Shown: positions 1-64,000 of the stretch, one piece after another
Position numbering within the stretch: the first letter of the stretch is position 1
How the letters are laid out: each line of letters opens with the position of its first letter
Assembly: GCF_001854805.1 (NCBI RefSeq)
Contig: NZ_MBLO01000114.1
Span: 1 to 64,000, forward strand
Direction of reading: 5' to 3'
Origin: Pseudofrankia coriaricola
GTDB lineage: Bacteria; Actinomycetota; Actinomycetes; Frankiales; Frankiaceae
DNA: 64,000 nt
Position numbers and translations under genes: made by a program
The notes under the pieces: generated by a model
Databases searched by the model: none
The model's input: only the letters and a program-made list of their open reading frames with translations
Told to the model about the DNA's origin: nothing

Positions 1-574
1 GGACAGGCAGCGTCGTGACCAGCAGGCCGGCCTGGGCCAGTCGTTCCCGCTGCCGGGCCCCGGTGTCCGGCCGGGAGGTGGCGACACCGCGCAGCAGGCG
101 GCCGTCGGGGCGGCGCAGGCCGAGCGCCCACCACCCGCCGTCGGCGGCGGGGCCGAACACCGCGTCCGCGCGGGCCAGCGCGCGGCAGGCGTCGGCGAGC
201 AGCGCCGGGGTCACCTGTGGGGTATCCATGCCGATGAGGAGCGCTGGGCCGGCGGCGGCGTCGAACGCGGCGGCAAGCCGGGCGTCGAACGGTCCCGGGG
301 CCTGCGGGACCACCTCGATCGGCGTCCGCAGCCACGGGCCGACCGCGCCGTCGAGCATGAGCACGGGCCTGACCGGCCCGATGCCGGGAAGCCGGGTAAG
401 ACAGTCGACGGCGGTCAACGTGTCCGCGATGGCCGCCTCGGCCACGGCCGCGGCCTGAGCCGGGGTGAACGGCGGCGTCAGCCGGGTCTTCACCCGGCCG
501 GGGACCGGTTCCTTCGCCACCACCAGCAACGTCACCGCGGGAGCCGGCTCCACGGGCCACTGATGAGAGGTCAC
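1..574 (-). CDS. DUF2064 / TIGR04282-like nucleotidyltransferase-fold protein (partial)
   Basis: This gene enters from its GTG start at 574 and runs off the left edge of the window, so the C-terminus is missing. The N-terminal stretch reads AKEPVPGRVKTRL, the hallmark of the TIGR04282/DUF2064 family, which has a GT-A-like fold related to CofC and MobA. A later GMDTPQVTP motif corresponds to the acidic metal/nucleotide region of that fold. The start overlaps the stop of the upstream GT2 gene by four bases (GTGA), so the two are translationally coupled. In many actinomycetes this family sits beside a GT2 glycosyltransferase, an OmpR two-component pair and an epimerase, as it does here. The substrate is not known from sequence. 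Confidence 0.85.
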   Translation of the reverse strand, partial: MTSHQWPVEPAPAVTLLVVAKEPVPGRVKTRLTPPFTPAQAAAVAEAAIADTLTAVDCLTRLPGIGPVRPVLMLDGAVGPWLRTPIEVVPQAPGPFDARLAAAFDAAAGPALLIGMDTPQVTPALLADACRALARADAVFGPAADGGWWALGLRRPDGRLLRGVATSRPDTGARQRERLAQAGLLVTTLPV

Positions 575-1251
575 CGCAGACTCGCCAGCGCGGCCGTCAT
601 GTCCCGCACCGTGCGGGCAGTGCCGAGCGGCGTCCCGGTCACCTTCGACCGGCCGACCCGGGGGTGGTAGTCGACGTCCGTCTCGACGATGCGCCAGCCG
701 GCCTGGGCGGCGCGCAGCAGGAGCTCCAGTGGGTAGCCGAAGCGGCGGTCGGTGACCGGCAGGCGCAGCAGCTCCTCACGGCGCGCGGCCCGCATCGGCC
801 CGAGATCGTGGACTCCGACGCCGCGACGGCGCAGCCGCTGGGCGACGATCGCATTGCCGATCCGGGCATGCGGCGGCCAGGCCCGGGCGGAGGTCGGCCG
901 GCGGCGTCCCAGGACGAGGTCGGCGCGTCCGGCCACCAGCTCGGCGAGGAGCCGGGGAAGCTGCGCGGGATCCAGCGACGCGTCGGCGTCGCATACGCAG
1001 ACCACGTCGGCGTCCGCCGCGAGCAGGCCCGCCTGCACCGCCGCCCCGTAGCCGCGCTGCGGCACGTCGACGACCACGGCGCCCCGCTCGCGGGCCAGCC
1101 GCGCCGAACCGTCGCGGGAGCCGTTGTCGGCGACGACGGCGCGATATCCGGGTGGTATCCGGTCGAGGACCCAGGGCAGTGCCTCGGCCTCGTTCAGGCA
1201 GGGGAGCACGACGTCCACCGACACCGACCCCTGGTGACTTTGCGTGAGCAT
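571..1251 (-). CDS. GT2 family glycosyltransferase (dolichyl-phosphate-mannose-synthase-like)
   Basis: This 226-residue protein has a compact GT-A fold. The nucleotide-sugar strand VVLPCLNEAEALP lies near residues 14-26, ADNGSRDGS near 41-49, and the metal-binding CDADASLDP near 87-95. There are no membrane segments, so it probably acts on a lipid-linked or polyprenyl acceptor from the cytosolic face, as DPM1-like enzymes do. It is the first gene of a coupled pair with the DUF2064 gene. It diverges from the response regulator at 1415 across about 160 bp that must hold both promoters. Family assignment is firm; donor and acceptor are not. Confidence 0.9.
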   Translation of the reverse strand: MLTQSHQGSVSVDVVLPCLNEAEALPWVLDRIPPGYRAVVADNGSRDGSARLARERGAVVVDVPQRGYGAAVQAGLLAADADVVCVCDADASLDPAQLPRLLAELVAGRADLVLGRRRPTSARAWPPHARIGNAIVAQRLRRRGVGVHDLGPMRAARREELLRLPVTDRRFGYPLELLLRAAQAGWRIVETDVDYHPRVGRSKVTGTPLGTARTVRDMTAALASLR

Positions 1252-1414
1252 GATCGCGACTCTAGTGACCGTCCGCCAACATCGACCCTTACCGAATAAG
1301 GAAATCCGGCAGGCAGGCGACCATCACTCGAGGGCGGGCCTAGGTCTGCTTACGAACCTGTGACGGCCTGCCCGGCGCGGTCCGTATCGGGCTCCGGCGA
1401 CCTATGGTGACGGT

Positions 1415-2143
1415 GTGCCCCGTGTCCTCGTCGTCGATGACGACGCCACTGTGGCCGAGGTCGTCGACCGCTACCTGCGCAACGCCGGCTTCGACGTCGA
1501 CCGGGCCGCGGACGGGCTCGCGGCACTGCGGATGGCGGAGGCCACCGCCCCCGACCTGGTTGTCCTGGACCTGATGCTCCCCGGTCTCGACGGCATCGAG
1601 GTCTGCCGCCGGCTGCGGGAGCGGGCCCCCATCCCGGTGATCATGCTCACCGCGCGGGGCGAGGAGGGCGACCGCATCGCCGGCCTCGAGTGCGGCGCGG
1701 ACGACTACGTGACCAAGCCGTTCTCCCCACGAGAACTCACGCTGCGGGTACGGTCCGTGCTGCGCCGGGCGAGCGAGCCACCGCCGGCCGGGGCCGGGGT
1801 CCTGCGTGCCGGCACCCTCGTCGTCGACGCGGCCGCCCGCACCGCCACCCGCCACGGCGTTTCGCTCGGGCTCACCGTCCGTGAGTTCGACCTGCTGGTG
1901 TTCCTGCTGCGCCACCCCGGCCGCGCCCTTACCCGGGCTGAGCTGCTGGAACAGGTATGGGGCTGGACCTACGGTGACCCGTCGACCGTCACCGTGCACA
2001 TCCGCCGACTGCGGGAGAAGATCGAGGACGACCCGACGACCCCACGGCTGCTGGTCACCGTGTGGGGCGTCGGCTACCGATATGACCCGCCGGCCGCGGC
2101 TGACCCAGATCCCGCGGGCCGGTCCCACGCCGCCGACGGGTAG
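1415..2143 (+). CDS. OmpR/PhoB-family response regulator
   Basis: This 242-residue regulator has a receiver domain (about 1-120) with the acidic pair DDD near residues 8-10, the phospho-acceptor Asp in VVLDLMLPGLDG near residue 52, and the Thr and Lys switch residues in MLTARGEE and VTKPFSPRE. A winged-helix DNA-binding domain occupies about 135-230, with the conserved AELLEQVWGW and HIRRLREKIEDDP helices. The start is GTG. The cognate histidine kinase begins 66 bp downstream on the same strand, so the two form a classical two-component operon. Its target genes cannot be read from the sequence; the divergent glycosyltransferase operon and the downstream epimerase are the obvious candidates. 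Confidence 0.95.
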   Translation: MPRVLVVDDDATVAEVVDRYLRNAGFDVDRAADGLAALRMAEATAPDLVVLDLMLPGLDGIEVCRRLRERAPIPVIMLTARGEEGDRIAGLECGADDYVTKPFSPRELTLRVRSVLRRASEPPPAGAGVLRAGTLVVDAAARTATRHGVSLGLTVREFDLLVFLLRHPGRALTRAELLEQVWGWTYGDPSTVTVHIRRLREKIEDDPTTPRLLVTVWGVGYRYDPPAAADPDPAGRSHAADG

Positions 2144-2209
2144 GTCCCGGCAGGCCGGCCAGAAGGCCGGTGGGTAGGTCCTGCCGTTCGCCAGGAGGGA
2201 GACGCTGTC

Positions 2210-3391
2210 ATGAGCGCGGACCTGCAGGTCGTCGGAATCGCCCTGGCCTGCTCGGCGGTGGCAGCGCTGACTGGTGTCCCGCTGCTTCGCCTGCTGCGCG
2301 CCCGGCCGCTGTGGGCCACCGCGGGCGTGCTCTGCGTCGTTCCGATCCTGGCGGTCGCGGCCGGCGTGGCCGGTACCGCCCGCGCCATGTTCCTCTCGCA
2401 TCACGACCTACGGGTCGTGCTGATCGTCGTCGCCGTCTCCGCGGTGGTCGCGGCCGCATCCGCGGTGCGCCTCGGCCGGCCGGTCGTCGCGGCCACCAGT
2501 TCACTGACCCGCGCGGCGGACACACTGGGCGGCCCGGTCTACCAGCGGGCCGACCGGGTCCCGACGGCCGAGCTGACCGCCCTGGCACGCACGCTCGACG
2601 CGACACACGTTCGCCTCGTGGAGGCGCGCGAACGCGAACGCGCGTTGGAAGCCAGCCGGCGCGAACTGGTGGCCTGGATCAGCCACGACCTGCGCACGCC
2701 GCTGGCCGGGATCCGGGCCACGGCGGAAGCGCTCTCGGACGGCCTGGTCACGGACGCCGGGACGACGGCGCGTTACCACCGGCAGATGCTCGCCGACGCC
2801 GAGCGGCTGACCGGCATGGTCGACGACCTCTTCGAGCTCGCCCGGCTCCAGGCTGGAGCGCTCGAGCTGGCGTTGGAGAAGGTCTGCCTGGCCGACATCG
2901 TGTCCGACGCCGTCGCCACCGTCGATCCCATCGCCCGCGCCAGGAGGGTCGTCGTCACCGGTAGCGCCGACGACGCCGTCTATGTCGACGCGGACGCCAC
3001 CCAGGTCGGCCGGGCGCTGATCAACCTGTTGGTCAACGCCATCCGCCACACCCCCGACGACGGCACGGTCGAGGTCCAGGTCGAGCGGGCGGGCGGTGCG
3101 GCACGCGGCGGCGGGGAGGGCGCGGCGGACGACAGCCGGGCGATCGTCGCGGTCGCCGACCGGTGCGGCGGCATCCCCGCCGAGGACCTGCCCCGGCTGT
3201 TCGACCTCGGTTTCCGCGGGGAGACCGCGCGTACCCCGGGTGACGGTGGCGATCATCCTCATCAGCCGCGGGTACGGTCCGGCATCGGGCTGGCCATCGT
3301 CCGAGGCATCGTGGAGGCCCACGGCGGCGACGTCACCGTCCACAACCAGCACGGCGGCTGCCGCTTCGTCGTCGCCCTCCCGGCCGCCTGA
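2210..3391 (+). CDS. Membrane sensor histidine kinase
   Basis: This 393-residue kinase has hydrophobic segments near residues 6-25, 38-58 and 64-85, with almost no extracytoplasmic loop, so it probably senses within or near the membrane. A HAMP-like linker is followed by the H-box SHDLRTPL (phospho-His near 158), the N-box NLLVNAIRH near 271-279, and the G2 box GIGLAIV near 360. The G1 box reads DRCGGI rather than the usual DxGxG, with Cys replacing the first Gly. This may weaken ATP binding, although the rest of the lid looks normal. An 11-residue acidic/His-rich insert lies in the ATP lid. A GGAGG site precedes the ATG. It is paired with the response regulator at 1415. Confidence 0.93.
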   Translation: MSADLQVVGIALACSAVAALTGVPLLRLLRARPLWATAGVLCVVPILAVAAGVAGTARAMFLSHHDLRVVLIVVAVSAVVAAASAVRLGRPVVAATSSLTRAADTLGGPVYQRADRVPTAELTALARTLDATHVRLVEARERERALEASRRELVAWISHDLRTPLAGIRATAEALSDGLVTDAGTTARYHRQMLADAERLTGMVDDLFELARLQAGALELALEKVCLADIVSDAVATVDPIARARRVVVTGSADDAVYVDADATQVGRALINLLVNAIRHTPDDGTVEVQVERAGGAARGGGEGAADDSRAIVAVADRCGGIPAEDLPRLFDLGFRGETARTPGDGGDHPHQPRVRSGIGLAIVRGIVEAHGGDVTVHNQHGGCRFVVALPAA

Positions 3392-3430
3392 GCTCCTCCG
3401 GAGCTCCTCGGGAGCTCCTCGGGAGGAGCA
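3388..3430 (+). terminator. Iterated GGAGCTCCTC hairpin after the kinase
   Basis: Directly after the kinase stop the motif GGAGCTCC recurs about every 11 bases, ending in GGGAGGAGC. This allows several nested stems, such as GCTCC paired with GGAGC. It lacks a T-tract, as is normal for terminators in high-GC actinomycetes. It may end the two-component operon before the epimerase at 3485. Confidence 0.4.
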
Positions 3431-3484
3431 GGCTTCCGCGGCTCGTAAGATCCGGCGGGCCCCAGCGCCGCTAGCGTCGCGGAC

Positions 3485-4528
3485 ATGCGGGTCCTTGTCA
3501 CCGGCGGCGCCGGCTTTATCGGTTCCCATATCGTCGACGCACTGGTCGACGCTGGTCATGCCGTACGGGTGCTCGACGCCCTGCTTCCAGCCGTGCACCG
3601 CACGAAACCCTCAGTCAACGACGCCGCCGAGTTCATCACCGGGGACGTGACCGACCAGACCGCGGTGGACGCGGCGCTCGACGGGGTGGACGCCGTCTGC
3701 CACCAGGCGGCCATGGTCGGCCTCGGGGTCGATCTTGACGACCTGCCCGTCTACACCACCCACAACGACCTTGGCACCGCGGTCCTGCTCGCCGCGATGG
3801 CCCGCCGCGGCATAGGGCGGCTCGTACTGGCCAGCTCGATGGTCGTCTACGGCGAAGGTGGATATCGCTGCGCGGCCGACGGGCCGGTGCGCCCCGGCCC
3901 CCGGCAGCCACCCGACCTGGACGGCGGCAGGTTCGAACCGCCCTGCCCATGCTGCGGTGCCCCGTTGCGATCGACGCCTGTCACCGAGGACGCGCCGCTG
4001 GACCCGAGGAGTGTCTATGCGGCCACCAAGGTCGCTCAGGAACACCTCGCGGCCGCCTGGGCCGCGGCCACCGGTGGCACCGTTCTGGCGCTGCGCTACC
4101 ACAACGTCTATGGCCCGCGGATGCCTCGGGACACGTTCTACGCCGGCGTCGCGTCGATTTTTCGAAGCGCCCTGGAACGGGGCGAGCCACCCCGGGTGTT
4201 CGAGGACGGCGGCCAGCTCCGCGACTTCGTCCACGTCCACGACGTCGCCCGCGCCAACGTGGCTGCGCTGCGGCACAGTTCCATGCCTGGCCGGCTCGTA
4301 CCGGTCAACGTCGGCTCCGGGCAGGCCCACACCATCGGCGAGATGGCGTGCGTACTGTCCCGCGCCTTCGGCGGGCCTGTGCCCGTCGTCACCGGCCAGT
4401 ACCGGGCCGGCGACGTCCGGCACATCGTCGCCTCGTCCGACCGCGCCCGCGAGCTCCTCGGCTACCAGGCGGCGGTTTCCTTCACCGAGGGCATCACCAC
4501 CTTCGCCCACGCCCCGCTACGGAGGTGA
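3485..4528 (+). CDS. NAD-dependent epimerase/dehydratase (extended SDR) with a Cys-rich insert
   Basis: This 347-residue protein has the N-terminal Rossmann motif TGGAGFIG (residues 6-13) and the catalytic YAATK motif near 179-183, with an upstream SSMVVYGEGG loop. This is the UDP-sugar epimerase/dehydratase type of extended SDR. Between the SSM and YAATK regions is an insert containing YRC and CPCCG, which resembles a small zinc knuckle. The same insert is known in actinobacterial relatives of this enzyme. It lies downstream of the two-component pair and near sugar-transfer genes, so a nucleotide-sugar substrate is likely but not proven. The gap to the kinase is 93 bp, so it may have its own promoter. 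Confidence 0.9.
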   Translation: MRVLVTGGAGFIGSHIVDALVDAGHAVRVLDALLPAVHRTKPSVNDAAEFITGDVTDQTAVDAALDGVDAVCHQAAMVGLGVDLDDLPVYTTHNDLGTAVLLAAMARRGIGRLVLASSMVVYGEGGYRCAADGPVRPGPRQPPDLDGGRFEPPCPCCGAPLRSTPVTEDAPLDPRSVYAATKVAQEHLAAAWAAATGGTVLALRYHNVYGPRMPRDTFYAGVASIFRSALERGEPPRVFEDGGQLRDFVHVHDVARANVAALRHSSMPGRLVPVNVGSGQAHTIGEMACVLSRAFGGPVPVVTGQYRAGDVRHIVASSDRARELLGYQAAVSFTEGITTFAHAPLRR

Positions 4529-4679
4529 AGCCGGAAGCCGAACCGCCTCGGCCTGGGCCGCGACTGGGACCACCGAACCGACAGCGACGGGGCGGCAGCG
4601 GTAGACGGGCGCGGAGGTAGAGCTCTCACGACTCCTGGACGTCGCCGACTGTGCCGTCGTCGACGCGACCGCCGGTGGG

Positions 4680-6506
4680 CTACTCGACGGTGACGGACTT
4701 CGCGAGGTTGCGGGGGCGGTCAACGTCGTGGCCGAGTGTCACGGCGGCGTGGTAGGCGAGCAGCTGCAGGGGGATGCCGAGGAGGACCGGGTCCAGTTCG
4801 GGCTCGTTCCGAGGGACGACGAGCACCTCGTCGGCGGCCGCCTTCAGCTCGGGGTCATGGCCGACGGCGAGGACCCGGCCGTCGCGTGCCTTCACCTCGG
4901 CGACCGTCCCCAGGTTCTTGTCCCGCAGCTCGTCGTCGGGGATGACCGCGACGACGGGCCGGTCGGGGGATATCAGCGCGAGCGGGCCGTGCTTGAGCTC
5001 GGACGCCGGATAGGCCTCGGCGTGCAGGTACGCGACCTCCTTGAGCTTCAGGGCGCCCTCCGAGGCCACGACCGCGCCGCGGACCCGGCCGACGTACAGC
5101 ATTCCCGGGTAGGAGGCCCAGCGGGCCGCGACCTCCCGGATCTGCTTCTCGGAGGCGAGGATCTCGGCGATCTGGCCGGGCAGCGCCCGCAGCCCGGCGA
5201 TCAGCCGCCGCCCGTCCGCGGGTGACAGATCCCGCACCCGGCCCAGGTGAAGCGCGAGCAGCGCGAAGGCGACCGCGGTCGCCGTGTAGGTCTTCGTGGA
5301 CGTCACCGACACCTCCGGCCCGGCGTGCAGGTAGATGCCGCTGCCGCACTCCCGGGCGATCGCGCTGCCGACCATGCCGACCACGCCGACGACCCGGCCG
5401 CCCTTGCGCTGGACCTCCTGGACCGCGGAGAGCGTGTCGTAGGTCTCCCCGGACTGGCTGACGGCGACGTACAGCGTGTCCGGCTCGATGACCGGATTGC
5501 GGTAGCGGAACTCGGCGGCCGGCTCGGCGGAGGCGGGGATGCGGGCGATCTCCTCTACGAGCTGCGCGCCGAGCCGGCCCGCGAGGTAGGCAGAGCCACA
5601 ACCGAGGATGACGACCCGGCGGATCTCCCTCGTCTCCCGGGGGGAGAGGCCGAGGCCGCCGAGGTGCGCAGTGGCGAACCGGTCGTCGATCCGGCCGGTG
5701 AGTGCCCGTTCGACGGCGGCGGGCTGCTCGTGGATCTCCTTGTGCATCCAGTGCGGGTGTGGGCCCAGCTCGTAGGCCATCGGCTCGATGTCGACGACCT
5801 CCGGCACCCGGCTCGCCGGCGCACCGTCGCGATGTACCTCGTAGCCGCCGGCGCGCAGGACGGCCAGGTCGCCGTCCTGAAGGTGGACGACGCGGCGGGT
5901 GTGGGTCACCAGCGCGGACAGGTCGGAGGCGGCCAGTACCTCGCGCTCGCCGACGCCGAGCAGCAGCGGACTGCCGTTGCGGGCGACGACGATCTCGTCG
6001 GGCCGGGTCGCGTCCAGCACGGCGATGCCGTACGTACCGGCGATGTGGCCTAGCGTGATCCGGACCGCGTCGGCGAGTCCCCGCTCACCCGCGGCGAACT
6101 CTCGGGCAATCAGGTGCGCGAGCACTTCCGTGTCCGTGTCGGAGGCGAACACGACGCCTTCCGCGGTGAGCCGGGCACGCAGCTCCGCGGCGTTCTCGAC
6201 GATCCCGTTGTGCACGACCGCGACCCGGCCCGCGGTGTCGAGATGCGGGTGCGCGTTGACGTCGCTGGGCACGCCGTGGGTCGCCCAGCGGGTATGCCCG
6301 ATCGCGGTCGTCGCCGTCAGACGTTTCGGCAGCCGCGCGGCGAGGTCGTCGACCCGGCCGGCCGTCTTGTGCACCGCCATTTTGTCGCCGCGGTCCGGAA
6401 TGGCGAGACCGGCCGAGTCGTAGCCGCGGTATTCCAGCCGCCGCAGCCCGTCGACGACGAGAGGGACGGCTGGCCGGCGGCCGATGTAGGCGACGATCCC
6501 GCACAT
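4680..6506 (-). CDS. glmS: Glutamine-fructose-6-phosphate aminotransferase (isomerizing)
   Basis: This enzyme converts fructose-6-phosphate and glutamine to glucosamine-6-phosphate, the first step to UDP-GlcNAc for peptidoglycan. At 608 residues it is the normal family length. The N-terminal nucleophile is Cys2 in MCGIVAYIG, followed by RGYDSAG and the TRWATHG loop of the class II amidotransferase domain (1 to about 230). Two SIS domains follow, containing GCGSAYLAG and SQSGETYDT in the first and AEAYPASELKHGP in the second. It ends with NLAKSVTVE, the conserved C-terminal tail. A small conserved gene starts 58 bp upstream on the same strand and is probably co-transcribed. I see no glmS ribozyme core in the short leader. 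Confidence 0.98.
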   Translation of the reverse strand: MCGIVAYIGRRPAVPLVVDGLRRLEYRGYDSAGLAIPDRGDKMAVHKTAGRVDDLAARLPKRLTATTAIGHTRWATHGVPSDVNAHPHLDTAGRVAVVHNGIVENAAELRARLTAEGVVFASDTDTEVLAHLIAREFAAGERGLADAVRITLGHIAGTYGIAVLDATRPDEIVVARNGSPLLLGVGEREVLAASDLSALVTHTRRVVHLQDGDLAVLRAGGYEVHRDGAPASRVPEVVDIEPMAYELGPHPHWMHKEIHEQPAAVERALTGRIDDRFATAHLGGLGLSPRETREIRRVVILGCGSAYLAGRLGAQLVEEIARIPASAEPAAEFRYRNPVIEPDTLYVAVSQSGETYDTLSAVQEVQRKGGRVVGVVGMVGSAIARECGSGIYLHAGPEVSVTSTKTYTATAVAFALLALHLGRVRDLSPADGRRLIAGLRALPGQIAEILASEKQIREVAARWASYPGMLYVGRVRGAVVASEGALKLKEVAYLHAEAYPASELKHGPLALISPDRPVVAVIPDDELRDKNLGTVAEVKARDGRVLAVGHDPELKAAADEVLVVPRNEPELDPVLLGIPLQLLAYHAAVTLGHDVDRPRNLAKSVTVE

Positions 6507-6564
6507 GTGATCTGCCCCTTCCGGGGTGCTAGTGGACGTCGAGATGTCCTGAGCAGGGAGGTCC

Positions 6565-6843
6565 TCAGCCGTAGACGAGGCGACGCAGTTGCCGCGAGGT
6601 CAGGCTGTCGGACCGGAACCGCTGGTCGGCCAGCTCCCGGCCGATCTGCCCGAAGATCGTGTCGTTGGTCAGTCCCTGGCGCTGCAGCTCGCGGTGCCGG
6701 CGGCGGACCCAGCAGTCGGGCGTCTCGTCGTAGTAGGCGAGAACATCGGCGACGACCCGGGCCGCCTCGGCCTGGCTCAGGTCCGTCGTCTGGGCCACGT
6801 GAGCGACGAGGTCGGCGGGCAGCGACACGGGCATGCGGGCCAC
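6565..6843 (-). CDS. Small conserved protein of unknown function upstream of glmS
   Basis: This 92-residue acidic/basic protein has no membrane segment. It contains a helical AARVVADVLAYYDE stretch (about 27-40), a charged RRRHREL stretch, an LTNDTIFGQIGREL region and the C-terminal signature SRQLRRLVYG. I recall similar small proteins with a QLRR-hydrophobic-YG ending in other actinobacteria, but I cannot name a function. It starts with GTG; an ATG nine bases downstream is an alternative. It is 58 bp upstream of glmS on the same strand, so a shared transcript is likely. The long perfect palindrome at 6868-6903 lies just upstream of its start. Confidence 0.75.
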   Translation of the reverse strand: MARMPVSLPADLVAHVAQTTDLSQAEAARVVADVLAYYDETPDCWVRRRHRELQRQGLTNDTIFGQIGRELADQRFRSDSLTSRQLRRLVYG

Positions 6844-7154
6844 GATGCCGGCCCGTCGGGCGCCAAAGCCAGCTTCCTGCCCGAAATCGGGCAGGAAGCT
6901 GGCGAGACGCGGAGTCTTGTTCGCGATCCGGGGCCCAGAGGCGTCCCGCGACGCGGCGCGGACATCTGGGCGGTCGCCAACCCGTACAAGGCGAGAACAT
7001 GCCTGAGCCCCTGGGCCTGGGGCCGGAGGAAAGCGGGATCAGGGTTTGCGGGCGAGGGCGCCGTAGACGCTGACCTGGCGTCGGGGGTCGGGGGCGCGTA
7101 CAGCTGCGTGCTGACCCACTTGGTGGCCTGACTCCCCACCCCGCACCCGCGGGG
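6844..7154. other. Intergenic region between SWIM gene and glmS operon
   Basis: No convincing gene is present. Besides the 36-bp palindrome, the minus strand near 7039-7100 can be read as a short frame ending SVYGALARKP, which resembles the C-terminus of DUF574-type methyltransferases. This could be a decayed scrap, but the match is too short to call. Confidence 0.4.
6868..6903. repeat. Perfect 36-bp palindrome
   Basis: The arm at 6868-6884 (beginning GCCAGCTTCC) is the exact reverse complement of 6887-6903, leaving only a two-base centre. All 17 base pairs match. It lies 25 bp upstream of the small gene at 6843 and downstream of the SWIM gene, both on the minus strand. It could terminate the helicase operon, act as an operator for the glmS operon, or be a short cruciform element. 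Confidence 0.85.
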
Positions 7155-8093
7155 TCAGCCTGGGTCTCTCGGCGTGTCCTGCGTGCTCGTCGCTCGTCGC
7201 TGTGCCGTGAAGAGCTGGTATGCGGGGCGCAGCGCCTCGCGGAGGTCGCCGAACGGTTCCACCGCCAGTGGCCCGCACAACTCCAGCAGGATGTCGGGGC
7301 GCGCCGCCGGCGCGTGTCGATCAGATGCGGCGCCCCGGCGATCGGCCGGGACTGGTGATGACCAGAACGCGGAGACAGACCGGGGGAGCGGCTCCGCGCC
7401 TTCGTCAGCCGGGCCCGTCGCCGTCGTCGCCGCCATCGTCGGGGTGTCCGGCGGGCCCGGTTCCGCCCGCGGCCATCCCGGTCCCGCCGGCCAGGAAAAG
7501 GTGCGCGTGCCGCGTCCCGCGCGGGCGGCGGGGTGCGGGCGGAGGCGTCGGATCTCCCCCAGGAGGGCGTCGCGCTCCCGGCCGCGCAGCGCCAGGAGCA
7601 CGAACGGGTCGAGGTCGATCGTGTCGGCGAGCTGGTGGCAGGCCGCCACGAGGTGCGCGCATGGCCGTTGCCAGTCGGAGCACGTGCAGTCCATCGCGAG
7701 GTCGTCGGCACGGGTGGGGAAGAGGGACAGCCCGAGCGCGGCGAAGGCCGGCTCGATACCCGCCGGCATCGAGCCGGCCAGCAGCGCGGCGGCGTACCGC
7801 GCCTCGGACGCGAGCGCGTCCTCGACGCGGCGCCAGTCGGCGTCGCCGAACGTCCGGACGGCGAGCCGGGCCTTGTGCAGGTCCTCGCCCTGGTCGCGGA
7901 CCATCGCGACGACGAGGTTGCCCGATCGCCGCACGCTCAGCACGGCCTCGGTGCGTACCAGGACGCGACCGGCACGCAGCGGATCGGGCAGGCTCATGCC
8001 CTCGATCAGCGCGAGGAACCGGGACGACCACCAGGCCCGCCCGCCTCGATGGCCGCGGCCTCCGCCGCCCCCGCGGGCGCCCGGGTCAGTCAT
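7155..8093 (-). CDS. SWIM zinc-finger protein, helicase partner
   Basis: This 312-residue protein contains the SWIM motif CTCSDWQRPCAH (CxC...CxH) near residues 132-143, a zinc-binding module found beside or within bacterial SNF2 helicases. The N-terminus is Gly/Arg-rich and precedes WWSSRFLALIEGMS, a conserved opening of these proteins. The C-terminal third is low-complexity and ends in a short helical region. The ATG start at 8093 overlaps the end of the SNF2 gene by 8 bp, so the two are translationally coupled and the products probably act together in DNA remodelling or repair. The exact role is unknown. Confidence 0.9.
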   Translation of the reverse strand: MTDPGARGGGGGRGHRGGRAWWSSRFLALIEGMSLPDPLRAGRVLVRTEAVLSVRRSGNLVVAMVRDQGEDLHKARLAVRTFGDADWRRVEDALASEARYAAALLAGSMPAGIEPAFAALGLSLFPTRADDLAMDCTCSDWQRPCAHLVAACHQLADTIDLDPFVLLALRGRERDALLGEIRRLRPHPAARAGRGTRTFSWPAGPGWPRAEPGPPDTPTMAATTATGPADEGAEPLPRSVSAFWSSPVPADRRGAASDRHAPAARPDILLELCGPLAVEPFGDLREALRPAYQLFTAQRRATSTQDTPRDPG

Positions 8094-11000
8094 GGACGGC
8101 CTCGGGCGCGAGTGCGACGAGATCTCGCAGCTCGTCGGTGGACAGCGACGCCAGCCAGCTCTCCCCACCGCCGACGATGGTCCGTGCCAGCGCCGCCTTG
8201 TCCGCGAGGATCCGGTCGATGCGCTCCTCGAGCGTGCCCATGCACAGCAGCGTCTGGACCCACACGTCGCGCCGCTGCCCGATGCGGTGGGCACGGTCTG
8301 TCGCCTGCGCCTCCACCGCCGGGTTCCACCAGCGGTCGATGTGGATGACGTGGTTCGCCGCGGTCAGGTTCACGCCGGTGCCGCCGGCCTTGAGGGAGAG
8401 CAGGAACACGCCCGGTCCGCGCCGGGTCTGGAAGCGCTCGACGAGCGCGTCCCGCTCGGTGGCCCGCAGGCCGCCGTGCAGGAAGGACACCTCGACCCCG
8501 AGCCGGGTGGACAGGTAAGGCGCGAGCATGGCGCCGAAGCGGGCGAACTGGGTGAAGCAGAGCGCTCGCTCGCCGCCCGCGACAACCTGCGCGAGCACCT
8601 CCTCCAGCCGGGCGAGCTTCCCGGACCGGCCGGGCAGCGCCGAGCCGTCCCCGAGCAGGTGGGCCGGATGGTTGCAGACCTGCTTGAGCCGCGTCATCGC
8701 CGCGAGTACGACGCCGTTGCGGCGCACCGGGGACGAGGCGTCCCGCAGCCGCGCCATCATGTCGTCGACGACCGCCCGGTACAGCGACGCCTGCTCCGTC
8801 GTCAGCGTGCACAGCTGGCGCAGCTCCACCTTCGCCGGCAGGTCACGCAGCACCGACGGGTCGGTCTTCACCCGGCGCAGCACGACCGGGCGGATCCGCC
8901 GGCGCAGCCGGATGGTCGCGTCGGTGTCGCCGTAGCGCTCGATCGGCACCGCGTAGCGGGCGCGGAACGAGCTGGCCGAGCCGAGCAGGCCCGGGTTGAC
9001 CACGTGCATGATCGACCAGAGGTCGCCGAGCCGGTTCTCCACCGGAGTGCCGGTCAGCGCGATCCGGTGGCGGGCGGTCAGCTGGCGGACCGCGCGGGCC
9101 TGGGCGGTCGCGGAGTTCTTGATCTGCTGTGCCTCGTCCAGGACGAGCCGCTCCCACGCGACCGGGCGGAACTCGTCGACGTCGCGGGCGAGCTGCGTGT
9201 AGGTCGTGAGGATCAGGTCATGCCCGGCGGCGGCATCGGCCATCGCCACGTTCCGCGGCTGGTGGGCCGAGTGGTGGATATGGACTCCCAGGCCAGGCGC
9301 GACCCGCTCCGCTTCTCGCAGCCAGTTCCCCAGCACCGAGACCGGGCAGACGACGAGGGTGGGCTCGCGGCGGGCGGCGCCCTGTGCGGTGCCCCGGGTG
9401 AGCAGCTCCAGCGCCAGGACCTGGATGGTCTTGCCCAGGCCCATGTCGTCGGCGAGGAGCGCGCCGACCCCGAGCCGGTCGAGCAGGGCGAGCCAGGCCA
9501 GGCCGTGCGCCTGGTAGGGGCGCAGGCGCACGCCCAGGCCGGCGGGCGGCTCGACCAGCGGCGGCGGCCCCGCGCCCGGCTGGCGGTCCGCGCCGGCGAG
9601 CAGTGCGCCGAGCCAGCCGTCCGCCGCCACCTCGACCTCCGCGCCGGAGGCCTCGTCACCGTCCCAGCCGGGGCCAAGACCCGTGTAGGCGAGGACGTCC
9701 CGGACGGTCATCCGGCCGCCGGCGGACTGCCGAGCCAGGTCGAGCCCGGCCAGCGTGCCCGGGTCCACCCGGGTCCACCGGCCCCTGACCTTGATGAGCT
9801 CGGCCTTGGCCGCCGCCAGGCCGTCGAGCTCGGCGCGGCTGAGCTCGACATCGCCCAGGCTGACGGCCCAGCGGAAGTCGACGATCTGGCCGAGGTCCGT
9901 CGTGATGTCACGCAGGATCGGCGTCACCGGATTCACCGCGCGCACGGTGAGCCGGGGCGCCGGCCGGACTGGCCGCGTCCACCAGGACGGCACGAGCACC
10001 CCGAAGCCCTCCTGCTCGAGGGCACCGGTCACGCCCAGGAACTCCTGTGCCTGTTCGAGGGTCAGGTCCATTCCGGTCGGACGGGCCTCGCGCAGGGCCC
10101 GGCCGAGCCCGGGCCACACGGCGACGGCCCGCCCGAGCCCGGCGAGCAGCGACTCCTCGGCGTCGGTGGCCCACGCCGCCGGCCCGGCGGGCCGACGCCG
10201 CCAGACCTGGCCGGCGGACACCTGGACACCGGGGTCCTCGACCGCCTGCAGCAGGAAGTCGACCCGCCAGGCCTCGTCGTCGCCCGGGGCCGTCCTCGAC
10301 AGGGCGCCCGGTTCGCCCAGCCGGAAGCACACCCGCACCGGCCACGCCCTGGTGCCGCCCGAATGCCACGCACCGACCTTCGCGGCGAGCTCGCCGGCCG
10401 CGGCGCCCGCGGTGGTGCCGGCGGCGGTGGTGAAGCGCGGCTCGCCGCCGAGGGCCCGCAGCCAGCCGGCCGTCGCGCTGCCCAGCGGCGAGCGCCGTGC
10501 CCTGGGCGCCGCCGGGTCCGCCGGGGCCCTTGGCACAAGGCGGGCCCGCCGAAGCCGGCCGCGGGCGTGGGCGTCCACGAGATCGTCGAGCGTGGCGCCC
10601 AGTGCCTCGGCCGGATCGTTCCCGGCGGCGGCGTCCTCGCCGGCGGCCCGGAACGCCGGCGGCATGGCGGCGGTCAGTTCGTCGAACCGTTCGGCGTCCG
10701 GCCCGGTGAGGACCGGCCGCCAGTGTGCCAGCGGCTGCGCGCCGTCCCACCCGACCGCCGGAAGGACCCGGCCACGGTCGACCAGACCTGCCGCGAACGC
10801 GTCGACGGCCAGCAGGAACAGCGCGGAGGCCCCGAGCTGGAACGATTCGCCCGACTCCCGCGGTGGGCCGAGTGCCAGCGGGGCATCCAGGCGGATCGTG
10901 TCGACCAGCCAGCGGCGGAGGACCGGGCTGTGGGCATCCGCCCCCTCCCCGCCAGGCCCAGGCGCGGCGTCGGCCACCGCGGCCGCGAGGTCCGGCGACG

Positions 11001-11220
11001 CCAGCGGTCCCGTGGCCGCGCTCGGCAGGAGCACGGCGAGCTGCCCGGCCGCGGCGGATCCGCCGGTGACGAACGGCGCCAGCTCCGAGGGCCGGGCCGC
11101 GAAGGGATGGGGTGACGGCCCGCCGTCGCTTCCTCGCGGCGCCTGGCCCCATCGCCGCGTGTCCTCGGCCCACAGCCGGACCCCGCCGGTGGCCGCGCGG
11201 ACGCCGTGCACGACCAGCAT
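8086..11220 (-). CDS. SNF2/RapA-family DEAD/DEAH-box helicase
   Basis: This 1,044-residue protein has an actinobacterial SNF2-helicase-associated N-terminal half (about 1-540). The ATPase core has Walker A in DDMGLGKT near 590, a DEAQ box in LVLDEAQQIKN, and TGTPVENRL. The helicase C-terminal domain has LSLKAGGTGVNL and the RAHRIGQ motif near 1000. These are SWI2/SNF2 motifs I, II, III, V and VI in order, so a DNA-dependent ATPase/translocase is expected. It is the first gene of the operon and is coupled to the SWIM protein. About 240 bp of non-coding DNA separates it from the gene at 11464, which runs the same way. Confidence 0.96.
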   Translation of the reverse strand: MLVVHGVRAATGGVRLWAEDTRRWGQAPRGSDGGPSPHPFAARPSELAPFVTGGSAAAGQLAVLLPSAATGPLASPDLAAAVADAAPGPGGEGADAHSPVLRRWLVDTIRLDAPLALGPPRESGESFQLGASALFLLAVDAFAAGLVDRGRVLPAVGWDGAQPLAHWRPVLTGPDAERFDELTAAMPPAFRAAGEDAAAGNDPAEALGATLDDLVDAHARGRLRRARLVPRAPADPAAPRARRSPLGSATAGWLRALGGEPRFTTAAGTTAGAAAGELAAKVGAWHSGGTRAWPVRVCFRLGEPGALSRTAPGDDEAWRVDFLLQAVEDPGVQVSAGQVWRRRPAGPAAWATDAEESLLAGLGRAVAVWPGLGRALREARPTGMDLTLEQAQEFLGVTGALEQEGFGVLVPSWWTRPVRPAPRLTVRAVNPVTPILRDITTDLGQIVDFRWAVSLGDVELSRAELDGLAAAKAELIKVRGRWTRVDPGTLAGLDLARQSAGGRMTVRDVLAYTGLGPGWDGDEASGAEVEVAADGWLGALLAGADRQPGAGPPPLVEPPAGLGVRLRPYQAHGLAWLALLDRLGVGALLADDMGLGKTIQVLALELLTRGTAQGAARREPTLVVCPVSVLGNWLREAERVAPGLGVHIHHSAHQPRNVAMADAAAGHDLILTTYTQLARDVDEFRPVAWERLVLDEAQQIKNSATAQARAVRQLTARHRIALTGTPVENRLGDLWSIMHVVNPGLLGSASSFRARYAVPIERYGDTDATIRLRRRIRPVVLRRVKTDPSVLRDLPAKVELRQLCTLTTEQASLYRAVVDDMMARLRDASSPVRRNGVVLAAMTRLKQVCNHPAHLLGDGSALPGRSGKLARLEEVLAQVVAGGERALCFTQFARFGAMLAPYLSTRLGVEVSFLHGGLRATERDALVERFQTRRGPGVFLLSLKAGGTGVNLTAANHVIHIDRWWNPAVEAQATDRAHRIGQRRDVWVQTLLCMGTLEERIDRILADKAALARTIVGGGESWLASLSTDELRDLVALAPEAVHD

Positions 11221-11463
11221 CGCCCCTCCCAGGGGCCGTTACCCGGGACCGGGCATCTCCACAGGGCTTGCCCCTGAGCTTACGTAGGCCCCGGCACTAC
11301 CAGCGGACCGCCAGCACGATGACGATGACGGAACCAGGGCGGCTCGACGGCGCGGATGCAACGCCGACGCCCCGGCCGGGCGGGACCTGTGGTCCGAGCC
11401 TGGACGGGGCGTGGGATGGCGACGCGTCAGGTCAATGGGACGGTCGGGCGGTCGGTCGGGTAC

Positions 11464-12132
11464 TCAGCGATTGCTGAGGACCTTCTCGAAGAAGTCCCGG
11501 TAGCCGCGTAGTGCCCGGCGCAGGTCCTCCGTGGACGCTTCGCCGTGCGTGTGCCACGCGTCCCGCAGTCCCGAGTGCTCACGGTTGATCCGTTCGGTCA
11601 GCGTCCGCACGGCGTCGTCGACGAGTCGATCGGCCTTCTCGACGGCCTCCCGCGGATGGTCGACGAACTCCAGCAGCACCTGCCGCCAGGCTCCAGACTG
11701 CCCGTCGCCCGCGGTGCCCTTGTCGGCAGCGATGTCGGTGTCGGCGGCAGAGTCGGTGTCGGTGTCGGCGGCGGTGCCGACGCCGACGGGGGTGCCAGCA
11801 TCGGTGCGGGCGCGGGAGTCGGTGCCGACAGGAGTGTCGGCAGCGGTGCCGGTGTCGTCCACGTCGGTGCCGGCCTCAGGCGCGTTCGCCTTGTCGAATG
11901 CCCGGGTACCCGGGAGACCCGCGGCCGCCGGCTCATCCGCGCGGCTGTCGCCGGTGGCGCCACGAATGCCGGGGGGCGAGACCTGCGGAGTCGGCACCAT
12001 CGCCCCGTCCAGGGCCACGATCCGATGCTCCGCGGTGGTATCCGCGGGCACTGGCTGGTTCGTCGGTACGGGCCTGGGCGTGTTCGGGGACGCCGCCTCG
12101 TCCGCGGATGGTCGTCGTTCGAACAGGCTCAT
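11464..12132 (-). CDS. Unknown protein with low-complexity middle and paralogous C-terminal helical domain
   Basis: This 222-residue protein has no signal peptide or membrane segment. Residues about 15-145 are low-complexity, with an Asp/Thr/Ala-rich run of repeated TD, AD and GT steps (about 90-145). The C-terminal 75 residues form a compact helical domain: EFVDHPREAVEKADRLVDDA, then TLTERI, LRRALRGYRDFFEKVL. The same domain occurs in the neighbouring protein at 12186-12932, where the equivalent stretch begins QFVDDPAEATRQADLLI. The two genes are 53 bp apart in the same direction and probably form an operon. Function is unknown. Confidence 0.75.
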   Translation of the reverse strand: MSLFERRPSADEAASPNTPRPVPTNQPVPADTTAEHRIVALDGAMVPTPQVSPPGIRGATGDSRADEPAAAGLPGTRAFDKANAPEAGTDVDDTGTAADTPVGTDSRARTDAGTPVGVGTAADTDTDSAADTDIAADKGTAGDGQSGAWRQVLLEFVDHPREAVEKADRLVDDAVRTLTERINREHSGLRDAWHTHGEASTEDLRRALRGYRDFFEKVLSNR

Positions 12133-12185
12133 ATCGCGTCCTCCTCGGGGTCATGCTGGCGGGGGTTCCCGCCCGGCTCCTTCGC

Positions 12186-12932
12186 TCAGGGCCGCACGCG
12201 CGGCTCATGGGCCGGCGGGCGGTGCATGCCCGCCATGCCGGCGTCGGCATCGGGGCTTGTCGGCTCCTTCGCCCACCGGCGGACGGACTCGTGCCCGGCC
12301 GCGGGCGGGACGGCGGCGCGTCGCCGAATCCCGGACATGGCCGGGGGCCGGCCACGGTCTTCGGCGCCCGCCCGTTGCAACCTCGCCCGCTCCGAGCCGT
12401 CCACGAGCCACGCGAACAGCTCCCGGTACTGAACGAAGGCCGACCGCAGCTTCTCGGTGCCCCCACCGTTGACCTGGCTGGACGCCGCGGCCTGAGCCTG
12501 CCGGTAGGGCCCGGCGACCTCGGGACGGTCGGCCGAGATCAGCTCGACGCGCTCGTCGAAGCCCGCCTCCGGATAGCCGCGGGTCCGCATTACGTCCGCG
12601 ATGAGCAGGTCCGCCTGCCGGGTGGCCTCGGCCGGGTCGTCCACGAACTGGCTCTGCAGCCCGTCCCAGCGGGCGACGTAGCCGGCGCGCTCGCGGTCGT
12701 CGAGGGGGCGGATGTCGAGTTCGTCGCGGCGGCGCGCGATTTCCGCGAGTTTGAGCTCGGCCGTGCGCCGGTCACCGCTCTGCTCGACCGCGCGGTCGTA
12801 TTCCGGGCCGAACCGGCGGCGCAGCATATGCGTTCCGCCTCCGGGCCGGCCGATACGGTGGACGAACACGAGCGCGACCGCAGCCAGCGCAATCACACAG
12901 AGCGCCAGAATGGTCCATCCCAATGCCGACAC
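12186..12932 (-). CDS. Membrane-anchored protein with the same helical domain
   Basis: This 248-residue protein begins with one N-terminal membrane segment (about 5-24, LGWTILALCVIALAAVALVF). It is followed by a charged region beginning LRRRFGPEYDRAVEQSGDRR and a helical domain, QFVDDPAEATRQADLLIADV through FVQYRELFAWLVDG. This domain is homologous to the C-terminus of the downstream protein. The last 60 residues are Pro/Arg-rich and probably disordered. The RFGPEYDR...GDRR motif is common in actinobacterial membrane proteins of unknown role. It is upstream of the second copy, so an anchored and a soluble version of one domain appear to be made together. Confidence 0.8.
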   Translation of the reverse strand: MSALGWTILALCVIALAAVALVFVHRIGRPGGGTHMLRRRFGPEYDRAVEQSGDRRTAELKLAEIARRRDELDIRPLDDRERAGYVARWDGLQSQFVDDPAEATRQADLLIADVMRTRGYPEAGFDERVELISADRPEVAGPYRQAQAAASSQVNGGGTEKLRSAFVQYRELFAWLVDGSERARLQRAGAEDRGRPPAMSGIRRRAAVPPAAGHESVRRWAKEPTSPDADAGMAGMHRPPAHEPRVRP

Positions 12933-13669
12933 GGCGCAACCTCCGTATGATCACTGCCTGCCTGTTACGTTTCGCCTGCTACGTCCGCTGCGGTACCCGG
13001 GAGCATCGGGGGTAAACACCGCGGATCGGCGGCCCGGCGGCGAGGCCGTCCATCCGATACCTCCCGTTCGGCCCCGCGCACCGCCGAAGCGCTGGTCGCG
13101 GGTCTGTCCGTCGCGTCCGTCGCGTCACATCCCGCGCGCCCGGAATGCGGCTGCCCGGTCCGCGGTGGGCTCCGGAGCGGGCATTCCGAAACAGTTCAGG
13201 CGTTGACGCGCCGCTGAGGCGACCGAGATCCGACGGGGCGGTGTGCGTAGCCTGCGGCGCAGAGGCGCGGCGGGAGAACGAGCGGACCGAGGAATCAGCC
13301 CAAATCCGCGATGCCGGCCTTGGCTCAATGCGACGGCGCCCCTTCAACGAGTTCGCCGCGAGTTCGCCGCGCCGTCTGGCCGCAACACCTCCATGGCCCC
13401 GCCCGCCTCGGCTCCTCCCGGCGCGACATCGCCGGCCAGGCCGCGTCGGCCAGGCCGCGTCGGCCAGCGGCCGGTGATTCGGCCAGGGACCGGCGATGAC
13501 GCAGCTGAGCCCCGGGTATTCCACGTTGACGACGAGGCAGCGGCCCGGCCGCGTCAAGTTCGGTGACGCGTAGCGTCTGACTGATCGTTGACCTGCTGGA
13601 GCAGGCCGCGGGGCGAACGTTCGCTGAAGCGGCACCAGGCATCCATGGCGGCCGCGGTGGCCGTGGCCG
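12933..13669. other. 737-bp region without a convincing gene
   Basis: Open frames exist on both strands but none shows domain motifs. Two features stand out. A 14-bp direct duplication (GGCCAGGCCGCGTC) lies at about 13434-13461. A plus-strand frame near 13580-13645 reads LIVDLLEQAAGRTFAEAA, which resembles the N-terminus of a HhH-type DNA-repair family and could be a gene scrap. The base composition is slightly lower in GC than in the flanking genes. Confidence 0.4.
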
Positions 13670-14707
13670 TCAGGCCAGTCCGGGCGCTGGCGCCGTGATC
13701 GTGCGGCGGAGCCAGGCCGGCGATGGGGCCGGAGACGGCGCCGGGACCGGTGCCGGATCACGCAGCCAGTCCACGGTGAGCCGGTAGCCGCCCGCGATCA
13801 GGTTCCGGGTGCCGCGGAAGTCGAACGGGTTCACGGTCGCCGAGCCGGGTGTGGGCAGCAGGTACACGGTCCCGCGGACGGCGGACATGTCGGCCCAGGC
13901 GGCGTTGCCGAGGATCTGGTTGACCGCGCGCAGCGCCAGCGCGAACGCCCCGCGCGGGACGAGCTCGGGGGTGGCGGCGCTCGGGGTCGGGCCGACCGAG
14001 GGCAGCACGTAGGTCGTCGTCGCCCCCAGGCTCTCGGCCTGCCGGACCGGCGTGTCGGCGCTCACGCCGCCGTCGATGAGCCGTCGCCCCTCGATGGTGA
14101 CCGGGGGGAAGACACCCGGGTAGGCCGAGGTCGCCAGCAGGGCCTCGACGGCGTCGCCGTTCGAGAGCACGACCGGGTGCCCGGTCGCCAGGTCGGTGGT
14201 GACGACGTGGGCCGGGATGACCGTCTGCTCCAGCTGGGACACCACCAGCCCGCTTTCCAGCAGGTGGCGCAGCCCGGTGCTGGAGGCCAGCCCGTCCTGC
14301 CGGCCGATCAGGCCACCCACCAACGCGCGGGGGGACAGTGGCGCCACGTCCTTGCGACGCATCGATGCCCATACTCCGGCGAGCCGTTCGATGCCCTCGA
14401 CGGTGGGGTCACTGGCGTACGCGACGGCGTTGAGCGCGCCGGCCGAGGCGCCCACGACGAGGTCCGGGACGATGCCCGCCTCGGTCAACGCCCGCAGCAT
14501 GCCGACCTGGGCCGCGGCGAGACTGCCCCCGCCCTGCAGGACGAACGCGACCCTGCCTTCGCTGGAGCCCTCCCCGGCGTCCTCCGGTCTGCCCGAGTCC
14601 CCGGCGCCGCCGGCCCGCGGGCCCGGCGCCGGGCGAGCGCCGTCCCGCGGCTGGCCCGAGGGCGGGGGCAACTGAAACGGCTGAGAGGGAAGCAGCGGCG
14701 CGGTCAT
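13670..14707 (-). CDS. Patatin-like phospholipase
   Basis: This 345-residue serine hydrolase has an oxyanion loop QGGGSLAAAQ near residue 58, the nucleophile elbow GASAG (Ser near 86), and the catalytic Asp in DGGV near 213. These give the Ser-Asp dyad typical of bacterial patatins (RssA/YchK type). No signal peptide is visible; the first 45 residues are Pro/Gly-rich and probably disordered. It would hydrolyse acyl esters of phospholipids or lipid intermediates in the cytoplasm. A GGGAGG ribosome site precedes the ATG. It stands alone, with non-coding stretches on both sides. Confidence 0.93.
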   Translation of the reverse strand: MTAPLLPSQPFQLPPPSGQPRDGARPAPGPRAGGAGDSGRPEDAGEGSSEGRVAFVLQGGGSLAAAQVGMLRALTEAGIVPDLVVGASAGALNAVAYASDPTVEGIERLAGVWASMRRKDVAPLSPRALVGGLIGRQDGLASSTGLRHLLESGLVVSQLEQTVIPAHVVTTDLATGHPVVLSNGDAVEALLATSAYPGVFPPVTIEGRRLIDGGVSADTPVRQAESLGATTTYVLPSVGPTPSAATPELVPRGAFALALRAVNQILGNAAWADMSAVRGTVYLLPTPGSATVNPFDFRGTRNLIAGGYRLTVDWLRDPAPVPAPSPAPSPAWLRRTITAPAPGLA

Positions 14708-14980
14708 CGGACCTCCCGGACGTGTCCAGTCGCCTCAAGGGCCCGCTGCCCACCTGGAGGGCACCGCCGCCCGAAAGCCAATGTCAGGCTATGACATTCC
14801 CCTCAACGTCGTCACCACTATGCGTTATGCCACATGACGGAAAGGGTGTGCTAGAGCACATTCGGTGACCTGGGTGCGCCCTTGGGGGCGGCTGTGCGGC
14901 GCACCGGCGAGCGCTCTCGCCGTCGGGCTGCTCCGTCGCCGGTCGCGGCATCCAGGGTGGACCGATTATGGTCGGGGCCC

Positions 14981-15508
14981 ATGCAGAATTCGTTCTGCTC
15001 GTACTGTGGTACGAGGTATGGGCCCGACGCGACGTGGCCACGGGTGTGCGCCGCCTGCGGTGAGACGACGTGGCGCAATCCGACTCCGGTCGCGGTGGCG
15101 CTGCTGCCCGTCGTCATGCCCGAGGGTGGGCGCGGTCTGGTGGTGGTACGCCGCGACATCGACCCCGGTCGTGGTGAGCTGGGGCTGCCCGGCGGCTTCA
15201 TGGAGGTCGGCGAGGTCTGGCGGGAGTCCACGGTCCGGGAGCTGCGTGAGGAGACCGGAATCCTCGCGGACGCGGCCGACGTGCGGCTGTTCGACGTGCA
15301 CAGCGGCCGGGACGGCGGGGTCCTGCTGGTGTTCGGCCTGTTGCCGGAGCGGCCGTGGGCCGAGCTGCCGCCGGTGACCGCCACGGACGAGACCACGGAG
15401 TGGCTGGTGCTCACAGAGCCGCGGCCGCTCGTGTTCCCCACGCACACCGACGCGATGGCCGCCTACTTCGCCCAGCTCGACGGGCACGCCTCGGTCCCCA
15501 CCGCCTGA
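14981..15508 (+). CDS. Nudix hydrolase with N-terminal zinc ribbon
   Basis: This 175-residue protein begins at ATG 14981, chosen because the product then opens directly with the zinc ribbon CSYCG...CAACGE (residues 6-27), as in NADH-pyrophosphatase-like proteins. The Nudix box runs from GGFMEVGE to RELREETGI at about 70-92, with the metal-binding REEtG glutamates present. It should hydrolyse a nucleoside diphosphate linked to another group; the substrate is not readable. It lies about 100 bp upstream of the large SARP regulator on the same strand. Longer in-frame starts exist but add only Arg-rich sequence. Confidence 0.93.
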   Translation: MQNSFCSYCGTRYGPDATWPRVCAACGETTWRNPTPVAVALLPVVMPEGGRGLVVVRRDIDPGRGELGLPGGFMEVGEVWRESTVRELREETGILADAADVRLFDVHSGRDGGVLLVFGLLPERPWAELPPVTATDETTEWLVLTEPRPLVFPTHTDAMAAYFAQLDGHASVPTA

Positions 15509-15606
15509 CCGGCGCCGCTGCTGGCGGCGCCCGATGTCGGTGCCAGCGAGGATCTGGGGGAGCTGACAAGGCCTCCGGCTGATCTGGCCCTCCCTAGACT
15601 GAGCGG

Positions 15607-18600
15607 GTGCCGATCGTCCTGACCGTCCTCGACCGCGTGCGCTGGCGCGGTCAGCCGGTGGTCGGCGAGCGCCCGCAGGCGTTGCTGGCCGCCCTGGTCG
15701 TCGGCGGCGGCCAGGCGGTGCCGAGCGACCGGCTGGCCGAGGCGGTCTGGGGCGAGAACGGCCCGGGAAACGCCGGCAAGGCGCTGCAGGTCCTGATCTC
15801 GCGGACGCGCGCCCAGTGCGGCCCGGACGCCGTCGTCCGGGACGGCGACGGTTACCGGCTCGGCGTCCCCGTCGACCAGGTGGACGCGTTACGGCTGCGA
15901 GACCTGACTCTGCGCGCACGGCGCCTGCTCGCGGCCGGCGACGTGCTCGCGGCCCGCGCGGTCGCGACCGAGGCCATGGCGCTGACGGAGGCGCGGACGG
16001 CGGCCCAGGACGGGGACGACCACCCGCTGGCGGAGCTGCGCCGGGGCGCCTCGGCGCACCGGGCGGAGCTCGCCGGGCTGCTGGGCCGCGCGCTGAGCCT
16101 GAGCGGAGAGCACACGTCCGCGCTGCCGCGCCTGGGTGAGGCGTTCGACCGAGATCCCTCGGACGAGGCGGTGCTCGTCTGCCTGCTGCGAAGCGAGGCG
16201 GCGGTGCGGGGCGCGGGCGCGGCGCTCGACCGGTACGAGAGATACCGGGCCGAGCTTCGCGAGCGGCTCGGCGTCAGCCCTGGCTCCGGGCTCGAGCGGG
16301 TGCACCAGGAGCTGCTCCGCCTCGACGAGCCGGTGCGCGCGGGCCTGCACTACGACACGAGCGCGTTGATCGGGCGCACGGATGACCTCAGGCAGCTCAC
16401 CGCGCTCGTCAACACGGCCCGCGTGGTCTCGATCGTCGGCCCGGGCGGGCTGGGCAAGACCCGGCTGGCACATGTGCTCGGCCGGTCCGTCGAGCTGCCG
16501 GTCGTGCACTTCGTCGGGCTGGTGGGAGTCACCTCGCCGGAGGACCTGATCGGCGAGGTCGGCTCGGCGCTGGGGGTGCGCGACTCGGTGCACGGTCGCC
16601 GGACTTTGACACCCCAGCAGCTCGCCGACGTGCGCGGGCGGATCGCCCAGCACCTCAGCGCGGCGCCGAGCCTGCTGATCCTCGACAACTGCGAGCATCT
16701 CGTCGACGCCGTGGCCGACCTGGTCGCGTTCCTCGTCGCCACCACCAGCGACCTGCGCGTGGTCACCACGTCGCGCGCGCCGCTCGCGATCAGCGCGGAA
16801 CGCGTCTACCCGCTCGGCTCGCTGCGCGAGACCGAGTCCGGCGAGCTCTTCCGGCAGCGAGCCGTCGCGGCCCGGCCCGACGTCCAGCTTCCCGACGAGG
16901 CCGTGACCGACATCGTGACCCGCCTGGACGGCCTCCCGCTGGCCATCGAGCTCGCCGCCGCCAAGGCCCGCATGATGTCCGTCGAGGAGATCAGCCGGCG
17001 GCTGGAGAACCGGTTCGCCCTGCTGCGCGGCGGGGTCAGGAACGCCCCGGACCGGCACCAGACCCTGCTCGCCGTCATCGACTGGTCGTGGAACCTGCTG
17101 ACCGACCCGGAACGCCGCGCGCTGCGCTGGCTGGCGGTCTTCCAGGGCGGAGTGACGCTGGCCGCGGCCGAGGAGGTGCTCGGCGAGGACGCGTTCGGCG
17201 CGGTGCAGGCGCTGGTCGACCAGTCGCTGCTGACGGTCGCCGAGACGAGCGCCGGCGTCCGCTACCGGATGCTGGAGACGGTGCGCGAGTTCGGCCGGAT
17301 GAGGCTCACCCAGGCCGGCGAGGAGGAGCAGGCGCTGCTGGCGCGGCGGGAGTGGGCGATCCGCTACGCCGCCGGCGCGGCGGAGCTGCTGTTCGGGCCG
17401 GACCAGTTCGCCGGCATCGACGCGCTCGGCGAGGAGGAGGCGAACCTCGCGGATGTACTGCGCCACGCGCTCGCCCACGCCGACCGGGAGGTCGTCGTCG
17501 AGGTGCTGCGCGGCCTGGGCGGGCTGTGGTCGTTGCGTGGCGATCACGCGAGGGTGGCCACGCTGGCCGGTACCGTCGCGGAGGTGGTGGCCGGCTGGCA
17601 ACCACCGGACGAGCTGGCCGACAAGACCCGGGCGGCCATGGTGATCGTGCTGCAGAACGCGATGATCGGGACGCCGGGGGACCGGGCCAGGCCGGTCCGT
17701 GAACTGCTCGTCCGGCTCGGGACGGACGACCGCGGCGACCCGCGGATCAACGCCATGGCGACGGTGCTGCTGGCCTTCGACCCGGATCGGCCCGACGCCG
17801 AACCCCGCCTGGATGTGCGGCTGGACGAGTTCGTCGCCTCCCCGGATCCGTCCGTCGCGATCGCCGCGCTGCAGTGGCGCAGCTACCTTCTGGAGAACGC
17901 CGGCGACCCGGCGGCCGCGATCGACGCGGCCGAGCGGGCGCTTGCGCTGGTGCGGGAGACGGCCGAGGGCCCGTGGGCCGTGGCGATGCTGCACGCGCAC
18001 CTCGCCGGCCTGCACATGCAGCTGGGGCATCCTGCCATCGCCCGCCCGCACGCGCAGGCCGCGCTGCCGGTGCTCGAACGGCTCGGCGCCCTCGACGACC
18101 AGATCCAGCTGCGCTCGGTCCTCGGGCTGTGCGCGGTGGCCGCCGGCCGCCTCGACGAGGCCGACCAGCACGTCCACACGGTGAACCGGCTCCTGGAGTC
18201 GGACAACGTCCTCGGTGGCCTGCTGGCGCTCGGGACGGTCGCGGGGGAGGTCGCGCTCGCGCGGGGCGACGTGGCCGCCGGGCTCGCGGCGTTCCGGCGG
18301 GCCTCCACGCGCATGCGCGCCTTCGTCTTTCCGGGTCAGCGGCCGACCGGCGTGGAGCCCTGGCTGATGTTCGCCGACGCCAGCCTGCTGACCGCGCTCG
18401 CGTACCACGGCACGGGCGAGGAGATCGCCGAGGGGGCGGAGGTGTTCCGCGGGTGCCTGGCCCGGACGGAGCGCGTCCTGGGCCTGGTCGACCCCTACCT
18501 CGACTACCCGGTGTGCGGCATGGCGCTGTTCGCGCTGGGGGTATGGGGTCTGCTGCGGTCCGCGATGCCACCGGCCGAGGCGGTGCGGCTGCTGGTGCTG

Positions 18601-18774
18601 GCCGAGCGGTTCGCGTACAGCCGGACCATTCCGACGATGTCCTGGGAGAAGATCGCGTCCTGCGCCGAGGAGCGCGAGCCCGGCCGGATCGCCGAGCTGC
18701 GCGCCGAGTACGGCGTCCGGCGTGGGCCCGACCTGACCGGCGAGGCACGTCGCCTCGTCGGCCAGGCCGGCTGA
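15607..18774 (+). CDS. SARP/AfsR-like transcriptional regulator with NB-ARC ATPase and TPR-like tail
   Basis: This 1,055-residue protein starts at GTG. A winged-helix trans_reg_C domain (about 1-90) is followed by a bacterial transcriptional activator domain (about 95-240). Next is an NB-ARC/STAND ATPase with P-loop GPGGLGKTR near 280, Walker B in LLILDNCEHL near 358, and GLPLAIELAAAKARM near 437. About 500 C-terminal residues are helical and TPR-like. Such proteins activate specialised-metabolism or stress genes in response to a ligand held by the C-terminal repeats. No biosynthetic cluster adjoins it here; the nearest target candidates are the convergent ABC exporter genes. Family assignment is firm, target unknown. 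Confidence 0.93.
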   Translation: MPIVLTVLDRVRWRGQPVVGERPQALLAALVVGGGQAVPSDRLAEAVWGENGPGNAGKALQVLISRTRAQCGPDAVVRDGDGYRLGVPVDQVDALRLRDLTLRARRLLAAGDVLAARAVATEAMALTEARTAAQDGDDHPLAELRRGASAHRAELAGLLGRALSLSGEHTSALPRLGEAFDRDPSDEAVLVCLLRSEAAVRGAGAALDRYERYRAELRERLGVSPGSGLERVHQELLRLDEPVRAGLHYDTSALIGRTDDLRQLTALVNTARVVSIVGPGGLGKTRLAHVLGRSVELPVVHFVGLVGVTSPEDLIGEVGSALGVRDSVHGRRTLTPQQLADVRGRIAQHLSAAPSLLILDNCEHLVDAVADLVAFLVATTSDLRVVTTSRAPLAISAERVYPLGSLRETESGELFRQRAVAARPDVQLPDEAVTDIVTRLDGLPLAIELAAAKARMMSVEEISRRLENRFALLRGGVRNAPDRHQTLLAVIDWSWNLLTDPERRALRWLAVFQGGVTLAAAEEVLGEDAFGAVQALVDQSLLTVAETSAGVRYRMLETVREFGRMRLTQAGEEEQALLARREWAIRYAAGAAELLFGPDQFAGIDALGEEEANLADVLRHALAHADREVVVEVLRGLGGLWSLRGDHARVATLAGTVAEVVAGWQPPDELADKTRAAMVIVLQNAMIGTPGDRARPVRELLVRLGTDDRGDPRINAMATVLLAFDPDRPDAEPRLDVRLDEFVASPDPSVAIAALQWRSYLLENAGDPAAAIDAAERALALVRETAEGPWAVAMLHAHLAGLHMQLGHPAIARPHAQAALPVLERLGALDDQIQLRSVLGLCAVAAGRLDEADQHVHTVNRLLESDNVLGGLLALGTVAGEVALARGDVAAGLAAFRRASTRMRAFVFPGQRPTGVEPWLMFADASLLTALAYHGTGEEIAEGAEVFRGCLARTERVLGLVDPYLDYPVCGMALFALGVWGLLRSAMPPAEAVRLLVLAERFAYSRTIPTMSWEKIASCAEEREPGRIAELRAEYGVRRGPDLTGEARRLVGQAG

Positions 18775-18871
18775 GCCCGCCACCACCGCCACCACCATCG
18801 CCTCCCGTGACTCCGGCGGGGGCGTCCGCGGGGTCCGCGAGAGCGGGGCGTTGCCGCGCACCCTCGGTCCT

Positions 18872-19690
18872 CTAGAGGTGCCGCTTGTAGAGCTTGACGG
18901 ACAGCGGCGCGAACACCGCGATGACGATCACACAGGCGACCAGCGTCCAGCCCGCCTCAACGGACACGTGGGCGTGGTTGGCCAGGTCCCGGTCGGCGGA
19001 GACCAGGTGGGACACCGGGTTGACCTTGACGAACGCGGCCAGCCAGCCCGGCAGGGTGTCGACGGGCACGAACGCGTTCGACAGGAACGTCAACGGGAAC
19101 ATGATCATCATGGAGATGCCCTGGACGCTCTGGGCGCTGCGCGCGACGGTGCCGAGGCAGGTGAACACCCAGGCCAGCGACCAGCCGGTGATGACCGCGA
19201 GCAGGATCGCGCCGACCACGCCGAGCACGCCGCCGCCGGGCCGGTAGCCGAGCGCGAGGCCCATGCCGAAGGTGATCGTCGCCGCGATCGTGTAGCGGAG
19301 CAGGTCGGCGACCATCGGCCCCGCCAGCGGAGCGATCCGGGCCATCGGCAGCGACCGGAACCGGTCGAAGACGCCCTTGTCGATGTCCTCGCGCAGCTGC
19401 GTGCCGGTGGCCATGCTGGTCGTCAGGACCGTCTGCGCGAGGATGCCGGGGATCATCAGCGGCAGATAGCTCTTCACGCTGCCGGAGATCGCCCCGCCGA
19501 AGATGTAGGCGAACATCGCCGTGAACAGGATCGGCTGCAGGGTCACGTCGAAGAACTGCTCCGGGTTGCGGCGCATCTTCTTGGTGGCGCGCCAGGCCAT
19601 GGTCATGATCTGGCGGAACGTGTCCGCCGGGCTGGGCCGGCTCTGGGCGCGGGCGACCGCCGCGCGGGAGTCGATGGTGATCGTGGTCAT
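18872..19690 (-). CDS. ABC-2 type permease, DrrB-like
   Basis: This 272-residue permease has six predicted membrane segments and the ABC-2 signature region with TFLSNAFVPVDTLPGWLAAF (about 205-224). The ATG at 19690 overlaps the ATPase stop by four bases (ATGA), giving a coupled DrrA-DrrB pair. Family members export hydrophobic compounds such as anthracyclines or lipids. The pair faces the SARP regulator and lies next to an ArsR-controlled MFS gene. The actual substrate cannot be inferred. Confidence 0.93.
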   Translation of the reverse strand: MTTITIDSRAAVARAQSRPSPADTFRQIMTMAWRATKKMRRNPEQFFDVTLQPILFTAMFAYIFGGAISGSVKSYLPLMIPGILAQTVLTTSMATGTQLREDIDKGVFDRFRSLPMARIAPLAGPMVADLLRYTIAATITFGMGLALGYRPGGGVLGVVGAILLAVITGWSLAWVFTCLGTVARSAQSVQGISMMIMFPLTFLSNAFVPVDTLPGWLAAFVKVNPVSHLVSADRDLANHAHVSVEAGWTLVACVIVIAVFAPLSVKLYKRHL

Positions 19691-20700
19691 CGGGCCACCT
19701 CCTGTGGGATCTCCTTGCGCATCGGTCCGGGCACGGTCGCGTCCGGCTGCTCGCTCTCGTCCTCGGCGGTGTCGTGGCCGGTGAGCGCGAGGAAGACCTC
19801 GTCGAGCGTCGGCTTGTCGACGCCCACCGAGGCGATGTGGACGCCGGCCTGGCGCAGCCCGATCAGCACGTCGGCCACCCGGTCGGCCGTCTCGAGCGCG
19901 ACGTTGAGCTGCCCGGACTCCGGGGTGAGGACCGGCTCCTCGCCGAGCTGGCGGCGCACCACGTCCGCGGCCAGGGAGAAGTCCGCGCCCGGGGCCAGGC
20001 GCAGCTGCAGCGTCAGGTTGCCCACCGAGGTCTTCAGCTCGTCCGGGGTGCCCTCGGCCACCTTGCGGCCGCGGTCGATCACCGCGATCCGGCCGGCGAG
20101 CTGGTCGGCCTCGTCGAGGTACTGCGTGGTCAGCAGGACGGTGCACCCGCTGGCGACCAGGTCGCGGATGGTCTCCCACATCTGCCCGCGTGTGCGGGGG
20201 TCGAGGCCGGTGGTCGGCTCGTCGAGGAAGATCAGCGGAGGCCGGGTGATCAGGCTCGCGGCCAGGTCGAGCCGTCGCCGCATCCCGCCTGAGAACTGCG
20301 CGATCCGCTTGTCCGCGGCGTCCGTGAGACCGAACTGCTCGAGCAGCTGGGCGGCGGTGTCCCGGGACCGGCGCGAGCTCAGGCCCTGCAGGCGCCCGAA
20401 CATCCACAGGTTCTCGGTGGCGGTGAGGTTCTCGTCGACGGAGGCGTACTGGCCGGTGACGCCGATCAGCTGCCGCACCCGGTGCGGCTCCCGGCGGACG
20501 TCGACGCCGAAGATGGACGCCTCGCCCTCGTCGATCTTGAGTAGCGTCGCCAGCATCTTCAGCATCGTCGTCTTACCGGCCCCGTTGGGGCCGAGCACGC
20601 CGAAGATCTCGCCCTCACCGATGTCAAGGTCGATGCCGTCGACGGCTCGGACGTCGCCGAACGCCTTGACCAGACCATGCGCGTTGACCGCGGCTGTCAT
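19687..20700 (-). CDS. ABC transporter ATPase, DrrA-like
   Basis: This 337-residue ATPase has Walker A GPNGAGKTT near residue 38, signature FSGGMRRRLD near 140, Walker B LIFLDEPTTGLD near 160, and the switch His in the LTTQYLDEAD region. The C-terminal 90 residues carry the extra DrrA-type domain with VDKPTLDEVFLALTGH, typical of the daunorubicin-resistance exporter family. It forms the first gene of the pair with the permease. Tandem 20-bp repeats at 20763-20863 lie directly upstream and may be its regulatory region. Confidence 0.95.
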   Translation of the reverse strand: MTAAVNAHGLVKAFGDVRAVDGIDLDIGEGEIFGVLGPNGAGKTTMLKMLATLLKIDEGEASIFGVDVRREPHRVRQLIGVTGQYASVDENLTATENLWMFGRLQGLSSRRSRDTAAQLLEQFGLTDAADKRIAQFSGGMRRRLDLAASLITRPPLIFLDEPTTGLDPRTRGQMWETIRDLVASGCTVLLTTQYLDEADQLAGRIAVIDRGRKVAEGTPDELKTSVGNLTLQLRLAPGADFSLAADVVRRQLGEEPVLTPESGQLNVALETADRVADVLIGLRQAGVHIASVGVDKPTLDEVFLALTGHDTAEDESEQPDATVPGPMRKEIPQEVAR

Positions 20701-20762
20701 CGAGTTGCTCCTTCCGGGCCGTTCTCTGATGACCGGCCCTTGGGAACGACTCTGTGGGCGAC

Positions 20763-20863
20763 CGGTTTCACCGTGACCTCAGCACGGTTTCACGGACGTC
20801 CGACCGTTTCACGGACGCCTGTTCGGTTTCACGGCCGCCTGGCCGGTTTTACGGAAGCCTGGC
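20763..20863. repeat. Five imperfect ~20-bp tandem repeats upstream of the ABC operon
   Basis: The motif CGGTTTCACGG begins at 20763 (degenerate), 20785, 20804, 20824 and 20844. The spacings are 22, 19, 20 and 20 bp, and the fuller unit is CGGTTTCACGGACGCCTGgc. The last copy covers the stop codon of the MFS gene. The array lies 63-163 bp upstream of the DrrA-like start, as expected for clustered operators, but it could also be a slippage product. Confidence 0.8.
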
Positions 20864-22102
20864 CGGGCGCGCGGCCACGGTCGGTCCGGCCGGCTCCGCC
20901 CCGAGGCCCTGGGCGGCTCGCGCCCGCCGCTCCGGGGCGGTGGCGGCGACGAGCAGGAATGCCACCGCGGCGAGCAGGGCCGCCGCGGCCGGTATCGCCG
21001 AGGCGCCGGCCACATCGAGGGTCACGCCACCGAGGGCCGCGCCGAGGGCCGCGCCGAGGTAGATCGCGGACCCGTTGAGGCCGAGCGCGACGGTGGCGAC
21101 ATCCGGGGCGACGACGAACAGCCTGTGCTGCTGCGGCGTGATGGTCAGTCCGCCGAAGGCCCCGACGGCGAAGACAAGGGCCAGCGCCGGGACGTACCAG
21201 GAATGCGCCGGCACCAGCAGGCCGTCGAACACGGCGACCCCGCCGACGCCGACCAGCAGCACCGGCAGCGCGCCGCGACTGTCGACCAGGTTTCCCACCA
21301 GCCGGTTGCCGAGGACGGCGCCCAGCCCGGACGCCAGCAGGACGATCACCAGCCGGCCACCCGTGCCGGACCCGCCGAGCACCGCGGGAAGGTAGGAGAT
21401 CAGCACGAACGCCGGTGCGACCACGGCGACCGTCGCGGCCAGGACCGCGAGCACCGCGGGCCGCGTCAGCACACCCAGCCGAGTGCGCATCGACGTCGGC
21501 GGGACATGCGCCCTCGGCAGTCTCGGCACGGCGACCGCGGTAAGCGCCGCGAGCGCCGCGATCGTCCAGAGCACCACCCGCCATCCCCACCACTGCCCGA
21601 TCAGGACGCCGAACGGGACTCCCAGCACCGTCGACAGCGAGGTCCCCGCGGTGACGGCGGCCAGCGCGCGGCCACGGCGCTGCTCGCTGGCCAGCAGGCC
21701 GGCCATGACGTAGGCGTTGGACTGGAAGGCGGCGGCGCCGACGGCCGCGACGACCCGGCCGGCGGCCATGACGGCGAACGAGGTGGCGAGCGCCTGGCCC
21801 GCCATGCCGAGCAGGAACAGCGCGAGCCCGCCACCGAGCAGGACGCGCCGGTCCCAGCGTCCCGTGAGGGTCGCGATGATCGGCGACCCCAGCGCGTAGG
21901 TGATCGAGAAGATCGTGGTGAGCTGGCCCGCCGTGGACACGCTCACGGACAGGTCGGTGGCGATCCCAGGGAGCAGGCCGCTCAGCACGAACCCGTCGAC
22001 GCCCAGTACGAAGGTGCCGGCCGCCAGCACGCCGAGCTGCCAGCCACGCAGCCCGTCGGCGGGCGCGACGGCACTTTCATTCGATGCTTGTCGAATCGTC
22101 AC
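20849..22102 (-). CDS. MFS drug-efflux transporter (DHA1-like)
   Basis: This 417-residue protein has twelve predicted membrane segments. The first is LGVLAAGTFVLGVDGFVLSG; the loop between segments 2 and 3 carries LTGRWDRR, the MFS motif A region. It probably exports drugs or small metabolites by proton antiport. It is transcribed divergently from the ArsR-type regulator at 22192, a common arrangement in which the regulator represses the transporter. A palindrome covers its first codons. The start could lie slightly downstream, for example at an internal Met or Val, if the palindrome is an operator. Confidence 0.93.
   Translation of the reverse strand: MTIRQASNESAVAPADGLRGWQLGVLAAGTFVLGVDGFVLSGLLPGIATDLSVSVSTAGQLTTIFSITYALGSPIIATLTGRWDRRVLLGGGLALFLLGMAGQALATSFAVMAAGRVVAAVGAAAFQSNAYVMAGLLASEQRRGRALAAVTAGTSLSTVLGVPFGVLIGQWWGWRVVLWTIAALAALTAVAVPRLPRAHVPPTSMRTRLGVLTRPAVLAVLAATVAVVAPAFVLISYLPAVLGGSGTGGRLVIVLLASGLGAVLGNRLVGNLVDSRGALPVLLVGVGGVAVFDGLLVPAHSWYVPALALVFAVGAFGGLTITPQQHRLFVVAPDVATVALGLNGSAIYLGAALGAALGGVTLDVAGASAIPAAAALLAAVAFLLVAATAPERRARAAQGLGAEPAGPTVAARPARLP
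22079..22096. promoter_or_regulatory. Inverted repeat ATTCGA-N6-TCGAAT at the MFS start
   Basis: A perfect 6-6-6 palindrome lies inside the first codons of the MFS gene and 96 bp from the ArsR start. ArsR-family repressors bind short inverted repeats like this one near the gene they control. Binding by this regulator is an inference. Confidence 0.5.
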
Positions 22103-22135
22103 AACGTGAGGCTAGGGGTAACGTTCGACGGGTGT

Positions 22136-22146
22136 CAAAGTATTTG
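22136..22146. promoter_or_regulatory. CAAA-GTA-TTTG inverted repeat in the MFS/ArsR spacer
   Basis: A short AT-rich palindrome stands out in otherwise GC-rich DNA, 46 bp upstream of the ArsR start. Its shape resembles SmtB/ArsR operator cores (TCAAAT...ATTTGA). It may be the autoregulatory site. Confidence 0.45.
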
Positions 22147-22191
22147 GGTCGGCGCATCGGCCGACCGAGCAGCTGAACGGGGCGGCCGACC

Positions 22192-22527
22192 GTGCCTCGA
22201 CAGCTTCCGCAGCCAAGCCGTGACTCGCTCGACCTGATCACGATCCTGGCGGCGTTGGCCGATCCGGTTCGGCTCACGCTGATGCGGGCGATGTACGCGC
22301 GACCGGGCGCGCACGACTGTGCCGTCGTCGCCGACGGGATCGAGGTCGGCGCGCCGACGATCTCCCACCACTACCGGGTGCTGCGCGAGGCGGGCCTCAC
22401 CTCGACCACCGTGGAGGGGCGCCGCCGAGTCGTCACGATCCGCCACGAAGATCTCGAGGCGCGATTCCCCGGCCTGCTCGCCGCCGTCCTGGCTCCAGAG
22501 CTGGACGACCAGCCCGCTCGCGCCTAA
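22192..22527 (+). CDS. ArsR-family winged-helix regulator
   Basis: This 111-residue protein is nearly all winged helix. ALADPVRLTLMRAMY (about 18-32) is the ArsR opening helix and GAPTISHHYRVLREAGL (about 53-69) is the recognition region, followed by a beta-wing with GRRRVVTI. I see no metal-binding ELCVC box, so it may sense an organic ligand rather than a metal. The start is GTG. It is divergent from the MFS gene, which it most likely represses. Immediately downstream is a broken methyltransferase gene in the same direction. Confidence 0.92.
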   Translation: MPRQLPQPSRDSLDLITILAALADPVRLTLMRAMYARPGAHDCAVVADGIEVGAPTISHHYRVLREAGLTSTTVEGRRRVVTIRHEDLEARFPGLLAAVLAPELDDQPARA

Positions 22528-23010
22528 CGCCGCCGACCGGCCGGGCTACGGCATCCCCGACTGGCTGCGGCTGGTGCCGGTCGACTTCGAGGTGGACGGG
22601 GACTGGCTCAGGCAGCTGTCGGTCGCCGGCTTCGATCCCGGCCGGCCGGCGGTCGTCGTCTCCACCGGCGTCACCATGTACCTCACCAGGCAGGCCACCG
22701 CGGCGACCCTGCGCCAGATCGCCGCGCTCGCCCCCGGTTCGACCCTCGCCATGACGTTCCTGCTGCCATCGACCTCGTCGACGAGGCCGATCGCCCCGGA
22801 CTCGAGGCGTCGAAAAAAGGCGCGCAAGGATCCGGAACACCGTTCATGAGCTTCTATGCCCCGGACGGCATGCTGGCACTGGCCCGCGAGGCCGGTTTCA
22901 AGAAAGCCCAGCATGTTGCGGGGTCCATGCTCGCCGAGCGTTATTTCGCCGACCGGTCCGACGGCCTCCGCCCGTCAAGCGGAGAGGACATCCTGGTGGC
23001 CGCCACCTGA
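22528..23010 (+). pseudogene. Frameshifted, N-truncated TIGR00027-type SAM methyltransferase
   Basis: After the ArsR stop, one frame reads WLRLVPVDFEVDGDWLRQL and VVVSTGVTMYLTRQAT through LAMTFLLP (about 22545-22768). The frame then changes by one base and continues IDLVDEADRPGLEASKKGAR, MSFYAPDGMLALAREAGF and RPSSGEDILVAAT, stopping at 23008-23010. Both halves match the C-terminal half of the mycobacterial/actinobacterial TIGR00027 O-methyltransferases (LCMT-like). The SAM-binding N-terminal half is absent. One missing base near 22768 explains the shift. The gene is therefore doubly inactivated unless the frameshift is a sequencing error. Confidence 0.85.
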
Positions 23011-23152
23011 CACCGTCGCCGCGTCGCGCCGGCCTTCCAGGCGCCATGTTGCCTTCATCCGAGGGCGAATCTCCGTGCGGGGCGGCGCCGATATACGGTC
23101 GGCCCCGGCGGGTTCACGCCAACGCGGCACACCGAGGAGGGCCCTGACGTCC

Positions 23153-23557
23153 ATGGTCGGTATCGAGGAGTCCGTGGAGGTGTCCGCGTCGCCGGACGAG
23201 GTCTGGGAATGGATCGCCACCGGCCCCGGGCTTTCCGCGTGGTTCGTGGCGGCGAGTGTGGAGCCCGGAGCGGCGGGGTCGGTGACCCTGACGTTCGCGC
23301 CGGGCGCCTCCGGCACGATGCCGATCGTCGAATGGTCACCGCCGTGGCGTTTCCGTTTCGGCGCCGCCTCGGGAACGAGTGGCCGAGCCCATGACTTCAC
23401 CGTCAGCGCGACGGCCGGCGGCTGCCGGGTGAAGCTCCTGGACGACGGCGTAGCGCCTGAGGAAGCGGAGCAGACCGCGCTTGGCTGGCGCGGGATGCTG
23501 TCTCGCCTGGCGGCGGTCGTCGAAGGCGGGCATGAACGCGCCGATGACCAACCATGA
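23153..23557 (+). CDS. SRPBCC/AHSA1-domain protein
   Basis: This 134-residue protein has the START/Bet v1-like fold signature SVEVSASPDEVWEWIATGPG at the N-terminus and a C-terminal helix with ALGWRGMLSRLAAVVE. Such proteins bind hydrophobic ligands or act as Aha1-like partners. A GAGGAGG site at 23133-23139 precedes the chosen ATG by 13 bases, which is slightly long. It is flanked on both sides by gene remnants, so it may be a survivor of a degraded neighbourhood. In other genomes these genes often follow an ArsR regulator. Confidence 0.8.
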   Translation: MVGIEESVEVSASPDEVWEWIATGPGLSAWFVAASVEPGAAGSVTLTFAPGASGTMPIVEWSPPWRFRFGAASGTSGRAHDFTVSATAGGCRVKLLDDGVAPEEAEQTALGWRGMLSRLAAVVEGGHERADDQP

Positions 23558-23639
23558 CCCGGCCGCATTCACGACGGAGCCGAGACCGGGCGTGACATGT
23601 CGAGGCTGGCGTGCTCCCGCGCCGCCTCGCGGCGGGATC

Positions 23640-23800
23640 AGCAGGTCGAGGCGGCTGGTTTGCCCGCGAATCGGAGAAGGTTTCTGCCGCGGTCGCGAGC
23701 AGCCGTCCCGACGTCGTGATCCTGGATATCCGACTGCCGCCCGACTCCACCGACGAAGGCCTGCGGACCGCGATGGCGCTGCGAACGACACCTTCGGCCA
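23640..23800 (+). pseudogene. Remnant of a NarL/LuxR-family response regulator receiver
   Basis: A plus-strand frame reads EKVSAAVASSRPDVVILDIR, then LPPDSTDEGLRTAMALR. This is the characteristic middle of NarL-type receivers, RPDVVxxDIRMPPTHTDEGL, including the phospho-acceptor Asp. The N-terminal acidic pocket, the rest of the receiver and the LuxR helix-turn-helix are missing. It lies in 348 bp of otherwise non-coding DNA (23558-23905). Confidence 0.75.
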
Positions 23801-23905
23801 ACCTACGGCGGCGGCGTGCCGACGACCGCGGCGTCCGGTCGCGGTCCTGCGCCGGCGGAGGCCGGCGCTTGACTTGAAGTTTGGTTGAGGTTCGAGCCTG
23901 GTGCC

Positions 23906-25171
23906 ATGACGGACTCCAACAAGATCCTCGTTATCGGCGCCACCGGCAACATCGGCCGCCACGTCGTGGCCGGACTCCATGCCCGCGGTGCCGCCGTCGC
24001 AGCGATGTCCAGGTCTCCGGCCGCGGGCCGGTTTCCGGCCGGCGTCGAAACCGTTGTCGGTGACCTGACCGCCCCGGCCACCCTCGAACATGCGCTCGCC
24101 GACGTGGACGGGGTCTTTCTGCCGTGGCCGTTCCTGACGGCGGATGGCGCGCCCGCGGTCGTCGACGCCATCGCCCGCCACGCCCGCCGCGTCGTCTACG
24201 TCTCGGCGGCCAACGTGCGCGACGACCGCGCGCCGGCGGAGAACGGGGTCTGGGGCCAGATCGAGGCCGCCATCCGGCGTACCAACCTCGACTGGACGTT
24301 CCTGCGGGCCAGCGGGCTGGCCACCAACACCCTCGCCTGGGCCGGGGCCGTCCGTGCCGGCGAGCCCGTCCGCGTCCCGTATCCACGCGCGGCCAGGTCG
24401 CTGATCCACGAAAAGGACGTCGCCGAGGTAGCCGTGCGGGCGCTGACCGAGGAAGGGCATGAGGGGGCCGCGTATCTGGTCACCGGTCCCGCGGCCATCA
24501 CCCAGGCGGAGCAGGTGCGCGTTCTCGGCGAGGTCGCCGGCCAGCCTGCGCGAGTCGAGGAGATCACCCCCGACGAGGCTCGCGCCTCGATGCTGACCTG
24601 GGCTGACGAGGACTTCGCGGACGCGGCGCTGAGCTACTGGGCCTCCCTGGTCGACACGCCCGAACCGGTGACCGGGGCGGTCGAGGAGATCACCGGGGCG
24701 CCGGCCCGCACCTTCGAGCAGTGGGCGAGCGACCACGTGGACGACCTGCGGCCGACATCGATGACGGATATCGCCGAGAGCTATGTTTCGGCGTTTCGGC
24801 AAGGACGGATGGACGTCGCCCTGCGGCTGATGTCCCCTGATGTGGTGCGGGCCGCGCCGTTGGAAACCGGCGGTGAGCGCCGGGAACTACGCGGGCTCGC
24901 CGAGATCATGGCGAACAGCGAACGGCTCAACCATGACCTGCGAATCCATGGCGTCGAGGTCGATGGGCCGTTCCTCGATGGTGAAAGGTTCGCTGTCCAA
25001 TTCTCCTTCGATGAGACCCACCTACCGACCGGACGCCGGAATACGGCGGCGAAGATGTGCCTTTACACGGTCGCCGACGGTGCGATCACCCGAGAAGAAG
25101 TGTTCTACTTCGACCCGCCGGCCGGAGTGGCGTCCGTGACGACCACGTCCCACGGACAAGAAGGTCCATGA
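23906..25171 (+). CDS. NmrA-like NAD(P)-binding protein fused to a SnoaL-like domain
   Basis: This 421-residue protein starts at ATG 23906. An atypical SDR/NmrA domain (about 1-280) has the motif GATGNIGRHV near residue 12, a YVSAANVRDD strand near 95, and a C-terminal substrate region. A second domain of about 140 residues follows, beginning DIAESYVSAFRQGRMDVALR and ending in FYFDPPAG. This is a SnoaL/NTF2-like cone fold. Fusion of the two is unusual; normally they are separate proteins. It may link redox chemistry with binding of a small aromatic or polyketide-like substrate, but the function is not known. Confidence 0.85.
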   Translation: MTDSNKILVIGATGNIGRHVVAGLHARGAAVAAMSRSPAAGRFPAGVETVVGDLTAPATLEHALADVDGVFLPWPFLTADGAPAVVDAIARHARRVVYVSAANVRDDRAPAENGVWGQIEAAIRRTNLDWTFLRASGLATNTLAWAGAVRAGEPVRVPYPRAARSLIHEKDVAEVAVRALTEEGHEGAAYLVTGPAAITQAEQVRVLGEVAGQPARVEEITPDEARASMLTWADEDFADAALSYWASLVDTPEPVTGAVEEITGAPARTFEQWASDHVDDLRPTSMTDIAESYVSAFRQGRMDVALRLMSPDVVRAAPLETGGERRELRGLAEIMANSERLNHDLRIHGVEVDGPFLDGERFAVQFSFDETHLPTGRRNTAAKMCLYTVADGAITREEVFYFDPPAGVASVTTTSHGQEGP

Positions 25172-25211
25172 CGGCGGCCGGCATATCTGTCTGGCGATCG
25201 TGGGCCGAGCC

Positions 25212-25682
25212 TCACCTGCGGCGTCCTGTCCTACCTGGGTGCGTCAGCGAGTCGGTGATCTCCGTCAGCTCCCGGATGAGCCGCTGAGCGGTCGCCACGT
25301 CGATGCCATACCGCGGGAAGATGCGCTCGGGTATGCCGGCGGCCTTCGCGCGCATCGCCTGTCCCGCCTCGGTCAGGGTGATGAGGACGCGGCGTTCGTC
25401 CGCCGGATCGCGGGTCCGGTCGGCCAGACCGAGGTCTTCCAGCCGCTTGAGCAGTGGGGTGAGGGTGCCGCTGTCGAGGTGTAGCCGCGCCCCGATGTCA
25501 CCGACTGTGAGTGGCTCGGGCGCTTCCCAGAGCACGAGCATCGTCAGGTACTGCGGGTAGGTGAGCCCGAGCTCGGCGAGGAGCGGGCCGTAGGCGCGGA
25601 TCGAGGCGCGGCTGGCGCTGTACAGCGCGAAGCAGAGCTGGTTCGTGAGTTCGAGCTGGGGTAGGCGACCCGCCATGGTCAA
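25212..25682 (-). CDS. ohrR: MarR-family organic-peroxide sensor OhrR
   Basis: This 156-residue MarR-fold repressor has the reactive Cys in [15 protein letters not shown] (about residue 16), the peroxidation-sensing position of OhrR. The DNA-binding part contains [20 protein letters not shown] and a wing with DPADERRV. It is divergent from ohr at 25763, the classic arrangement. Organic hydroperoxide oxidises the Cys and releases DNA, allowing ohr expression. The start is ambiguous between 25682 and 25676. Only one Cys is visible, so it may be the one-Cys type. Confidence 0.95.
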
Positions 25683-25711
25683 ACGGTAGCAGGTTCCTCT
25701 TGCGCGGTTAG

Positions 25712-25723
25712 ATTGCGCGCAAT
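25712..25723. promoter_or_regulatory. OhrR operator candidate ATTGCGCGCAAT
   Basis: A perfect 12-bp palindrome sits between the divergent ohrR and ohr genes, 30 bp from the ohrR start and 40 bp from ohr. Related half-sites lie on both sides, TTGCGCGG near 25700 and TCGCAAACG near 25728. OhrR proteins bind AT-flanked inverted repeats in this position, so autoregulation and control of ohr are expected. Confidence 0.8.
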
Positions 25724-25762
25724 ATTATCGCAAACGATAGATCTGGAGAGGAGCTGGACCTG

Positions 25763-26179
25763 ATGGACGCCCTTTACACCGCCACGGCCACCGCATCGGG
25801 CGACGGCCGCAACGGCCACACCGAGAGTGACGACGGACTACTTGCGCTTGACGTCCGGATCCCCAAGGAGATGGGCGGCCCCGGTGGCGCGACCAACCCC
25901 GAACAGCTGTTCGCCGCGGGCTACGCGGCCTGCTTCCACTCGGCCCTCAAGCTCGTCGGCAACGCGGAATCGGCCGACCTGACCGGCTCCGAGGTCTCCA
26001 CCAGCGTGTCCATCGGAGCTCTGTCGCAGGGCGGCTTCGGCCTGGCCGTCGAGATCGTCGTGCACGCGCCCAACCTCGACCGTGAGACCACGGCGGCGCT
26101 CGTCCACAAGGCACACCAGGTGTGCCCCTACTCGAACGCGATCAAGGGCAACGTGGAGGTCACGCTCGACACCGTCTGA
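25763..26179 (+). CDS. ohr: Organic hydroperoxide resistance protein
   Basis: This 138-residue OsmC/Ohr-family thiol peroxidase reduces organic hydroperoxides using a lipoyl-dependent Cys pair. Both catalytic cysteines are present, in GYAACFHSAL (near residue 57) and HQVCPYSNA (near 121). NPEQLFAAGYA and the C-terminal NVEVTLDTV are family signatures. The full length is normal. It acts in the cytoplasm and is controlled by the divergent OhrR. An intact GGAGAGGAG ribosome site precedes the ATG. Confidence 0.97.
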   Translation: MDALYTATATASGDGRNGHTESDDGLLALDVRIPKEMGGPGGATNPEQLFAAGYAACFHSALKLVGNAESADLTGSEVSTSVSIGALSQGGFGLAVEIVVHAPNLDRETTAALVHKAHQVCPYSNAIKGNVEVTLDTV

Positions 26180-26388
26180 CGGCGGCGATCGTGCCGCGGG
26201 GTGACCCGGCGGCCATCGGCGGCCGGCGCTGCTGGGCCCGGGCCAGCGTCGGGCTGGCCGTCGAGGACGGTCCCGGACCGATCGACGCCGAGGTCCGGCG
26301 CACCTTCCCCCTGGAACGCGCGGCCGACGCGCACCGCGACGTCGAGACCGGCCATGGACGCGGCAAGGTCGTCCTGCTCGTCGGCTGA
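26180..26388 (+). pseudogene. C-terminal remnant of a quinone-oxidoreductase-type dehydrogenase
   Basis: Just after ohr a plus-strand frame ends RTFPLERAADAHRDVETGHG then RGKVVLLVG and a stop. This is the typical C-terminus of zinc-type/quinone oxidoreductases of the MDR superfamily (FPLEqAaeAHr...GKxVL). The Rossmann domain and the rest of the enzyme are absent. The remnant ends 25 bp before the next gene. Confidence 0.7.
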
Positions 26389-26413
26389 CCCGAGACACAG
26401 GAAAGGAACGTCC

Positions 26414-27319
26414 GTGATCGATCTGGAAATCGGCGTCATCCTTCCGTCGGTCGCCGTCCAGCAGCGGGAGGCCCTGCGGATCCCCGCCGCAGCGCGGTAC
26501 GCCGAGGGCGCCGGGCTGGACGGTGTGTGGCATGGCGACCACCTCGCGGTCGGCGTGGCCACGCTGGACTGCGCGATCGCGCTCGCCGCGGCGGCGACGG
26601 CCACCGAGCGGGTCCGGGTCGGCGCCTCGGTCCTCATCCCGGCGATCCGGCCGATCGCCTGGGCCGCGAAGCAGATCGCCAGCCTGCAGCACCTTTCACA
26701 GGGTCGGCTGGTCCTCGGCGTCGGCTCGGGCGGCGGCCCCGACCAGTGGGCCGCGGCCGGGGTGCCCTACGAGCAGCGTGGCCGGCGCACGGACACGGCG
26801 CTGGAACTCCTGCCGAGGCTGCTGGCCGGCGGGCCCGTTCAGCTCGTGGACGAGCAGGGGCAGCCCGAGGTGGCCCTCGACGCCGCGGTCACGCGACCGC
26901 CCTTCTGGGTCGGCAACGCCTCCGCGGCCGCGATCCGCCGCGCCGCCCGGCTGGGGGACGGATGGTTTCCCTCCGTCGTGCCGGCCGCCGACGTCCTGTC
27001 CGGCGCCGGCCGTCTCGGCGAGCTCTGCGTCGAGCTGGGTCGGCGAGTGCCCACGATCGCCGTCGGTGCGACCGGCGCGCTCGGCAACGGCGCCGGGCTC
27101 CCGACCCGGGACGAGATCGCCGCCAGGCTGAGCCAGGCCTACGAGATCCCGCCCGACCGGGCGACGACGATCCCGATCACGGGCAGCCCGGACGAGGCGG
27201 CCGAGCGCCTGGCGGCTTATCACGCCGCTGGCGCACGGCACCTCGTCATGGGATTCGCGGGCGGCGACTGGCGCCGGCAGTGCGACCTGCTCGCCGAAGC
27301 CCGTGCGCGGCTTCGGTGA
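26414..27319 (+). CDS. LLM-class (F420-dependent) oxidoreductase
   Basis: This 301-residue protein has the luciferase-like TIM-barrel layout: IGVILPSVAVQ at the N-terminus, GLDGVWHGDHL near 37-47, RVRVGASVL near 70, and LSQGRLVLGVGSGG near 97-110, the last being characteristic of F420-binding LLM enzymes. GTG at 26414 was chosen because GAAAGGA lies seven bases upstream and the product then begins at the family start. The family uses F420H2 or FMNH2 for redox of secondary metabolites; actinomycetes carry many such enzymes and the substrate is unknown. It is downstream of gene remnants but looks intact. Confidence 0.9.
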   Translation: MIDLEIGVILPSVAVQQREALRIPAAARYAEGAGLDGVWHGDHLAVGVATLDCAIALAAAATATERVRVGASVLIPAIRPIAWAAKQIASLQHLSQGRLVLGVGSGGGPDQWAAAGVPYEQRGRRTDTALELLPRLLAGGPVQLVDEQGQPEVALDAAVTRPPFWVGNASAAAIRRAARLGDGWFPSVVPAADVLSGAGRLGELCVELGRRVPTIAVGATGALGNGAGLPTRDEIAARLSQAYEIPPDRATTIPITGSPDEAAERLAAYHAAGARHLVMGFAGGDWRRQCDLLAEARARLR

Positions 27320-27508
27320 TGGAAGAACCGACATGTCGTCATGCTGGCCCTGGAGATGGTGCTGGTCATCCTGCTCGCGGCCTTCCGCGGACCACGCAAC
27401 GTCCCGGCGGTGACGCTCCTGGCGGTTGGCCTGATCTCGGTGTCGATCTCGCAGCCCGCTCGCCCGGGCGGTGACGACGCGGGCGACGGCGTTCCCGCGG
27501 CGGTGTGG

Positions 27509-28039
27509 CTAGAACCGCCACCGCGTCGCGCCTCCGGGATCGACGGTGGCCAGCGCGGTCGCCGCGCGCGGCCGCAGGCGGTACACGTGCCAGGGGGGCG
27601 ACCCGGCCGAGGGCGCGCTGAACTCGGCCGTGAGCGCCAGGCCCGTGTCGTCGACCCGGGCCGGCCAGCCATTCGCGGCCCAGCGCGCCGCGAGGTCGGC
27701 GACCGTGCCCGGGTCGGTGACCAGATCGGCCTCGCCCTCCACGGTGAGATCGAACTCCCGAGCGGCCACGCTGAGCGCGCAACGCGGGTCGCGAGCGAGG
27801 TTGCGCCCCTTGCGGGTGTCCCGGCCGGTCTCGAACCAGAAGCAGCCGTCGACCCACAGGGCGCCGATGCCGGTGGCGTGCGGACTTCCGTCCGGGTTGA
27901 TCGTCACCAGCCAGGAGGTGTGGCGGTCCGGGCCGCCCGTGCCCGGGGCCTGGCTCAGGCCCGCGTCGAGCCGGGCCGTGATCCCGGACCAGTCGAGCGC
28001 GGGCAGGTCGTACAGGGTGGCAAGGTTGGTCGCTTCCAT
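27509..28039 (-). CDS. Pyridoxamine-5'-phosphate-oxidase-like flavin/F420 protein
   Basis: This protein of about 176 residues has the split-barrel fold. WLVTINPDGSPHATGIGALW near 40-60 is the flavin- or F420-binding core strand set, with the conserved DTRKGRNLARDPRCALSV near 70-88. Such proteins bind FMN, F420 or haem; the family name does not imply vitamin B6 synthesis. The start at 28039 gives MEATNLATLYDLPALDW, the usual beginning; an ATG at 28072 adds 11 residues. It is convergent with the LLM gene across about 190 bp that holds a short hydrophobic open frame but nothing recognisable. Confidence 0.88.
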   Translation of the reverse strand: MEATNLATLYDLPALDWSGITARLDAGLSQAPGTGGPDRHTSWLVTINPDGSPHATGIGALWVDGCFWFETGRDTRKGRNLARDPRCALSVAAREFDLTVEGEADLVTDPGTVADLAARWAANGWPARVDDTGLALTAEFSAPSAGSPPWHVYRLRPRAATALATVDPGGATRWRF

Positions 28040-28149
28040 AACCGTTCGACCCCGCTGGGCGCCGGAACTCATCGCGACCGTGGCCGGGTGGGTCCCCGCG
28101 ACCCGGCGGAGCGCGGGGAGTGACGTGTGGTGTGGGCCGCTCGCTTGGG

Positions 28150-29358
28150 CTACCCGGTGGAACCGGCCCGGCGGTAGGCGAGCCCGGCCGCGTTCGGGTT
28201 GCCCTGTTCGTCGTACAGGCCGGTGAGGCTGCCCGGCGTCGCCGGGAGGGCGAACCAGGCATACCGGCTCAGGAACGGAAGACTTTCCAGCATCGTGGTC
28301 GAGGCGGTCACGAAATCCGCCTGCTGCTGTGTCGAGGGTGCTTTGGCGGTGCCAGTGGAGAAATCCATCAACGCGTACTCGGTCAGCCAGATCGGCAGGC
28401 GGTATCGGTTGTAGACGGCCTGCAGATATGTCCTTAGCTGGTCGACCGCGCGGGACGTGTTGAAGTCCCCGCCATACCAGTGCAGCGTGATGAAGTCGAC
28501 CCGGTAGCCGCGCTGCTTCGCCCCGGTCATGAACCGGTCCAGCCAGCCGCCCTGGTCGGCCCCGCCGTAGGCCACGGCCGGGCTGCCGAGCCGCTTGCCG
28601 GTCGCCTGCAGCTGCGGCCAGAGGTTCAGCGCCGCGTCGACCGTCATGTTCGCCTGGCCGCCCAGGTCCGGCTCGTTGAAGCCCAGCAGGGTGTCACCCT
28701 GGGCGGAGGCCTGCCCGAGGGTTGCCGCGTTGACCGACCCCGCGCCCCAGATCATGGGCACGAACTGGGCTCCGGGCGGTGCCGTCGCGCTTCGCGGAGT
28801 CGCCGCCCAGTTGTAGTACCAGGTCACTCCCACATCGTTCAGCGCCTTCTGCAGGCCACCGAAGTCCCAGATGCTGATGCCCCTCTTGCCCGAGCCCGCG
28901 GCGGGGGGCGGGGGTGGCGGGGCGGCGGACGAGCTCGGCGCCGCGGTGGTCGGTCTCACCGATGCGGTCGGGGACGACGAGGACGAGGCGGGCCCGGACG
29001 GCGACGATGAGCCCGTGGCCGCCGGAGCCGACGCGGTCGGGGGCCGCGAGGCGCCGGACGCCGTCGGCACGGTTCCCGGACCGCCGGGGGCGATCGTCGT
29101 ACCCGGGCCCGACGCACCGGGTGTCCCGGCGCTGGGCAGGCATCCCGCGACTGCGATGGCGGTCGCGGCGATGACGGCGCTCAGCCCCAGCCGGGCCCCG
29201 CCACCATGCCTCGACCAGCGCCGGCGAGGCCGCGTGCGCGGCCCGCGCGCCGCCGCGGGCCGGATGCGTCCGTCCGCCGCCATTTCCTGGGTGCGGTCTT
29301 CCTGGGTGCCGTCCGCGGCGAGCTCCGGGCAGGTGCCGGACCCGTCGTTCTCCTGCAT
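28150..29358 (-). CDS. Secreted lipoprotein glycoside hydrolase, GH128/Asl1-like
   Basis: This 402-residue protein has a long cytoplasmic N-region rich in Arg, then a hydrophobic core LSAVIAATAIAVAGC ending in a lipobox Cys (residue 73), so the mature protein should be lipid-anchored outside. A Ser/Thr/Pro linker (about 75-160) precedes a TIM-barrel catalytic domain. Its acid/base region is LLGFNEPDLGG and its nucleophile region WLTEYALMDF, as in GH128 beta-1,3-glucanases (Asl1-like). HWYGGDFN supports the family. Fungal or plant beta-1,3-glucan is the likely target. An alternative Met at residue 26 would shorten the N-region. Confidence 0.88.
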   Translation of the reverse strand: MQENDGSGTCPELAADGTQEDRTQEMAADGRIRPAAARGPRTRPRRRWSRHGGGARLGLSAVIAATAIAVAGCLPSAGTPGASGPGTTIAPGGPGTVPTASGASRPPTASAPAATGSSSPSGPASSSSSPTASVRPTTAAPSSSAAPPPPPPAAGSGKRGISIWDFGGLQKALNDVGVTWYYNWAATPRSATAPPGAQFVPMIWGAGSVNAATLGQASAQGDTLLGFNEPDLGGQANMTVDAALNLWPQLQATGKRLGSPAVAYGGADQGGWLDRFMTGAKQRGYRVDFITLHWYGGDFNTSRAVDQLRTYLQAVYNRYRLPIWLTEYALMDFSTGTAKAPSTQQQADFVTASTTMLESLPFLSRYAWFALPATPGSLTGLYDEQGNPNAAGLAYRRAGSTG

Positions 29359-29670
29359 AGCCTCTCCTCACCTTGGTGACGAACTGGCTGTGCATCCGGC
29401 CGACCCCAGGCCCCGGGGGGTGAGCCCCCTTCGGCGCGAACACCACAAAACGGTCAAGCGCGCCCATTCTTCCATGGTCAGCGGGGCGGTTCGCGGCTGG
29501 CCACCGCGGCGGCTTCGGGAGCGCCGAAGATCGCCGGCCGGGAATGCGGACCGGCGGAACCGGGTCGGACTGGGACCGGACCGCTGCCCGGAGGCCCACG
29601 CGGGCCGGCGCGGGGCTCCTCATAGGGTCGGTGGCGTAGCGACGCGAACCGGGATAGACGGTAGGTAACG
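29359..29670. other. Divergent intergenic region, GH128 / glycosyltransferase
   Basis: These 312 bp separate two divergent genes and must hold both promoters. I see no gene, strong repeat or clear hexamer pair. A GGTAGGTAA stretch immediately before 29671 may serve as ribosome site for the glycosyltransferase. Confidence 0.5.
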
Positions 29671-30969
29671 ATGCGAGTGCTGGTGGCGACACTTCCCGAG
29701 CTGAGTCACGCCCTTCCGGCGGTGCCGTTGTGCTGGGCGTTGCGGGCTGCTGGCGCCGACGTTCTGGTGGCGAGCGGCGGAGACGTGGTCAAGGTCGCCG
29801 GAGCCGGTCTTCCGGTTGCCGATCTCCTGCCCGGCCGCGGCATCGCCGACTTCCTCCGGGCCTTCGACCTGGCCGCGCTGACCGGTCCGAACGACGGTCC
29901 GCCGGCGGACCCGCTCGCCCAGCCGGACCCGGCCGCCCACCCGGGGCCGACCACTCACCAGGGGCTCACCGAAACGCCGCCGGCTCGGCCGGAGCCCGCC
30001 ACGCCCCCGCCGGCGTCCATGCGGGACGAGCTGGCCGAGGCCCCCTCGTACGCCGGCTTCCTGCCGCGCGTCAGCCAGATGCTGCCCGAGGCGGACATCG
30101 CCGAGCTTTTCGAGATGATGCACGGCTTCGTCGCGCTCGCCGAGCGGTGGCGGCCCGACGTGATCGTCTATGGGCCGATGACGGTCGGCGCGCTGGCCGC
30201 CGCCGCGAAACTGCGCGTCCCCGCCGTCGAGCATGGTTTCGGTTTCCTGCGCACCGCGGGCATTGACGGTCTGCTGCGCACCCTCGGCGGCGAGGTGTTC
30301 GACCGGCACGGGGTGGACCTGCCGGCCGACCGGTACGCGATCGACGTCGCGCCGCCCAGCATGCTGGCGGAGGAGCCGCAGGGCTGGTCCATGCGTTACA
30401 TCCCTTACAACGGCGGCGCCACGGTGCCCGACTGGCTGGCCGAACCGCCAGCCCGTCCGCGGATCGCCGTGACGCTCGGCAATCTGATCCCCGAGCTGTC
30501 GCGATCCGGCGGGAACGGCCTGGTCGGGCGGATCCTCGACCGAGCAGGCAGCGTCGACGCCGAGTTCGTGCTGGCGCTGGGCGCTTTGGACCCGGGCGTT
30601 CTCGGGAAGCTCCCGGACAACGTGCGAGCCATCGGCTACACGCCGCTGACCCAGCTGCTGCCCACCTGCGCGGCGGTCATCCATCACGGCGGTGCCGGTA
30701 CCTGCATGGGCGCGCTCGACGTCGGTATCCCGCAGCTGGTCATCCCGCACCTGTTCGACCACCAGCACACCGCCGACCTGGTGGTGAAGCGCGGCGTGGG
30801 CATGGCGCTCGACCTGTCGGCCGACCCCGACCTGCCGGCCAGCGTCCTGGACGCGCTGGTGGGGGACGAGCAGCTGCGCACGCGTGCCCGGGAGGTCCAG
30901 GCGGAGATGCACGCCATGCCCACACCCGTCGACGTGGCGAAGCGGCTTTTCGAACTCGTCTCCGCCTGA
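29671..30969 (+). CDS. GT1-family (UGT/MGT-like) glycosyltransferase
   Basis: This 432-residue enzyme has the GT-B fold. The N-terminal acceptor domain opens MRVLVATLPELSHALP and contains a Pro-rich insert (about 75-115) unlike most relatives. The C-terminal nucleotide-sugar domain has AVIHHGGAGTCMGALDVGIP (about 336-355) and LFDHQHTADLV, the plant/bacterial secondary-product GT signature. Such enzymes glycosylate small hydrophobic molecules, including antibiotics. It stands alone, followed by a strong hairpin overlapping its stop codon. Confidence 0.92.
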   Translation: MRVLVATLPELSHALPAVPLCWALRAAGADVLVASGGDVVKVAGAGLPVADLLPGRGIADFLRAFDLAALTGPNDGPPADPLAQPDPAAHPGPTTHQGLTETPPARPEPATPPPASMRDELAEAPSYAGFLPRVSQMLPEADIAELFEMMHGFVALAERWRPDVIVYGPMTVGALAAAAKLRVPAVEHGFGFLRTAGIDGLLRTLGGEVFDRHGVDLPADRYAIDVAPPSMLAEEPQGWSMRYIPYNGGATVPDWLAEPPARPRIAVTLGNLIPELSRSGGNGLVGRILDRAGSVDAEFVLALGALDPGVLGKLPDNVRAIGYTPLTQLLPTCAAVIHHGGAGTCMGALDVGIPQLVIPHLFDHQHTADLVVKRGVGMALDLSADPDLPASVLDALVGDEQLRTRAREVQAEMHAMPTPVDVAKRLFELVSA

Positions 30970-31010
30970 CCAGGCAGTGCTGGCCCCCGCGGCCGGCACT
31001 GCCTGGTCAG
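30966..31010 (+). terminator. Long perfect hairpin at the GT1 stop codon
   Basis: The 15-base arm at 30966-30980 (CTGACCAGGCAGTGC) pairs perfectly with 30996-31010, and the 15-base centre can add a GGCC/GGCC stem. It overlaps the GT1 stop codon and the end of the convergent methyltransferase remnant, so it is a likely bidirectional terminator. Confidence 0.8.
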
Positions 31011-31392
31011 CGACTCGCTCGCGGACGCCTAGAGCTTGCGCCCACCCCGCAGTGGGAAGGCAGCGGCTCGGCGCCCGGGGCGTTCGGCCGCCACAGGGTG
31101 TTCGGAACCAGGCCCGGCTCCGCGAGCTCCGTGCCGTCGAAGAACCGCGCTATTTCCTCGTAGTAGCGGACGGTGTATTCATATCCGCCCTCGGCGATGG
31201 CGTCCGCGGCCTTGTCCGCGTCCCCGTGCACGCTGTCATTGATGACGACGTAGCTTCGGCCTCGGCGACCTCCCGGTCTGCCGGGAAATTATCCGTCCCG
31301 CCCACCCGGTAATTCCAGATCCTGGCGCCGTGCGGGATGTGCGGGCCGTAGCCAGGGTCGGCTTCGGCCGCCGTCGGCTTGTCGGTGCACAT
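31007..31392 (-). pseudogene. DUF574-type SAM methyltransferase with large internal deletion
   Basis: From ATG 31392 the minus strand reads a normal DUF574 N-terminus, HGARIWNYRVGGTDNFPADR followed by EVAEAEA. Near 31230 it jumps, in another frame, to the family's C-terminal part: YTVRYYEEIARFFDG and ELAEPGLVPNTLWRPN. The SAM-binding middle (about 170 codons in the intact copy at 49229-50110, including GTGLPASDN) is absent. The last codons also run into unrelated sequence. It cannot make a working enzyme. Confidence 0.88.
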
Positions 31393-31860
31393 GAACGGCT
31401 CCTGCGCTGGGAGGACGTACCGACAGGTCGGGTCCGGATGGACCGCATGTGCCCGGAAGGCGACTGTACAGATACGTGGAGCGCCACGTCCATGTCCGAC
31501 AGCGCCCGGGCGGTCGACGGTGCGTGGCCGGCAGGGGCCGCGTGACGGGACTTCCAGCACGTGCGCGCGCGGCCTGGTTCATACTCACGCTCCGCTGGTT
31601 GTGGCTACACGCAGAGTATTCATGGTGTGAGCGGTGAAGTTGCGCAACGAAACCGTGTCGAAAACACGTCGTCTATTTCTTGTCCCGGCCGGACCAGTAT
31701 GTTCGCGCGATCGGGCAAGGCTCTTGCCGGACGCGGCCGGCTATGCTGTTAACGTCTCACCACTTCCGGTACTTCTGGTGGGGCCGGCGGCAACGCGGAA
31801 CGGCTGCGCCCCGATAAGCTGACATCCGACTTTCAAGCGAGTGAATCGAGGGAACCAGTC
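31393..31860. other. 468-bp, lower-GC region before the XRE regulator
   Basis: No gene is supported. The stretch around 31590-31760 is noticeably richer in A and T than its surroundings, which fits either promoter DNA or acquired sequence. A perfect small hairpin, GGCAAG-GCT-CTTGCC (31714-31728), and a TATGCT box (31742-31747) lie about 115-145 bp upstream of the XRE start and may belong to its control region. Confidence 0.5.
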
Positions 31861-32724
31861 GTGGCTGTTCCGGGGGGTGGCGGGCCGACCGTGCGTCGCA
31901 TCCTGCTCGGCTCCCAGCTGCGGCGGCTCCGGGAGAGCGTGGGGATCGGCCGAGAGGAGGCCGGCTACCACATCCGCGCTTCCGAGTCGAAGATGAGCCG
32001 GCTGGAGCTGGGCCGGGTCAGTTTCAAGAAACGTGACGTCGAGGACCTGCTCACGCTGTACGGCGTGACCGGCGAGGACGATCGCGCGCAGGTGCTGGCA
32101 CTGGTTCACGCGGCCAACGAACGGGGCTGGTGGCAGCCCTACTCCGACGTCCTCCCCACCTGGTTCCAGCCCTATATCGGCCTGGAGGAGTCGGCCTCGC
32201 TAATCCGGACCTACGAGCTCCAGTTCGTTCCCGGCCTGCTTCAGACCGAGGGCTACGCGCGTGCGGTCATCGCCGGCGGCAACAGGGGGGCGTCCCGGGA
32301 GGTCATCGACGGACGGGTCGACGTCCGGATGAACCGGCAGAAGCTGCTGACCCGGCCGGACGCCCCCCGCGTGTGGGCGGTGATCGACGAGGCCGCGCTG
32401 CGCCGGCCCATCGGCGGCCCAAAGATCGCGCGGGCGCAGATCGAGCATCTTCTCGAGCTGACGGACCACGCGCAGCTGACCCTGCAGGTGGTGCCGTTCA
32501 CCGTCGGCAGCCACGCGGCCGACGGCGGGGACTTCAGCATCCTGCGCTTCCCCGACGCCGACATGACGGACGTCGTCTACCTGGAGCGGCTGTCCGGCGC
32601 CGTCTACCTGGACAAGCGCGAGGACGTGGACCGGTACACGATCGCCATGAACCAGCTGAGCCTCGACAGCTGCACCCCGGACAAGACGGTCGACGCGCTC
32701 CGCACGATCGCCGCCGCCCTTTAG
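31861..32724 (+). CDS. XRE-family regulator with DUF5753 domain
   Basis: This 287-residue protein has an N-terminal Cro/XRE helix-turn-helix (about 18-75: LGSQLRRLRESVGI, then ASESKMSRLELGR) and a C-terminal DUF5753 domain with RTYELQFVPGLLQTEGYARA and LQVVPFTVGSHAADGGDFSI. This is a very common actinobacterial regulator class, often encoded next to a small DUF397 protein that acts as its partner. No DUF397 gene is visible on either side, which is a departure from the usual pair. It starts at GTG. A conserved-loop hairpin follows 23 bp after the stop. It may control the downstream ABC exporter, but that is inference. Confidence 0.93.
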   Translation: MAVPGGGGPTVRRILLGSQLRRLRESVGIGREEAGYHIRASESKMSRLELGRVSFKKRDVEDLLTLYGVTGEDDRAQVLALVHAANERGWWQPYSDVLPTWFQPYIGLEESASLIRTYELQFVPGLLQTEGYARAVIAGGNRGASREVIDGRVDVRMNRQKLLTRPDAPRVWAVIDEAALRRPIGGPKIARAQIEHLLELTDHAQLTLQVVPFTVGSHAADGGDFSILRFPDADMTDVVYLERLSGAVYLDKREDVDRYTIAMNQLSLDSCTPDKTVDALRTIAAAL

Positions 32725-32747
32725 TGATCCTGGGGACAACGGCCGCC

Positions 32748-32788
32748 GGGTGTGCGAAGGAAGATCATTTTCGCACACCCTTTGGCCC
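32748..32788 (+). repeat. Hairpin element, copy 1 (conserved loop and tail)
   Basis: The 11-bp perfect stem GGGTGTGCGAA (32748-32758) pairs with 32770-32780, closing the loop GGAAGATCATT and followed by TTTGGCC. A second, inverted copy lies at 33716-33757 with the same loop, the same tail and a compensated stem. It sits just after the XRE gene and could terminate it. Confidence 0.85.
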
Positions 32789-32911
32789 TCTAGCCGGTGC
32801 GGGACGGCGGCCTCTCCGTCCTGACCCGCTCTCCTGAGCGGGCTCGTCGGCTTGCCGAGTCGCGCCGGGTCGCGGAATGGTTACGGCGGGCCGTGTACCG
32901 TTTGCCCTCCG

Positions 32912-33715
32912 ATGCGCGCGATGACCCGGGTGTACTGGCGCCTGCTGGGGGCGGGGTTTCGCCGCCAGTCCACCTACCGGCTGGCGGCGTTGGGCGGGCT
33001 CGTCGCGAACACGACGTTCGGGCTGCTCAAGGTGGCGGTGCTCTTCGCGACGGTGCGCGCGGCGGGCGGCGACGTCGCCGGGTACGACCTCGGGCGGATG
33101 AGCACCTATATCTGGCTCTCCCAGGCGCTGCTCGGCTCGATCAACCTCTCCGGCCGGACCGACATCGCCGAACGGATCAAGGATGGCCAGGTCGCGGTCG
33201 ACTTCCTGCGCCCGCTGGACGTGCAGGCCGCCGAGGTCACAACCGCGGTCGGTGGGGCGCTGTTCGCGCTGATCCCGCGCGGGATCCCCATGCTCGCGAT
33301 CGGCGGGTTCGTCGGGATGGCGCTGCCCGCCTCGCCCGCGGCGTACCCGCTCAGCGCGCTGAGCCTGCTGCTCGGGATCGTGATCTCCGTCGCGGCCGCC
33401 TACCTTGTCGGGGTCGCCGGTTTCTGGCTGGTGGAGACTCGCGGCCCGCAGATCTGCTACATGGTGGTCTCGGGCTTCCTGGCCGGGCTGTTCGTCCCCA
33501 TCCAGCTGTTTCCGCGCTGGCTGGAGCTCACCGCCCAGGCGACGCCGTTCCCGTCGATGATGATGTACCCGATCGACATCCTCGCGGGGCGCGTCGGCCC
33601 GGCCGGCGCACTCACCCTGCTCGCGGTGCAGCTCGCGTGGCTGGCCGCCGTCGGCGGGCTCGGCCAGGCGCTGACCCGCGCCGGCCGCCGTCATCTGGAG
33701 GTGCAGGGTGGCTGA
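32912..33715 (+). CDS. ABC-2 family permease, subunit 1 (COG4587-like)
   Basis: This 267-residue permease has about six membrane segments, an N-terminal amphipathic region YWRLLGAGFRRQSTYRLAAL, and ISVAAAYLVGVAGFWLVETR near the middle, followed by the conserved FLAGLFVPIQLFPRWL stretch. ATG 32912 was chosen over an upstream ATG because it puts the amphipathic helix at the N-terminus; a further ATG lies nine bases on. With the next permease and the ATPase it forms a three-gene exporter of the COG4586/4587/3694 type. The substrate of such systems is generally unknown. It is bracketed by the two inverted hairpin elements. Confidence 0.9.
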   Translation: MRAMTRVYWRLLGAGFRRQSTYRLAALGGLVANTTFGLLKVAVLFATVRAAGGDVAGYDLGRMSTYIWLSQALLGSINLSGRTDIAERIKDGQVAVDFLRPLDVQAAEVTTAVGGALFALIPRGIPMLAIGGFVGMALPASPAAYPLSALSLLLGIVISVAAAYLVGVAGFWLVETRGPQICYMVVSGFLAGLFVPIQLFPRWLELTAQATPFPSMMMYPIDILAGRVGPAGALTLLAVQLAWLAAVGGLGQALTRAGRRHLEVQGG

Positions 33716-33757
33716 AAGGCCAAAGGACCTGCGAAAATGATCTTTCTTCGCAGGTCC
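33716..33757 (-). repeat. Hairpin element, copy 2 (inverted), enclosing a start codon
   Basis: The stem GGACCTGCGAA (33725-33735) pairs perfectly with 33747-33757; the loop is AATGATCTTTC. Read on the minus strand, loop and tail match copy 1 (loop GAAAGATCATT, tail TTTGGCC), while three stem pairs are changed in a compensated way. The ATG of the next permease (33737-33739) lies within the loop. Confidence 0.85.
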
Positions 33758-34597
33758 GGCGGCCCTCGTCCTGGGGTCACTGACGAGCTCGCCCTACGGG
33801 TCCGGCTGCGGCCCTACCGGGCGGTGCTCGCGTCCCGGGCCAGGTCCCAGGCCTCCTACCGGGCGAACTTCGCCCTCGACCTGGTCAGCTCATTTCTCGC
33901 CGCCCTTGTCGAGCTGGCCGAGGTCTGGGTGCTGTTCCACGCCGTCACCCGCCTCGGCGGGCTGGAGTTCCACCAGATCCTGCTGGTGTTCGGCCTTGCC
34001 GACCTGGCCTTCTCGCTCGCCGACCTCGCCGTCGGGCACTGCGACAACCTGCCCACCTATCTGCGCGCCGGCACCCTCGACGTGTTCTACCTGCGGCCGC
34101 AGCCGTTGCTGCTGCAACTCGCCACCAGCGACATCACCCTGCGGCGGCTGGCGCGCGCGTCCGTTGGCCTGGTGGCGCTCATCGCCGGTCTGGCCGTCAA
34201 CGACATCGCCTGGGGAGTGGGCGCCGTGGCACTGCTGGTGGTCGCCCTGGCCAGCGGCTGCGCGACGTTCGCGGCGATGTTCGTCTGGGCGGGTGCCCTG
34301 CAGTTCTTCCTCATCGACGGCGCGGAGATGACCAACGCCTTCGTCTACGGCGGGCGCTATGCCGCCACCCAGCCGGCGTCGGTGTGGTCGCGCCCCCTCA
34401 AGGCGGTGTTCGGGTTCTTCTTCCCGATGGCCTTCGCCGGCTTCCTTCCGACGCTGCGGCTGCTCGACCTGCCGGCGCCCGCGTGGCTGCCGACGTGGCT
34501 CGGCTGGTGCGGGCCGCTCGCCGCGCTCTGGGCGTGGGCTATGGCACTGCTGTGCTGGCACTGGGGCGTCCGGCACTACCGCGGCGGCGGCGGATGA
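33737..34597 (+). CDS. ABC-2 family permease, subunit 2 (COG3694-like)
   Basis: This 286-residue permease has about six membrane segments. Conserved stretches are QASYRANFALDLVSSFLAAL, HCDNLPTYLRAGTLDVFYLR and the FVYGGRYAATQPASVWSRPL loop that is typical of the COG3694 partner permease. The first eight residues (MIFLRRSG) are encoded by the inverted hairpin element, so the true start may lie downstream or the element has become part of the gene. No strong ribosome site is visible because the hairpin arm occupies that position. It lies 21 bp after permease 1 and 38 bp before the ATPase. Confidence 0.9.
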   Translation: MIFLRRSGGPRPGVTDELALRVRLRPYRAVLASRARSQASYRANFALDLVSSFLAALVELAEVWVLFHAVTRLGGLEFHQILLVFGLADLAFSLADLAVGHCDNLPTYLRAGTLDVFYLRPQPLLLQLATSDITLRRLARASVGLVALIAGLAVNDIAWGVGAVALLVVALASGCATFAAMFVWAGALQFFLIDGAEMTNAFVYGGRYAATQPASVWSRPLKAVFGFFFPMAFAGFLPTLRLLDLPAPAWLPTWLGWCGPLAALWAWAMALLCWHWGVRHYRGGGG

Positions 34598-34635
34598 GAG
34601 AGGGCGAGGGAGATGACCGACGGGAGAACGGGCGG

Positions 34636-35589
34636 ATGAGCGCGATCGTCGAGACCCGTGGGCTGACCCGGGAGTTCACCGTCCGCGACGGGCGGCGCCG
34701 GCGGCGGCTGACCGCCGTCGACGACCTGACCGTACGCGTCGAGCCCGGCGAGGCGGTCGGCTACATCGGCGCGAACGGCGCCGGCAAGTCCACCACGATC
34801 AAGATGCTGACCGGCATCCTCGTGCCCACCAGCGGCACGGTGACCACCTGCGGTCTGCGCCCCGTCAAGGACCGGCGGCGGCTCGCCCGGCAGGTCGGGG
34901 TCGTGTTCGGGCAGCGCTCCCAGCTGTGGTGGGACCTGCCCGTCCGTGAGTCCTTCCGGATCCTGGCCGCCATCCACGCGCTGCCCGCCGCCACCGAGCG
35001 CGCCCGGACCGCCGAGCTGGTCGACCGGCTGGAGATGGCCGACTTCCTCACCACCCCGGTCCGTCAGCTGTCCCTGGGCCAGCGGATGCGCGCCGAGGTC
35101 GCGGCCGCGCTGCTGCACGCCCCGCGGCTGGTGATCCTCGACGAGCCGACGATCGGCCTCGATGTCCTGTCCAAGCAGCGGCTGCGGGAGTTCCTCATCG
35201 CCGAGCGCCGTACCCACGGCACGACGCTGCTGCTGACCACGCACGACATGGGCGACGTCCAGCGCCTGTGCGACCGGGTTCTGATCATCGACCACGGCCG
35301 TCTCGCCTACGACGGCGACCTGGTCGGCCTGGGGCGGGCCACCGGCGCCGAGCGGGTGCTCGTCGTCGACCTCGTCGGGCCGTCCCCGGACCTGACCGGG
35401 ATTCCCGCGGCCCGTCACCTGTCCAGCGAGGCGCACGGCCTGCGCCAGCGGCTCTCCTTCGACGCGGAGGCCACCACCGCCGCCCGCGTGTTCGCGGCCG
35501 TCGCCGAACGGGTCGAGGTCCTCGACTTCACCGTCGAGGAGCCCGACATCGAGGACGTCGTCCGCCGGATCTACGCCGCCCGCCGTTGA
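34636..35589 (+). CDS. ABC exporter ATPase (COG4586-like)
   Basis: This 317-residue ATPase has Walker A GANGAGKSTT near residue 44, the subfamily hallmark FGQRSQLWWDLPVRESF near 93-109, signature LSLGQRMRAEV near 140, Walker B LVILDEPTIGLD near 160-171, and the switch region LLTTHDMGDVQR. The C-terminus carries an extra beta-rich region ending EEPDIEDVVRRIYAARR. ATG 34636 follows GGGCGG at five bases. It energises the two upstream permeases. The cargo is unknown. Confidence 0.95.
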   Translation: MSAIVETRGLTREFTVRDGRRRRRLTAVDDLTVRVEPGEAVGYIGANGAGKSTTIKMLTGILVPTSGTVTTCGLRPVKDRRRLARQVGVVFGQRSQLWWDLPVRESFRILAAIHALPAATERARTAELVDRLEMADFLTTPVRQLSLGQRMRAEVAAALLHAPRLVILDEPTIGLDVLSKQRLREFLIAERRTHGTTLLLTTHDMGDVQRLCDRVLIIDHGRLAYDGDLVGLGRATGAERVLVVDLVGPSPDLTGIPAARHLSSEAHGLRQRLSFDAEATTAARVFAAVAERVEVLDFTVEEPDIEDVVRRIYAARR

Positions 35590-35613
35590 CGGCGCGCCGC
35601 CTGCCGCGGCGAC

Positions 35614-35655
35614 CATCCATGATCGCCAACCATGACGACACGGTGGTGATCTACC
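35614..35655. repeat. Dispersed palindromic element, copy C (internally deleted)
   Basis: This short copy keeps both ends of the ~80-bp element, CCATGATCGCCA at the left and ACGACACGGTGGTGATCTACC at the right (split across 35632-35655), but lacks the central loop region. It lies between the ABC ATPase and the LLM gene. Full-length relatives are at 40740, 43418 and 60012. Confidence 0.75.
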
Positions 35656-35779
35656 GGTCGCGTGCTGGCGGGCGAACGTCGGCGGGGCGGCGCCCGGCAG
35701 GCGGATCTGACGCGCCGTCAGATCCGGTGTGCCAGACTTCGGAACCGACCGGCTGGCGCGCTGGAAGGTGGCGACCTCG

Positions 35780-36850
35780 ATGTCCCAGGTACCGACGCGC
35801 GGCGAGGAGCCAACCGAGCCTGCGGAGCCGGCAGAGGCGGCGGAGGCGGCGGAGGCGGAGCCGGTTCTGTCGCTCGGGCTTCCGCCCAACGTCCGGGTGG
35901 TCGAGTACGCCAGGCTGGCCGAGCGGCTGGGCTACCACCGGCTGTGGCTGTTCGATTCGCCCGCGCTGTACGGCGACCTGTGGATGGCGCTCGGCCGGGT
36001 CGCCGAGGCGACCGAAAGCATCGGGCTCGGGACCGGGGTGGCCGTGCCCAGCCTGCGTCATCCGATGGTCACCGCGGCCGCTGTCGGCACGGTCGAGGAG
36101 CTCGCCCCCGGCCGCCTCACCTGCGCGTTCGGCACTGGCTTCACGGCCAGGGTGGCGCTGGGCCGCCCCGCGATGAGGTGGGCGGACCTGGCGCGCTACG
36201 TCCGCCAGGTGCGCGCCCTGCTCGCCGGCGAGGCCGTCGAGATCGACGGGGCGCAGGCGCAGATGCTGCACCGGCCGGGCTGGGGACCGTCCCGCCCGCT
36301 TGCCACACCACTGTGGGCCGCGCCGATGGGACCCAAGGGGTTCGCGACCGCGCGGGACCTCGACGTCGATGGCGTCATCTTCCCGGTCGTTCCCAACACG
36401 CCGCTGACCGACTGGAAGTCGCGGGCGCTGCTCGCGCACGGAACCGTCCTGCGCCCCGGCGAGGACCACACCAGCCCTCGGCTCGTCGAGGCCGTCGGGC
36501 CGTGGTTCGCGACCAGCTTCCACGGCGTCTGGGAGCTCTACCCACACGTCCTCGACAGCCTCCCCGGCGGTCCCGAGTGGCGGGCCGAGATGGAGGCCAG
36601 CCGACCGGCCGGCCAGCGCCACCTCGCGGTGCACGAGGGCCACGTCGTCACCCTCACCGAGGCCGATCGTGCCGGCATCGCCGCCGCCGGCCCGGCCATC
36701 CTGGGCACCGGCTGGACCGGCGAGGCCGCCTCGATCCGGGCCCGGACGCGCGAGGCGGGCGCCGCGGGGGTCACCGAGGTGGTCTACACACCGTCCGGCC
36801 CCGATATCCCGGCCGAGATCGAGGCGTTCGCCGCCGCCGCCAGGACCTGA
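35780..36850 (+). CDS. LLM-class (F420-dependent) oxidoreductase
   Basis: This protein of about 356 residues has LLM features: VVEYARLAERLGYHRLWLFD near 37-56, SIGLGTGVAVPSLRHPMVTA near 85-104, and LAPGRLTCAFGTGF, equivalent to the F420-binding strand. ATG 35780 follows a GGAAGGTGG site by about nine bases; a GTG at 35729 is an alternative that adds 17 residues. The first 30 residues are Glu/Ala-rich and probably disordered. The gene ends inside a large compound hairpin. Only about 49% of its length is obviously LLM by eye, so the subfamily is uncertain. Confidence 0.88.
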   Translation: MSQVPTRGEEPTEPAEPAEAAEAAEAEPVLSLGLPPNVRVVEYARLAERLGYHRLWLFDSPALYGDLWMALGRVAEATESIGLGTGVAVPSLRHPMVTAAAVGTVEELAPGRLTCAFGTGFTARVALGRPAMRWADLARYVRQVRALLAGEAVEIDGAQAQMLHRPGWGPSRPLATPLWAAPMGPKGFATARDLDVDGVIFPVVPNTPLTDWKSRALLAHGTVLRPGEDHTSPRLVEAVGPWFATSFHGVWELYPHVLDSLPGGPEWRAEMEASRPAGQRHLAVHEGHVVTLTEADRAGIAAAGPAILGTGWTGEAASIRARTREAGAAGVTEVVYTPSGPDIPAEIEAFAAAART

Positions 36851-36943
36851 ACGCCACGAGCGGCGCCCCGGGCCACGAGCGGGGCCCCATGAGCGGGCGC
36901 CGCGGGGCCATGAATGGCGCCCGACGAGCGTCGTGGCCGTTCA
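36848..36943 (+). terminator. Compound hairpin at the end of the LLM gene
   Basis: The outer arms TGAACGCCACGA (36848-36859) and TCGTGGCCGTTCA (36931-36943) pair with one bulge. Between them the motif CACGAGCGG-GCCCC is repeated and can form inner GC stems (GGGGCCCC-type). It starts at the LLM stop codon. It may act as a terminator; the internal repeats are more elaborate than needed. Confidence 0.6.
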
Positions 36944-37049
36944 GAGGTGGTTGGGCGATGTGGCTGTGTTCGGGTGGATGGCGTGTGGAATCCGTACGCC
37001 CGGGCAGGCGGCCCTGGGTGTCGAGGTCTGTTCTGTACCGTTCATTCGC

Positions 37050-37526
37050 GTGACGGACGAGCGTGAGGTTCTGGACTGGCGGACCTTCGGTGTCGCATCG
37101 AGGGAGCTGGCCCAGCTGGTCGCCGACGACGGGTTCCGGCCGGACCTGATCCTGGCGATCGCGCGCGGCGGCCTGTTCGTGGCGGGTGCTCTCGGCTATG
37201 CGCTGTCGGTGAAGAACCTGCACGTGATGAACGTCGAGTTCTACAACGGCGTCGGCGCCACTCTGGACATGCCGGTGATGCTGCCGCCTGTGCCGAGCAC
37301 GGTCGACTTCTCCGCGAAGAAGGTACTGATCGCCGACGACGTGGCGGACAGTGGCAAGACCCTCGTACTGGTCCGGGACTTCATCCAGGACCAGGTGGCC
37401 GATGTGCGGTCGGCCGTGGTCTACGAGAAGTCCCGGTCGCTGGTCAAGTGCGAGTACGTCTGGCGGCGCACCGACCGGTGGATCAACTTCCCGTGGAGCA
37501 CCCAGCCCCCGATCGTGAATCCGTGA
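37050..37526 (+). CDS. Xanthine/hypoxanthine-type phosphoribosyltransferase-like protein
   Basis: This 158-residue PRTase-fold protein has the PRPP-binding loop VLIADDVADSGKTLV near 92-106 and the DLILAIARGGLFVAG loop near 31-45. It should transfer a phosphoribosyl group to a purine-like base, or act as a regulatory PRTase. GTG 37050 was chosen because the product then has the standard N-terminus; a TACCGT box 9 bp upstream would allow a leaderless transcript. It is monocistronic. Substrate specificity cannot be read from sequence. Confidence 0.88.
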   Translation: MTDEREVLDWRTFGVASRELAQLVADDGFRPDLILAIARGGLFVAGALGYALSVKNLHVMNVEFYNGVGATLDMPVMLPPVPSTVDFSAKKVLIADDVADSGKTLVLVRDFIQDQVADVRSAVVYEKSRSLVKCEYVWRRTDRWINFPWSTQPPIVNP

Positions 37527-37543
37527 GTGCCGTGTCTCGGAAG

Positions 37544-37573
37544 GTGCTGGTCCGGAACGTGCTGGTCCGGAAC
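37544..37573. repeat. 15-bp tandem duplication
   Basis: GTGCTGGTCCGGAAC occurs twice head-to-tail just after the phosphoribosyltransferase gene, and a degraded third copy follows. It is probably a local slippage product with no evident function. Confidence 0.7.
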
Positions 37574-37728
37574 ATGGTGGCTCGGAATCCCGACGTCTGA
37601 CCACGGACCAGGACCGGTAGCGGCGGTCAACACACCGCGGACACCTTCGGGCGCGAGCTGATCGCACTGCCGCGGCGCCTCTGAGCCGCTCCTCACAGGA
37701 CATCACCCAGCCCTTCTCGCAACCATGT

Positions 37729-37744
37729 TCGCGATATATCGTGA
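37729..37744. promoter_or_regulatory. Inverted repeat around CGATATATCG upstream of the SIP gene
   Basis: A 16-bp palindrome with one mismatch (TCGCGATATATCGTGA), centred on a perfect CGATATATCG, lies 48 bp before the siderophore-interacting protein start. AT-rich ATATAT palindromes of this kind are typical PadR- or TetR-type operators. No such regulator is encoded next to it, so a distant one would be needed. Confidence 0.55.
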
Positions 37745-37791
37745 GCGTATCGTCCGTTGCGGAACGGACGGCTGAGCGATGGAGGTCGTCG

Positions 37792-38640
37792 ATGGCAGAG
37801 CAAGGAAGCAGACCGGGCGGAGGCGGCACAGGGCCCGGAAGGCCGCCTGGGCCGGGCCGGCGGCGCCCGCCGCCGCGACCGGTCGAGGTGGTGTCCGTCG
37901 CGCGCCTGGCGCCGTGGCTCGTGTCGGTGTCGCTCGGTGGCGACGCCCTCGCCGGGTTCGCCGTCGACGCACCCACCTCGCACATCAAGGTGTTCATCCC
38001 GCCGCCCGGCGAGGCCCTGGTGCTGCCCACTCCTGGGCCCGAAGGGCTCGTCTGGCAGGCGGATGCGCCGCGGCCGGTGATACGTACCTACACCCCGCGC
38101 CGCTTCGACCCGGCCACCGGCACGCTCGAGGTGCAGTTCGCCCTGCACGGCCCCGGGCGCGCCGCGTCCTGGGCCGAGGCGGCCAAAGCGGGTGACCGGG
38201 TGGCCGTCGCGGGGCCTGGCGGCCGCTTCCGGCTCGACCCGAGAGCGGAGCGCTGGTGGATCGCCGGCGACGAGAGCGCCGTTCCGGCGGTCGCCACCCT
38301 GCTGGAGGCGCTCCCGCCCACGGCCCGGGCCGAGGTGCATCTCGAGGTCGCGGACGCCGCCGACGCGATTCCGTTGCCAGGCCCGGCACAGACCTCGGTC
38401 ACCTGGCACCCGCGGCGAGACGCCGCGGCCTACGGCGCCGAACTCGTCGAGGCCGCGGCCGGTTCCTCCTTCACCGCCGGCACCAGCGCCTGGGCCGCCT
38501 GTGAGGCGGGTGCCGTGCGTCGCATCCGCCGGCACCTGTTGACGGAGAAGCAGGTCCCGGCGGCCGCCCTGACCACCCGCGGCTACTGGCGGCTCGGAAC
38601 CATGAACCATCCCGACCACGATTACGGGGACGACAGCTGA
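37792..38640 (+). CDS. Siderophore-interacting protein (FAD-dependent ferric-siderophore reductase family)
   Basis: This protein of about 282 residues has a flavin-binding barrel with the FAD motif RTYTPRRF near residue 100, and a nucleotide-binding domain with WWIAGDESAVPA near 156 and GTSAWAACEAGAVRRIRRHL near 226-245. Both are signatures of the SIP/ViuB family, which reduces Fe(III)-siderophores using NAD(P)H. It ends with GYWRLGTMNHPDHDYGDDS, the conserved tail. ATG 37792 has GGAGG six bases upstream. The N-terminal Gly/Pro/Arg run is lineage-specific. The operator-like palindrome upstream suggests tight control. Confidence 0.93.
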   Translation: MAEQGSRPGGGGTGPGRPPGPGRRRPPPRPVEVVSVARLAPWLVSVSLGGDALAGFAVDAPTSHIKVFIPPPGEALVLPTPGPEGLVWQADAPRPVIRTYTPRRFDPATGTLEVQFALHGPGRAASWAEAAKAGDRVAVAGPGGRFRLDPRAERWWIAGDESAVPAVATLLEALPPTARAEVHLEVADAADAIPLPGPAQTSVTWHPRRDAAAYGAELVEAAAGSSFTAGTSAWAACEAGAVRRIRRHLLTEKQVPAAALTTRGYWRLGTMNHPDHDYGDDS

Positions 38641-38809
38641 CCGACGGGCGTCGGGCGTCGGGTCCGCCGAACCGTCTCGGGCCTGGGGTCTCCGGGTGCG
38701 GCGGCCGGTCAGCGCGGGGTGGAGATCGTCGGACGGGCCGCCCGGTATCGGCCGAACTGGGCCGGTATAGCGTGACGGGTGAGAACCGGTCACCGTGTGG
38801 AGTTACCCC

Positions 38810-40696
38810 GTGATTGATGGCTACAGCTCGTTCGAGCGGGTCGGGGGTGGTGGATTCAGCACCGTCTACCGCGCCTACCAGGAGGTCTTCGACCGGCAGG
38901 TCGCGGTCAAGGTCCTGCACGCCGATCTGCATGACGACGACGCGCGGCGCCGATTCCTGCGTGAGTGCCGCGCGACGGGCCGGCTGACCGGGCACCCGCA
39001 CATCATCACCGTGTTCGACGCCGGCACCACCCGGGAGAACCGGCCGTATCTCGTGATGGAGTACTTCCCCGGGGGCTCGCTCGGCGACTCCCTGCGGGCG
39101 CGGGGACCGTTGCCGGTCGCGGCCGTGGCGAACCTGATGCTCCCGATCGCCGACGCGCTCGCGACCGCCCACCAGGCCGGCATCGTGCACCGCGACCTGA
39201 AGCCGGCCAACATCCTGCTGCGTGGCCCCGCCGACCCGGTCCTGTCTGATTTCGGCATTGCCGGCGTGTTCGACGCCGGGAATGCCGCCACTCTGTCGGC
39301 CGCCTATACCCCCGGCTACGCGGCGCCCGAGGTGCTGTCCGGCGACCCGCCCAGCCCGCCAGCCGACCTGTTCGCCTTCGGCGCCACCCTGTTCGTCCTG
39401 CTCGCGGGCAGCTCGCCGTTTCCGGGGAAGCTGGCGACGCAGATCCTGCCGCGCATTCTCGCCGGGGAGATCGCCCCGCTCGACCGTCCCGATCTGCCGC
39501 CGGATGGCCTCGCGCTGGTTCGGTCACTGCTGGCCGCCGATCCCAGCCAGCGCCCGGGCTGGGAGGAGATCTCGGCGCGGCTGACCTCGCTGGCCGCGAT
39601 CGACGGGCCGGAGCCGAGCGGCCCCACGGCGCGCGTCGACGCGCCGGCGCCGGCCAGCGCCGCACCTGTCAGCGCCGGCGGTCCTGACAGCACCGACCGC
39701 CTTGGCGGCGCCGACGATCCTGACGGCGCCAACCGTCCTGAGGGCAACAACTACCACCCTGAGAGCACCGACGGATTCGGCGGCGCGACCGTCGATGGCC
39801 TCGTCCCGCTGGCGGGGCCCGCCGGCCCAGAGCCAGCCACGTCGGCCACGTCGGCCACGTCGGCCGAGGGCCCGTCGGCGGCCCGCTCGCCGGACCGACC
39901 TGCCCGGCGGCGGTCACTCGTTCTGCTGCTCCCGGTCGTCGCGGTCGTGGTGATCGCCGTCCTGATCGCCGTCCTGGTGACCCGGCCGGGCGGGGACGGC
40001 GACGAGCTGCCGCCCGGCCGCGGCGTGACCGACCGCGCGGACAAGGCGGCGGGCCTGAGCGGCAAGGACGAACTCGCGGCGGCCACCGAGGCGCTCGACG
40101 TGACAGGACCGCCGGGGGCGGGCGCGGGGACCCGGACCGGCGTCGGGGCCTCCGGCCCAGGGTCTGGTTCAGCGGCGTCGGGCGCGCCGGGCGCGGATCC
40201 GGGAGGGGCGATCCAGAGCTCGGCGGGCGGGCCGGCGGCTTCCTCCGAAGCGGTGCCCGGAGGCTCGCCCGCACCGGCGCCACCCGCGCCGCCGGAATCC
40301 AGCCCGCCGGCGCCGCCGGCCGGCGAGTCCTGCGCGTCGTCGGCGGTGACGACCACCGACTACAGGAACCGGAGCTGGTCCACCCGCTACGTCTGCCGGA
40401 CCTACGTCGGCTCGGCGGTCTACGCGAACGTCAGGACCAGCGACGGGTCCCTCGACGACTCCGGCTACATGGACGCCGCCAACCAGGTATGGGTGATCTG
40501 CCAGTACCAGGGCCGCGCCAACCCGACGATCCAGGGCAACACCAACACCTGGTGGCTTTACACCCAGGGCGACACCGCCCGCGACAACGCCTTCGGCTAC
40601 ACCCACGCCTGGGGGTACCTGCCGGCCACCGCCGTCGCCCAGGGCGGCCAGAACGAGGCGATCCCCGGCGTCCCCAGCTGCGGTGGCTACCTGTGA
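38810..40696 (+). CDS. Transmembrane Ser/Thr protein kinase with extracellular SH3-like domain
   Basis: This protein of about 628 residues starts at GTG 38810, preceded by TGGAG at seven bases; another GTG at 38795 is possible. The kinase domain (about 1-265) has GGGGFSTVY, VAVKVL, HRDLKPAN and SDFGIA in normal order, so it should be active. A Pro/Ala/Glu linker (about 270-370) leads to one membrane segment (RSLVLLLPVVAVVVIAVLIA), then a Gly/Pro-rich region. The C-terminal extracellular domain carries several Cys and Trp residues (ending SCGGYL) and resembles an SH3-like sensor. It probably senses an envelope signal. A palindromic element (copy B) follows. Confidence 0.93.
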   Translation: MIDGYSSFERVGGGGFSTVYRAYQEVFDRQVAVKVLHADLHDDDARRRFLRECRATGRLTGHPHIITVFDAGTTRENRPYLVMEYFPGGSLGDSLRARGPLPVAAVANLMLPIADALATAHQAGIVHRDLKPANILLRGPADPVLSDFGIAGVFDAGNAATLSAAYTPGYAAPEVLSGDPPSPPADLFAFGATLFVLLAGSSPFPGKLATQILPRILAGEIAPLDRPDLPPDGLALVRSLLAADPSQRPGWEEISARLTSLAAIDGPEPSGPTARVDAPAPASAAPVSAGGPDSTDRLGGADDPDGANRPEGNNYHPESTDGFGGATVDGLVPLAGPAGPEPATSATSATSAEGPSAARSPDRPARRRSLVLLLPVVAVVVIAVLIAVLVTRPGGDGDELPPGRGVTDRADKAAGLSGKDELAAATEALDVTGPPGAGAGTRTGVGASGPGSGSAASGAPGADPGGAIQSSAGGPAASSEAVPGGSPAPAPPAPPESSPPAPPAGESCASSAVTTTDYRNRSWSTRYVCRTYVGSAVYANVRTSDGSLDDSGYMDAANQVWVICQYQGRANPTIQGNTNTWWLYTQGDTARDNAFGYTHAWGYLPATAVAQGGQNEAIPGVPSCGGYL

Positions 40697-40739
40697 CAGG
40701 CGCCGCCCCCCGGCAGCGTTTGCCCGGCGGCATCCAACT

Positions 40740-40823
40740 GGCAGATCACCAGTGACGTGTTGTCGTAGTCGTGGATCCGGTCAAATCGCGACCCTGGCGA
40801 CACGTTCGCGACGATCATGAATG
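40740..40823. repeat. Dispersed palindromic element, copy B (inverted)
   Basis: Reverse-complemented, this 84-bp segment aligns end to end with copy A at 60012. It has the same ends (CATTCATGATCG...TGGTGATCTGCC), the same two inner arms and a similar central loop (ATTTGACCGGATCC). It lies in the convergent gap between the Ser/Thr kinase and the SDR-type reductase. Confidence 0.82.
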
Positions 40824-40856
40824 AGCGCGGGTGGGCAGACCTGCGCCGCGGCTGGG

Positions 40857-41525
40857 CTAGTTGGCGACGCCGACGGTGTGCTCGACCGTCTGGGGCTCGT
40901 CGAGAGCGCGCAGCATGCAGTGGGCCACATCCGCGCGGGAGACAGCGACGCCGCCGCGCAGGTTCCGGTCGAGGGCCGTGCGGTAGGTGGTGGTCAACGG
41001 GCCGTCGGTCAGCCGCGGCGGCCGGACGACCGTCCAGTCCAGGTCGCTGTCGCGCAGTACCTCCTCCATCCGGGCGAGGTCGGCGTAGTGCGCGCGCAGG
41101 ACGGTCCTGATGCCGGGGGAGAGCAGGAAGCGGGTGAAGAAACCGTCACCGGCGTCGTGCCGGGGCGGGCGCGGCCGGCCCGGCGAGGGGACCTGGCCGA
41201 TCGGCGCCGCGCTGACGACGACGATTCGCCGGACGCCGCTCGCGCGCATCGCCGAGGCGATCGCCGTCGTGCCCCGCCAGGCGACCCCGGCGTCCTTCTT
41301 CCCTCGGGCGCCGAGGCCGGACAGGACCGCGTCCGCGCCGGCGAGCGCGGTCGCCAGCGCCGTGGGGTCGGCTGCCGCGAGGTCGGCGGCGACGACCCGC
41401 GCCGGGACCGGCGGCAGCGCGTCCGGCCGGCGCACGACGGCGGTCACCTCGTGACCGGCCGCGGTCGCCTGCTCGAGAAGATGCCGCCCGATGCCACCCG
41501 TGGCCGCGAAGATCGCTAGTTTCAT
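40857..41525 (-). CDS. NAD(P)-binding SDR/NmrA-like reductase
   Basis: This 222-residue atypical SDR has the motif AATGGIGRHL (residues 7-16) and a central strand VRRIVVVSAAPIG. The later region SDLDWTVVRPPRLTDGPLTT is typical of the YwnB/BVR-B-like NmrA group. Start 41525 gives MKLAIFAATGGIG, the family beginning; a longer in-frame start exists but adds only nine unconserved residues. It is divergent from an ECF41-like sigma factor across about 70 bp. ECF41 sigma factors are known to lie next to such oxidoreductase/epimerase genes and to activate them, so this is its likely target. Confidence 0.92.
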   Translation of the reverse strand: MKLAIFAATGGIGRHLLEQATAAGHEVTAVVRRPDALPPVPARVVAADLAAADPTALATALAGADAVLSGLGARGKKDAGVAWRGTTAIASAMRASGVRRIVVVSAAPIGQVPSPGRPRPPRHDAGDGFFTRFLLSPGIRTVLRAHYADLARMEEVLRDSDLDWTVVRPPRLTDGPLTTTYRTALDRNLRGGVAVSRADVAHCMLRALDEPQTVEHTVGVAN

Positions 41526-41595
41526 CGTTGCTCCAGACGCGTCAGATCCGCCCATCGCGGTTCGTCATCGGTATGACGGATCCAGAGGGGGAACC

Positions 41596-42486
41596 ATGAC
41601 CGACGGCGGCGGCGACCCGCTCACCGAACAGTTCGAGACCCATCGGCCACACCTGCGGGCGGTTGCCTACCGCATGCTGGGTTCCCTCAGCGAGGCGGAC
41701 GACGCGGTGCAGGACGCGTGGCTGCGGCTCACCCGTGCCGACCGCGGGGACGTGGTGAACCTGCCCGGCTGGCTGACGACGGTGGTCGCGCGGATCTGCC
41801 TGGATATGCTCCGGGCGCGCCGGGCCCGACGGGAGGAACAGTTCGGGGTCCACCTGCCCGAGCCCCTGGTGAGTCGCGAGGACGCCACCGACCCCGAGCA
41901 GGAGGTCCTGCTCGCCGATGCCATCGGGCTCGCGCTGCTGGTGGTGCTCGACACGCTGACCCCCGCGGAGCGCATCGCGTTCGTGCTGCACGACCTGTTC
42001 GGGGTGCCGTTCGACGAGGTCGGCAGGGTCGTCCGGCGCTCACCGGCCGCCGCGACGCAGCTCGCCAGCCGCGCCCGGCGCCGGGTGCGTGGCGCCGGTG
42101 TGACCTCGGACGTCGACCGCGCGCGGCACCGGGAGCTCGTCGACGCGTTCCAGGCCGCGGCGCGCGACGGCGACCTCGACGGCCTGCTCGCCGTGCTGGA
42201 CCCCGACGTCGTGCTGCGCGCCGACGCCGGCACCCGGCTGGGCGCGTCGGGCGAGGCCCGCGGCGCCCGGGCGGTCGCCGCGGAGGTGTCGACGTTCGCG
42301 CCGATGGCTCCGTTCGGGCGGCGGGCGCTGGTGAACGGAGTCCCGGGAATCGTGGTCATCCCGACTGGCATGACGCCGACCGCGATCCTCGGCTTCACGG
42401 TGCGCGGCGGACGGATCACCGAGATTGACGTGTTCGCCGACCCCGACCGGCTGCGGCGGCTGGACCTGACGGCGTTCGCGCCCTGA
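41596..42486 (+). CDS. ECF sigma factor of the ECF41/SigJ type with SnoaL-like C-terminus
   Basis: This 296-residue protein has a sigma2 region (about 10-80, LRAVAYRMLGSLSEADDAVQ and DAWLRL), a linker containing NLPGWLTTVVARICLDMLR, and a sigma4 region (about 125-180, LTPAERIAFVLHDLFGVPFD). About 110 C-terminal residues form a SnoaL/NTF2-like domain with NGVPGIVV. ECF41 factors use this built-in domain instead of an anti-sigma factor. The divergent SDR gene is the expected partner. ATG 41596 has AGAGGGGGA upstream. Confidence 0.95.
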   Translation: MTDGGGDPLTEQFETHRPHLRAVAYRMLGSLSEADDAVQDAWLRLTRADRGDVVNLPGWLTTVVARICLDMLRARRARREEQFGVHLPEPLVSREDATDPEQEVLLADAIGLALLVVLDTLTPAERIAFVLHDLFGVPFDEVGRVVRRSPAAATQLASRARRRVRGAGVTSDVDRARHRELVDAFQAAARDGDLDGLLAVLDPDVVLRADAGTRLGASGEARGARAVAAEVSTFAPMAPFGRRALVNGVPGIVVIPTGMTPTAILGFTVRGGRITEIDVFADPDRLRRLDLTAFAP

Positions 42487-42501
42487 CCCGGCGGTGCCAT
42501 C

Positions 42502-42545
42502 CCTCGAGGGCCGTCCGCGGCGGTGAACGCGGACGGCCCTCGAGG
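42502..42545. terminator. Perfect 17-bp bidirectional terminator hairpin
   Basis: The arm 42502-42518 (CCTCGAGGGCCGTCCGC) pairs perfectly with 42529-42545 around a 10-base loop. It sits between the convergent ECF41 gene (stop 42486) and the CAP gene (stop at 42560), so it most likely ends both transcripts. Confidence 0.85.
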
Positions 42546-42559
42546 CGGCGCGTGGAGCG

Positions 42560-43279
42560 TCAGAGGCGGCCGAAGTCCTGCGTCCAGTAGTAGCGGTAGG
42601 AGCCGCCCTCGGCGTAGCCGACGCCGATGTGGGTGTAGGAGCAGTTGAGCATGTTCGCGCGGTGCCCCGCGCTGTTCATCCACATCTCGACGGTCTGCGC
42701 CGCTGTCGTCCCGCCGGCGGCGATGTTCTCCCCGATGGAGGTTCCCGGGAAGCCGGTCGCGCGGATCCGGTCCGCGAACGAGCGTCCATCAAGACTCGTG
42801 TGGCTGAAGTAGTTTTTCTGCGCCATGTCCGCGGAGTGGCCCTGCGCGGCGGCGGTGAGGCGGGCGTCGACGGCGAGCGGGCCGCAGCCGGCTTTGGACC
42901 GTTCGACGTTGGTGAGCCGGACGACCTCGTCGGCCTTCGTCCCCGTGGCGGGTGGCGGCGGGGCGGCGGGTGACGTCGTCGTCGGCCGTGGGGCCGACGT
43001 CGTCGGCGGCCGCGTCGTGGGGACCGTCCTCGGCGGCGTCGTCGCCGGTGCCGGCGGGGCGGCGGGTGACGATGTGGGCGCCGTCGGCCCGGTCGTGGGC
43101 GAGCTCGTGGTGGATGGGCTCGCGGCCGGCGAGGTGGTGATGGCCGGGGTCGCGGTGGCCGTCGGCCGCGGGTTCCCACCGCCGGACGGCGGCAACGAGG
43201 CCGGCTTACAGGAGGCGAGGACCGCGGCCAAGCCGACGGCGGCCATGACGCCGGTGAGACTTCTGGAGACAGAGGTCAT
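42560..43279 (-). CDS. CAP/SCP-domain lipoprotein
   Basis: This 239-residue protein has a signal peptide ending in the lipobox LASC (Cys24), so it is probably anchored to the outer face of the membrane. A long Pro/Thr/Ser linker (about 30-115) precedes the CAP domain, which has VERSKAGCGPLAVDARLTAA, HSADMAQKNYFSHTSLDG and MNSAGHRANMLNCSYTHIGV. The CAP His/Glu tetrad residues (GHSADM, GENIA, GHRANM) are present. Bacterial CAP proteins are of mixed or unknown function, possibly ligand binding or hydrolysis at the cell wall. Start 43279 gives the shortest clean signal peptide. Confidence 0.92.
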   Translation of the reverse strand: MTSVSRSLTGVMAAVGLAAVLASCKPASLPPSGGGNPRPTATATPAITTSPAASPSTTSSPTTGPTAPTSSPAAPPAPATTPPRTVPTTRPPTTSAPRPTTTSPAAPPPPATGTKADEVVRLTNVERSKAGCGPLAVDARLTAAAQGHSADMAQKNYFSHTSLDGRSFADRIRATGFPGTSIGENIAAGGTTAAQTVEMWMNSAGHRANMLNCSYTHIGVGYAEGGSYRYYWTQDFGRL

Positions 43280-43417
43280 GAAGCACTCCCTCGGGCACCC
43301 CTCCCCAGGAACAGGCGTAACGGTAGCAAATCGGTCTGCGCCGACATCAGGCCCATCCGTCAACACCCGGGAGCTGGTGCCGCGGCCGCGGATGTCAGCC
43401 CCAGCCGGAACCGGCCT

Positions 43418-43494
43418 TGATCGCCGCCGGCGTGTCGCCAGCGTCGCGATTCCGCCGCATCCGCGACGACGGCGGCACGTGCGCGGCGATCACC
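43418..43494. repeat. Dispersed palindromic element, copy D (diverged)
   Basis: This segment begins TTGATCGCC and ends GGCGATCACC, and can be aligned along its whole length with copy A, including GGCGTGTCGCC and GCGACGACGGCGGCAC arms around CGATTCCGCCGCATCC. The arms are diverged but still pair. It lies in the 426-bp divergent gap (43280-43705) between the CAP and WD40-kinase genes, which otherwise holds nothing I can name. Confidence 0.65.
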
Positions 43495-43705
43495 GGGGAC
43501 GAACGATGCCCGAGGAGGCACTAGTGATCACGTAGTCCGTGCATTGGGCTGCCGCCTCGCGCGAGCCGCGAGTAACTGACGGGTTGACGACTCTGGCAAC
43601 CGCCTGCCGGGGGTCTCGCGACGATGTTCCGTAACAGGCGACGCAGGGGGACAAGGTGAGCACGAGTCCGGAAGCGGACGGCGCGGCGCGGCGGCGGGGG
43701 CCGCG

Positions 43706-46135
43706 GTGACCCTGGGCGCGCCGGGGGGCGGCACGGCTGGCGCCCCCCTGAGCGAGACCGACCCGCGCCAGGTCGGCGCCTACACACTGCTTCGCCGCCT
43801 CGGGCGCGGCGGGATGGGACTGGTCTACTACGGCCACAGCCAGCAGGGACGCCCGGTCGCGGTCAAGGTGATCCGTCCGGAGGTCGCCGCCGACCGCGAG
43901 TTCCGGGCCCGGTTCCGCCACGAGGTGGCCAATGCCCGCAGGGTCCGGGGATTCTGCACGGCTGAGGTTCTCGACGCCGACACGGACGGCGAGCTCGCCT
44001 ACCTGGTCACCGACTACGTCCAGGGCCCGACACTGGCCCAGGCGATCAGGGAGCGCGGGCCGCTCGCCCGTCCCGACCTCGAGCAGCTGGCGATCAGCGT
44101 GGCGACGGCGCTGACGGTCATCCACAGCGCCGGCGTGGTCCACCGCGACCTCAAACCGGAGAACGTCCTGCTCTCGCCGACCGGCGCGCGGGTCATCGAC
44201 TTCGGGATCGCCCGCGCACTCGACGCGGCCACCGCGCTGTCCCGGGAGATCCGGCGCGTCGGCACGCCGGCGTTCATGGCGCCGGAACAGGTCGCGGGCA
44301 CCGACCTGACGCCGGCTGCCGACATCTTCGCCTGGGGCGGCATCGTCGTGCACGCCGGCACCGGCCGTCTCCCCTTCGGGGACGGCCCCACGGACGTGAT
44401 CTTCTACCGCATCGAGACGAAGCCGCCCGACCTGTCCGGCCTGCCCATGCCGCTGCGGGACATCGTCGCGGTCGCCATGCGCAAGGACCCGGAGCTCCGG
44501 CCGACCGCCGCCGAGCTCTACGGCATGCTGCTCGGCGCGTCAGTGCCCGCCGCGCCGGAGCCGTCAGATGACGCCGAAGCCGGGCCCGAGGCCACCGTCA
44601 TCTCGACCCTTCCGCGGATTCCGCCGCTGACCATCCCGCCTACCGCCCTGTCGGTTCCTCCGGGCGGCTCGGTTCCTCCAGCCGGCTCGGTTCCGCCGGC
44701 TGGCTCGGTTCCCCCGGGTGGCTCGGTTCCTCCGGCCCTGTCGGTTCCTCCGGCCGGCCGGCCCGATGACGTGCACCTACCCGCGGGTGCCAACCCGCCC
44801 GGCTTCATCCCGTGGGGCCGCCGGCGACGCCGCGGCCGGGCGCTGGTCGCGGCGGGCGTCGCTCTCGTCGTGGCGGCGGCGCTCACGACCGTCGTGCTGC
44901 TCAACCGTTCCAGCGGCGGGAACGACCCGTCAGCCGATGACCTGGCAGCCGGCTCCCGGACACTCGCCGCGCGGGCCACGGCGGCCGGGCCGACCGGCCG
45001 TGCGTTGTCGCTCCGGCTGGCGACGGCGGCCTACCGGCTGGCCCCGACGTCCGAGGCCCGCGCGGCGCTGCTGGCCGCCGCGGACAGCAAGCTCGCGACC
45101 CTGGCGGTCCTCTCCGGTCACACCAACAACGTCATCTACGTGGCGTTCAGCCCGGACGGCAAGGTTCTCGCCACGACCAGCGACGACGGGACCGCCCGGC
45201 TGTGGGACCTCACCGGTTCCGGTGGGCCGACGACGATAGCCACCCTCATCGGGCATACCGGCGAGGTCAACGGTGTGGCATTCAGCCCGGACGGGAAGAC
45301 GCTCGCCACCGCCAGCGAAGACCACACGCTTCGGCTGTGGGATGTCACCAACCCGCGCCAGCCGGCGCCGCTGGCGGTCATCACCGGTCACACCGAGTCC
45401 GTGTACGGCGTCAGATTCAGCCCGGACGGCCGGATCCTGGCGAGCTCCGGCGGCCTCGACCACACGGCCCGGCTGTGGGATGTGACCAACCCGCGGCAGC
45501 CGGCGCCGCTGGCGACGATCAGCGGTCACGACGGTGCCGTCTGGGGCCTGGCGTTCAGTCCGGACGGGAAGACGCTCGCCACGGCCGCCACCGACCAGAA
45601 GGCCAGGCTGTGGGACATAGGCAACCCCCGCGAGCCGGCGCCGTTGGCGACGATCAGCGGCCACACCAGCTTCGTCCTGGACCTGGCGTTCAGTCCGGAC
45701 GGGAGGACGCTCGCCACCGCCAGCGGCGATCGGACAGTCCGGTTGTGGGATGTCGCCCACCCCCGGCAGCCGGTGCCGCTGGCCACTCTCACCGGCCACA
45801 CCAACGAGCTCTACGGGGTGGCGTTCAGCCCGGACGGCCGGACGCTCGCGACCACCAGTCGTGACCAGACCGCCCGGCTCTGGGACGTCACCAGCCTCCG
45901 TCAGCCCCGGCCGTTGGCCACCCTCACCGGCCATGAGGACCGCGTCTACGGGGTAGCGTTCAGCCCGGACGGCCGGCAGCTCGCCACCACCAGCACCGAC
46001 TGGACCGCCCGGCTATGGACCGTCGACGCCGCCGAACTCGCCCAGCGAGCCTGCGCTGTCCCGACCGACCGCCTCACGCCGGCGGAATGGGCCCGCTACC
46101 TCCCGAACCTGCCGTACCGAGCCACCTGCCCCTGA
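43706..46135 (+). CDS. Transmembrane Ser/Thr protein kinase with seven WD40 repeats
   Basis: This 809-residue protein starts at GTG. The kinase domain (about 25-285) has RLGRGGMGLVYYG, VAVKVIRPE, HRDLKPEN and VIDFGIARAL. Tandem SVPPAG/SVPPGG repeats (about 313-350) form a Pro-rich juxtamembrane linker. One membrane segment (about 378-398, ALVAAGVALVVAAALTTVVL) is followed by an extracellular seven-bladed WD40 propeller (about 460-770), each blade with GHT...V..VAFSPDG...LATxSxD.TARLWD. A short Cys-containing tail ends in YRATCP. The propeller probably binds a ligand or protein outside and signals through the kinase. The blades are very alike at DNA level, suggesting recent duplication. Confidence 0.95.
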   Translation: MTLGAPGGGTAGAPLSETDPRQVGAYTLLRRLGRGGMGLVYYGHSQQGRPVAVKVIRPEVAADREFRARFRHEVANARRVRGFCTAEVLDADTDGELAYLVTDYVQGPTLAQAIRERGPLARPDLEQLAISVATALTVIHSAGVVHRDLKPENVLLSPTGARVIDFGIARALDAATALSREIRRVGTPAFMAPEQVAGTDLTPAADIFAWGGIVVHAGTGRLPFGDGPTDVIFYRIETKPPDLSGLPMPLRDIVAVAMRKDPELRPTAAELYGMLLGASVPAAPEPSDDAEAGPEATVISTLPRIPPLTIPPTALSVPPGGSVPPAGSVPPAGSVPPGGSVPPALSVPPAGRPDDVHLPAGANPPGFIPWGRRRRRGRALVAAGVALVVAAALTTVVLLNRSSGGNDPSADDLAAGSRTLAARATAAGPTGRALSLRLATAAYRLAPTSEARAALLAAADSKLATLAVLSGHTNNVIYVAFSPDGKVLATTSDDGTARLWDLTGSGGPTTIATLIGHTGEVNGVAFSPDGKTLATASEDHTLRLWDVTNPRQPAPLAVITGHTESVYGVRFSPDGRILASSGGLDHTARLWDVTNPRQPAPLATISGHDGAVWGLAFSPDGKTLATAATDQKARLWDIGNPREPAPLATISGHTSFVLDLAFSPDGRTLATASGDRTVRLWDVAHPRQPVPLATLTGHTNELYGVAFSPDGRTLATTSRDQTARLWDVTSLRQPRPLATLTGHEDRVYGVAFSPDGRQLATTSTDWTARLWTVDAAELAQRACAVPTDRLTPAEWARYLPNLPYRATCP

Positions 46136-46174
46136 GCTCGCGGCTCCTAGCTCACGGCCGGTGGCGGTCGTGTG

Positions 46175-47308
46175 TCAGGCGGCTCGGCCGGTGACCCGTA
46201 CCCGGGTCCAGGCGTTGTTGCCGTAGCCCTTCGGGTTCCACAAGGTCGCGGGCTGTTCCGGCTGCACGGTGGCGCTGGTGTCCCAGGCACGCGCGACGAT
46301 GTCCACCGGCCCGGGCGGGATCCGCACTGTCGTATCCCACAGCCGCCAGGCCCAGGGGCTCGGCGCCGGGCCGAGGTCGGCCTGCCGCCAGGGGCTGGCA
46401 CCGTTCGCGTCCGGGCCGGTGCCCTGGCGTGACCCCGGCGTCTCCACCCGCACGTCGACGCGGGCGACACCGCGGCCGTCGCCGGCAATGGCGTATCCGC
46501 TGATCCGGTTCGGCCCGGGCGGGAGCGCCTGGCCGTCCTCGGGGGTGAGGATCGCGGCGTTGACGGCCAGGGGCCCGAGCGACAGGCCGGCACCGGCCGC
46601 GGCCGCCGCCGGGTCGACGTCCGCGGGTAGCAGCCGGTAGGCGCTGGCCTGGAAGTAGTTGTCCGAGGGCTGTTCCTGGACGTGGATGTGCTCCACCCAC
46701 TTGACGCTGCGCGCACCGATGTAGCCGGGGACGACGACCCGGACCGGGGCGCCGTGTGCCGGAGGCAGTGGGGCGCCGTCCATCTCCCAGGCGAGCAGGA
46801 CCTCGCCGGCCATCGCCTTCGACATCGGCACCGACCCGCCGAAGGGCTGCGGGGGATCGGCGAGTTCGGAGACGTCCGCGGCGCCGAAGGCGACATGCCC
46901 CGCGTCGGGCCAGGGCTCCGCCGCGGCCAGCACATCCGCGAGGCTCACGCCGGTCCACCGGGCCGTGGAGATCACGCCGGATCCCCACGGAACCTCGTCG
47001 GGGATAGGGCGGACCGCGGCCAGCTCGGCCCGGCGGTTACCGGCGCACAGCAGCGTCGCCACCATCGTCCGCTCGGGGAATCGGGCGCGAAGCTGCGCCA
47101 GGGAGAGCACCAGGGGACGGCGGACGACCCCGTCGACCCGCAGGCGCCACGAGTCCGGGTCGATCTGAAGGATCGGGCCGTGGTTGCGGCTGTAGAAGGT
47201 GTCCAGAGGCGTGATCGGTCTGTCGGCGAGCGCCGCCGCGGGAGGTTCCGCGTTGAACGGCTCCTCCTCGTAGACGATCATGTCGTCGCGCTTGTCCCAT
47301 GCCGCCAC
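46175..47308 (-). CDS. Sulfite-oxidase-like molybdopterin enzyme
   Basis: This protein of about 377 residues has the SUOX/YedY-type Mo-binding core: YSRNHGPILQIDPDSW, then VATLLCAGNRRAEL with the molybdenum-ligating Cys, and PVRVVVPGYIGARSVKWVEH. The C-terminal Mo-co dimerisation domain has WRLWDTTVRIPPGP and ends in the IVARAWDTSATVQPEQPATL region. No signal peptide is visible, so it is probably cytoplasmic. GTG 47308 gives the usual WDKRDDMIVYEEEPFNAEPP beginning; ATG 47281 is an alternative. It may oxidise sulfite or another small S- or N-oxide. The divergent SulP gene suggests sulfur metabolism. Confidence 0.93.
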   Translation of the reverse strand: MAAWDKRDDMIVYEEEPFNAEPPAAALADRPITPLDTFYSRNHGPILQIDPDSWRLRVDGVVRRPLVLSLAQLRARFPERTMVATLLCAGNRRAELAAVRPIPDEVPWGSGVISTARWTGVSLADVLAAAEPWPDAGHVAFGAADVSELADPPQPFGGSVPMSKAMAGEVLLAWEMDGAPLPPAHGAPVRVVVPGYIGARSVKWVEHIHVQEQPSDNYFQASAYRLLPADVDPAAAAAGAGLSLGPLAVNAAILTPEDGQALPPGPNRISGYAIAGDGRGVARVDVRVETPGSRQGTGPDANGASPWRQADLGPAPSPWAWRLWDTTVRIPPGPVDIVARAWDTSATVQPEQPATLWNPKGYGNNAWTRVRVTGRAA

Positions 47309-47468
47309 GCGGGCCGGTGTTCCCGGGAGGCGTGATGAGCAAACAGTCGACACTTGACCACTCGGCGCCCACATCTTCGACACCGCCCACCCAATCAACC
47401 TCGGAACGTAGCTTTATGGCTACGCGTTGTCGTGGTGTCTGCAGCCGGCCTACGACTGGAGTCCGCAC

Positions 47469-49160
47469 GTGCCCGACGAGTCCCCCGCGCCCGACACGAG
47501 CGACACGAGCGAAACGAGCAACCTGAGCAGTCCGGGAGGCCCGAGGGACCTGAGCAAGCCGGGAGAGTTCCCGCCGCGAGCCTCGCCGGACCGGCGTGAC
47601 GCGCGTCCCCGGTGGCGCGCCGACGTCGAGGCGTCGCTGGTGGTCTTCCTGGTCGCCCTGCCGCTCTCGTTGGGCATCGCTGTCGCCTCTGGAGCACCGG
47701 TCGCCGCCGGAGTCATCGCCGCCGTGGTCGGCGGTGTCGTGGCGGGCGCCCTGGGCGGCGTCCCCCTTCAGGTCTCAGGCCCGGCGGCAGGCCTCACCTC
47801 GGTGGTCGCGACGGTCGTGGCGACCTACGGCTGGCGGGCCGCGTGTTTCGTCACCGCCGTCGCGGGCGTCCTGCAGGTGCTTCTCGGCGTCAGCCGGGTC
47901 GCCCGCGGCGTGCTCGCGATCTCGCCGGCCGTCGTGCAGGGGATGCTCGCGGGCATCGGGATCACGATCGTCGTCGGCCAGGTCCACGTCGTGCTCGGCG
48001 GCGCCGCGAGGTCCTCGGCGCTCGACAACATCGTCGAGCTCGGCCGCCAGTTCGGGACCGTCCACGTCCCGGTGGCGGCCGTGCTCGGCCTGGCGACGGT
48101 CGTCCTGATGCTGGCGTGGCCGCGGCTGCCGTGCCCGCTCGCGAGCGTGCCCGCGCCGCTGGCGGCGGTGACCCTCGCGACCATGGCCTCGTTCGCATCC
48201 GACGTGCCCCGCGTCGCGCTGCCCCATGACGTTCTCAGCTCACTCGCCCTGCCCGAGCTGCCCGGCGGCCCGGCGACGGGCATCGCGACCGCCATCCTCA
48301 CCGTCACGCTGATCGCCAGCATCGAGTCACTGCTGTCGGCCGTCGCCGTGGACAACATGCACGGCGGTCCTCGCGGGAACCTGGACCGGGAGCTGGTCGC
48401 GCAGGGCGCCGCGAACACCGTTTCGGGGCTCGCGGGCGGGCTCCCGGTCACCGGTGTGATCGTCCGTAGCGCCACCAACGTCCGCGCCGGAGCCCGGACC
48501 CGCGCCTCGACCATCCTGCACGGACTCTGGATGGCCGGGTTCGCCCTGCTGCTCGCGCCGCTGCTGCGCCAGATCCCGCTCGCGGTCCTCGCCGGGCTGC
48601 TCGTCGTGATCGGCGTGAAACTCGTCGACCTCGCCGGAGTCCGGGTCCTGTCCCGTCATGGGGACCTCGCCACCTACCTCGTCACCGCGGGCGGCGTCGT
48701 GGTCCTCAACCTCCTGGAGGGAGTGGCGCTCGGAGTGGGCGTGGCCGTGCTGCAGACGCTGCGGCGCGCTCTCGTCACGGCCGTCCACGTCCACCCGCCA
48801 GCGGCTGGCGGCCTGCCGTGGCGGGTGGTCATCGAGGGAACGCTGGCCTTCCCGTCGCTGCCCCGGCTGGCACGCCAGCTAGCCCGGCTGCCCGCCGCCG
48901 CGCCGGTCCAGCTCGACCTCGCCGTCGACTACCTCGACCATGCCGCATACCAGCTGATCGACAGCTGGACCCGCGCCCGCCGCCACGACGGCACCCGCGT
49001 CGTCATCAACGAGATCGGCACACCCGTGCTCAGCCAGATCCGCGAGGGCCGCCCGCCGCCGCGCCGGCTTCGAGCGGCCTCGGCCGCCACCGCCCCCTCG
49101 GCCGCCACCAGCCCCACCGCGACCTGCGCGGCTTGTTCAGCTCCGTTCGCCGAGGGTTAA
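47469..49160 (+). CDS. SulP-family anion transporter with STAS domain
   Basis: This protein of about 563 residues has at least ten membrane segments in the SulP core (about 55-420), including LPLSLGIAVASGAPVAAGVI and GLAGGLPVTGVIVRSATNVR, the latter near the anion-binding site. A C-terminal STAS-like domain (about 455-540) follows, with PVQLDLAVDYLDHAAYQLID. The first 50 residues are polar and disordered. It probably imports sulfate, bicarbonate or another oxyanion. Start 47469 has GGAG seven bases upstream; an earlier GTG at 47427 lacks a ribosome site. It is divergent from the sulfite-oxidase-like gene. Confidence 0.94.
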   Translation: MPDESPAPDTSDTSETSNLSSPGGPRDLSKPGEFPPRASPDRRDARPRWRADVEASLVVFLVALPLSLGIAVASGAPVAAGVIAAVVGGVVAGALGGVPLQVSGPAAGLTSVVATVVATYGWRAACFVTAVAGVLQVLLGVSRVARGVLAISPAVVQGMLAGIGITIVVGQVHVVLGGAARSSALDNIVELGRQFGTVHVPVAAVLGLATVVLMLAWPRLPCPLASVPAPLAAVTLATMASFASDVPRVALPHDVLSSLALPELPGGPATGIATAILTVTLIASIESLLSAVAVDNMHGGPRGNLDRELVAQGAANTVSGLAGGLPVTGVIVRSATNVRAGARTRASTILHGLWMAGFALLLAPLLRQIPLAVLAGLLVVIGVKLVDLAGVRVLSRHGDLATYLVTAGGVVVLNLLEGVALGVGVAVLQTLRRALVTAVHVHPPAAGGLPWRVVIEGTLAFPSLPRLARQLARLPAAAPVQLDLAVDYLDHAAYQLIDSWTRARRHDGTRVVINEIGTPVLSQIREGRPPPRRLRAASAATAPSAATSPTATCAACSAPFAEG

Positions 49161-49228
49161 TGCGCGGCGCTCCGACGAAGCGCCGGCTGGAGGCGATGGA
49201 AGGCGACTGAGCTCCCGGGCCGGGCGGG

Positions 49229-50110
49229 TCAGGCGGGCTTGTGGCCGACCCCGGTCCAGATCACGGTGGACTCGGGCTCGTCGGCCCGCCACTTCGTGGC
49301 CAGCACGACGCCGGGCTCGAGCAGGTCCCAGCCGTCGAAGAACCGGCCGATCTGTTGCTGCGTCCGCGCGTGGAAGCTGCCGGTGGACGCCTCCCGCATC
49401 AGGGCGTACGCCGCCGCCAGGTCCTCCGCCGGGACGTTGCCCGAGGGGGCCTCGGTCGCGATGGCGGGATGGGTGAAGACGAAGAAGCTGCCGGGGGGCA
49501 TCGCGTCGGACAGCGTGCGCACGATCGAGTACGGGTCATCGCCGTCCGGCACACAGTGCATGATCGCGATGAGCATCAGGGCGACCGGCTGGCTGAAGTC
49601 GAGGACCTCGGCGGCCTTGGCGAGGATGTCGGCCGGCTGGCGCACATCGCCATGCACGTAGGTGGTGCTGCCCTCGGGTGTGCTGGTGAGCAGCGCGTGC
49701 GCGTGCGCGAGCACGATCGGGTCGTTGTCCGCGTAGACGATGCGGCTGTCCGGAGCGGCCCGCTGGGCGACCTCGTGCGTGTTGTCCGACGCGGGCAGGC
49801 CCGTGCCGATGTCGAGGAACTGGCGGATGCCGTGCTCGGCGGCGAGCAGGTGCACGGCGCGACGCAGGAAGGAGCGGTTGGCGCGGACGCTCTCGGTGAC
49901 GGCGGGCATCGCGGCCATGACCGCTTCGGCGACCTTCCGGTCGGCCGGGTAGTTGGTCTTGCCGCCGAGCCAGTAGTCGTAGACCCGGGCGATATGCGGG
50001 AGGTCGGTGCGCAGGTCGATCGGCTTACCGTCTGGCCCGAGGACCGTGCCGCCGGACGCGACCGACTCGAAGTTCCACGACCCGTCCCCAGCGACGTCGC
50101 TGTCGGTCAC
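49229..50110 (-). CDS. SAM-dependent methyltransferase, DUF574 (Methyltransf_19) family
   Basis: This 293-residue protein has the family opening HIARVYDYWLGGKTNYPADR (about 38-57), a SAM-binding region with FLDIGTGLPASDNTHEVAQR and YADNDPIVLAHAHALL, and the C-terminal IGRFFDGWDLLEPGV and VLATKW. GTG 50110 was chosen because AGGAG lies about nine bases upstream; an ATG at 50170 would add 20 residues. These proteins are very abundant in Streptomyces and Frankia, and their substrates are unknown. An internally deleted relative lies at 31007-31392. Confidence 0.93.
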   Translation of the reverse strand: MTDSDVAGDGSWNFESVASGGTVLGPDGKPIDLRTDLPHIARVYDYWLGGKTNYPADRKVAEAVMAAMPAVTESVRANRSFLRRAVHLLAAEHGIRQFLDIGTGLPASDNTHEVAQRAAPDSRIVYADNDPIVLAHAHALLTSTPEGSTTYVHGDVRQPADILAKAAEVLDFSQPVALMLIAIMHCVPDGDDPYSIVRTLSDAMPPGSFFVFTHPAIATEAPSGNVPAEDLAAAYALMREASTGSFHARTQQQIGRFFDGWDLLEPGVVLATKWRADEPESTVIWTGVGHKPA

Positions 50111-50282
50111 TGACTCCCGCTCCTCTCGCGCACCCACCGGTGTCTCGCCGGATGCCGCCGGCGTGATCATCGGCAGGCTACGCCCAGCTCGTAACCTATA
50201 CCCAATTGCGACGCATACGATGCGGGCTACGCCGCATCGTGAACGTCTGGCTGTTTGGGGCGGGCCCGGTCATCCGGCCTGG

Positions 50283-53200
50283 TCACCGGTCACGCCGTCG
50301 CGGGGCGCGTCCATCGGCTCCGGCGAGCACGGCGCTCCCTCGGCCGCGGCGTTTGGCGTCGTACATGGCGAGATCGGCGGCGCGGATGATCCGCAACGGG
50401 TCGGGGTAGGCGGTGGAGAGCGCGGCACCGATCGTCGCGGCGACCGTCAGTACGGCCACCTTGGTCCGCAGTGGCTGGCGCAGCGCGGCGAGGATCCGCT
50501 CGGCGAGCTCGACGAGCTCGCCCTCGTCCGTGTTCGCGACGAGGATGCCGAACTCGTCGCCGCCGAGCCGCGCCACGGTGTCCCCCGCCCGGACGGTGGC
50601 TTCCAGCCGCAGCGCGACGATCTCGAGAACCTCGTCGCCGGTGCCGTGGCCGTAGATGTCGTTGACGGGCTTGAAGTTGTCCAGATCGACGAACAGGACG
50701 CCGAATGGCGAGGCGCCCGTCTCCCAGGCACATCGGGAGGGCGACGCGCCGGCGGACGCGGTCGGGACGCCGCTGCCAGCCTCGGGTCCGGAGCCGCCGG
50801 CGGCGAGATCATGCCCGTCTGGCCGCTCGGCACACCGCCTGGCCGCCCGCAGGACGGCCTCGTCGAGACACCGGTCGAAGGCGACCCGGTTGGGCAGGCC
50901 GGTGAGCGGGTCGCGGTACGCGGCGGCGGTCAGCTCGTCCTGCAGCGCCTTGCGCTCGCCGATGTCGTGACAGGTGATCAGGACACCGGACACGTCCGAG
51001 CCGGGCGCCGTCGTCAACGCCGACGCGGTGACGTCGAACCACCGGTGCCGGCCGTCGGCGGTACGGAGCCGAACGTCCTGCAGAGTCTCCGGACCGGGCC
51101 GCCCGGCCCCCGCGGCCGGCGACGGCGCCGCCGCGGAGGGCGGTGAGGCCGCCGGGGCACGAGGCGAGGCGGGCGCCCCGGTGGGCGGCGGCGGTGGTGG
51201 CAGCCTGCCGGCCGTGGCCCGGACGAACGTGCACAGCCGCGCCGCGTCGTCCGGATGGGCGAGGTCGGCGACGTCGTGGCCGGCCCAGTCGGTGGTCCGC
51301 TGGTCGAGGAGGCGGGTCACCGATGGCCCGACGACGCTGATCCGGCCGTCCGGGGCGGCGACGGCGACGATGTCGTGAGCGCCGCGCAGCAGCGCCTCGA
51401 AGCGGTCGACATCACGGCGCAGCACCCGCCGGCGACGGTCGTCGGACGCGGCCACGGCGATCAGCGTGAACGCGACGATGCCGAGCAGGAGCCCGAGCCC
51501 GGGCAGCGAGCTGCCGAGGTCGTCGAAGACCGCGGCCCGGTCTCGTTGCAGGAGCGTGTAGTAGCCGGGAATCCGGCCCGTCGGCATCGCGAGCGAGATC
51601 AGGCCTGGGTCGGCCGAGCGCACGGAGGTCGCCTCGCCCTCAGGGGGGAGCCGGCTCAGCGTCGCGGGGTCGACGACGCGACGCCCGATGAAGGTGTTGT
51701 CCGAGCCGAAGCCGACGCGTCCGTTCTGGTCGACCAGTTCCAGGGAGCCCAGCGAGGCGAGCGACTGGAAGATCACCGTCGGTAGCCCGTGGTGCGCCGA
51801 GCGGCCGATGGCCAGTACCGCGACGGTCCTGCCATCGCGGATCACCGGCTCCAGTCCGTACACCCGCTCGGTCCCCGTGGAGTCGGCGGTGACCGGGGTC
51901 CACTGAGCCTGGCCCGCCACGACCGAGCGCCACAGCGTGCCTCGGGTGTCTACCGGCATCGTCGCCTTCGCTGGAAGCGCCGAGAGAATCTGACCGTCAG
52001 GCGAGGTCAGCAGCAGATCGGTGTCCGGGCCGCCGATGGCGGAGGCCGCGAACCGGCGCAGGATCTCGCGGTCGATCGTGGGGTTCGTGAAGGTCCACGG
52101 AGCGGCCGAGACGAGTGGCACCAGCCGCCCTGGCTCCAGGATCGTCGCCGCGGAGTCGTTGAACGCCGCCGCCACGGCACGGTTCTGGGCGAGGGCGGCG
52201 GCGCGCGCGGTGCGCTGGGCATCGGCCTCCTGACGCAGGCCGATGCCGAGGATGCCCAGCAGGAGCGCCGCGACCGCGAGAATCGGGGCAAGGGAGCGCA
52301 GCCATCTGGGCCAGGCCCGCCGGCGGCGACCGGCCATCGGAGCGGCGAGTCTGGCGCGGCCCGCGGCGGCCCGGCGCGGCCCGCCTCCGCGCGCGGAGGC
52401 GTCGTCCCGCGGCGCCGGGCCCGCCGTGGCCGGCGCTGTCTCCGCGGCCCCGGCCGCGGCCCGCCGCGACACCGTCGCCGGCCGCGCTGACGGCGCCGAC
52501 GGTGGCGCCGAGCCGGCCCGCGGCGACGGCTGAATGGCCGCCGCGGCCGCCTCGGAGAGGGCCGCGGCGGGGCCGGTGATGGGGGCGAGATCCGGTGCGA
52601 ACACCGTGCGCGGTCCGTGGCCGGCGCGCTTTGCCTCGTACATGGCCTGGTCCGCGGCCCGCAGCAGCGCGTCGGCATCGGCGGGGGAAGCGTGGCCGTC
52701 GAGAGACGGCGTGCTCAGCGCGACACCGATGCTGGCGCGGACCTGCACGCGGTCGGCCTGGTGCGCCGAGGCGACGCCGGCCCCCGTGTCCGGCGGGGGC
52801 AGGCTGATCGGCCGGGCGATGGCCGTGGCGAGACGCTCGGCGATCAGCCGCGCGGTCGCGGGTTCGGCCTCGCGCAGCAGCGCGCCGAACTCGTCCCCGC
52901 CGAACCGACAGGCAAGGTCGTCCGGGCGCAGGGTGGCGACGATGCGCTGGGCGACGACCCGCAGCACGTGGTCGCCGACGGCGTGGCCGTGCCTGTCGTT
53001 GATGGGCTTGAAGTCGTCGAGGTCGATGAACAGCAGCGCGTCCCGCGTGCCGTCGACGGCGGACGTCGTGAGCGCGCCGGCGAGGTGGGCGAGGAAGGTC
53101 GCGCGGTTGGGCAGGCCGGTCAGGGGGTCGTGCCGCGCCTTGTGGGCGAGGCGGTCCTGAAGGGCCTTGCGCTCGCCCACCTCGTGGCATGTGATGACCA

Positions 53201-54818
53201 CCCCGCCCAGGTCGTGGGCACCGCGTTCGTCGACGGCGGTGAGATCGAACCACCGGAAGTGCTCCGGGTCGGTGTCCGTGGCCGCCTCCGCGCCCGAGGC
53301 CGCCTCCGCGCCGGTGGCTGGCTCCGCGCCGGTGTCGTCAACCGGGGCGGATCCGTGCTCGGCACCGTTCGTGGCGCGCAGCCGGACGTCGACGAGCGTC
53401 GTTTCGCCTGGCGAGAGGCACGCGAGCGATGCCGCCACCCGGTCGCGGTCGTCGGGATGGACGAGGTCGAGCAGCGGCCGGTCGACCCACTCGGCGTCGG
53501 CCTGGCCCAGCAGCCGCCGTGCCGATGGGCTCATGAACACCACGGTCGAACCGTCGCGGACGAGCACGATCACGTCATGGGTGTTGCCGAGCAGGTTGTG
53601 CAGCCGGGCGCGGGCCCGGCGGGCTCCTAACTCGCGTAATGCGCCGAAGAGGACCAGCCCGAACACCGACCCCCCGAGCACGCCGACGAGCGTGTGGTTC
53701 CGGCTGGCCTGCTGGTCGCGCAGGTCGCCGTAGAGCTGCTCGTTCGAGGCCTCGAACACGGTCACATAGCCGGTGGTCAGCTGTGCGGCGGCGATCACGG
53801 TTCGTTCGTGGCCGTCGGCGCCGCGCGTCTGCCAGACCTCGGAATGGCCTGGTCGCAGGCCCGTCAGCCGGGCCGGGTCGACGATGCGTCTGCCCACCTC
53901 GGTCGGCGCCCACGAGGAGATCGCGACACCGTCGCGGTCCACCTGGGACAGCCCGCCCGCGCCGGCGCCGTTGCCCAGCACGCCGAGGCGCTCCTGGAAC
54001 CGCTCACCGGCGGTGTCGATGGACAGCGAGACGAGCACCGCTCGCGGCTCGCCCTTCCCAGCCGCGAAGCCCTCGGTGGGGCTGCCGCCGGCGTGGGCCG
54101 GGGCGAGCGCGGCGCGGACCTCCTGGCCATCCACGTCGAATGCCGAGGACCAGCCGGGCTCGCCGCGCAGCGCGTCCCCCCAGGCGGAGCCCAGCTGGGC
54201 GGTGGGGATCGCCGCGCCGTCCGGGCGCGCCGCGATCACCCGTCCCGACGTGTCCAAAAGGGCGACGGCCACCGTCGGGTTGCCGGTTGGCGTGAGGTCG
54301 AAGGCCGCCAGCAGATCGGCGTCGTGGGCCGGATCGGTCAGGCTGAACCCGGCGCCGTCGACCATCGTCTGGAGAGTCGCTGGGTCGTCGGTCTGCGACC
54401 GGTAGTTCGCGATGCTCTCGACGAGGTCGACCCGGTTGGCCCGGCGGCCGTGCTCGGCGTTGCCAAGCTGCCAGCGCCCGACCAGCACGGCGGTGAGCGC
54501 GAGCAGCAGGGCGAGGACGGCACCGGTGATGAGGGGAACGGCCCGGCCCAGCCGGCCCGCCCGCCACGGTCGGTTCCGCCGCCACCGACCCGGGTGGTCA
54601 TCCTCGCCGAATCGGCCACCCGCACCGCGCTGGGCGCCGGTGCCTTTGCCGGTGCCGTCATCCGTATGCCACCTGCGCGACAGTGACGTCGCGATACGTG
54701 TCCATGCGGGGGCCGTGAGCCTCGCGTCGGCGGGCTTCGCCGACTGGCTAGTCGAGACCATGCGGGTCGAGGCCGTGCCCCCTCCGATTCCGGAGGCGCT
54801 GGACGTCCACGTTTTCAT
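50283..54818 (-). CDS. Giant protein with two complete membrane sensor-PAS-GGDEF modules
   Basis: This single 1,511-residue frame contains two similar halves. Half 1: membrane segment about 94-114, extracytoplasmic CACHE-like sensor about 115-370, membrane segment about 372-392, PAS about 400-560, GGDEF domain about 575-740 with FGGDEF near 639 and inhibitory-site RPDD five residues before it. Half 2: membrane segment about 845-865, sensor about 870-1098, membrane segment about 1100-1122, PAS about 1135-1270, GGDEF domain about 1285-1495 with LGGDEF near 1417 and RAGD before it. Both active sites look intact, so two diguanylate cyclases may make c-di-GMP in one chain. A 90-residue Ala/Pro linker joins the halves. 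No EAL domain is present. Confidence 0.9.
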   Translation of the reverse strand: MKTWTSSASGIGGGTASTRMVSTSQSAKPADARLTAPAWTRIATSLSRRWHTDDGTGKGTGAQRGAGGRFGEDDHPGRWRRNRPWRAGRLGRAVPLITGAVLALLLALTAVLVGRWQLGNAEHGRRANRVDLVESIANYRSQTDDPATLQTMVDGAGFSLTDPAHDADLLAAFDLTPTGNPTVAVALLDTSGRVIAARPDGAAIPTAQLGSAWGDALRGEPGWSSAFDVDGQEVRAALAPAHAGGSPTEGFAAGKGEPRAVLVSLSIDTAGERFQERLGVLGNGAGAGGLSQVDRDGVAISSWAPTEVGRRIVDPARLTGLRPGHSEVWQTRGADGHERTVIAAAQLTTGYVTVFEASNEQLYGDLRDQQASRNHTLVGVLGGSVFGLVLFGALRELGARRARARLHNLLGNTHDVIVLVRDGSTVVFMSPSARRLLGQADAEWVDRPLLDLVHPDDRDRVAASLACLSPGETTLVDVRLRATNGAEHGSAPVDDTGAEPATGAEAASGAEAATDTDPEHFRWFDLTAVDERGAHDLGGVVITCHEVGERKALQDRLAHKARHDPLTGLPNRATFLAHLAGALTTSAVDGTRDALLFIDLDDFKPINDRHGHAVGDHVLRVVAQRIVATLRPDDLACRFGGDEFGALLREAEPATARLIAERLATAIARPISLPPPDTGAGVASAHQADRVQVRASIGVALSTPSLDGHASPADADALLRAADQAMYEAKRAGHGPRTVFAPDLAPITGPAAALSEAAAAAIQPSPRAGSAPPSAPSARPATVSRRAAAGAAETAPATAGPAPRDDASARGGGPRRAAAGRARLAAPMAGRRRRAWPRWLRSLAPILAVAALLLGILGIGLRQEADAQRTARAAALAQNRAVAAAFNDSAATILEPGRLVPLVSAAPWTFTNPTIDREILRRFAASAIGGPDTDLLLTSPDGQILSALPAKATMPVDTRGTLWRSVVAGQAQWTPVTADSTGTERVYGLEPVIRDGRTVAVLAIGRSAHHGLPTVIFQSLASLGSLELVDQNGRVGFGSDNTFIGRRVVDPATLSRLPPEGEATSVRSADPGLISLAMPTGRIPGYYTLLQRDRAAVFDDLGSSLPGLGLLLGIVAFTLIAVAASDDRRRRVLRRDVDRFEALLRGAHDIVAVAAPDGRISVVGPSVTRLLDQRTTDWAGHDVADLAHPDDAARLCTFVRATAGRLPPPPPPTGAPASPRAPAASPPSAAAPSPAAGAGRPGPETLQDVRLRTADGRHRWFDVTASALTTAPGSDVSGVLITCHDIGERKALQDELTAAAYRDPLTGLPNRVAFDRCLDEAVLRAARRCAERPDGHDLAAGGSGPEAGSGVPTASAGASPSRCAWETGASPFGVLFVDLDNFKPVNDIYGHGTGDEVLEIVALRLEATVRAGDTVARLGGDEFGILVANTDEGELVELAERILAALRQPLRTKVAVLTVAATIGAALSTAYPDPLRIIRAADLAMYDAKRRGRGSAVLAGADGRAPRRRDR

Positions 54819-55238
54819 GGAGATCGCTGCCTGTACGCGAAGGACTACATCAAGTTACGGGAATGCGTACCCTCAGGCAAGCTCGGCGACCCTCGGGACA
54901 GTTCACCGGCCGGGCACCCCGACGGCACGTAGGTCGTCGCGACCGGGACCGGGGACCGGGATCGAGACTGGGACCAGGATCACCGGCCGCCTTCCCGGGA
55001 TTCTCCAATGAGGCAATTAATCTCATGGCCGCCATCGCCCGCTATGCCGCCATGAAAGCCTCCGGCCGTAACAGCCATATCCGACGTGGGGCGGCGAATA
55101 TGCCCGCGGAACATCGGAAACTCGGAACGATGGAAGCCACGGAACCGGTGGCCAGGTTTTTTCCGGCGGCGCCGGGCAGGAGTCCGGCAGCGTCGGGGTC
55201 GGGGCCGTCCCCGAGCCGAGGTGACCGGGGGACTTCTC
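54819..55238. other. 420-bp divergent intergenic region
   Basis: No gene is supported between the diverging double-GGDEF gene and the ferredoxin fusion. The region contains a GGGACCGGG-type repetitive patch near 54945-54985, and AT-richer DNA (55000-55140) that may carry the promoters. Confidence 0.5.
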
Positions 55239-56930
55239 TTGAGACTCGTCGTTGACCTCACGCGCTGCCAGGGATATGCGCAGTGCGCCTTCCTCGCGCC
55301 GGACGTGTTCCACATGCAGGGGGACGAGGCGCTCTGGTACGACCCGGAGCCCGACGACACCCGGCGAGAGCAGGTTCTCCGGGCGGCGGCCGCCTGCCCG
55401 GTCCAGGCGCTGCGGGTCGAGCCGATCCGGGTGCGCGACCGCGTCGGCGCGGGTCCGCCGCTTCGCGCTGGCGCCAGCGGTGGCACTGCCACTGGCGGCC
55501 GCACTGCCACTGGCGGCCGCACTGCCACTGCCGGCCGCACTGCCACTGCCGATGCCGACGGCGATGCCATGAGGCGGGCCGCGCGAATCGTCGTCGTCGG
55601 CGTCTCGGTCGCCGGCCTGCGAGCCGCGACGGCGCTGCGGCGGGAGGGCTTCACCGGCCCGCTGACGCTGATCGGAGACGAGCCGTGCGAGCCCTACGAC
55701 CGGCCGCCCCTGTCCAAGCAGGTCCTCGACGGCTGGGTGCCGGGCCGGCGGACCGCCCTGCCTCGGCCCGATGACCTCGACGCAGAGTGGCGGCTCGGCG
55801 TGCGCGCGACCGGCCTCGACCTGGCCCGCAAGCGGGTCCTGCTCGCGGACGGCGAGGAGGTCGAGTTCGATCGGCTGCTGATCACCACCGGTGCGCGGGC
55901 GCGACCGTGGCCCAATCCAGCCGAGGCGGCCCTGGACGGCATGTTCGTCCTGCGTGGCCGGGACGACGCCGCCGGCCTGCGCCAGCGGCTCGCCGCCGGG
56001 CCTCGCCGGGTGCTGGTCATCGGCGCCGGCTTCACCGGGTCGGAGGTCGCGTCGTCGTGCCGTGGGCTGGGGCTGCCGGTGACCGTCGCCGAGCGGGGCC
56101 CCGCGCCGCTCGTCGGGGCGCTCGGGCGAGCGGTCGGCGCGGTCGCCGCGGACCTGCACCGCGACCACGGCGTCGACCTGCGCTGCGACGTCACGGTCAC
56201 GGCGCTGGAGGGTGACCGGGCCGGCCGGCTTCGCCGCGCCCACCTGTCGGACGGCACGTCGCTCGACGTCGACGTGGCCGTCGCCGCGCTCGGCAGCGTC
56301 CGCAACGTCGAATGGCTCCTGGACTCGGGGCTCGGGGCCGGGCCGTGGGGAGTCGGCTGCGACACCGGGTCGCGGGCCTTCACGGTCGACGGCATGGTCT
56401 GCGACGACGTCTTCGTCGCGGGAGACGTGGCACGGTTCCCGCACCCTCTCTACGACTTCCAGTTCCTCGCGCTCGAGCACTGGGGCAACGCGGTCGCGCA
56501 GGGCGAGATCGCGGCTCACAACATGATCAGCCCGCAGACCGAGCGCTGGCCGCACCTGGCCGTGCCCAGCTTCTGGTCGACCCAGTTCGGTACGGAGATC
56601 AAGTCCGTGGGCGTCCCCACCTTCGCCGACGAGGTCGTCATCGCGCAGGGCTCGACCGCGGACCGCCGGTTCATCGCCGTCTACGGCCACCGAGGCCGGG
56701 TCACCGCCGCGGTCGCCTTCGACCAGGGGAAATGGCTGGACTTCTACCAGGGCCTGATCGAGCGGGCAGCGCCGTTCCCGCCGGACTTCCGCCGCGTCGA
56801 CCAGCCCGCCCGGCGGCCCGTGCCGGCGGAGATCCCCGACCGGCCGGCGCTCATCCACGAGGCCACGGTCATGGTGACCGGACATGACCCGTCCGCGCGG
56901 CGCGCCCGGTTCGTCCACGTGGGCCGCTGA
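55239..56930 (+). CDS. Ferredoxin fused to ferredoxin reductase (P450 redox partner)
   Basis: This 563-residue fusion begins with a single-cluster ferredoxin (about 1-75: VVDLTRCQGYAQCAFLAPDV, later AAACPVQAL), whose Cys spacing fits a 3Fe-4S or modified 4Fe-4S cluster. A Gly/Thr/Arg-repeat linker (about 80-110) leads to a full ferredoxin reductase with FAD motif IVVVGVSVAGLRAAT, a NAD motif VLVIGAGFTGSEVASSC, and VFVAGDVARF. In FdxA/FdR-P450 operons these are normally two genes. TTG 55239 was chosen because GGGGGA lies six bases upstream and it gives the standard MRLVVDL start; GTG 55221 is an alternative. The P450 follows 42 bases later. Confidence 0.9.
   Translation: MRLVVDLTRCQGYAQCAFLAPDVFHMQGDEALWYDPEPDDTRREQVLRAAAACPVQALRVEPIRVRDRVGAGPPLRAGASGGTATGGRTATGGRTATAGRTATADADGDAMRRAARIVVVGVSVAGLRAATALRREGFTGPLTLIGDEPCEPYDRPPLSKQVLDGWVPGRRTALPRPDDLDAEWRLGVRATGLDLARKRVLLADGEEVEFDRLLITTGARARPWPNPAEAALDGMFVLRGRDDAAGLRQRLAAGPRRVLVIGAGFTGSEVASSCRGLGLPVTVAERGPAPLVGALGRAVGAVAADLHRDHGVDLRCDVTVTALEGDRAGRLRRAHLSDGTSLDVDVAVAALGSVRNVEWLLDSGLGAGPWGVGCDTGSRAFTVDGMVCDDVFVAGDVARFPHPLYDFQFLALEHWGNAVAQGEIAAHNMISPQTERWPHLAVPSFWSTQFGTEIKSVGVPTFADEVVIAQGSTADRRFIAVYGHRGRVTAAVAFDQGKWLDFYQGLIERAAPFPPDFRRVDQPARRPVPAEIPDRPALIHEATVMVTGHDPSARRARFVHVGR
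55483..55556 (+). repeat. In-frame 18-bp tandem repeat at the ferredoxin/reductase junction
   Basis: The unit GCACTGCCACTGGCGGCC is repeated about 3.7 times (55483, 55501, 55519, 55537), the last two with one changed base. Because 18 is a multiple of three it adds repeated Gly-Gly-Arg-Thr-Ala-Thr residues without breaking the frame. Copy number could vary between strains. Confidence 0.9.
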
Positions 56931-56972
56931 GTGAGCCGGCCGCACACCGTCGACAACTCGGAGGGCCGCCCT

Positions 56973-58286
56973 ATGGCTATGGCGCCGGTCAGCGTCTTCG
57001 ACCAGATTCTCGACCACAGCAACCGTGCCAATCCGTACCCGCTCTGCGCCGAGCTGCGCCGCACACCGGTCAGCCGGGCGGATGACGGCGGCTTCGTCGT
57101 GAGCACGTACGCCGAGATCGTCGCGCTGCTGCACGATCCCCGGCTCAGTTCGGATCTTCGCAACCGCGCGGACCACGCGGCCGTGGCCCAGGACGAGGCG
57201 GCAGGGCCGCTGCCGCCGTCGTTCATCGCCCTCGACCCGCCAGAGCACGACAGGATCCGGCGGCTGCTGACCCGGCACTTCGGGCCGCCGCACAACCCTG
57301 GACGGATCGTCCGGCTGGTCCCCGAGATCGCCGAGATCGCCGGCGGCCTGGTGGACGGCCTCGCCGGGCGCGGCCGGGTGGACCTCGTCGACGAGTTCGC
57401 CTACCCGCTCCCGGTCACGGTCATCTGCCGGCTGCTCGGAGTGCCCCGCGAGGACGAGCCGCGCTTCCGCGTGTGGGCCGACGCCGTGGTCGAGGCCACC
57501 GACCCGGCCACCGGCGACCTGGCCACCCGGCGAGGCCGGCGCACCAGGGCTCTGGCCGAGCTCGGGGAGTACCTCGGCGACCTGGCCGACGCCCACCGGC
57601 GCGACCCCGGCGACGACATCCTGTCCGGGCTGGCCACCGACTCCGACACCGACGTGGGGGGCCGGCTGTCGCGCGGCGAACTGATGGTCAACGCCGCGCT
57701 TCTCCTCATCGCCGGCCACGAGACCACCGTCAACCTCATCGCGAACGGCATGCTTACCCTGCTGCGCCATCCCGACGTCGCGCGCAGGCTGGCCCGGCAG
57801 CCCGACGTGGCCGGCCGGGTGGTCGAGGAGGTGCTGCGCCACGACCCACCGGTGCAGTTCCTGGGGAACCGCGGCGCCCTCGACGAGATCGAGGTCGCCG
57901 GCACCGTCATTCCCCGCGGCGCGCCCATCACCCTGGTGCTCGCCGCGGGCAACCGCGACCCCGCCCACGTCGCCGACCCCGACCGGTTCGACCCGGATCG
58001 GCAGTACATCGAGCATCTCGGCTTCGGCGGGGGAGTCCACTACTGCTTCGGCGCCCCGCTGGCCCGGCTCGAGGCACAGATCGCCCTGACGGAACTCGCG
58101 CGCCGGCTGGAGAATCCCCGGCTGGCCGCCGACCCGCCGCCCTACCGGCCGAGCCCGCTCCTGCGCGGCCCTCGCCATCTGCTGGTCACCGTGGACGGCG
58201 TCACCCCGGCGCCCCCGCCGGCGGGCGGAGCCCGGTCAGCCGGCCGGGCTCGCCCTTCGACCGCTTCGCCGGCGGCCGTCCGGTGA
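56973..58286 (+). CDS. Cytochrome P450
   Basis: This 437-residue P450 has the I-helix LLIAGHETTVNLIANG near 245-260, a K-helix EEVLRHDPP, and the haem-binding loop GFGGGVHYCFGAPLAR near 350-365 with the proximal Cys. It is a class I bacterial P450 that takes electrons from the fused ferredoxin/reductase encoded immediately upstream. ATG 56973 has GGAGGG seven bases upstream; a GTG directly after the fusion stop (56931) is an alternative. The tail after about 410 is Pro/Ala-rich and unconserved. The substrate is unknown; the following SDR may act in the same pathway. Confidence 0.96.
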   Translation: MAMAPVSVFDQILDHSNRANPYPLCAELRRTPVSRADDGGFVVSTYAEIVALLHDPRLSSDLRNRADHAAVAQDEAAGPLPPSFIALDPPEHDRIRRLLTRHFGPPHNPGRIVRLVPEIAEIAGGLVDGLAGRGRVDLVDEFAYPLPVTVICRLLGVPREDEPRFRVWADAVVEATDPATGDLATRRGRRTRALAELGEYLGDLADAHRRDPGDDILSGLATDSDTDVGGRLSRGELMVNAALLLIAGHETTVNLIANGMLTLLRHPDVARRLARQPDVAGRVVEEVLRHDPPVQFLGNRGALDEIEVAGTVIPRGAPITLVLAAGNRDPAHVADPDRFDPDRQYIEHLGFGGGVHYCFGAPLARLEAQIALTELARRLENPRLAADPPPYRPSPLLRGPRHLLVTVDGVTPAPPPAGGARSAGRARPSTASPAAVR

Positions 58287-58545
58287 TCTTCCGCGCCGAG
58301 GTCGGGCGAACGTTGCCGGGGACGGCGTCAGGCGCGCTCGCCGCCGGTGCCGGCGAGGGTGCGACCGATCCGCTCACCTGATGCCGCGTGCCGCGTGCCG
58401 CTGGCCGGTGAGCCGCGGTGCCCGCATGGCCATCGGCTGCCGGGTTGTCCGCCGGCGCGACGGTGCGTCAGAACTCCGCCCGCCCAGAACTTCTATGGCA
58501 TCCTGTGACATTCCTTGACATCCTCGAGCCGAGGAGCTGGACGGC

Positions 58546-59976
58546 GTGGGCGGCAGGCGGCGGGTGTTTCTCACCGGGGCGACCGGAAACTGGGGCCGCT
58601 GCGTCCTGCGTGAGTTCGCCGACAGGGCCGACCGGTTCGACGTCGTCGCCCTGGTGCTGCCGACCCGGCGTGAGCGAGAAGTCATCGGCGAGTTCGCCGG
58701 CATGCCCAATCTGCGGGTCGCCTGGGGCGATCTGACGGACTACGGCGCCGTCGAGCGGTGCGTGCGCGGCAGCGACCACGTCCTGCACCTGGGCGCCGTC
58801 GTCTCGCCGCTGGCCGACGACCATCCCGAGCTCACGCGCCGGGTGAACGTCGGCGGCGTCCAGAACATTGTCAGGGCGGTGCTGGCTCAGGAGGACCCCA
58901 CGGCGATCGGCGTGGTCATGGTCGGGTCGGTCGCCGAAACCGGCGACCGCAACCCCCCGCACCACTGGGGCCGGGTCGGCGACCCGCTGCGGGTCTCCCG
59001 GTTCGACGAGTACGGCCAGAGCAAGATCATTGCAGAGCGGGTGCTGATCGAGTCCCGCCTGCCGCGCTGGGTGTGGCTGCGCCAGACGGGGATCTTCCAT
59101 CCCGGGGTCCTGGAGATCCGCGATGCCATCGTGACCCACGTGCCGTTCGCGGGGGTGATGGAATGGGCGTCGGCCGAGGATTCCGCCCGCCTGGTCGCCA
59201 ACATCTGTGAGGACGGCGTGCCCGAACGGTTCTGGAGCCGGGTGTACAACATCGGCGGCGGTGAGCCGTGGCGGCTGACCAACTGGGACCTGCAGGTCGG
59301 CCTGGCCGGTGCGCTCGGCGTGAAGGACTTCCGGCGCTGGTATGAGCGCAGCTGGTTCGCCACTCGCAACTTTCACGGCCACTGGTACACCGACTCGGAC
59401 GACCTGGAGAACCTCGTGCCCTTCCGGCGCGACACCTTCGACGGCGCGCTTGCCCGCGCCCTGGGTGCCGCCCCGCGCACGGTGCGCCTGGCCGGGAAGG
59501 TGCCGGCGGCGATCGTGAAGAACTTCGTCATCGGTCCACTGACGCGGCAGCCCAGGGGCACCATGACCTGGATCCGGGACAACGACGAGGCGCGGATCCA
59601 GGCCTATTTCGGCTCCCGCGCGGACTGGGACGCCATCGGCGACTGGTCCACCTTCCAGCCGCCGGCCCCGGACCGGACCCCGCGTCTGCTCGACCACGGC
59701 TACGACGAGACGAAGGACCCGGCCGCGTGGAATCGCGCCGACCTTGCCGCGGCCGCCGACTTCCGCGGCGGCGAACTACTGTCCCGGACGGTGACGACGG
59801 GCGATCTCTCCACGCCACTGCGCTGGCGCTGCGTCGACGGGCACGAGTTCGCGGGCAGCCCCCGGCTCATCCTCACCGCCGGGCACTGGTGCCCCGAATG
59901 CGTCAGGGACCCGGCCGGCTACCCCAGGCAGGCGGCCGCCAACCGCTTCCTCGCCCAGATCGAGCCCACGCCCTAG
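58546..59976 (+). CDS. Extended SDR with C-terminal zinc-ribbon-like tail
   Basis: This 476-residue protein starts at GTG preceded by a GAGGAG site. The Rossmann motif is TGATGNWGR (residues 9-17), the active-site Ser region is MVGSVAETG near 126, and the catalytic YGQSK near 156-160. The NAD-epimerase-like core ends at about 300. A long C-terminal extension of about 150 residues contains WRCVDGHEF followed by HWCPEC (about 428-452), a CxxxH...CxxC pattern like a zinc ribbon. I do not know relatives with this tail. It lies downstream of the P450 and may modify the same substrate. Confidence 0.82.
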   Translation: MGGRRRVFLTGATGNWGRCVLREFADRADRFDVVALVLPTRREREVIGEFAGMPNLRVAWGDLTDYGAVERCVRGSDHVLHLGAVVSPLADDHPELTRRVNVGGVQNIVRAVLAQEDPTAIGVVMVGSVAETGDRNPPHHWGRVGDPLRVSRFDEYGQSKIIAERVLIESRLPRWVWLRQTGIFHPGVLEIRDAIVTHVPFAGVMEWASAEDSARLVANICEDGVPERFWSRVYNIGGGEPWRLTNWDLQVGLAGALGVKDFRRWYERSWFATRNFHGHWYTDSDDLENLVPFRRDTFDGALARALGAAPRTVRLAGKVPAAIVKNFVIGPLTRQPRGTMTWIRDNDEARIQAYFGSRADWDAIGDWSTFQPPAPDRTPRLLDHGYDETKDPAAWNRADLAAAADFRGGELLSRTVTTGDLSTPLRWRCVDGHEFAGSPRLILTAGHWCPECVRDPAGYPRQAAANRFLAQIEPTP

Positions 59977-59990
59977 AGCCACGCCAGCGA

Positions 59991-60007
59991 AGGGCCTGTC
60001 CGGCCCT
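59991..60007 (+). terminator. Short terminator-like hairpin after the SDR
   Basis: AGGGCC (59991-59996) pairs with GGCCCT (60002-60007) around TGTCC, starting 15 bases after the SDR stop. It is small and has no T-tract, so the call is modest. Confidence 0.4.
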
Positions 60008-60011
60008 CGAT

Positions 60012-60094
60012 CATTCATGATCGCCACGGCGTGTTGTCGCAGTCGTAATTTGGCCCGATCCACGACTGCGGCGACACGGTAGTGGTGATCTACC
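60012..60094. repeat. Dispersed palindromic element, copy A (reference copy)
   Basis: This is the cleanest of four copies. The outer arms GATCGCCAC and GTGGTGATC pair, and the inner arms GTGTTGTCGCAGTCGT and ACGACTGCGGCGACAC pair with only wobble mismatches around a 15-base loop (AATTTGGCCCGATCC). It begins CATTCATGATCG and ends GATCTACC. It lies directly before the first recognisable codons of the hsdR remnant. Confidence 0.85.
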
Positions 60095-60130
60095 AGTCAT
60101 TGGCGGAGGCGGCACCGGGGCACGTCGCGT

Positions 60131-60292
60131 GTGCCCGGCCTGATCTCACTCATCAGGTATGAACTGGGTGTGGACGACGCCCCGCGGCCGTACCGGGACA
60201 CGGCCGACGAACGCTTCGAAGGCTGGATCCGACGCCGGCGTCAGGCCGGTGCCGACCTCACCGACGACCAGCTCTGGAGCGCGGTTTCGTGA
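60131..60292 (+). pseudogene. hsdR: C-terminal fragment of a type I restriction HsdR subunit
   Basis: The frame reads VPGLISLIRYELGVDDAPRP, then DTADERFEGWIRRRRQAGAD and LTDDQLWSAVS before its stop. This matches the C-terminal end of EcoEI/HsdR restriction subunits (LisLVRyeLGvdDeLrPY...ERFxgWl...FTpdQ.WW). All helicase and nuclease domains are absent. Its stop overlaps the hsdS GTG by four bases, as in an intact hsdR-hsdS junction, so the fragment is the remaining 3' end of a former gene. The open frame is blocked upstream by stops inside the palindromic element at 60012-60094. Confidence 0.85.
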
Positions 60293-61680
60293 CCCTTGTC
60301 CTGAATCCCGTCGACATAGTCGCCGAGGCGGAGCGCTCCGGTGCTCCCGGCCTGCTGGGATGTCACGAGGCCTGGAGGCGTGTCCCGCTGGCGGACGTGG
60401 CGGATGTGCGGAACGGTTTCGCCTTCAAGGCGGGCCTCTTCAACCATCATGGCCATGGCATGCCGCTGATCCGTATTCGAGACGTCGGTCGGCTCGCCAG
60501 CGACACCTATTATTCGGGTGAGTACGAAGAGGGATACACGGTCCGTACCGGGGACATGGTCGTCGGAATGGACGGCGATTTTCGGGTGGCCGTCTGGCGT
60601 GGCCCCGAGGCGCTTCTCAACCAGCGGGTATGCAAGATCTCCGTTCGTGATCCCGATGTCTATGACCCAGGTTTCCTGCTGCATGTGCTGCAGGGCTATC
60701 TCGACGCGATATGGGCGAGAACCTCGTCGGTCACCGTCAAGCACCTGTCGTCGCGGAGCGTTCAGCAGATCCCTCTGCCCCTGCCTCCGGTAGGCGAGCA
60801 GCGCCGCATCGTCGAGGCCCTCGAAGACCGCCTCTCCCGCCTCGACGCGGCGGTCCGCGAGATCGAGAACGCCCGCCTGAAGACACGCTCGCTGCGGAAG
60901 GCCATCCTGCTCACACTGGTGCCGGAGGACCCGCCGGCGTCGTGGTCGGTGACGACGACGGGCGAGGCCGGAGTCATAGAGCTCGGCCGGCAGCGCCATC
61001 CGGCCCGGCACCACGGCCCCGAGATGCGGCCGTACCTTCGGGTCGCCAACGTGTTCGAGAACCGGATCGACACCGCCGACGTCAAGGAGATGGATTTCTC
61101 GGGAGTCTTTGCCAAGTACCGGCTCGAGCCGGGCGACGTGCTCCTGAACGAAGGGCAGAGCCCGCATCTCGTCGGCCGGCCGGCGATCTACCGGGGTGTC
61201 CCCGAGAACGTCGCCTTCACGAACAGTCTGCTCCGGTTCCGCGCCCGCCCCGACGTGCTTCCGGAATGGGCACTGCTGGTCTTCCGCCGGCATATGCACT
61301 CGCTCCGCTTCATGCGCGAAGCCCGAATCACCACGAACATCGCCCATCTTTCCGCGAAACGGCTGGCCACGGTAGAGTTCCCTGTCCCACCGCTCGACGA
61401 ACAGAAGCGTCTCGTCGGTGTCTGTGACGAGCTGATGAGCGGCGCCGACGCCCTGGACCGCGCCGTGCGGAGTGGTCTGAACAGGGCGGCCCACCTTCGG
61501 CGGTCGCTCCTTGCCAGCGCCGTCAGCGGCCGGCTCGTGCCGCGGGACCCCGCCGACGAGCCCGCCCCCGAGCTGCCCGCCCGGATGGGCGACGGGCACC
61601 GGGCGGTGACGCGCGGCCGACGGAGAGCCGCCGCCACCGCGCCACGATCGATCCCCGTTCCCCAGGAGATTCCACTGTGA
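60289..61680 (+). CDS. hsdS: Type I restriction-modification specificity subunit
   Basis: This 463-residue subunit has two target-recognition domains, about 25-165 and 220-350. Each is followed by a conserved helical spacer: PLPPVGEQRRIVEALEDRLS about 164-183, and PVPPLDEQKRLVGVCDELMS about 366-385, with LRKAILLTLVP and LRRSLLASAVSGRLVP. This is a complete bipartite HsdS, which would recognise a split DNA sequence. It overlaps the hsdR remnant and hsdM by four bases each, a tight operon. The recognised sequence cannot be predicted from reading alone. Confidence 0.95.
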   Translation: MTLVLNPVDIVAEAERSGAPGLLGCHEAWRRVPLADVADVRNGFAFKAGLFNHHGHGMPLIRIRDVGRLASDTYYSGEYEEGYTVRTGDMVVGMDGDFRVAVWRGPEALLNQRVCKISVRDPDVYDPGFLLHVLQGYLDAIWARTSSVTVKHLSSRSVQQIPLPLPPVGEQRRIVEALEDRLSRLDAAVREIENARLKTRSLRKAILLTLVPEDPPASWSVTTTGEAGVIELGRQRHPARHHGPEMRPYLRVANVFENRIDTADVKEMDFSGVFAKYRLEPGDVLLNEGQSPHLVGRPAIYRGVPENVAFTNSLLRFRARPDVLPEWALLVFRRHMHSLRFMREARITTNIAHLSAKRLATVEFPVPPLDEQKRLVGVCDELMSGADALDRAVRSGLNRAAHLRRSLLASAVSGRLVPRDPADEPAPELPARMGDGHRAVTRGRRRAAATAPRSIPVPQEIPL

Positions 61681-63257
61681 CCCCCGCATCCGCGATCCCC
61701 GCATCCGCCACCCAGGCGCGTACTCGGACGAACGCGCTGGTCGCGAAGCTGTGGAACTACTGCAATGTGCTGCGGGACAACGGGCTGTCGACGATCGAGT
61801 ACATCGAGCAGCTGTCGTACCTGCTGTTTCTGAAGATGGCCGACGAGATCGCCTCCGACCCGTTCACGGAGGAGGAAGCGATGGCTGTCGTGCCGTCCGC
61901 CTACGACTGGAGGTCGCTGGTCCGGCTACAGGGCGAGGCGTTGGAACAGCATTACCGGGACATTCTCGGGGCGCTCGGCAAGGGCACGGGTACGACGCTG
62001 TCCACGATCTTCGCGGAGGCGCAGAACCGGATCACCAAGCCGGCGCTGCTGGAGAAGCTGGTCAAGGATCTGATCGGCAGGGATGACTGGACGATCCAGG
62101 GGACCGACCTCAAGGGCGACGCCTACGAGGGGCTGCTCGCCAAAGGCGGCGAGGACACCAAGACCGGCGCCGGGCAGTACTTCACCCCGCGGGCGCTGAT
62201 CGACGCGATGGTCGCCGTCACCCAGCCACGGCCTGACGACACGATCTCGGACCCGGCCTGTGGCACCGGCGGCTTCCTCATCGCCGCGCACCACCACATC
62301 CGGGAACACCACCTGGGTGATCTCTCGCGCGACGAGCGGCTCGCGCTCGGCGCCGGGCGGATCCGGGGCACCGAGCTGGTCACCGGCACCGCCCGGCTCG
62401 CCGCGATGAACATGCTGCTCCACGGCATCGGCGATGCCGACGGCCCGTCGTTGATCACGGTGGACGACGCGCTCGCGGAGAAGCCCACGCGGCACGCATC
62501 ACTGGTCCTGGCGAATCCGCCGTTCGGCCGGAAGTCCGCGATCACCGTCGTCGGCAACGACGGCAACGTGGAGAACGAGGACATCGCCTACGACCGCGAC
62601 GACTTCCGCGCCACCACGACGAACAAGCAGCTGAACTTCCTGCAGCACATCATGTCGCTGCTGGCGATGAACGGCCGGGCGGCGGTCGTCCTGCCGGACA
62701 ACGTGCTGTTCGAGGGCGGCGCCGGCGAGAAGGTGCGCCGGCGACTGCTCGACGAGTTCGACCTGCACACGATCCTGCGGCTGCCGACCGGCATCTTCTA
62801 CGCCGGCGGCGTCAAGGCCAACGTGCTGTTCTTCGAGAAGAAGCCGCCGCGCGCGGACGGCGGCCCGAACACCTCGACCGTCTGGGTCTACGACTTCCGC
62901 ACGGGCAAGCACTTCACGCTGCGCCAGCGCCCGCTCCGCCGGGACGATCTGGACGGCTTCGTCGAGAGCTACCTCCCCGGCAAGCCCCGCGCCGAGCGGG
63001 TCGAGTCCGAGCGCTTCCGCCCCTTCACCTATGCCGAGCTGATGGCCCGCGACAAGGTCAACCTCGACGTCACCTGGCTGCGAGACCCCTCTCTCGACGA
63101 CGCCGACAGCCTCCTTCCCCCAGCTGTCATCGCCCGCGAGATCGTCGAGGATCTTCAGGCGGCACTGGCCGAGTTCGCGGCAATAGCCGAATCGCTCGAC
63201 AACCCCGTGGGCGGGGCCTCCGAGCCAATCCCCCCTCGGCTGAGTCTCGCTGAGTAG
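61677..63257 (+). CDS. hsdM: Type I restriction-modification DNA adenine methyltransferase
   Basis: This 526-residue N6-adenine methyltransferase has an HsdM N-terminal helical domain (about 15-165), the SAM motif DPACGTGGFLIAAHHH near 197-212 and the catalytic NPPF motif (LVLANPPFGRKSAI) near 280. A C-terminal region with LLPPAVIAREIVEDLQAALA follows. It pairs with HsdS to methylate the target. Because hsdR is reduced to a scrap here, the system either works as an orphan methyltransferase or borrows an HsdR encoded elsewhere. A strong hairpin follows. Confidence 0.97.
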   Translation: MTPASAIPASATQARTRTNALVAKLWNYCNVLRDNGLSTIEYIEQLSYLLFLKMADEIASDPFTEEEAMAVVPSAYDWRSLVRLQGEALEQHYRDILGALGKGTGTTLSTIFAEAQNRITKPALLEKLVKDLIGRDDWTIQGTDLKGDAYEGLLAKGGEDTKTGAGQYFTPRALIDAMVAVTQPRPDDTISDPACGTGGFLIAAHHHIREHHLGDLSRDERLALGAGRIRGTELVTGTARLAAMNMLLHGIGDADGPSLITVDDALAEKPTRHASLVLANPPFGRKSAITVVGNDGNVENEDIAYDRDDFRATTTNKQLNFLQHIMSLLAMNGRAAVVLPDNVLFEGGAGEKVRRRLLDEFDLHTILRLPTGIFYAGGVKANVLFFEKKPPRADGGPNTSTVWVYDFRTGKHFTLRQRPLRRDDLDGFVESYLPGKPRAERVESERFRPFTYAELMARDKVNLDVTWLRDPSLDDADSLLPPAVIAREIVEDLQAALAEFAAIAESLDNPVGGASEPIPPRLSLAE

Positions 63258-63315
63258 CCGTTCCGAAGGCTGAACGATCCGCGGTGGCACCGCTGGAGCG
63301 CTGGCCTGTTCGTCG

Positions 63316-63345
63316 GCTGGTCGCGCCGTTTATGGCGCGGCCAGC
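63316..63345. terminator. Bidirectional terminator hairpin after hsdM
   Basis: GCTGGTCGCGCC (63316-63327) pairs with GGCGCGGCCAGC (63334-63345) with one wobble around GTTTAT. It lies between the convergent hsdM and CorA-type genes. Confidence 0.7.
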
Positions 63346-63511
63346 CCGATGAACTCGGAGGAACCTGGGCCCGACACGGCTGTCAGACCGCGAAGGGCGG
63401 TGGCAGGGCCGATGCGCGCCGCCAGGCCGCCGCCTGCTGCCGCGGGTATCGCGGTGGGGTGGTGCCAGTAGCCGGTGACGCCGGGACACGCTCAGCCCCT
63501 GTGGCTCGGTC

Positions 63512-64000
63512 TCACAGCCAGTCGTTGCGTTTGAAGACGAGGTAGAGCAGGGCGCTGACGGTGGCCATGAACGCCAGGGCGGCGGGATAGCCCCAGACCT
63601 GGCGTAGCTCGGGCATGTGCTCGAAGTTCATGCCGTAGATGCCCGCGGTCGCGGTGGGGACGGCGGCGATGGCCACCCACGCGCTGATCTTGCGCATGTC
63701 CTGGTTCTGGGCGACGGAGACCTGGGTGAGGGTGGCCTGCAGGAGGGAGCCGAGCAGGTCGTCGAATCCGGCGATCCGTTCGGTGACGCGGTGCAGATGG
63801 TCCTCGACATCGCGGAAGTAGCTGCGCACCTCGGGCGGGACCAGTCCGGCGGCGCCGTCCGGGTCGGCGAGGACGCGCAGCGGGGCGGCCAGCGGCAGCA
63901 CGGCGTGCTTGAACTCGACGACCTCCCGTTTGAGCAGGTAGACCGCTCCGGCGTCGGGAAACCGGGCCCGGTGATCGAACACGGCGCTTTCGAGCGCGTC
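63512..64000 (-). CDS. CorA-family divalent-cation (Mg2+/Co2+) transporter (partial)
   Basis: The frame runs off the right edge; only the C-terminal 160 or so residues are present. The diagnostic GMN motif (YGMNFEHMPEL) lies between the two C-terminal membrane segments, which read AWVAIAAVPTATAGIYGMN and LAFMATVSALLYLVFK. The helical stalk with HLHRVTERIAGFDDLLGSLL is also typical. The protein ends KRNDWL, the basic tail of CorA pentamers. The start lies beyond position 64000. Confidence 0.95.
   Translation of the reverse strand, partial: DALESAVFDHRARFPDAGAVYLLKREVVEFKHAVLPLAAPLRVLADPDGAAGLVPPEVRSYFRDVEDHLHRVTERIAGFDDLLGSLLQATLTQVSVAQNQDMRKISAWVAIAAVPTATAGIYGMNFEHMPELRQVWGYPAALAFMATVSALLYLVFKRNDWL

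Follow-up and report, generated by a model that had tools for sequence, protein, structure and literature searches.

GGDEF enzymes such as PleD, WspR and TpbB act as homodimers. Single-module dCache diguanylate cyclases (Aeromonas caviae, 7k5n; the Vibrio parahaemolyticus sensory box/GGDEF protein, 2p7j) have an extracytoplasmic dCache domain, transmembrane (TM) anchors and a C-terminal GGDEF domain, as does the protein described here, but they carry one module per chain, whereas here the module is doubled and the halves have diverged. With PleD, WspR and TpbB(YfiN) (1w25, 3bre, 7a7e) the tandem protein has in common the GGDEF domain, the RxxD inhibitory site (I-site) and the Mg and GTP ligands; those enzymes, however, are homodimers of separate chains, while in the tandem protein two GGDEF domains are joined by a linker. 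The Streptomyces proteins CdgA-CdgF, RmdA and RmdB, which like the tandem protein are actinobacterial PAS-GGDEF signaling proteins, contain a single GGDEF domain, often together with EAL, and no doubled module (PMC6205966). The animal membrane adenylyl cyclases (class III, TM-C1-TM-C2) are similar by analogy only, in being built from a duplicated membrane-plus-cyclase unit with unequal halves, and the GGDEF fold is related to that of adenylate cyclase domains (PMC1183210). The animal enzymes differ in product and in domain family, and the tandem protein has dCache sensors; the two presumably arose independently.

Searches limited to open-access literature yielded no description of a doubled sensor-PAS-GGDEF module; within that scope the sensor, PAS and GGDEF domains are each known, and what is new is the doubling of the whole module in one chain. 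A search of open-access full text, judged by title and term counts, also found no Frankia-focused paper dealing with c-di-GMP and GGDEF proteins, and in the Frankia group of nitrogen-fixing plant symbionts little work on signaling of this type seems to have been done.

Gene and domain organization

The gene is located in a 64,000-nucleotide window (the whole stretch of DNA analyzed) from Pseudofrankia coriaricola, on the minus strand at 54818..50283, in a frame that stays open over 1,511 codons. In comparison with two congeners, 1-nt indels at nt 16-27 break this frame. Its opening codons thus lack frame conservation, and translation probably begins downstream of codon 1, for instance at the codon-20 ATG (window position 54761), which also opens a frame-conserved stretch in P. 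asymbiotica.

The encoded protein has the order TM-sensor-TM-PAS-GGDEF, present twice in one chain. This layout of two whole modules in a single 1,511-residue frame had been proposed in a first-pass annotation and is borne out by Pfam (two GGDEF and two PAS domains, with a PF00990 match of 2e-78), by the motifs, by hydropathy, in which each module shows two TM segments and the chain exactly four, and by an alignment of the N half with the C half. The same annotation had suggested that alignment; it extends across all three domain types, sensor, PAS and GGDEF, with 29% identity (E 6e-57), so that the entire module has been duplicated.

In the first module (all coordinates refer to the minus strand), TM helix 1 (residues 96-114; 54477..54533), assigned by hydropathy and appearing as a long helix in the structural model, is followed by an extracytoplasmic dCache-like sensor (residues 115-375; 53694..54476), TM helix 2 (residues 376-394; 53637..53693; hydropathy), a PAS domain (residues ~403-556; 53151..53612; PF00989/PF08448) and a GGDEF domain (residues ~560-735; 52614..53141; PF00990). 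The second module consists of TM helix 3 (residues 843-861; 52236..52292) and TM helix 4 (residues 1105-1123; 51450..51506), both from hydropathy, enclosing a second dCache-like sensor (residues 862-1104; 51507..52235), then a PAS domain with a Pro/Ala-rich loop insert (residues ~1137-1295; 50934..51410; PF13426 and our own profile) and a GGDEF domain with a loop of ~45 residues before strand 1 (residues ~1299-1497; 50328..50924; PF00990). In both halves a cytoplasmic PAS domain is recognized above cut-off (PF00989 and PF13426) between the TM segment and GGDEF. As the first-pass annotation had stated, both halves retain the GGDEF motif (residues 640-644, 52887..52901, and residues 1419-1423, 50550..50564) and an RxxD site, which motif matching reads as RPDD in the N half (52917-52928) and RAGD in the C half (50580-50591). 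We also observed a low-complexity loop insert ahead of the first strand of the C-half GGDEF domain (window 50645-50860; residues ~1320-1391), and in several relatives a comparable insert cuts the C-half GGDEF profile match in two.

Divergent from the cyclase, at window 55161-58286, one open reading frame encodes a 4Fe-4S ferredoxin domain together with an FAD-dependent ferredoxin reductase (Fer4, Pyr_redox_2, Reductase_C). A cytochrome P450 gene comes directly after it and an NAD-dependent epimerase gene next; the order reductase, P450, epimerase is shared with P. asymbiotica (L001). Elsewhere in the window (43706-46135) a Ser/Thr protein kinase and a multi-repeat WD40 propeller are fused, the two being separated by a proline-rich repeat of the GGSVPPA type.

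Integrity of the fusion

The two modules are connected by an Ala/Pro/Gly/Arg-rich linker (residues ~745-842; 52293..52586, minus strand). In the alignment to the two congeners, all indels beyond about codon 10, as far as the conserved frame extends, are multiples of 3; those in the linker are of 9 nt and 3 nt plus a 153-nt deletion, and the linker substitutions concentrate at codon position 3. Since the indels are multiples of 3 and the substitutions favor third positions, the linker is coding and the two modules form one gene. This pattern, together with the presence of the same fusion in single-contig genomes (G029, G001, G003, G005), speaks against the idea that the frame results from an assembly join or from a missed frameshift between neighboring genes, for which no supporting point was found and which we regard as vanishingly improbable; two separate genes are ruled out by the fusions in finished assemblies and the coding linker. 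The first-pass annotation had itself named a missed stop or frameshift, and relatives with the halves as independent neighboring genes, as observations that would overturn its reading. The former was looked for and is absent, and no relative in the family shows the latter.

Two family loci, L132 (G025) and L137 (G024), were considered as a possible unfused state and rejected, as their breaks fall inside module 1 and not between the modules, which identifies them as frameshifts. These breaks are located near the module-1 PAS/GGDEF boundary or inside GGDEF-N and represent either assembly error or recent decay.

Distribution and age of the tandem layout

A search with a profile of the sensor matched only this gene in its own 11.2-Mb genome, in which, among about 40 GGDEF matches, the tandem gene is the sole frame with two. 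The sensor was found by profile search in 33 of 35 Frankiaceae-type genomes; the other two (G032 and G014) gave no match to the profile and have apparently lost the gene. Examination of the orthologues for the fused state, also suggested by the first-pass annotation, revealed that the fusion is conserved, with sensor-PAS-GGDEF occurring twice in one open frame in 34 frames (34 proteins) from 27 family genomes, including one- or two-contig assemblies (G029, G001, G003, G005, G031), and with an inter-module linker of 58-187 residues. Named matches to the tandem gene come from Pseudofrankia asymbiotica, Parafrankia colletiae and a Frankia alni MAG. Of the remaining family copies, some run off contig ends and others are frameshifted within module 1 (L132 and L137); with these set aside, no free-standing sensor module was seen in the 35 genomes.

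Outside the family, broader sampling of the class and the phylum gave only weak single-copy sensor-GGDEF relatives, namely one group (f14) without a recognizable PAS domain in frames of 442-555 aa and a more distant one (f57) in frames of 499-600 aa. Of the 92 GGDEF frames from 76 unrelated loci, none is double (one regex match proved spurious), no such frame was seen outside the family in a 30-genome class sample among the matches listed, and a plasmid search returned generic GGDEF matches only. The earlier remark that no common family has this tandem layout is accordingly correct in that the layout is rare in general, but it does not extend to this one family, where it is standard (33/35 genomes). 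The tandem cyclase is a conserved, old and real biological unit, not a single-genome curiosity.

A maximum-likelihood tree built from 75 modules separates the two kinds: one branch (SH-aLRT 94) sets off every one of the 36 N modules and another (SH-aLRT 95) every one of the 37 C modules, and the single-copy relatives lie outside both clades. L132_N and L162_N, which are C halves or artefacts of a frameshift or contig end, do not count among the N modules. The separate grouping of N and C modules shows that a single ancient duplication-fusion predates the radiation of the Frankiaceae. A recent duplication was considered and ruled out, as the N and C clades split before the genera of the family. 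Later whole-gene duplications copied the tandem as a unit, with up to three per genome (G021), and all copies retain both modules.

A different expansion of GGDEF-type proteins was encountered in genome G000, which contains at least eight paralogous proteins of ~1,600-1,700 residues ending in GAF-GGEEF, a strikingly expanded family spread over contigs C39, C267, C258, C191, C124, C68, C235 and C10 (L081-L088; L167:43-4824). Most of the eight keep the RxxD site, and one that was translated begins with a protein-kinase domain followed by a large ATPase, as read from the translation.

Sensor domains

Both sensor models (AlphaFold2, pLDDT 77 and about 80) match dCache ligand-binding domains, with a long N-terminal helix and two PAS-like subdomains placed between two TM helices. 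The C sensor model (pLDDT 79.7, pTM 0.67) superposes on the dCache domain of the Aeromonas diguanylate cyclase 7k5n with a VIA Z of 14.6 and an rmsd of 3.6 over 217 residues, and most of its top VIA matches have Z 13-16 and rmsd 3.4-4.2 over about 200-243 residues. The N sensor model (pLDDT 77, pTM 0.60) matches 3lif in Foldseek (E 1.7e-7) and dCache domains in VIA, although more weakly than the C sensor, with a whole-domain rmsd of 7-9. The Arg-x-Trp-Tyr motif is the ligand motif of the amino-acid-binding dCache_1 subtype; it is absent from both sensors, which on this criterion are not placed in that subtype.

A closer inspection of family-wide conservation showed 47 conserved sensor columns in N and 21 in C, of which only 9 are conserved in both; the near-invariant residues W329 and Y1087 are specific to the N and C sensor, respectively. 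In the GGDEF domains the corresponding numbers are 53 in N, 45 in C and 39 in both. By this measure divergence is far greater in the sensors than in the catalytic domains, in keeping with two inputs. The first-pass annotation had described two different sensors. That stands as far as position-specific divergence is concerned (9 shared columns vs 47 and 21), but judged from the models the two are homologous, strongly diverged dCache-type copies rather than unrelated domains.

Catalytic halves and proposed mechanism

The Mg2+/GTP-binding residues (first Asp, Asn, the GHxxGD Asp and the Lys of AK) are intact in both halves of this protein, and across the family almost all of the 41 N and 38 C halves retain the checked Mg/GTP residues, with the exception of the Arg four residues past the AK lysine (K+4), a phosphate contact in PleD and WspR. 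In the present protein the N half has His at K+4 and the C half has Arg. With Lys accepted at this position, and with L132 left out of both the K+4 and the I-site counts, Arg/Lys is missing from one half in 27 of 33 proteins (22 in N only, 5 in C only), is kept in both halves in 6 and is missing from both in none; as background, 80% of 87 GGDEF domains carry Arg or Lys there. The pattern of loss in one half gives a Fisher p of 0.002, a value that ignores relatedness, and as the C-half losses all belong to one clade there are few independent events behind it. Single-module relatives likewise lack Arg at K+4. The pattern, read from sequence, suggests that the halves may share an active site in which at least one of them is sound.

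The same asymmetry, with the N half deficient in most lineages and the C half in one clade, could also indicate that the K+4-deficient half is a regulatory pseudo-enzyme that binds GTP or c-di-GMP and gates an intact half homodimerized between chains. Degenerate GGDEF regulators are well known, but pseudo-enzymes usually lose the GGDEF motif, whereas here that motif and the other Mg/GTP residues are kept in both halves, and we consider this explanation improbable.

RxxD product-inhibition sites are present in many GGDEF members but not all. Within the family, both halves have the site in 13 proteins, neither in 16 and only one half in 4 (29/33 concordant). Its presence in both halves would permit product inhibition in the lineage of the present protein.

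The account toward which we lean is that of a membrane diguanylate cyclase derived from an ancestral TM-dCache-TM-PAS-GGDEF subunit that was doubled and fused head-to-tail before the Frankiaceae, after which the halves specialized and now work as a single-chain pseudo-dimer. The two modules would have equal topology, with dCache outside and PAS and GGDEF inside, and because of this they could lie side by side as a pseudo-dimer. A long flexible linker would lead from the end of the first GGDEF domain back to the membrane; even the shortest, at ~200 Angstrom contour, should be enough for that return from GGDEF-N. The two dCache sensors may bind different small ligands, or one ligand at different affinity, and their joint state would set the packing of the PAS-to-GGDEF helices, which in turn would decide whether GTP-loaded GGDEF-N and GGDEF-C meet to make one c-di-GMP. 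We infer intramolecular GGDEF pairing, cyclase activity and two-signal integration for the tandem protein. That it is a natural single-chain pseudo-heterodimeric diguanylate cyclase, conserved family-wide, in which unlike GGDEF half-sites pair intramolecularly and integrate two extracellular signals, seems to us plausible if a little short of probable.

The linkers also bear against intramolecular pairing, since at 58-187 residues they are long enough for pairing between chains too. Two chains might dimerize N with N' and C with C', as tethered ordinary homodimeric cyclases, in keeping with the homodimerization of ordinary GGDEF proteins and with the retention in both halves of all checked catalytic residues except the N-half Arg(K+4). 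However, the N half lacks an Arg or Lys at K+4 in 22 of 33 proteins, a loss not expected of an N-N' enzyme acting autonomously, and the absence of surviving solo copies would be left unexplained. We therefore regard this arrangement as rather unlikely, and it is equally unlikely that the gain was one of dose and co-localization and not of a new catalytic pairing.

Implications

Diguanylate cyclases are usually treated as homodimers under dimerization control. A fused and diverged pair kept through the history of the Frankiaceae would be a natural test of GGDEF half-site specialization, and the tandem cyclase would provide a system for asking how two sensor inputs combine at one active site. 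It would also bear on whether second-messenger cyclases have repeatedly gone from homodimer to single-chain heterodimer. If the single-chain pseudo-heterodimer reading is true, this family would possess a bacterial second-messenger enzyme comparable to the duplicated adenylyl cyclases of animals.
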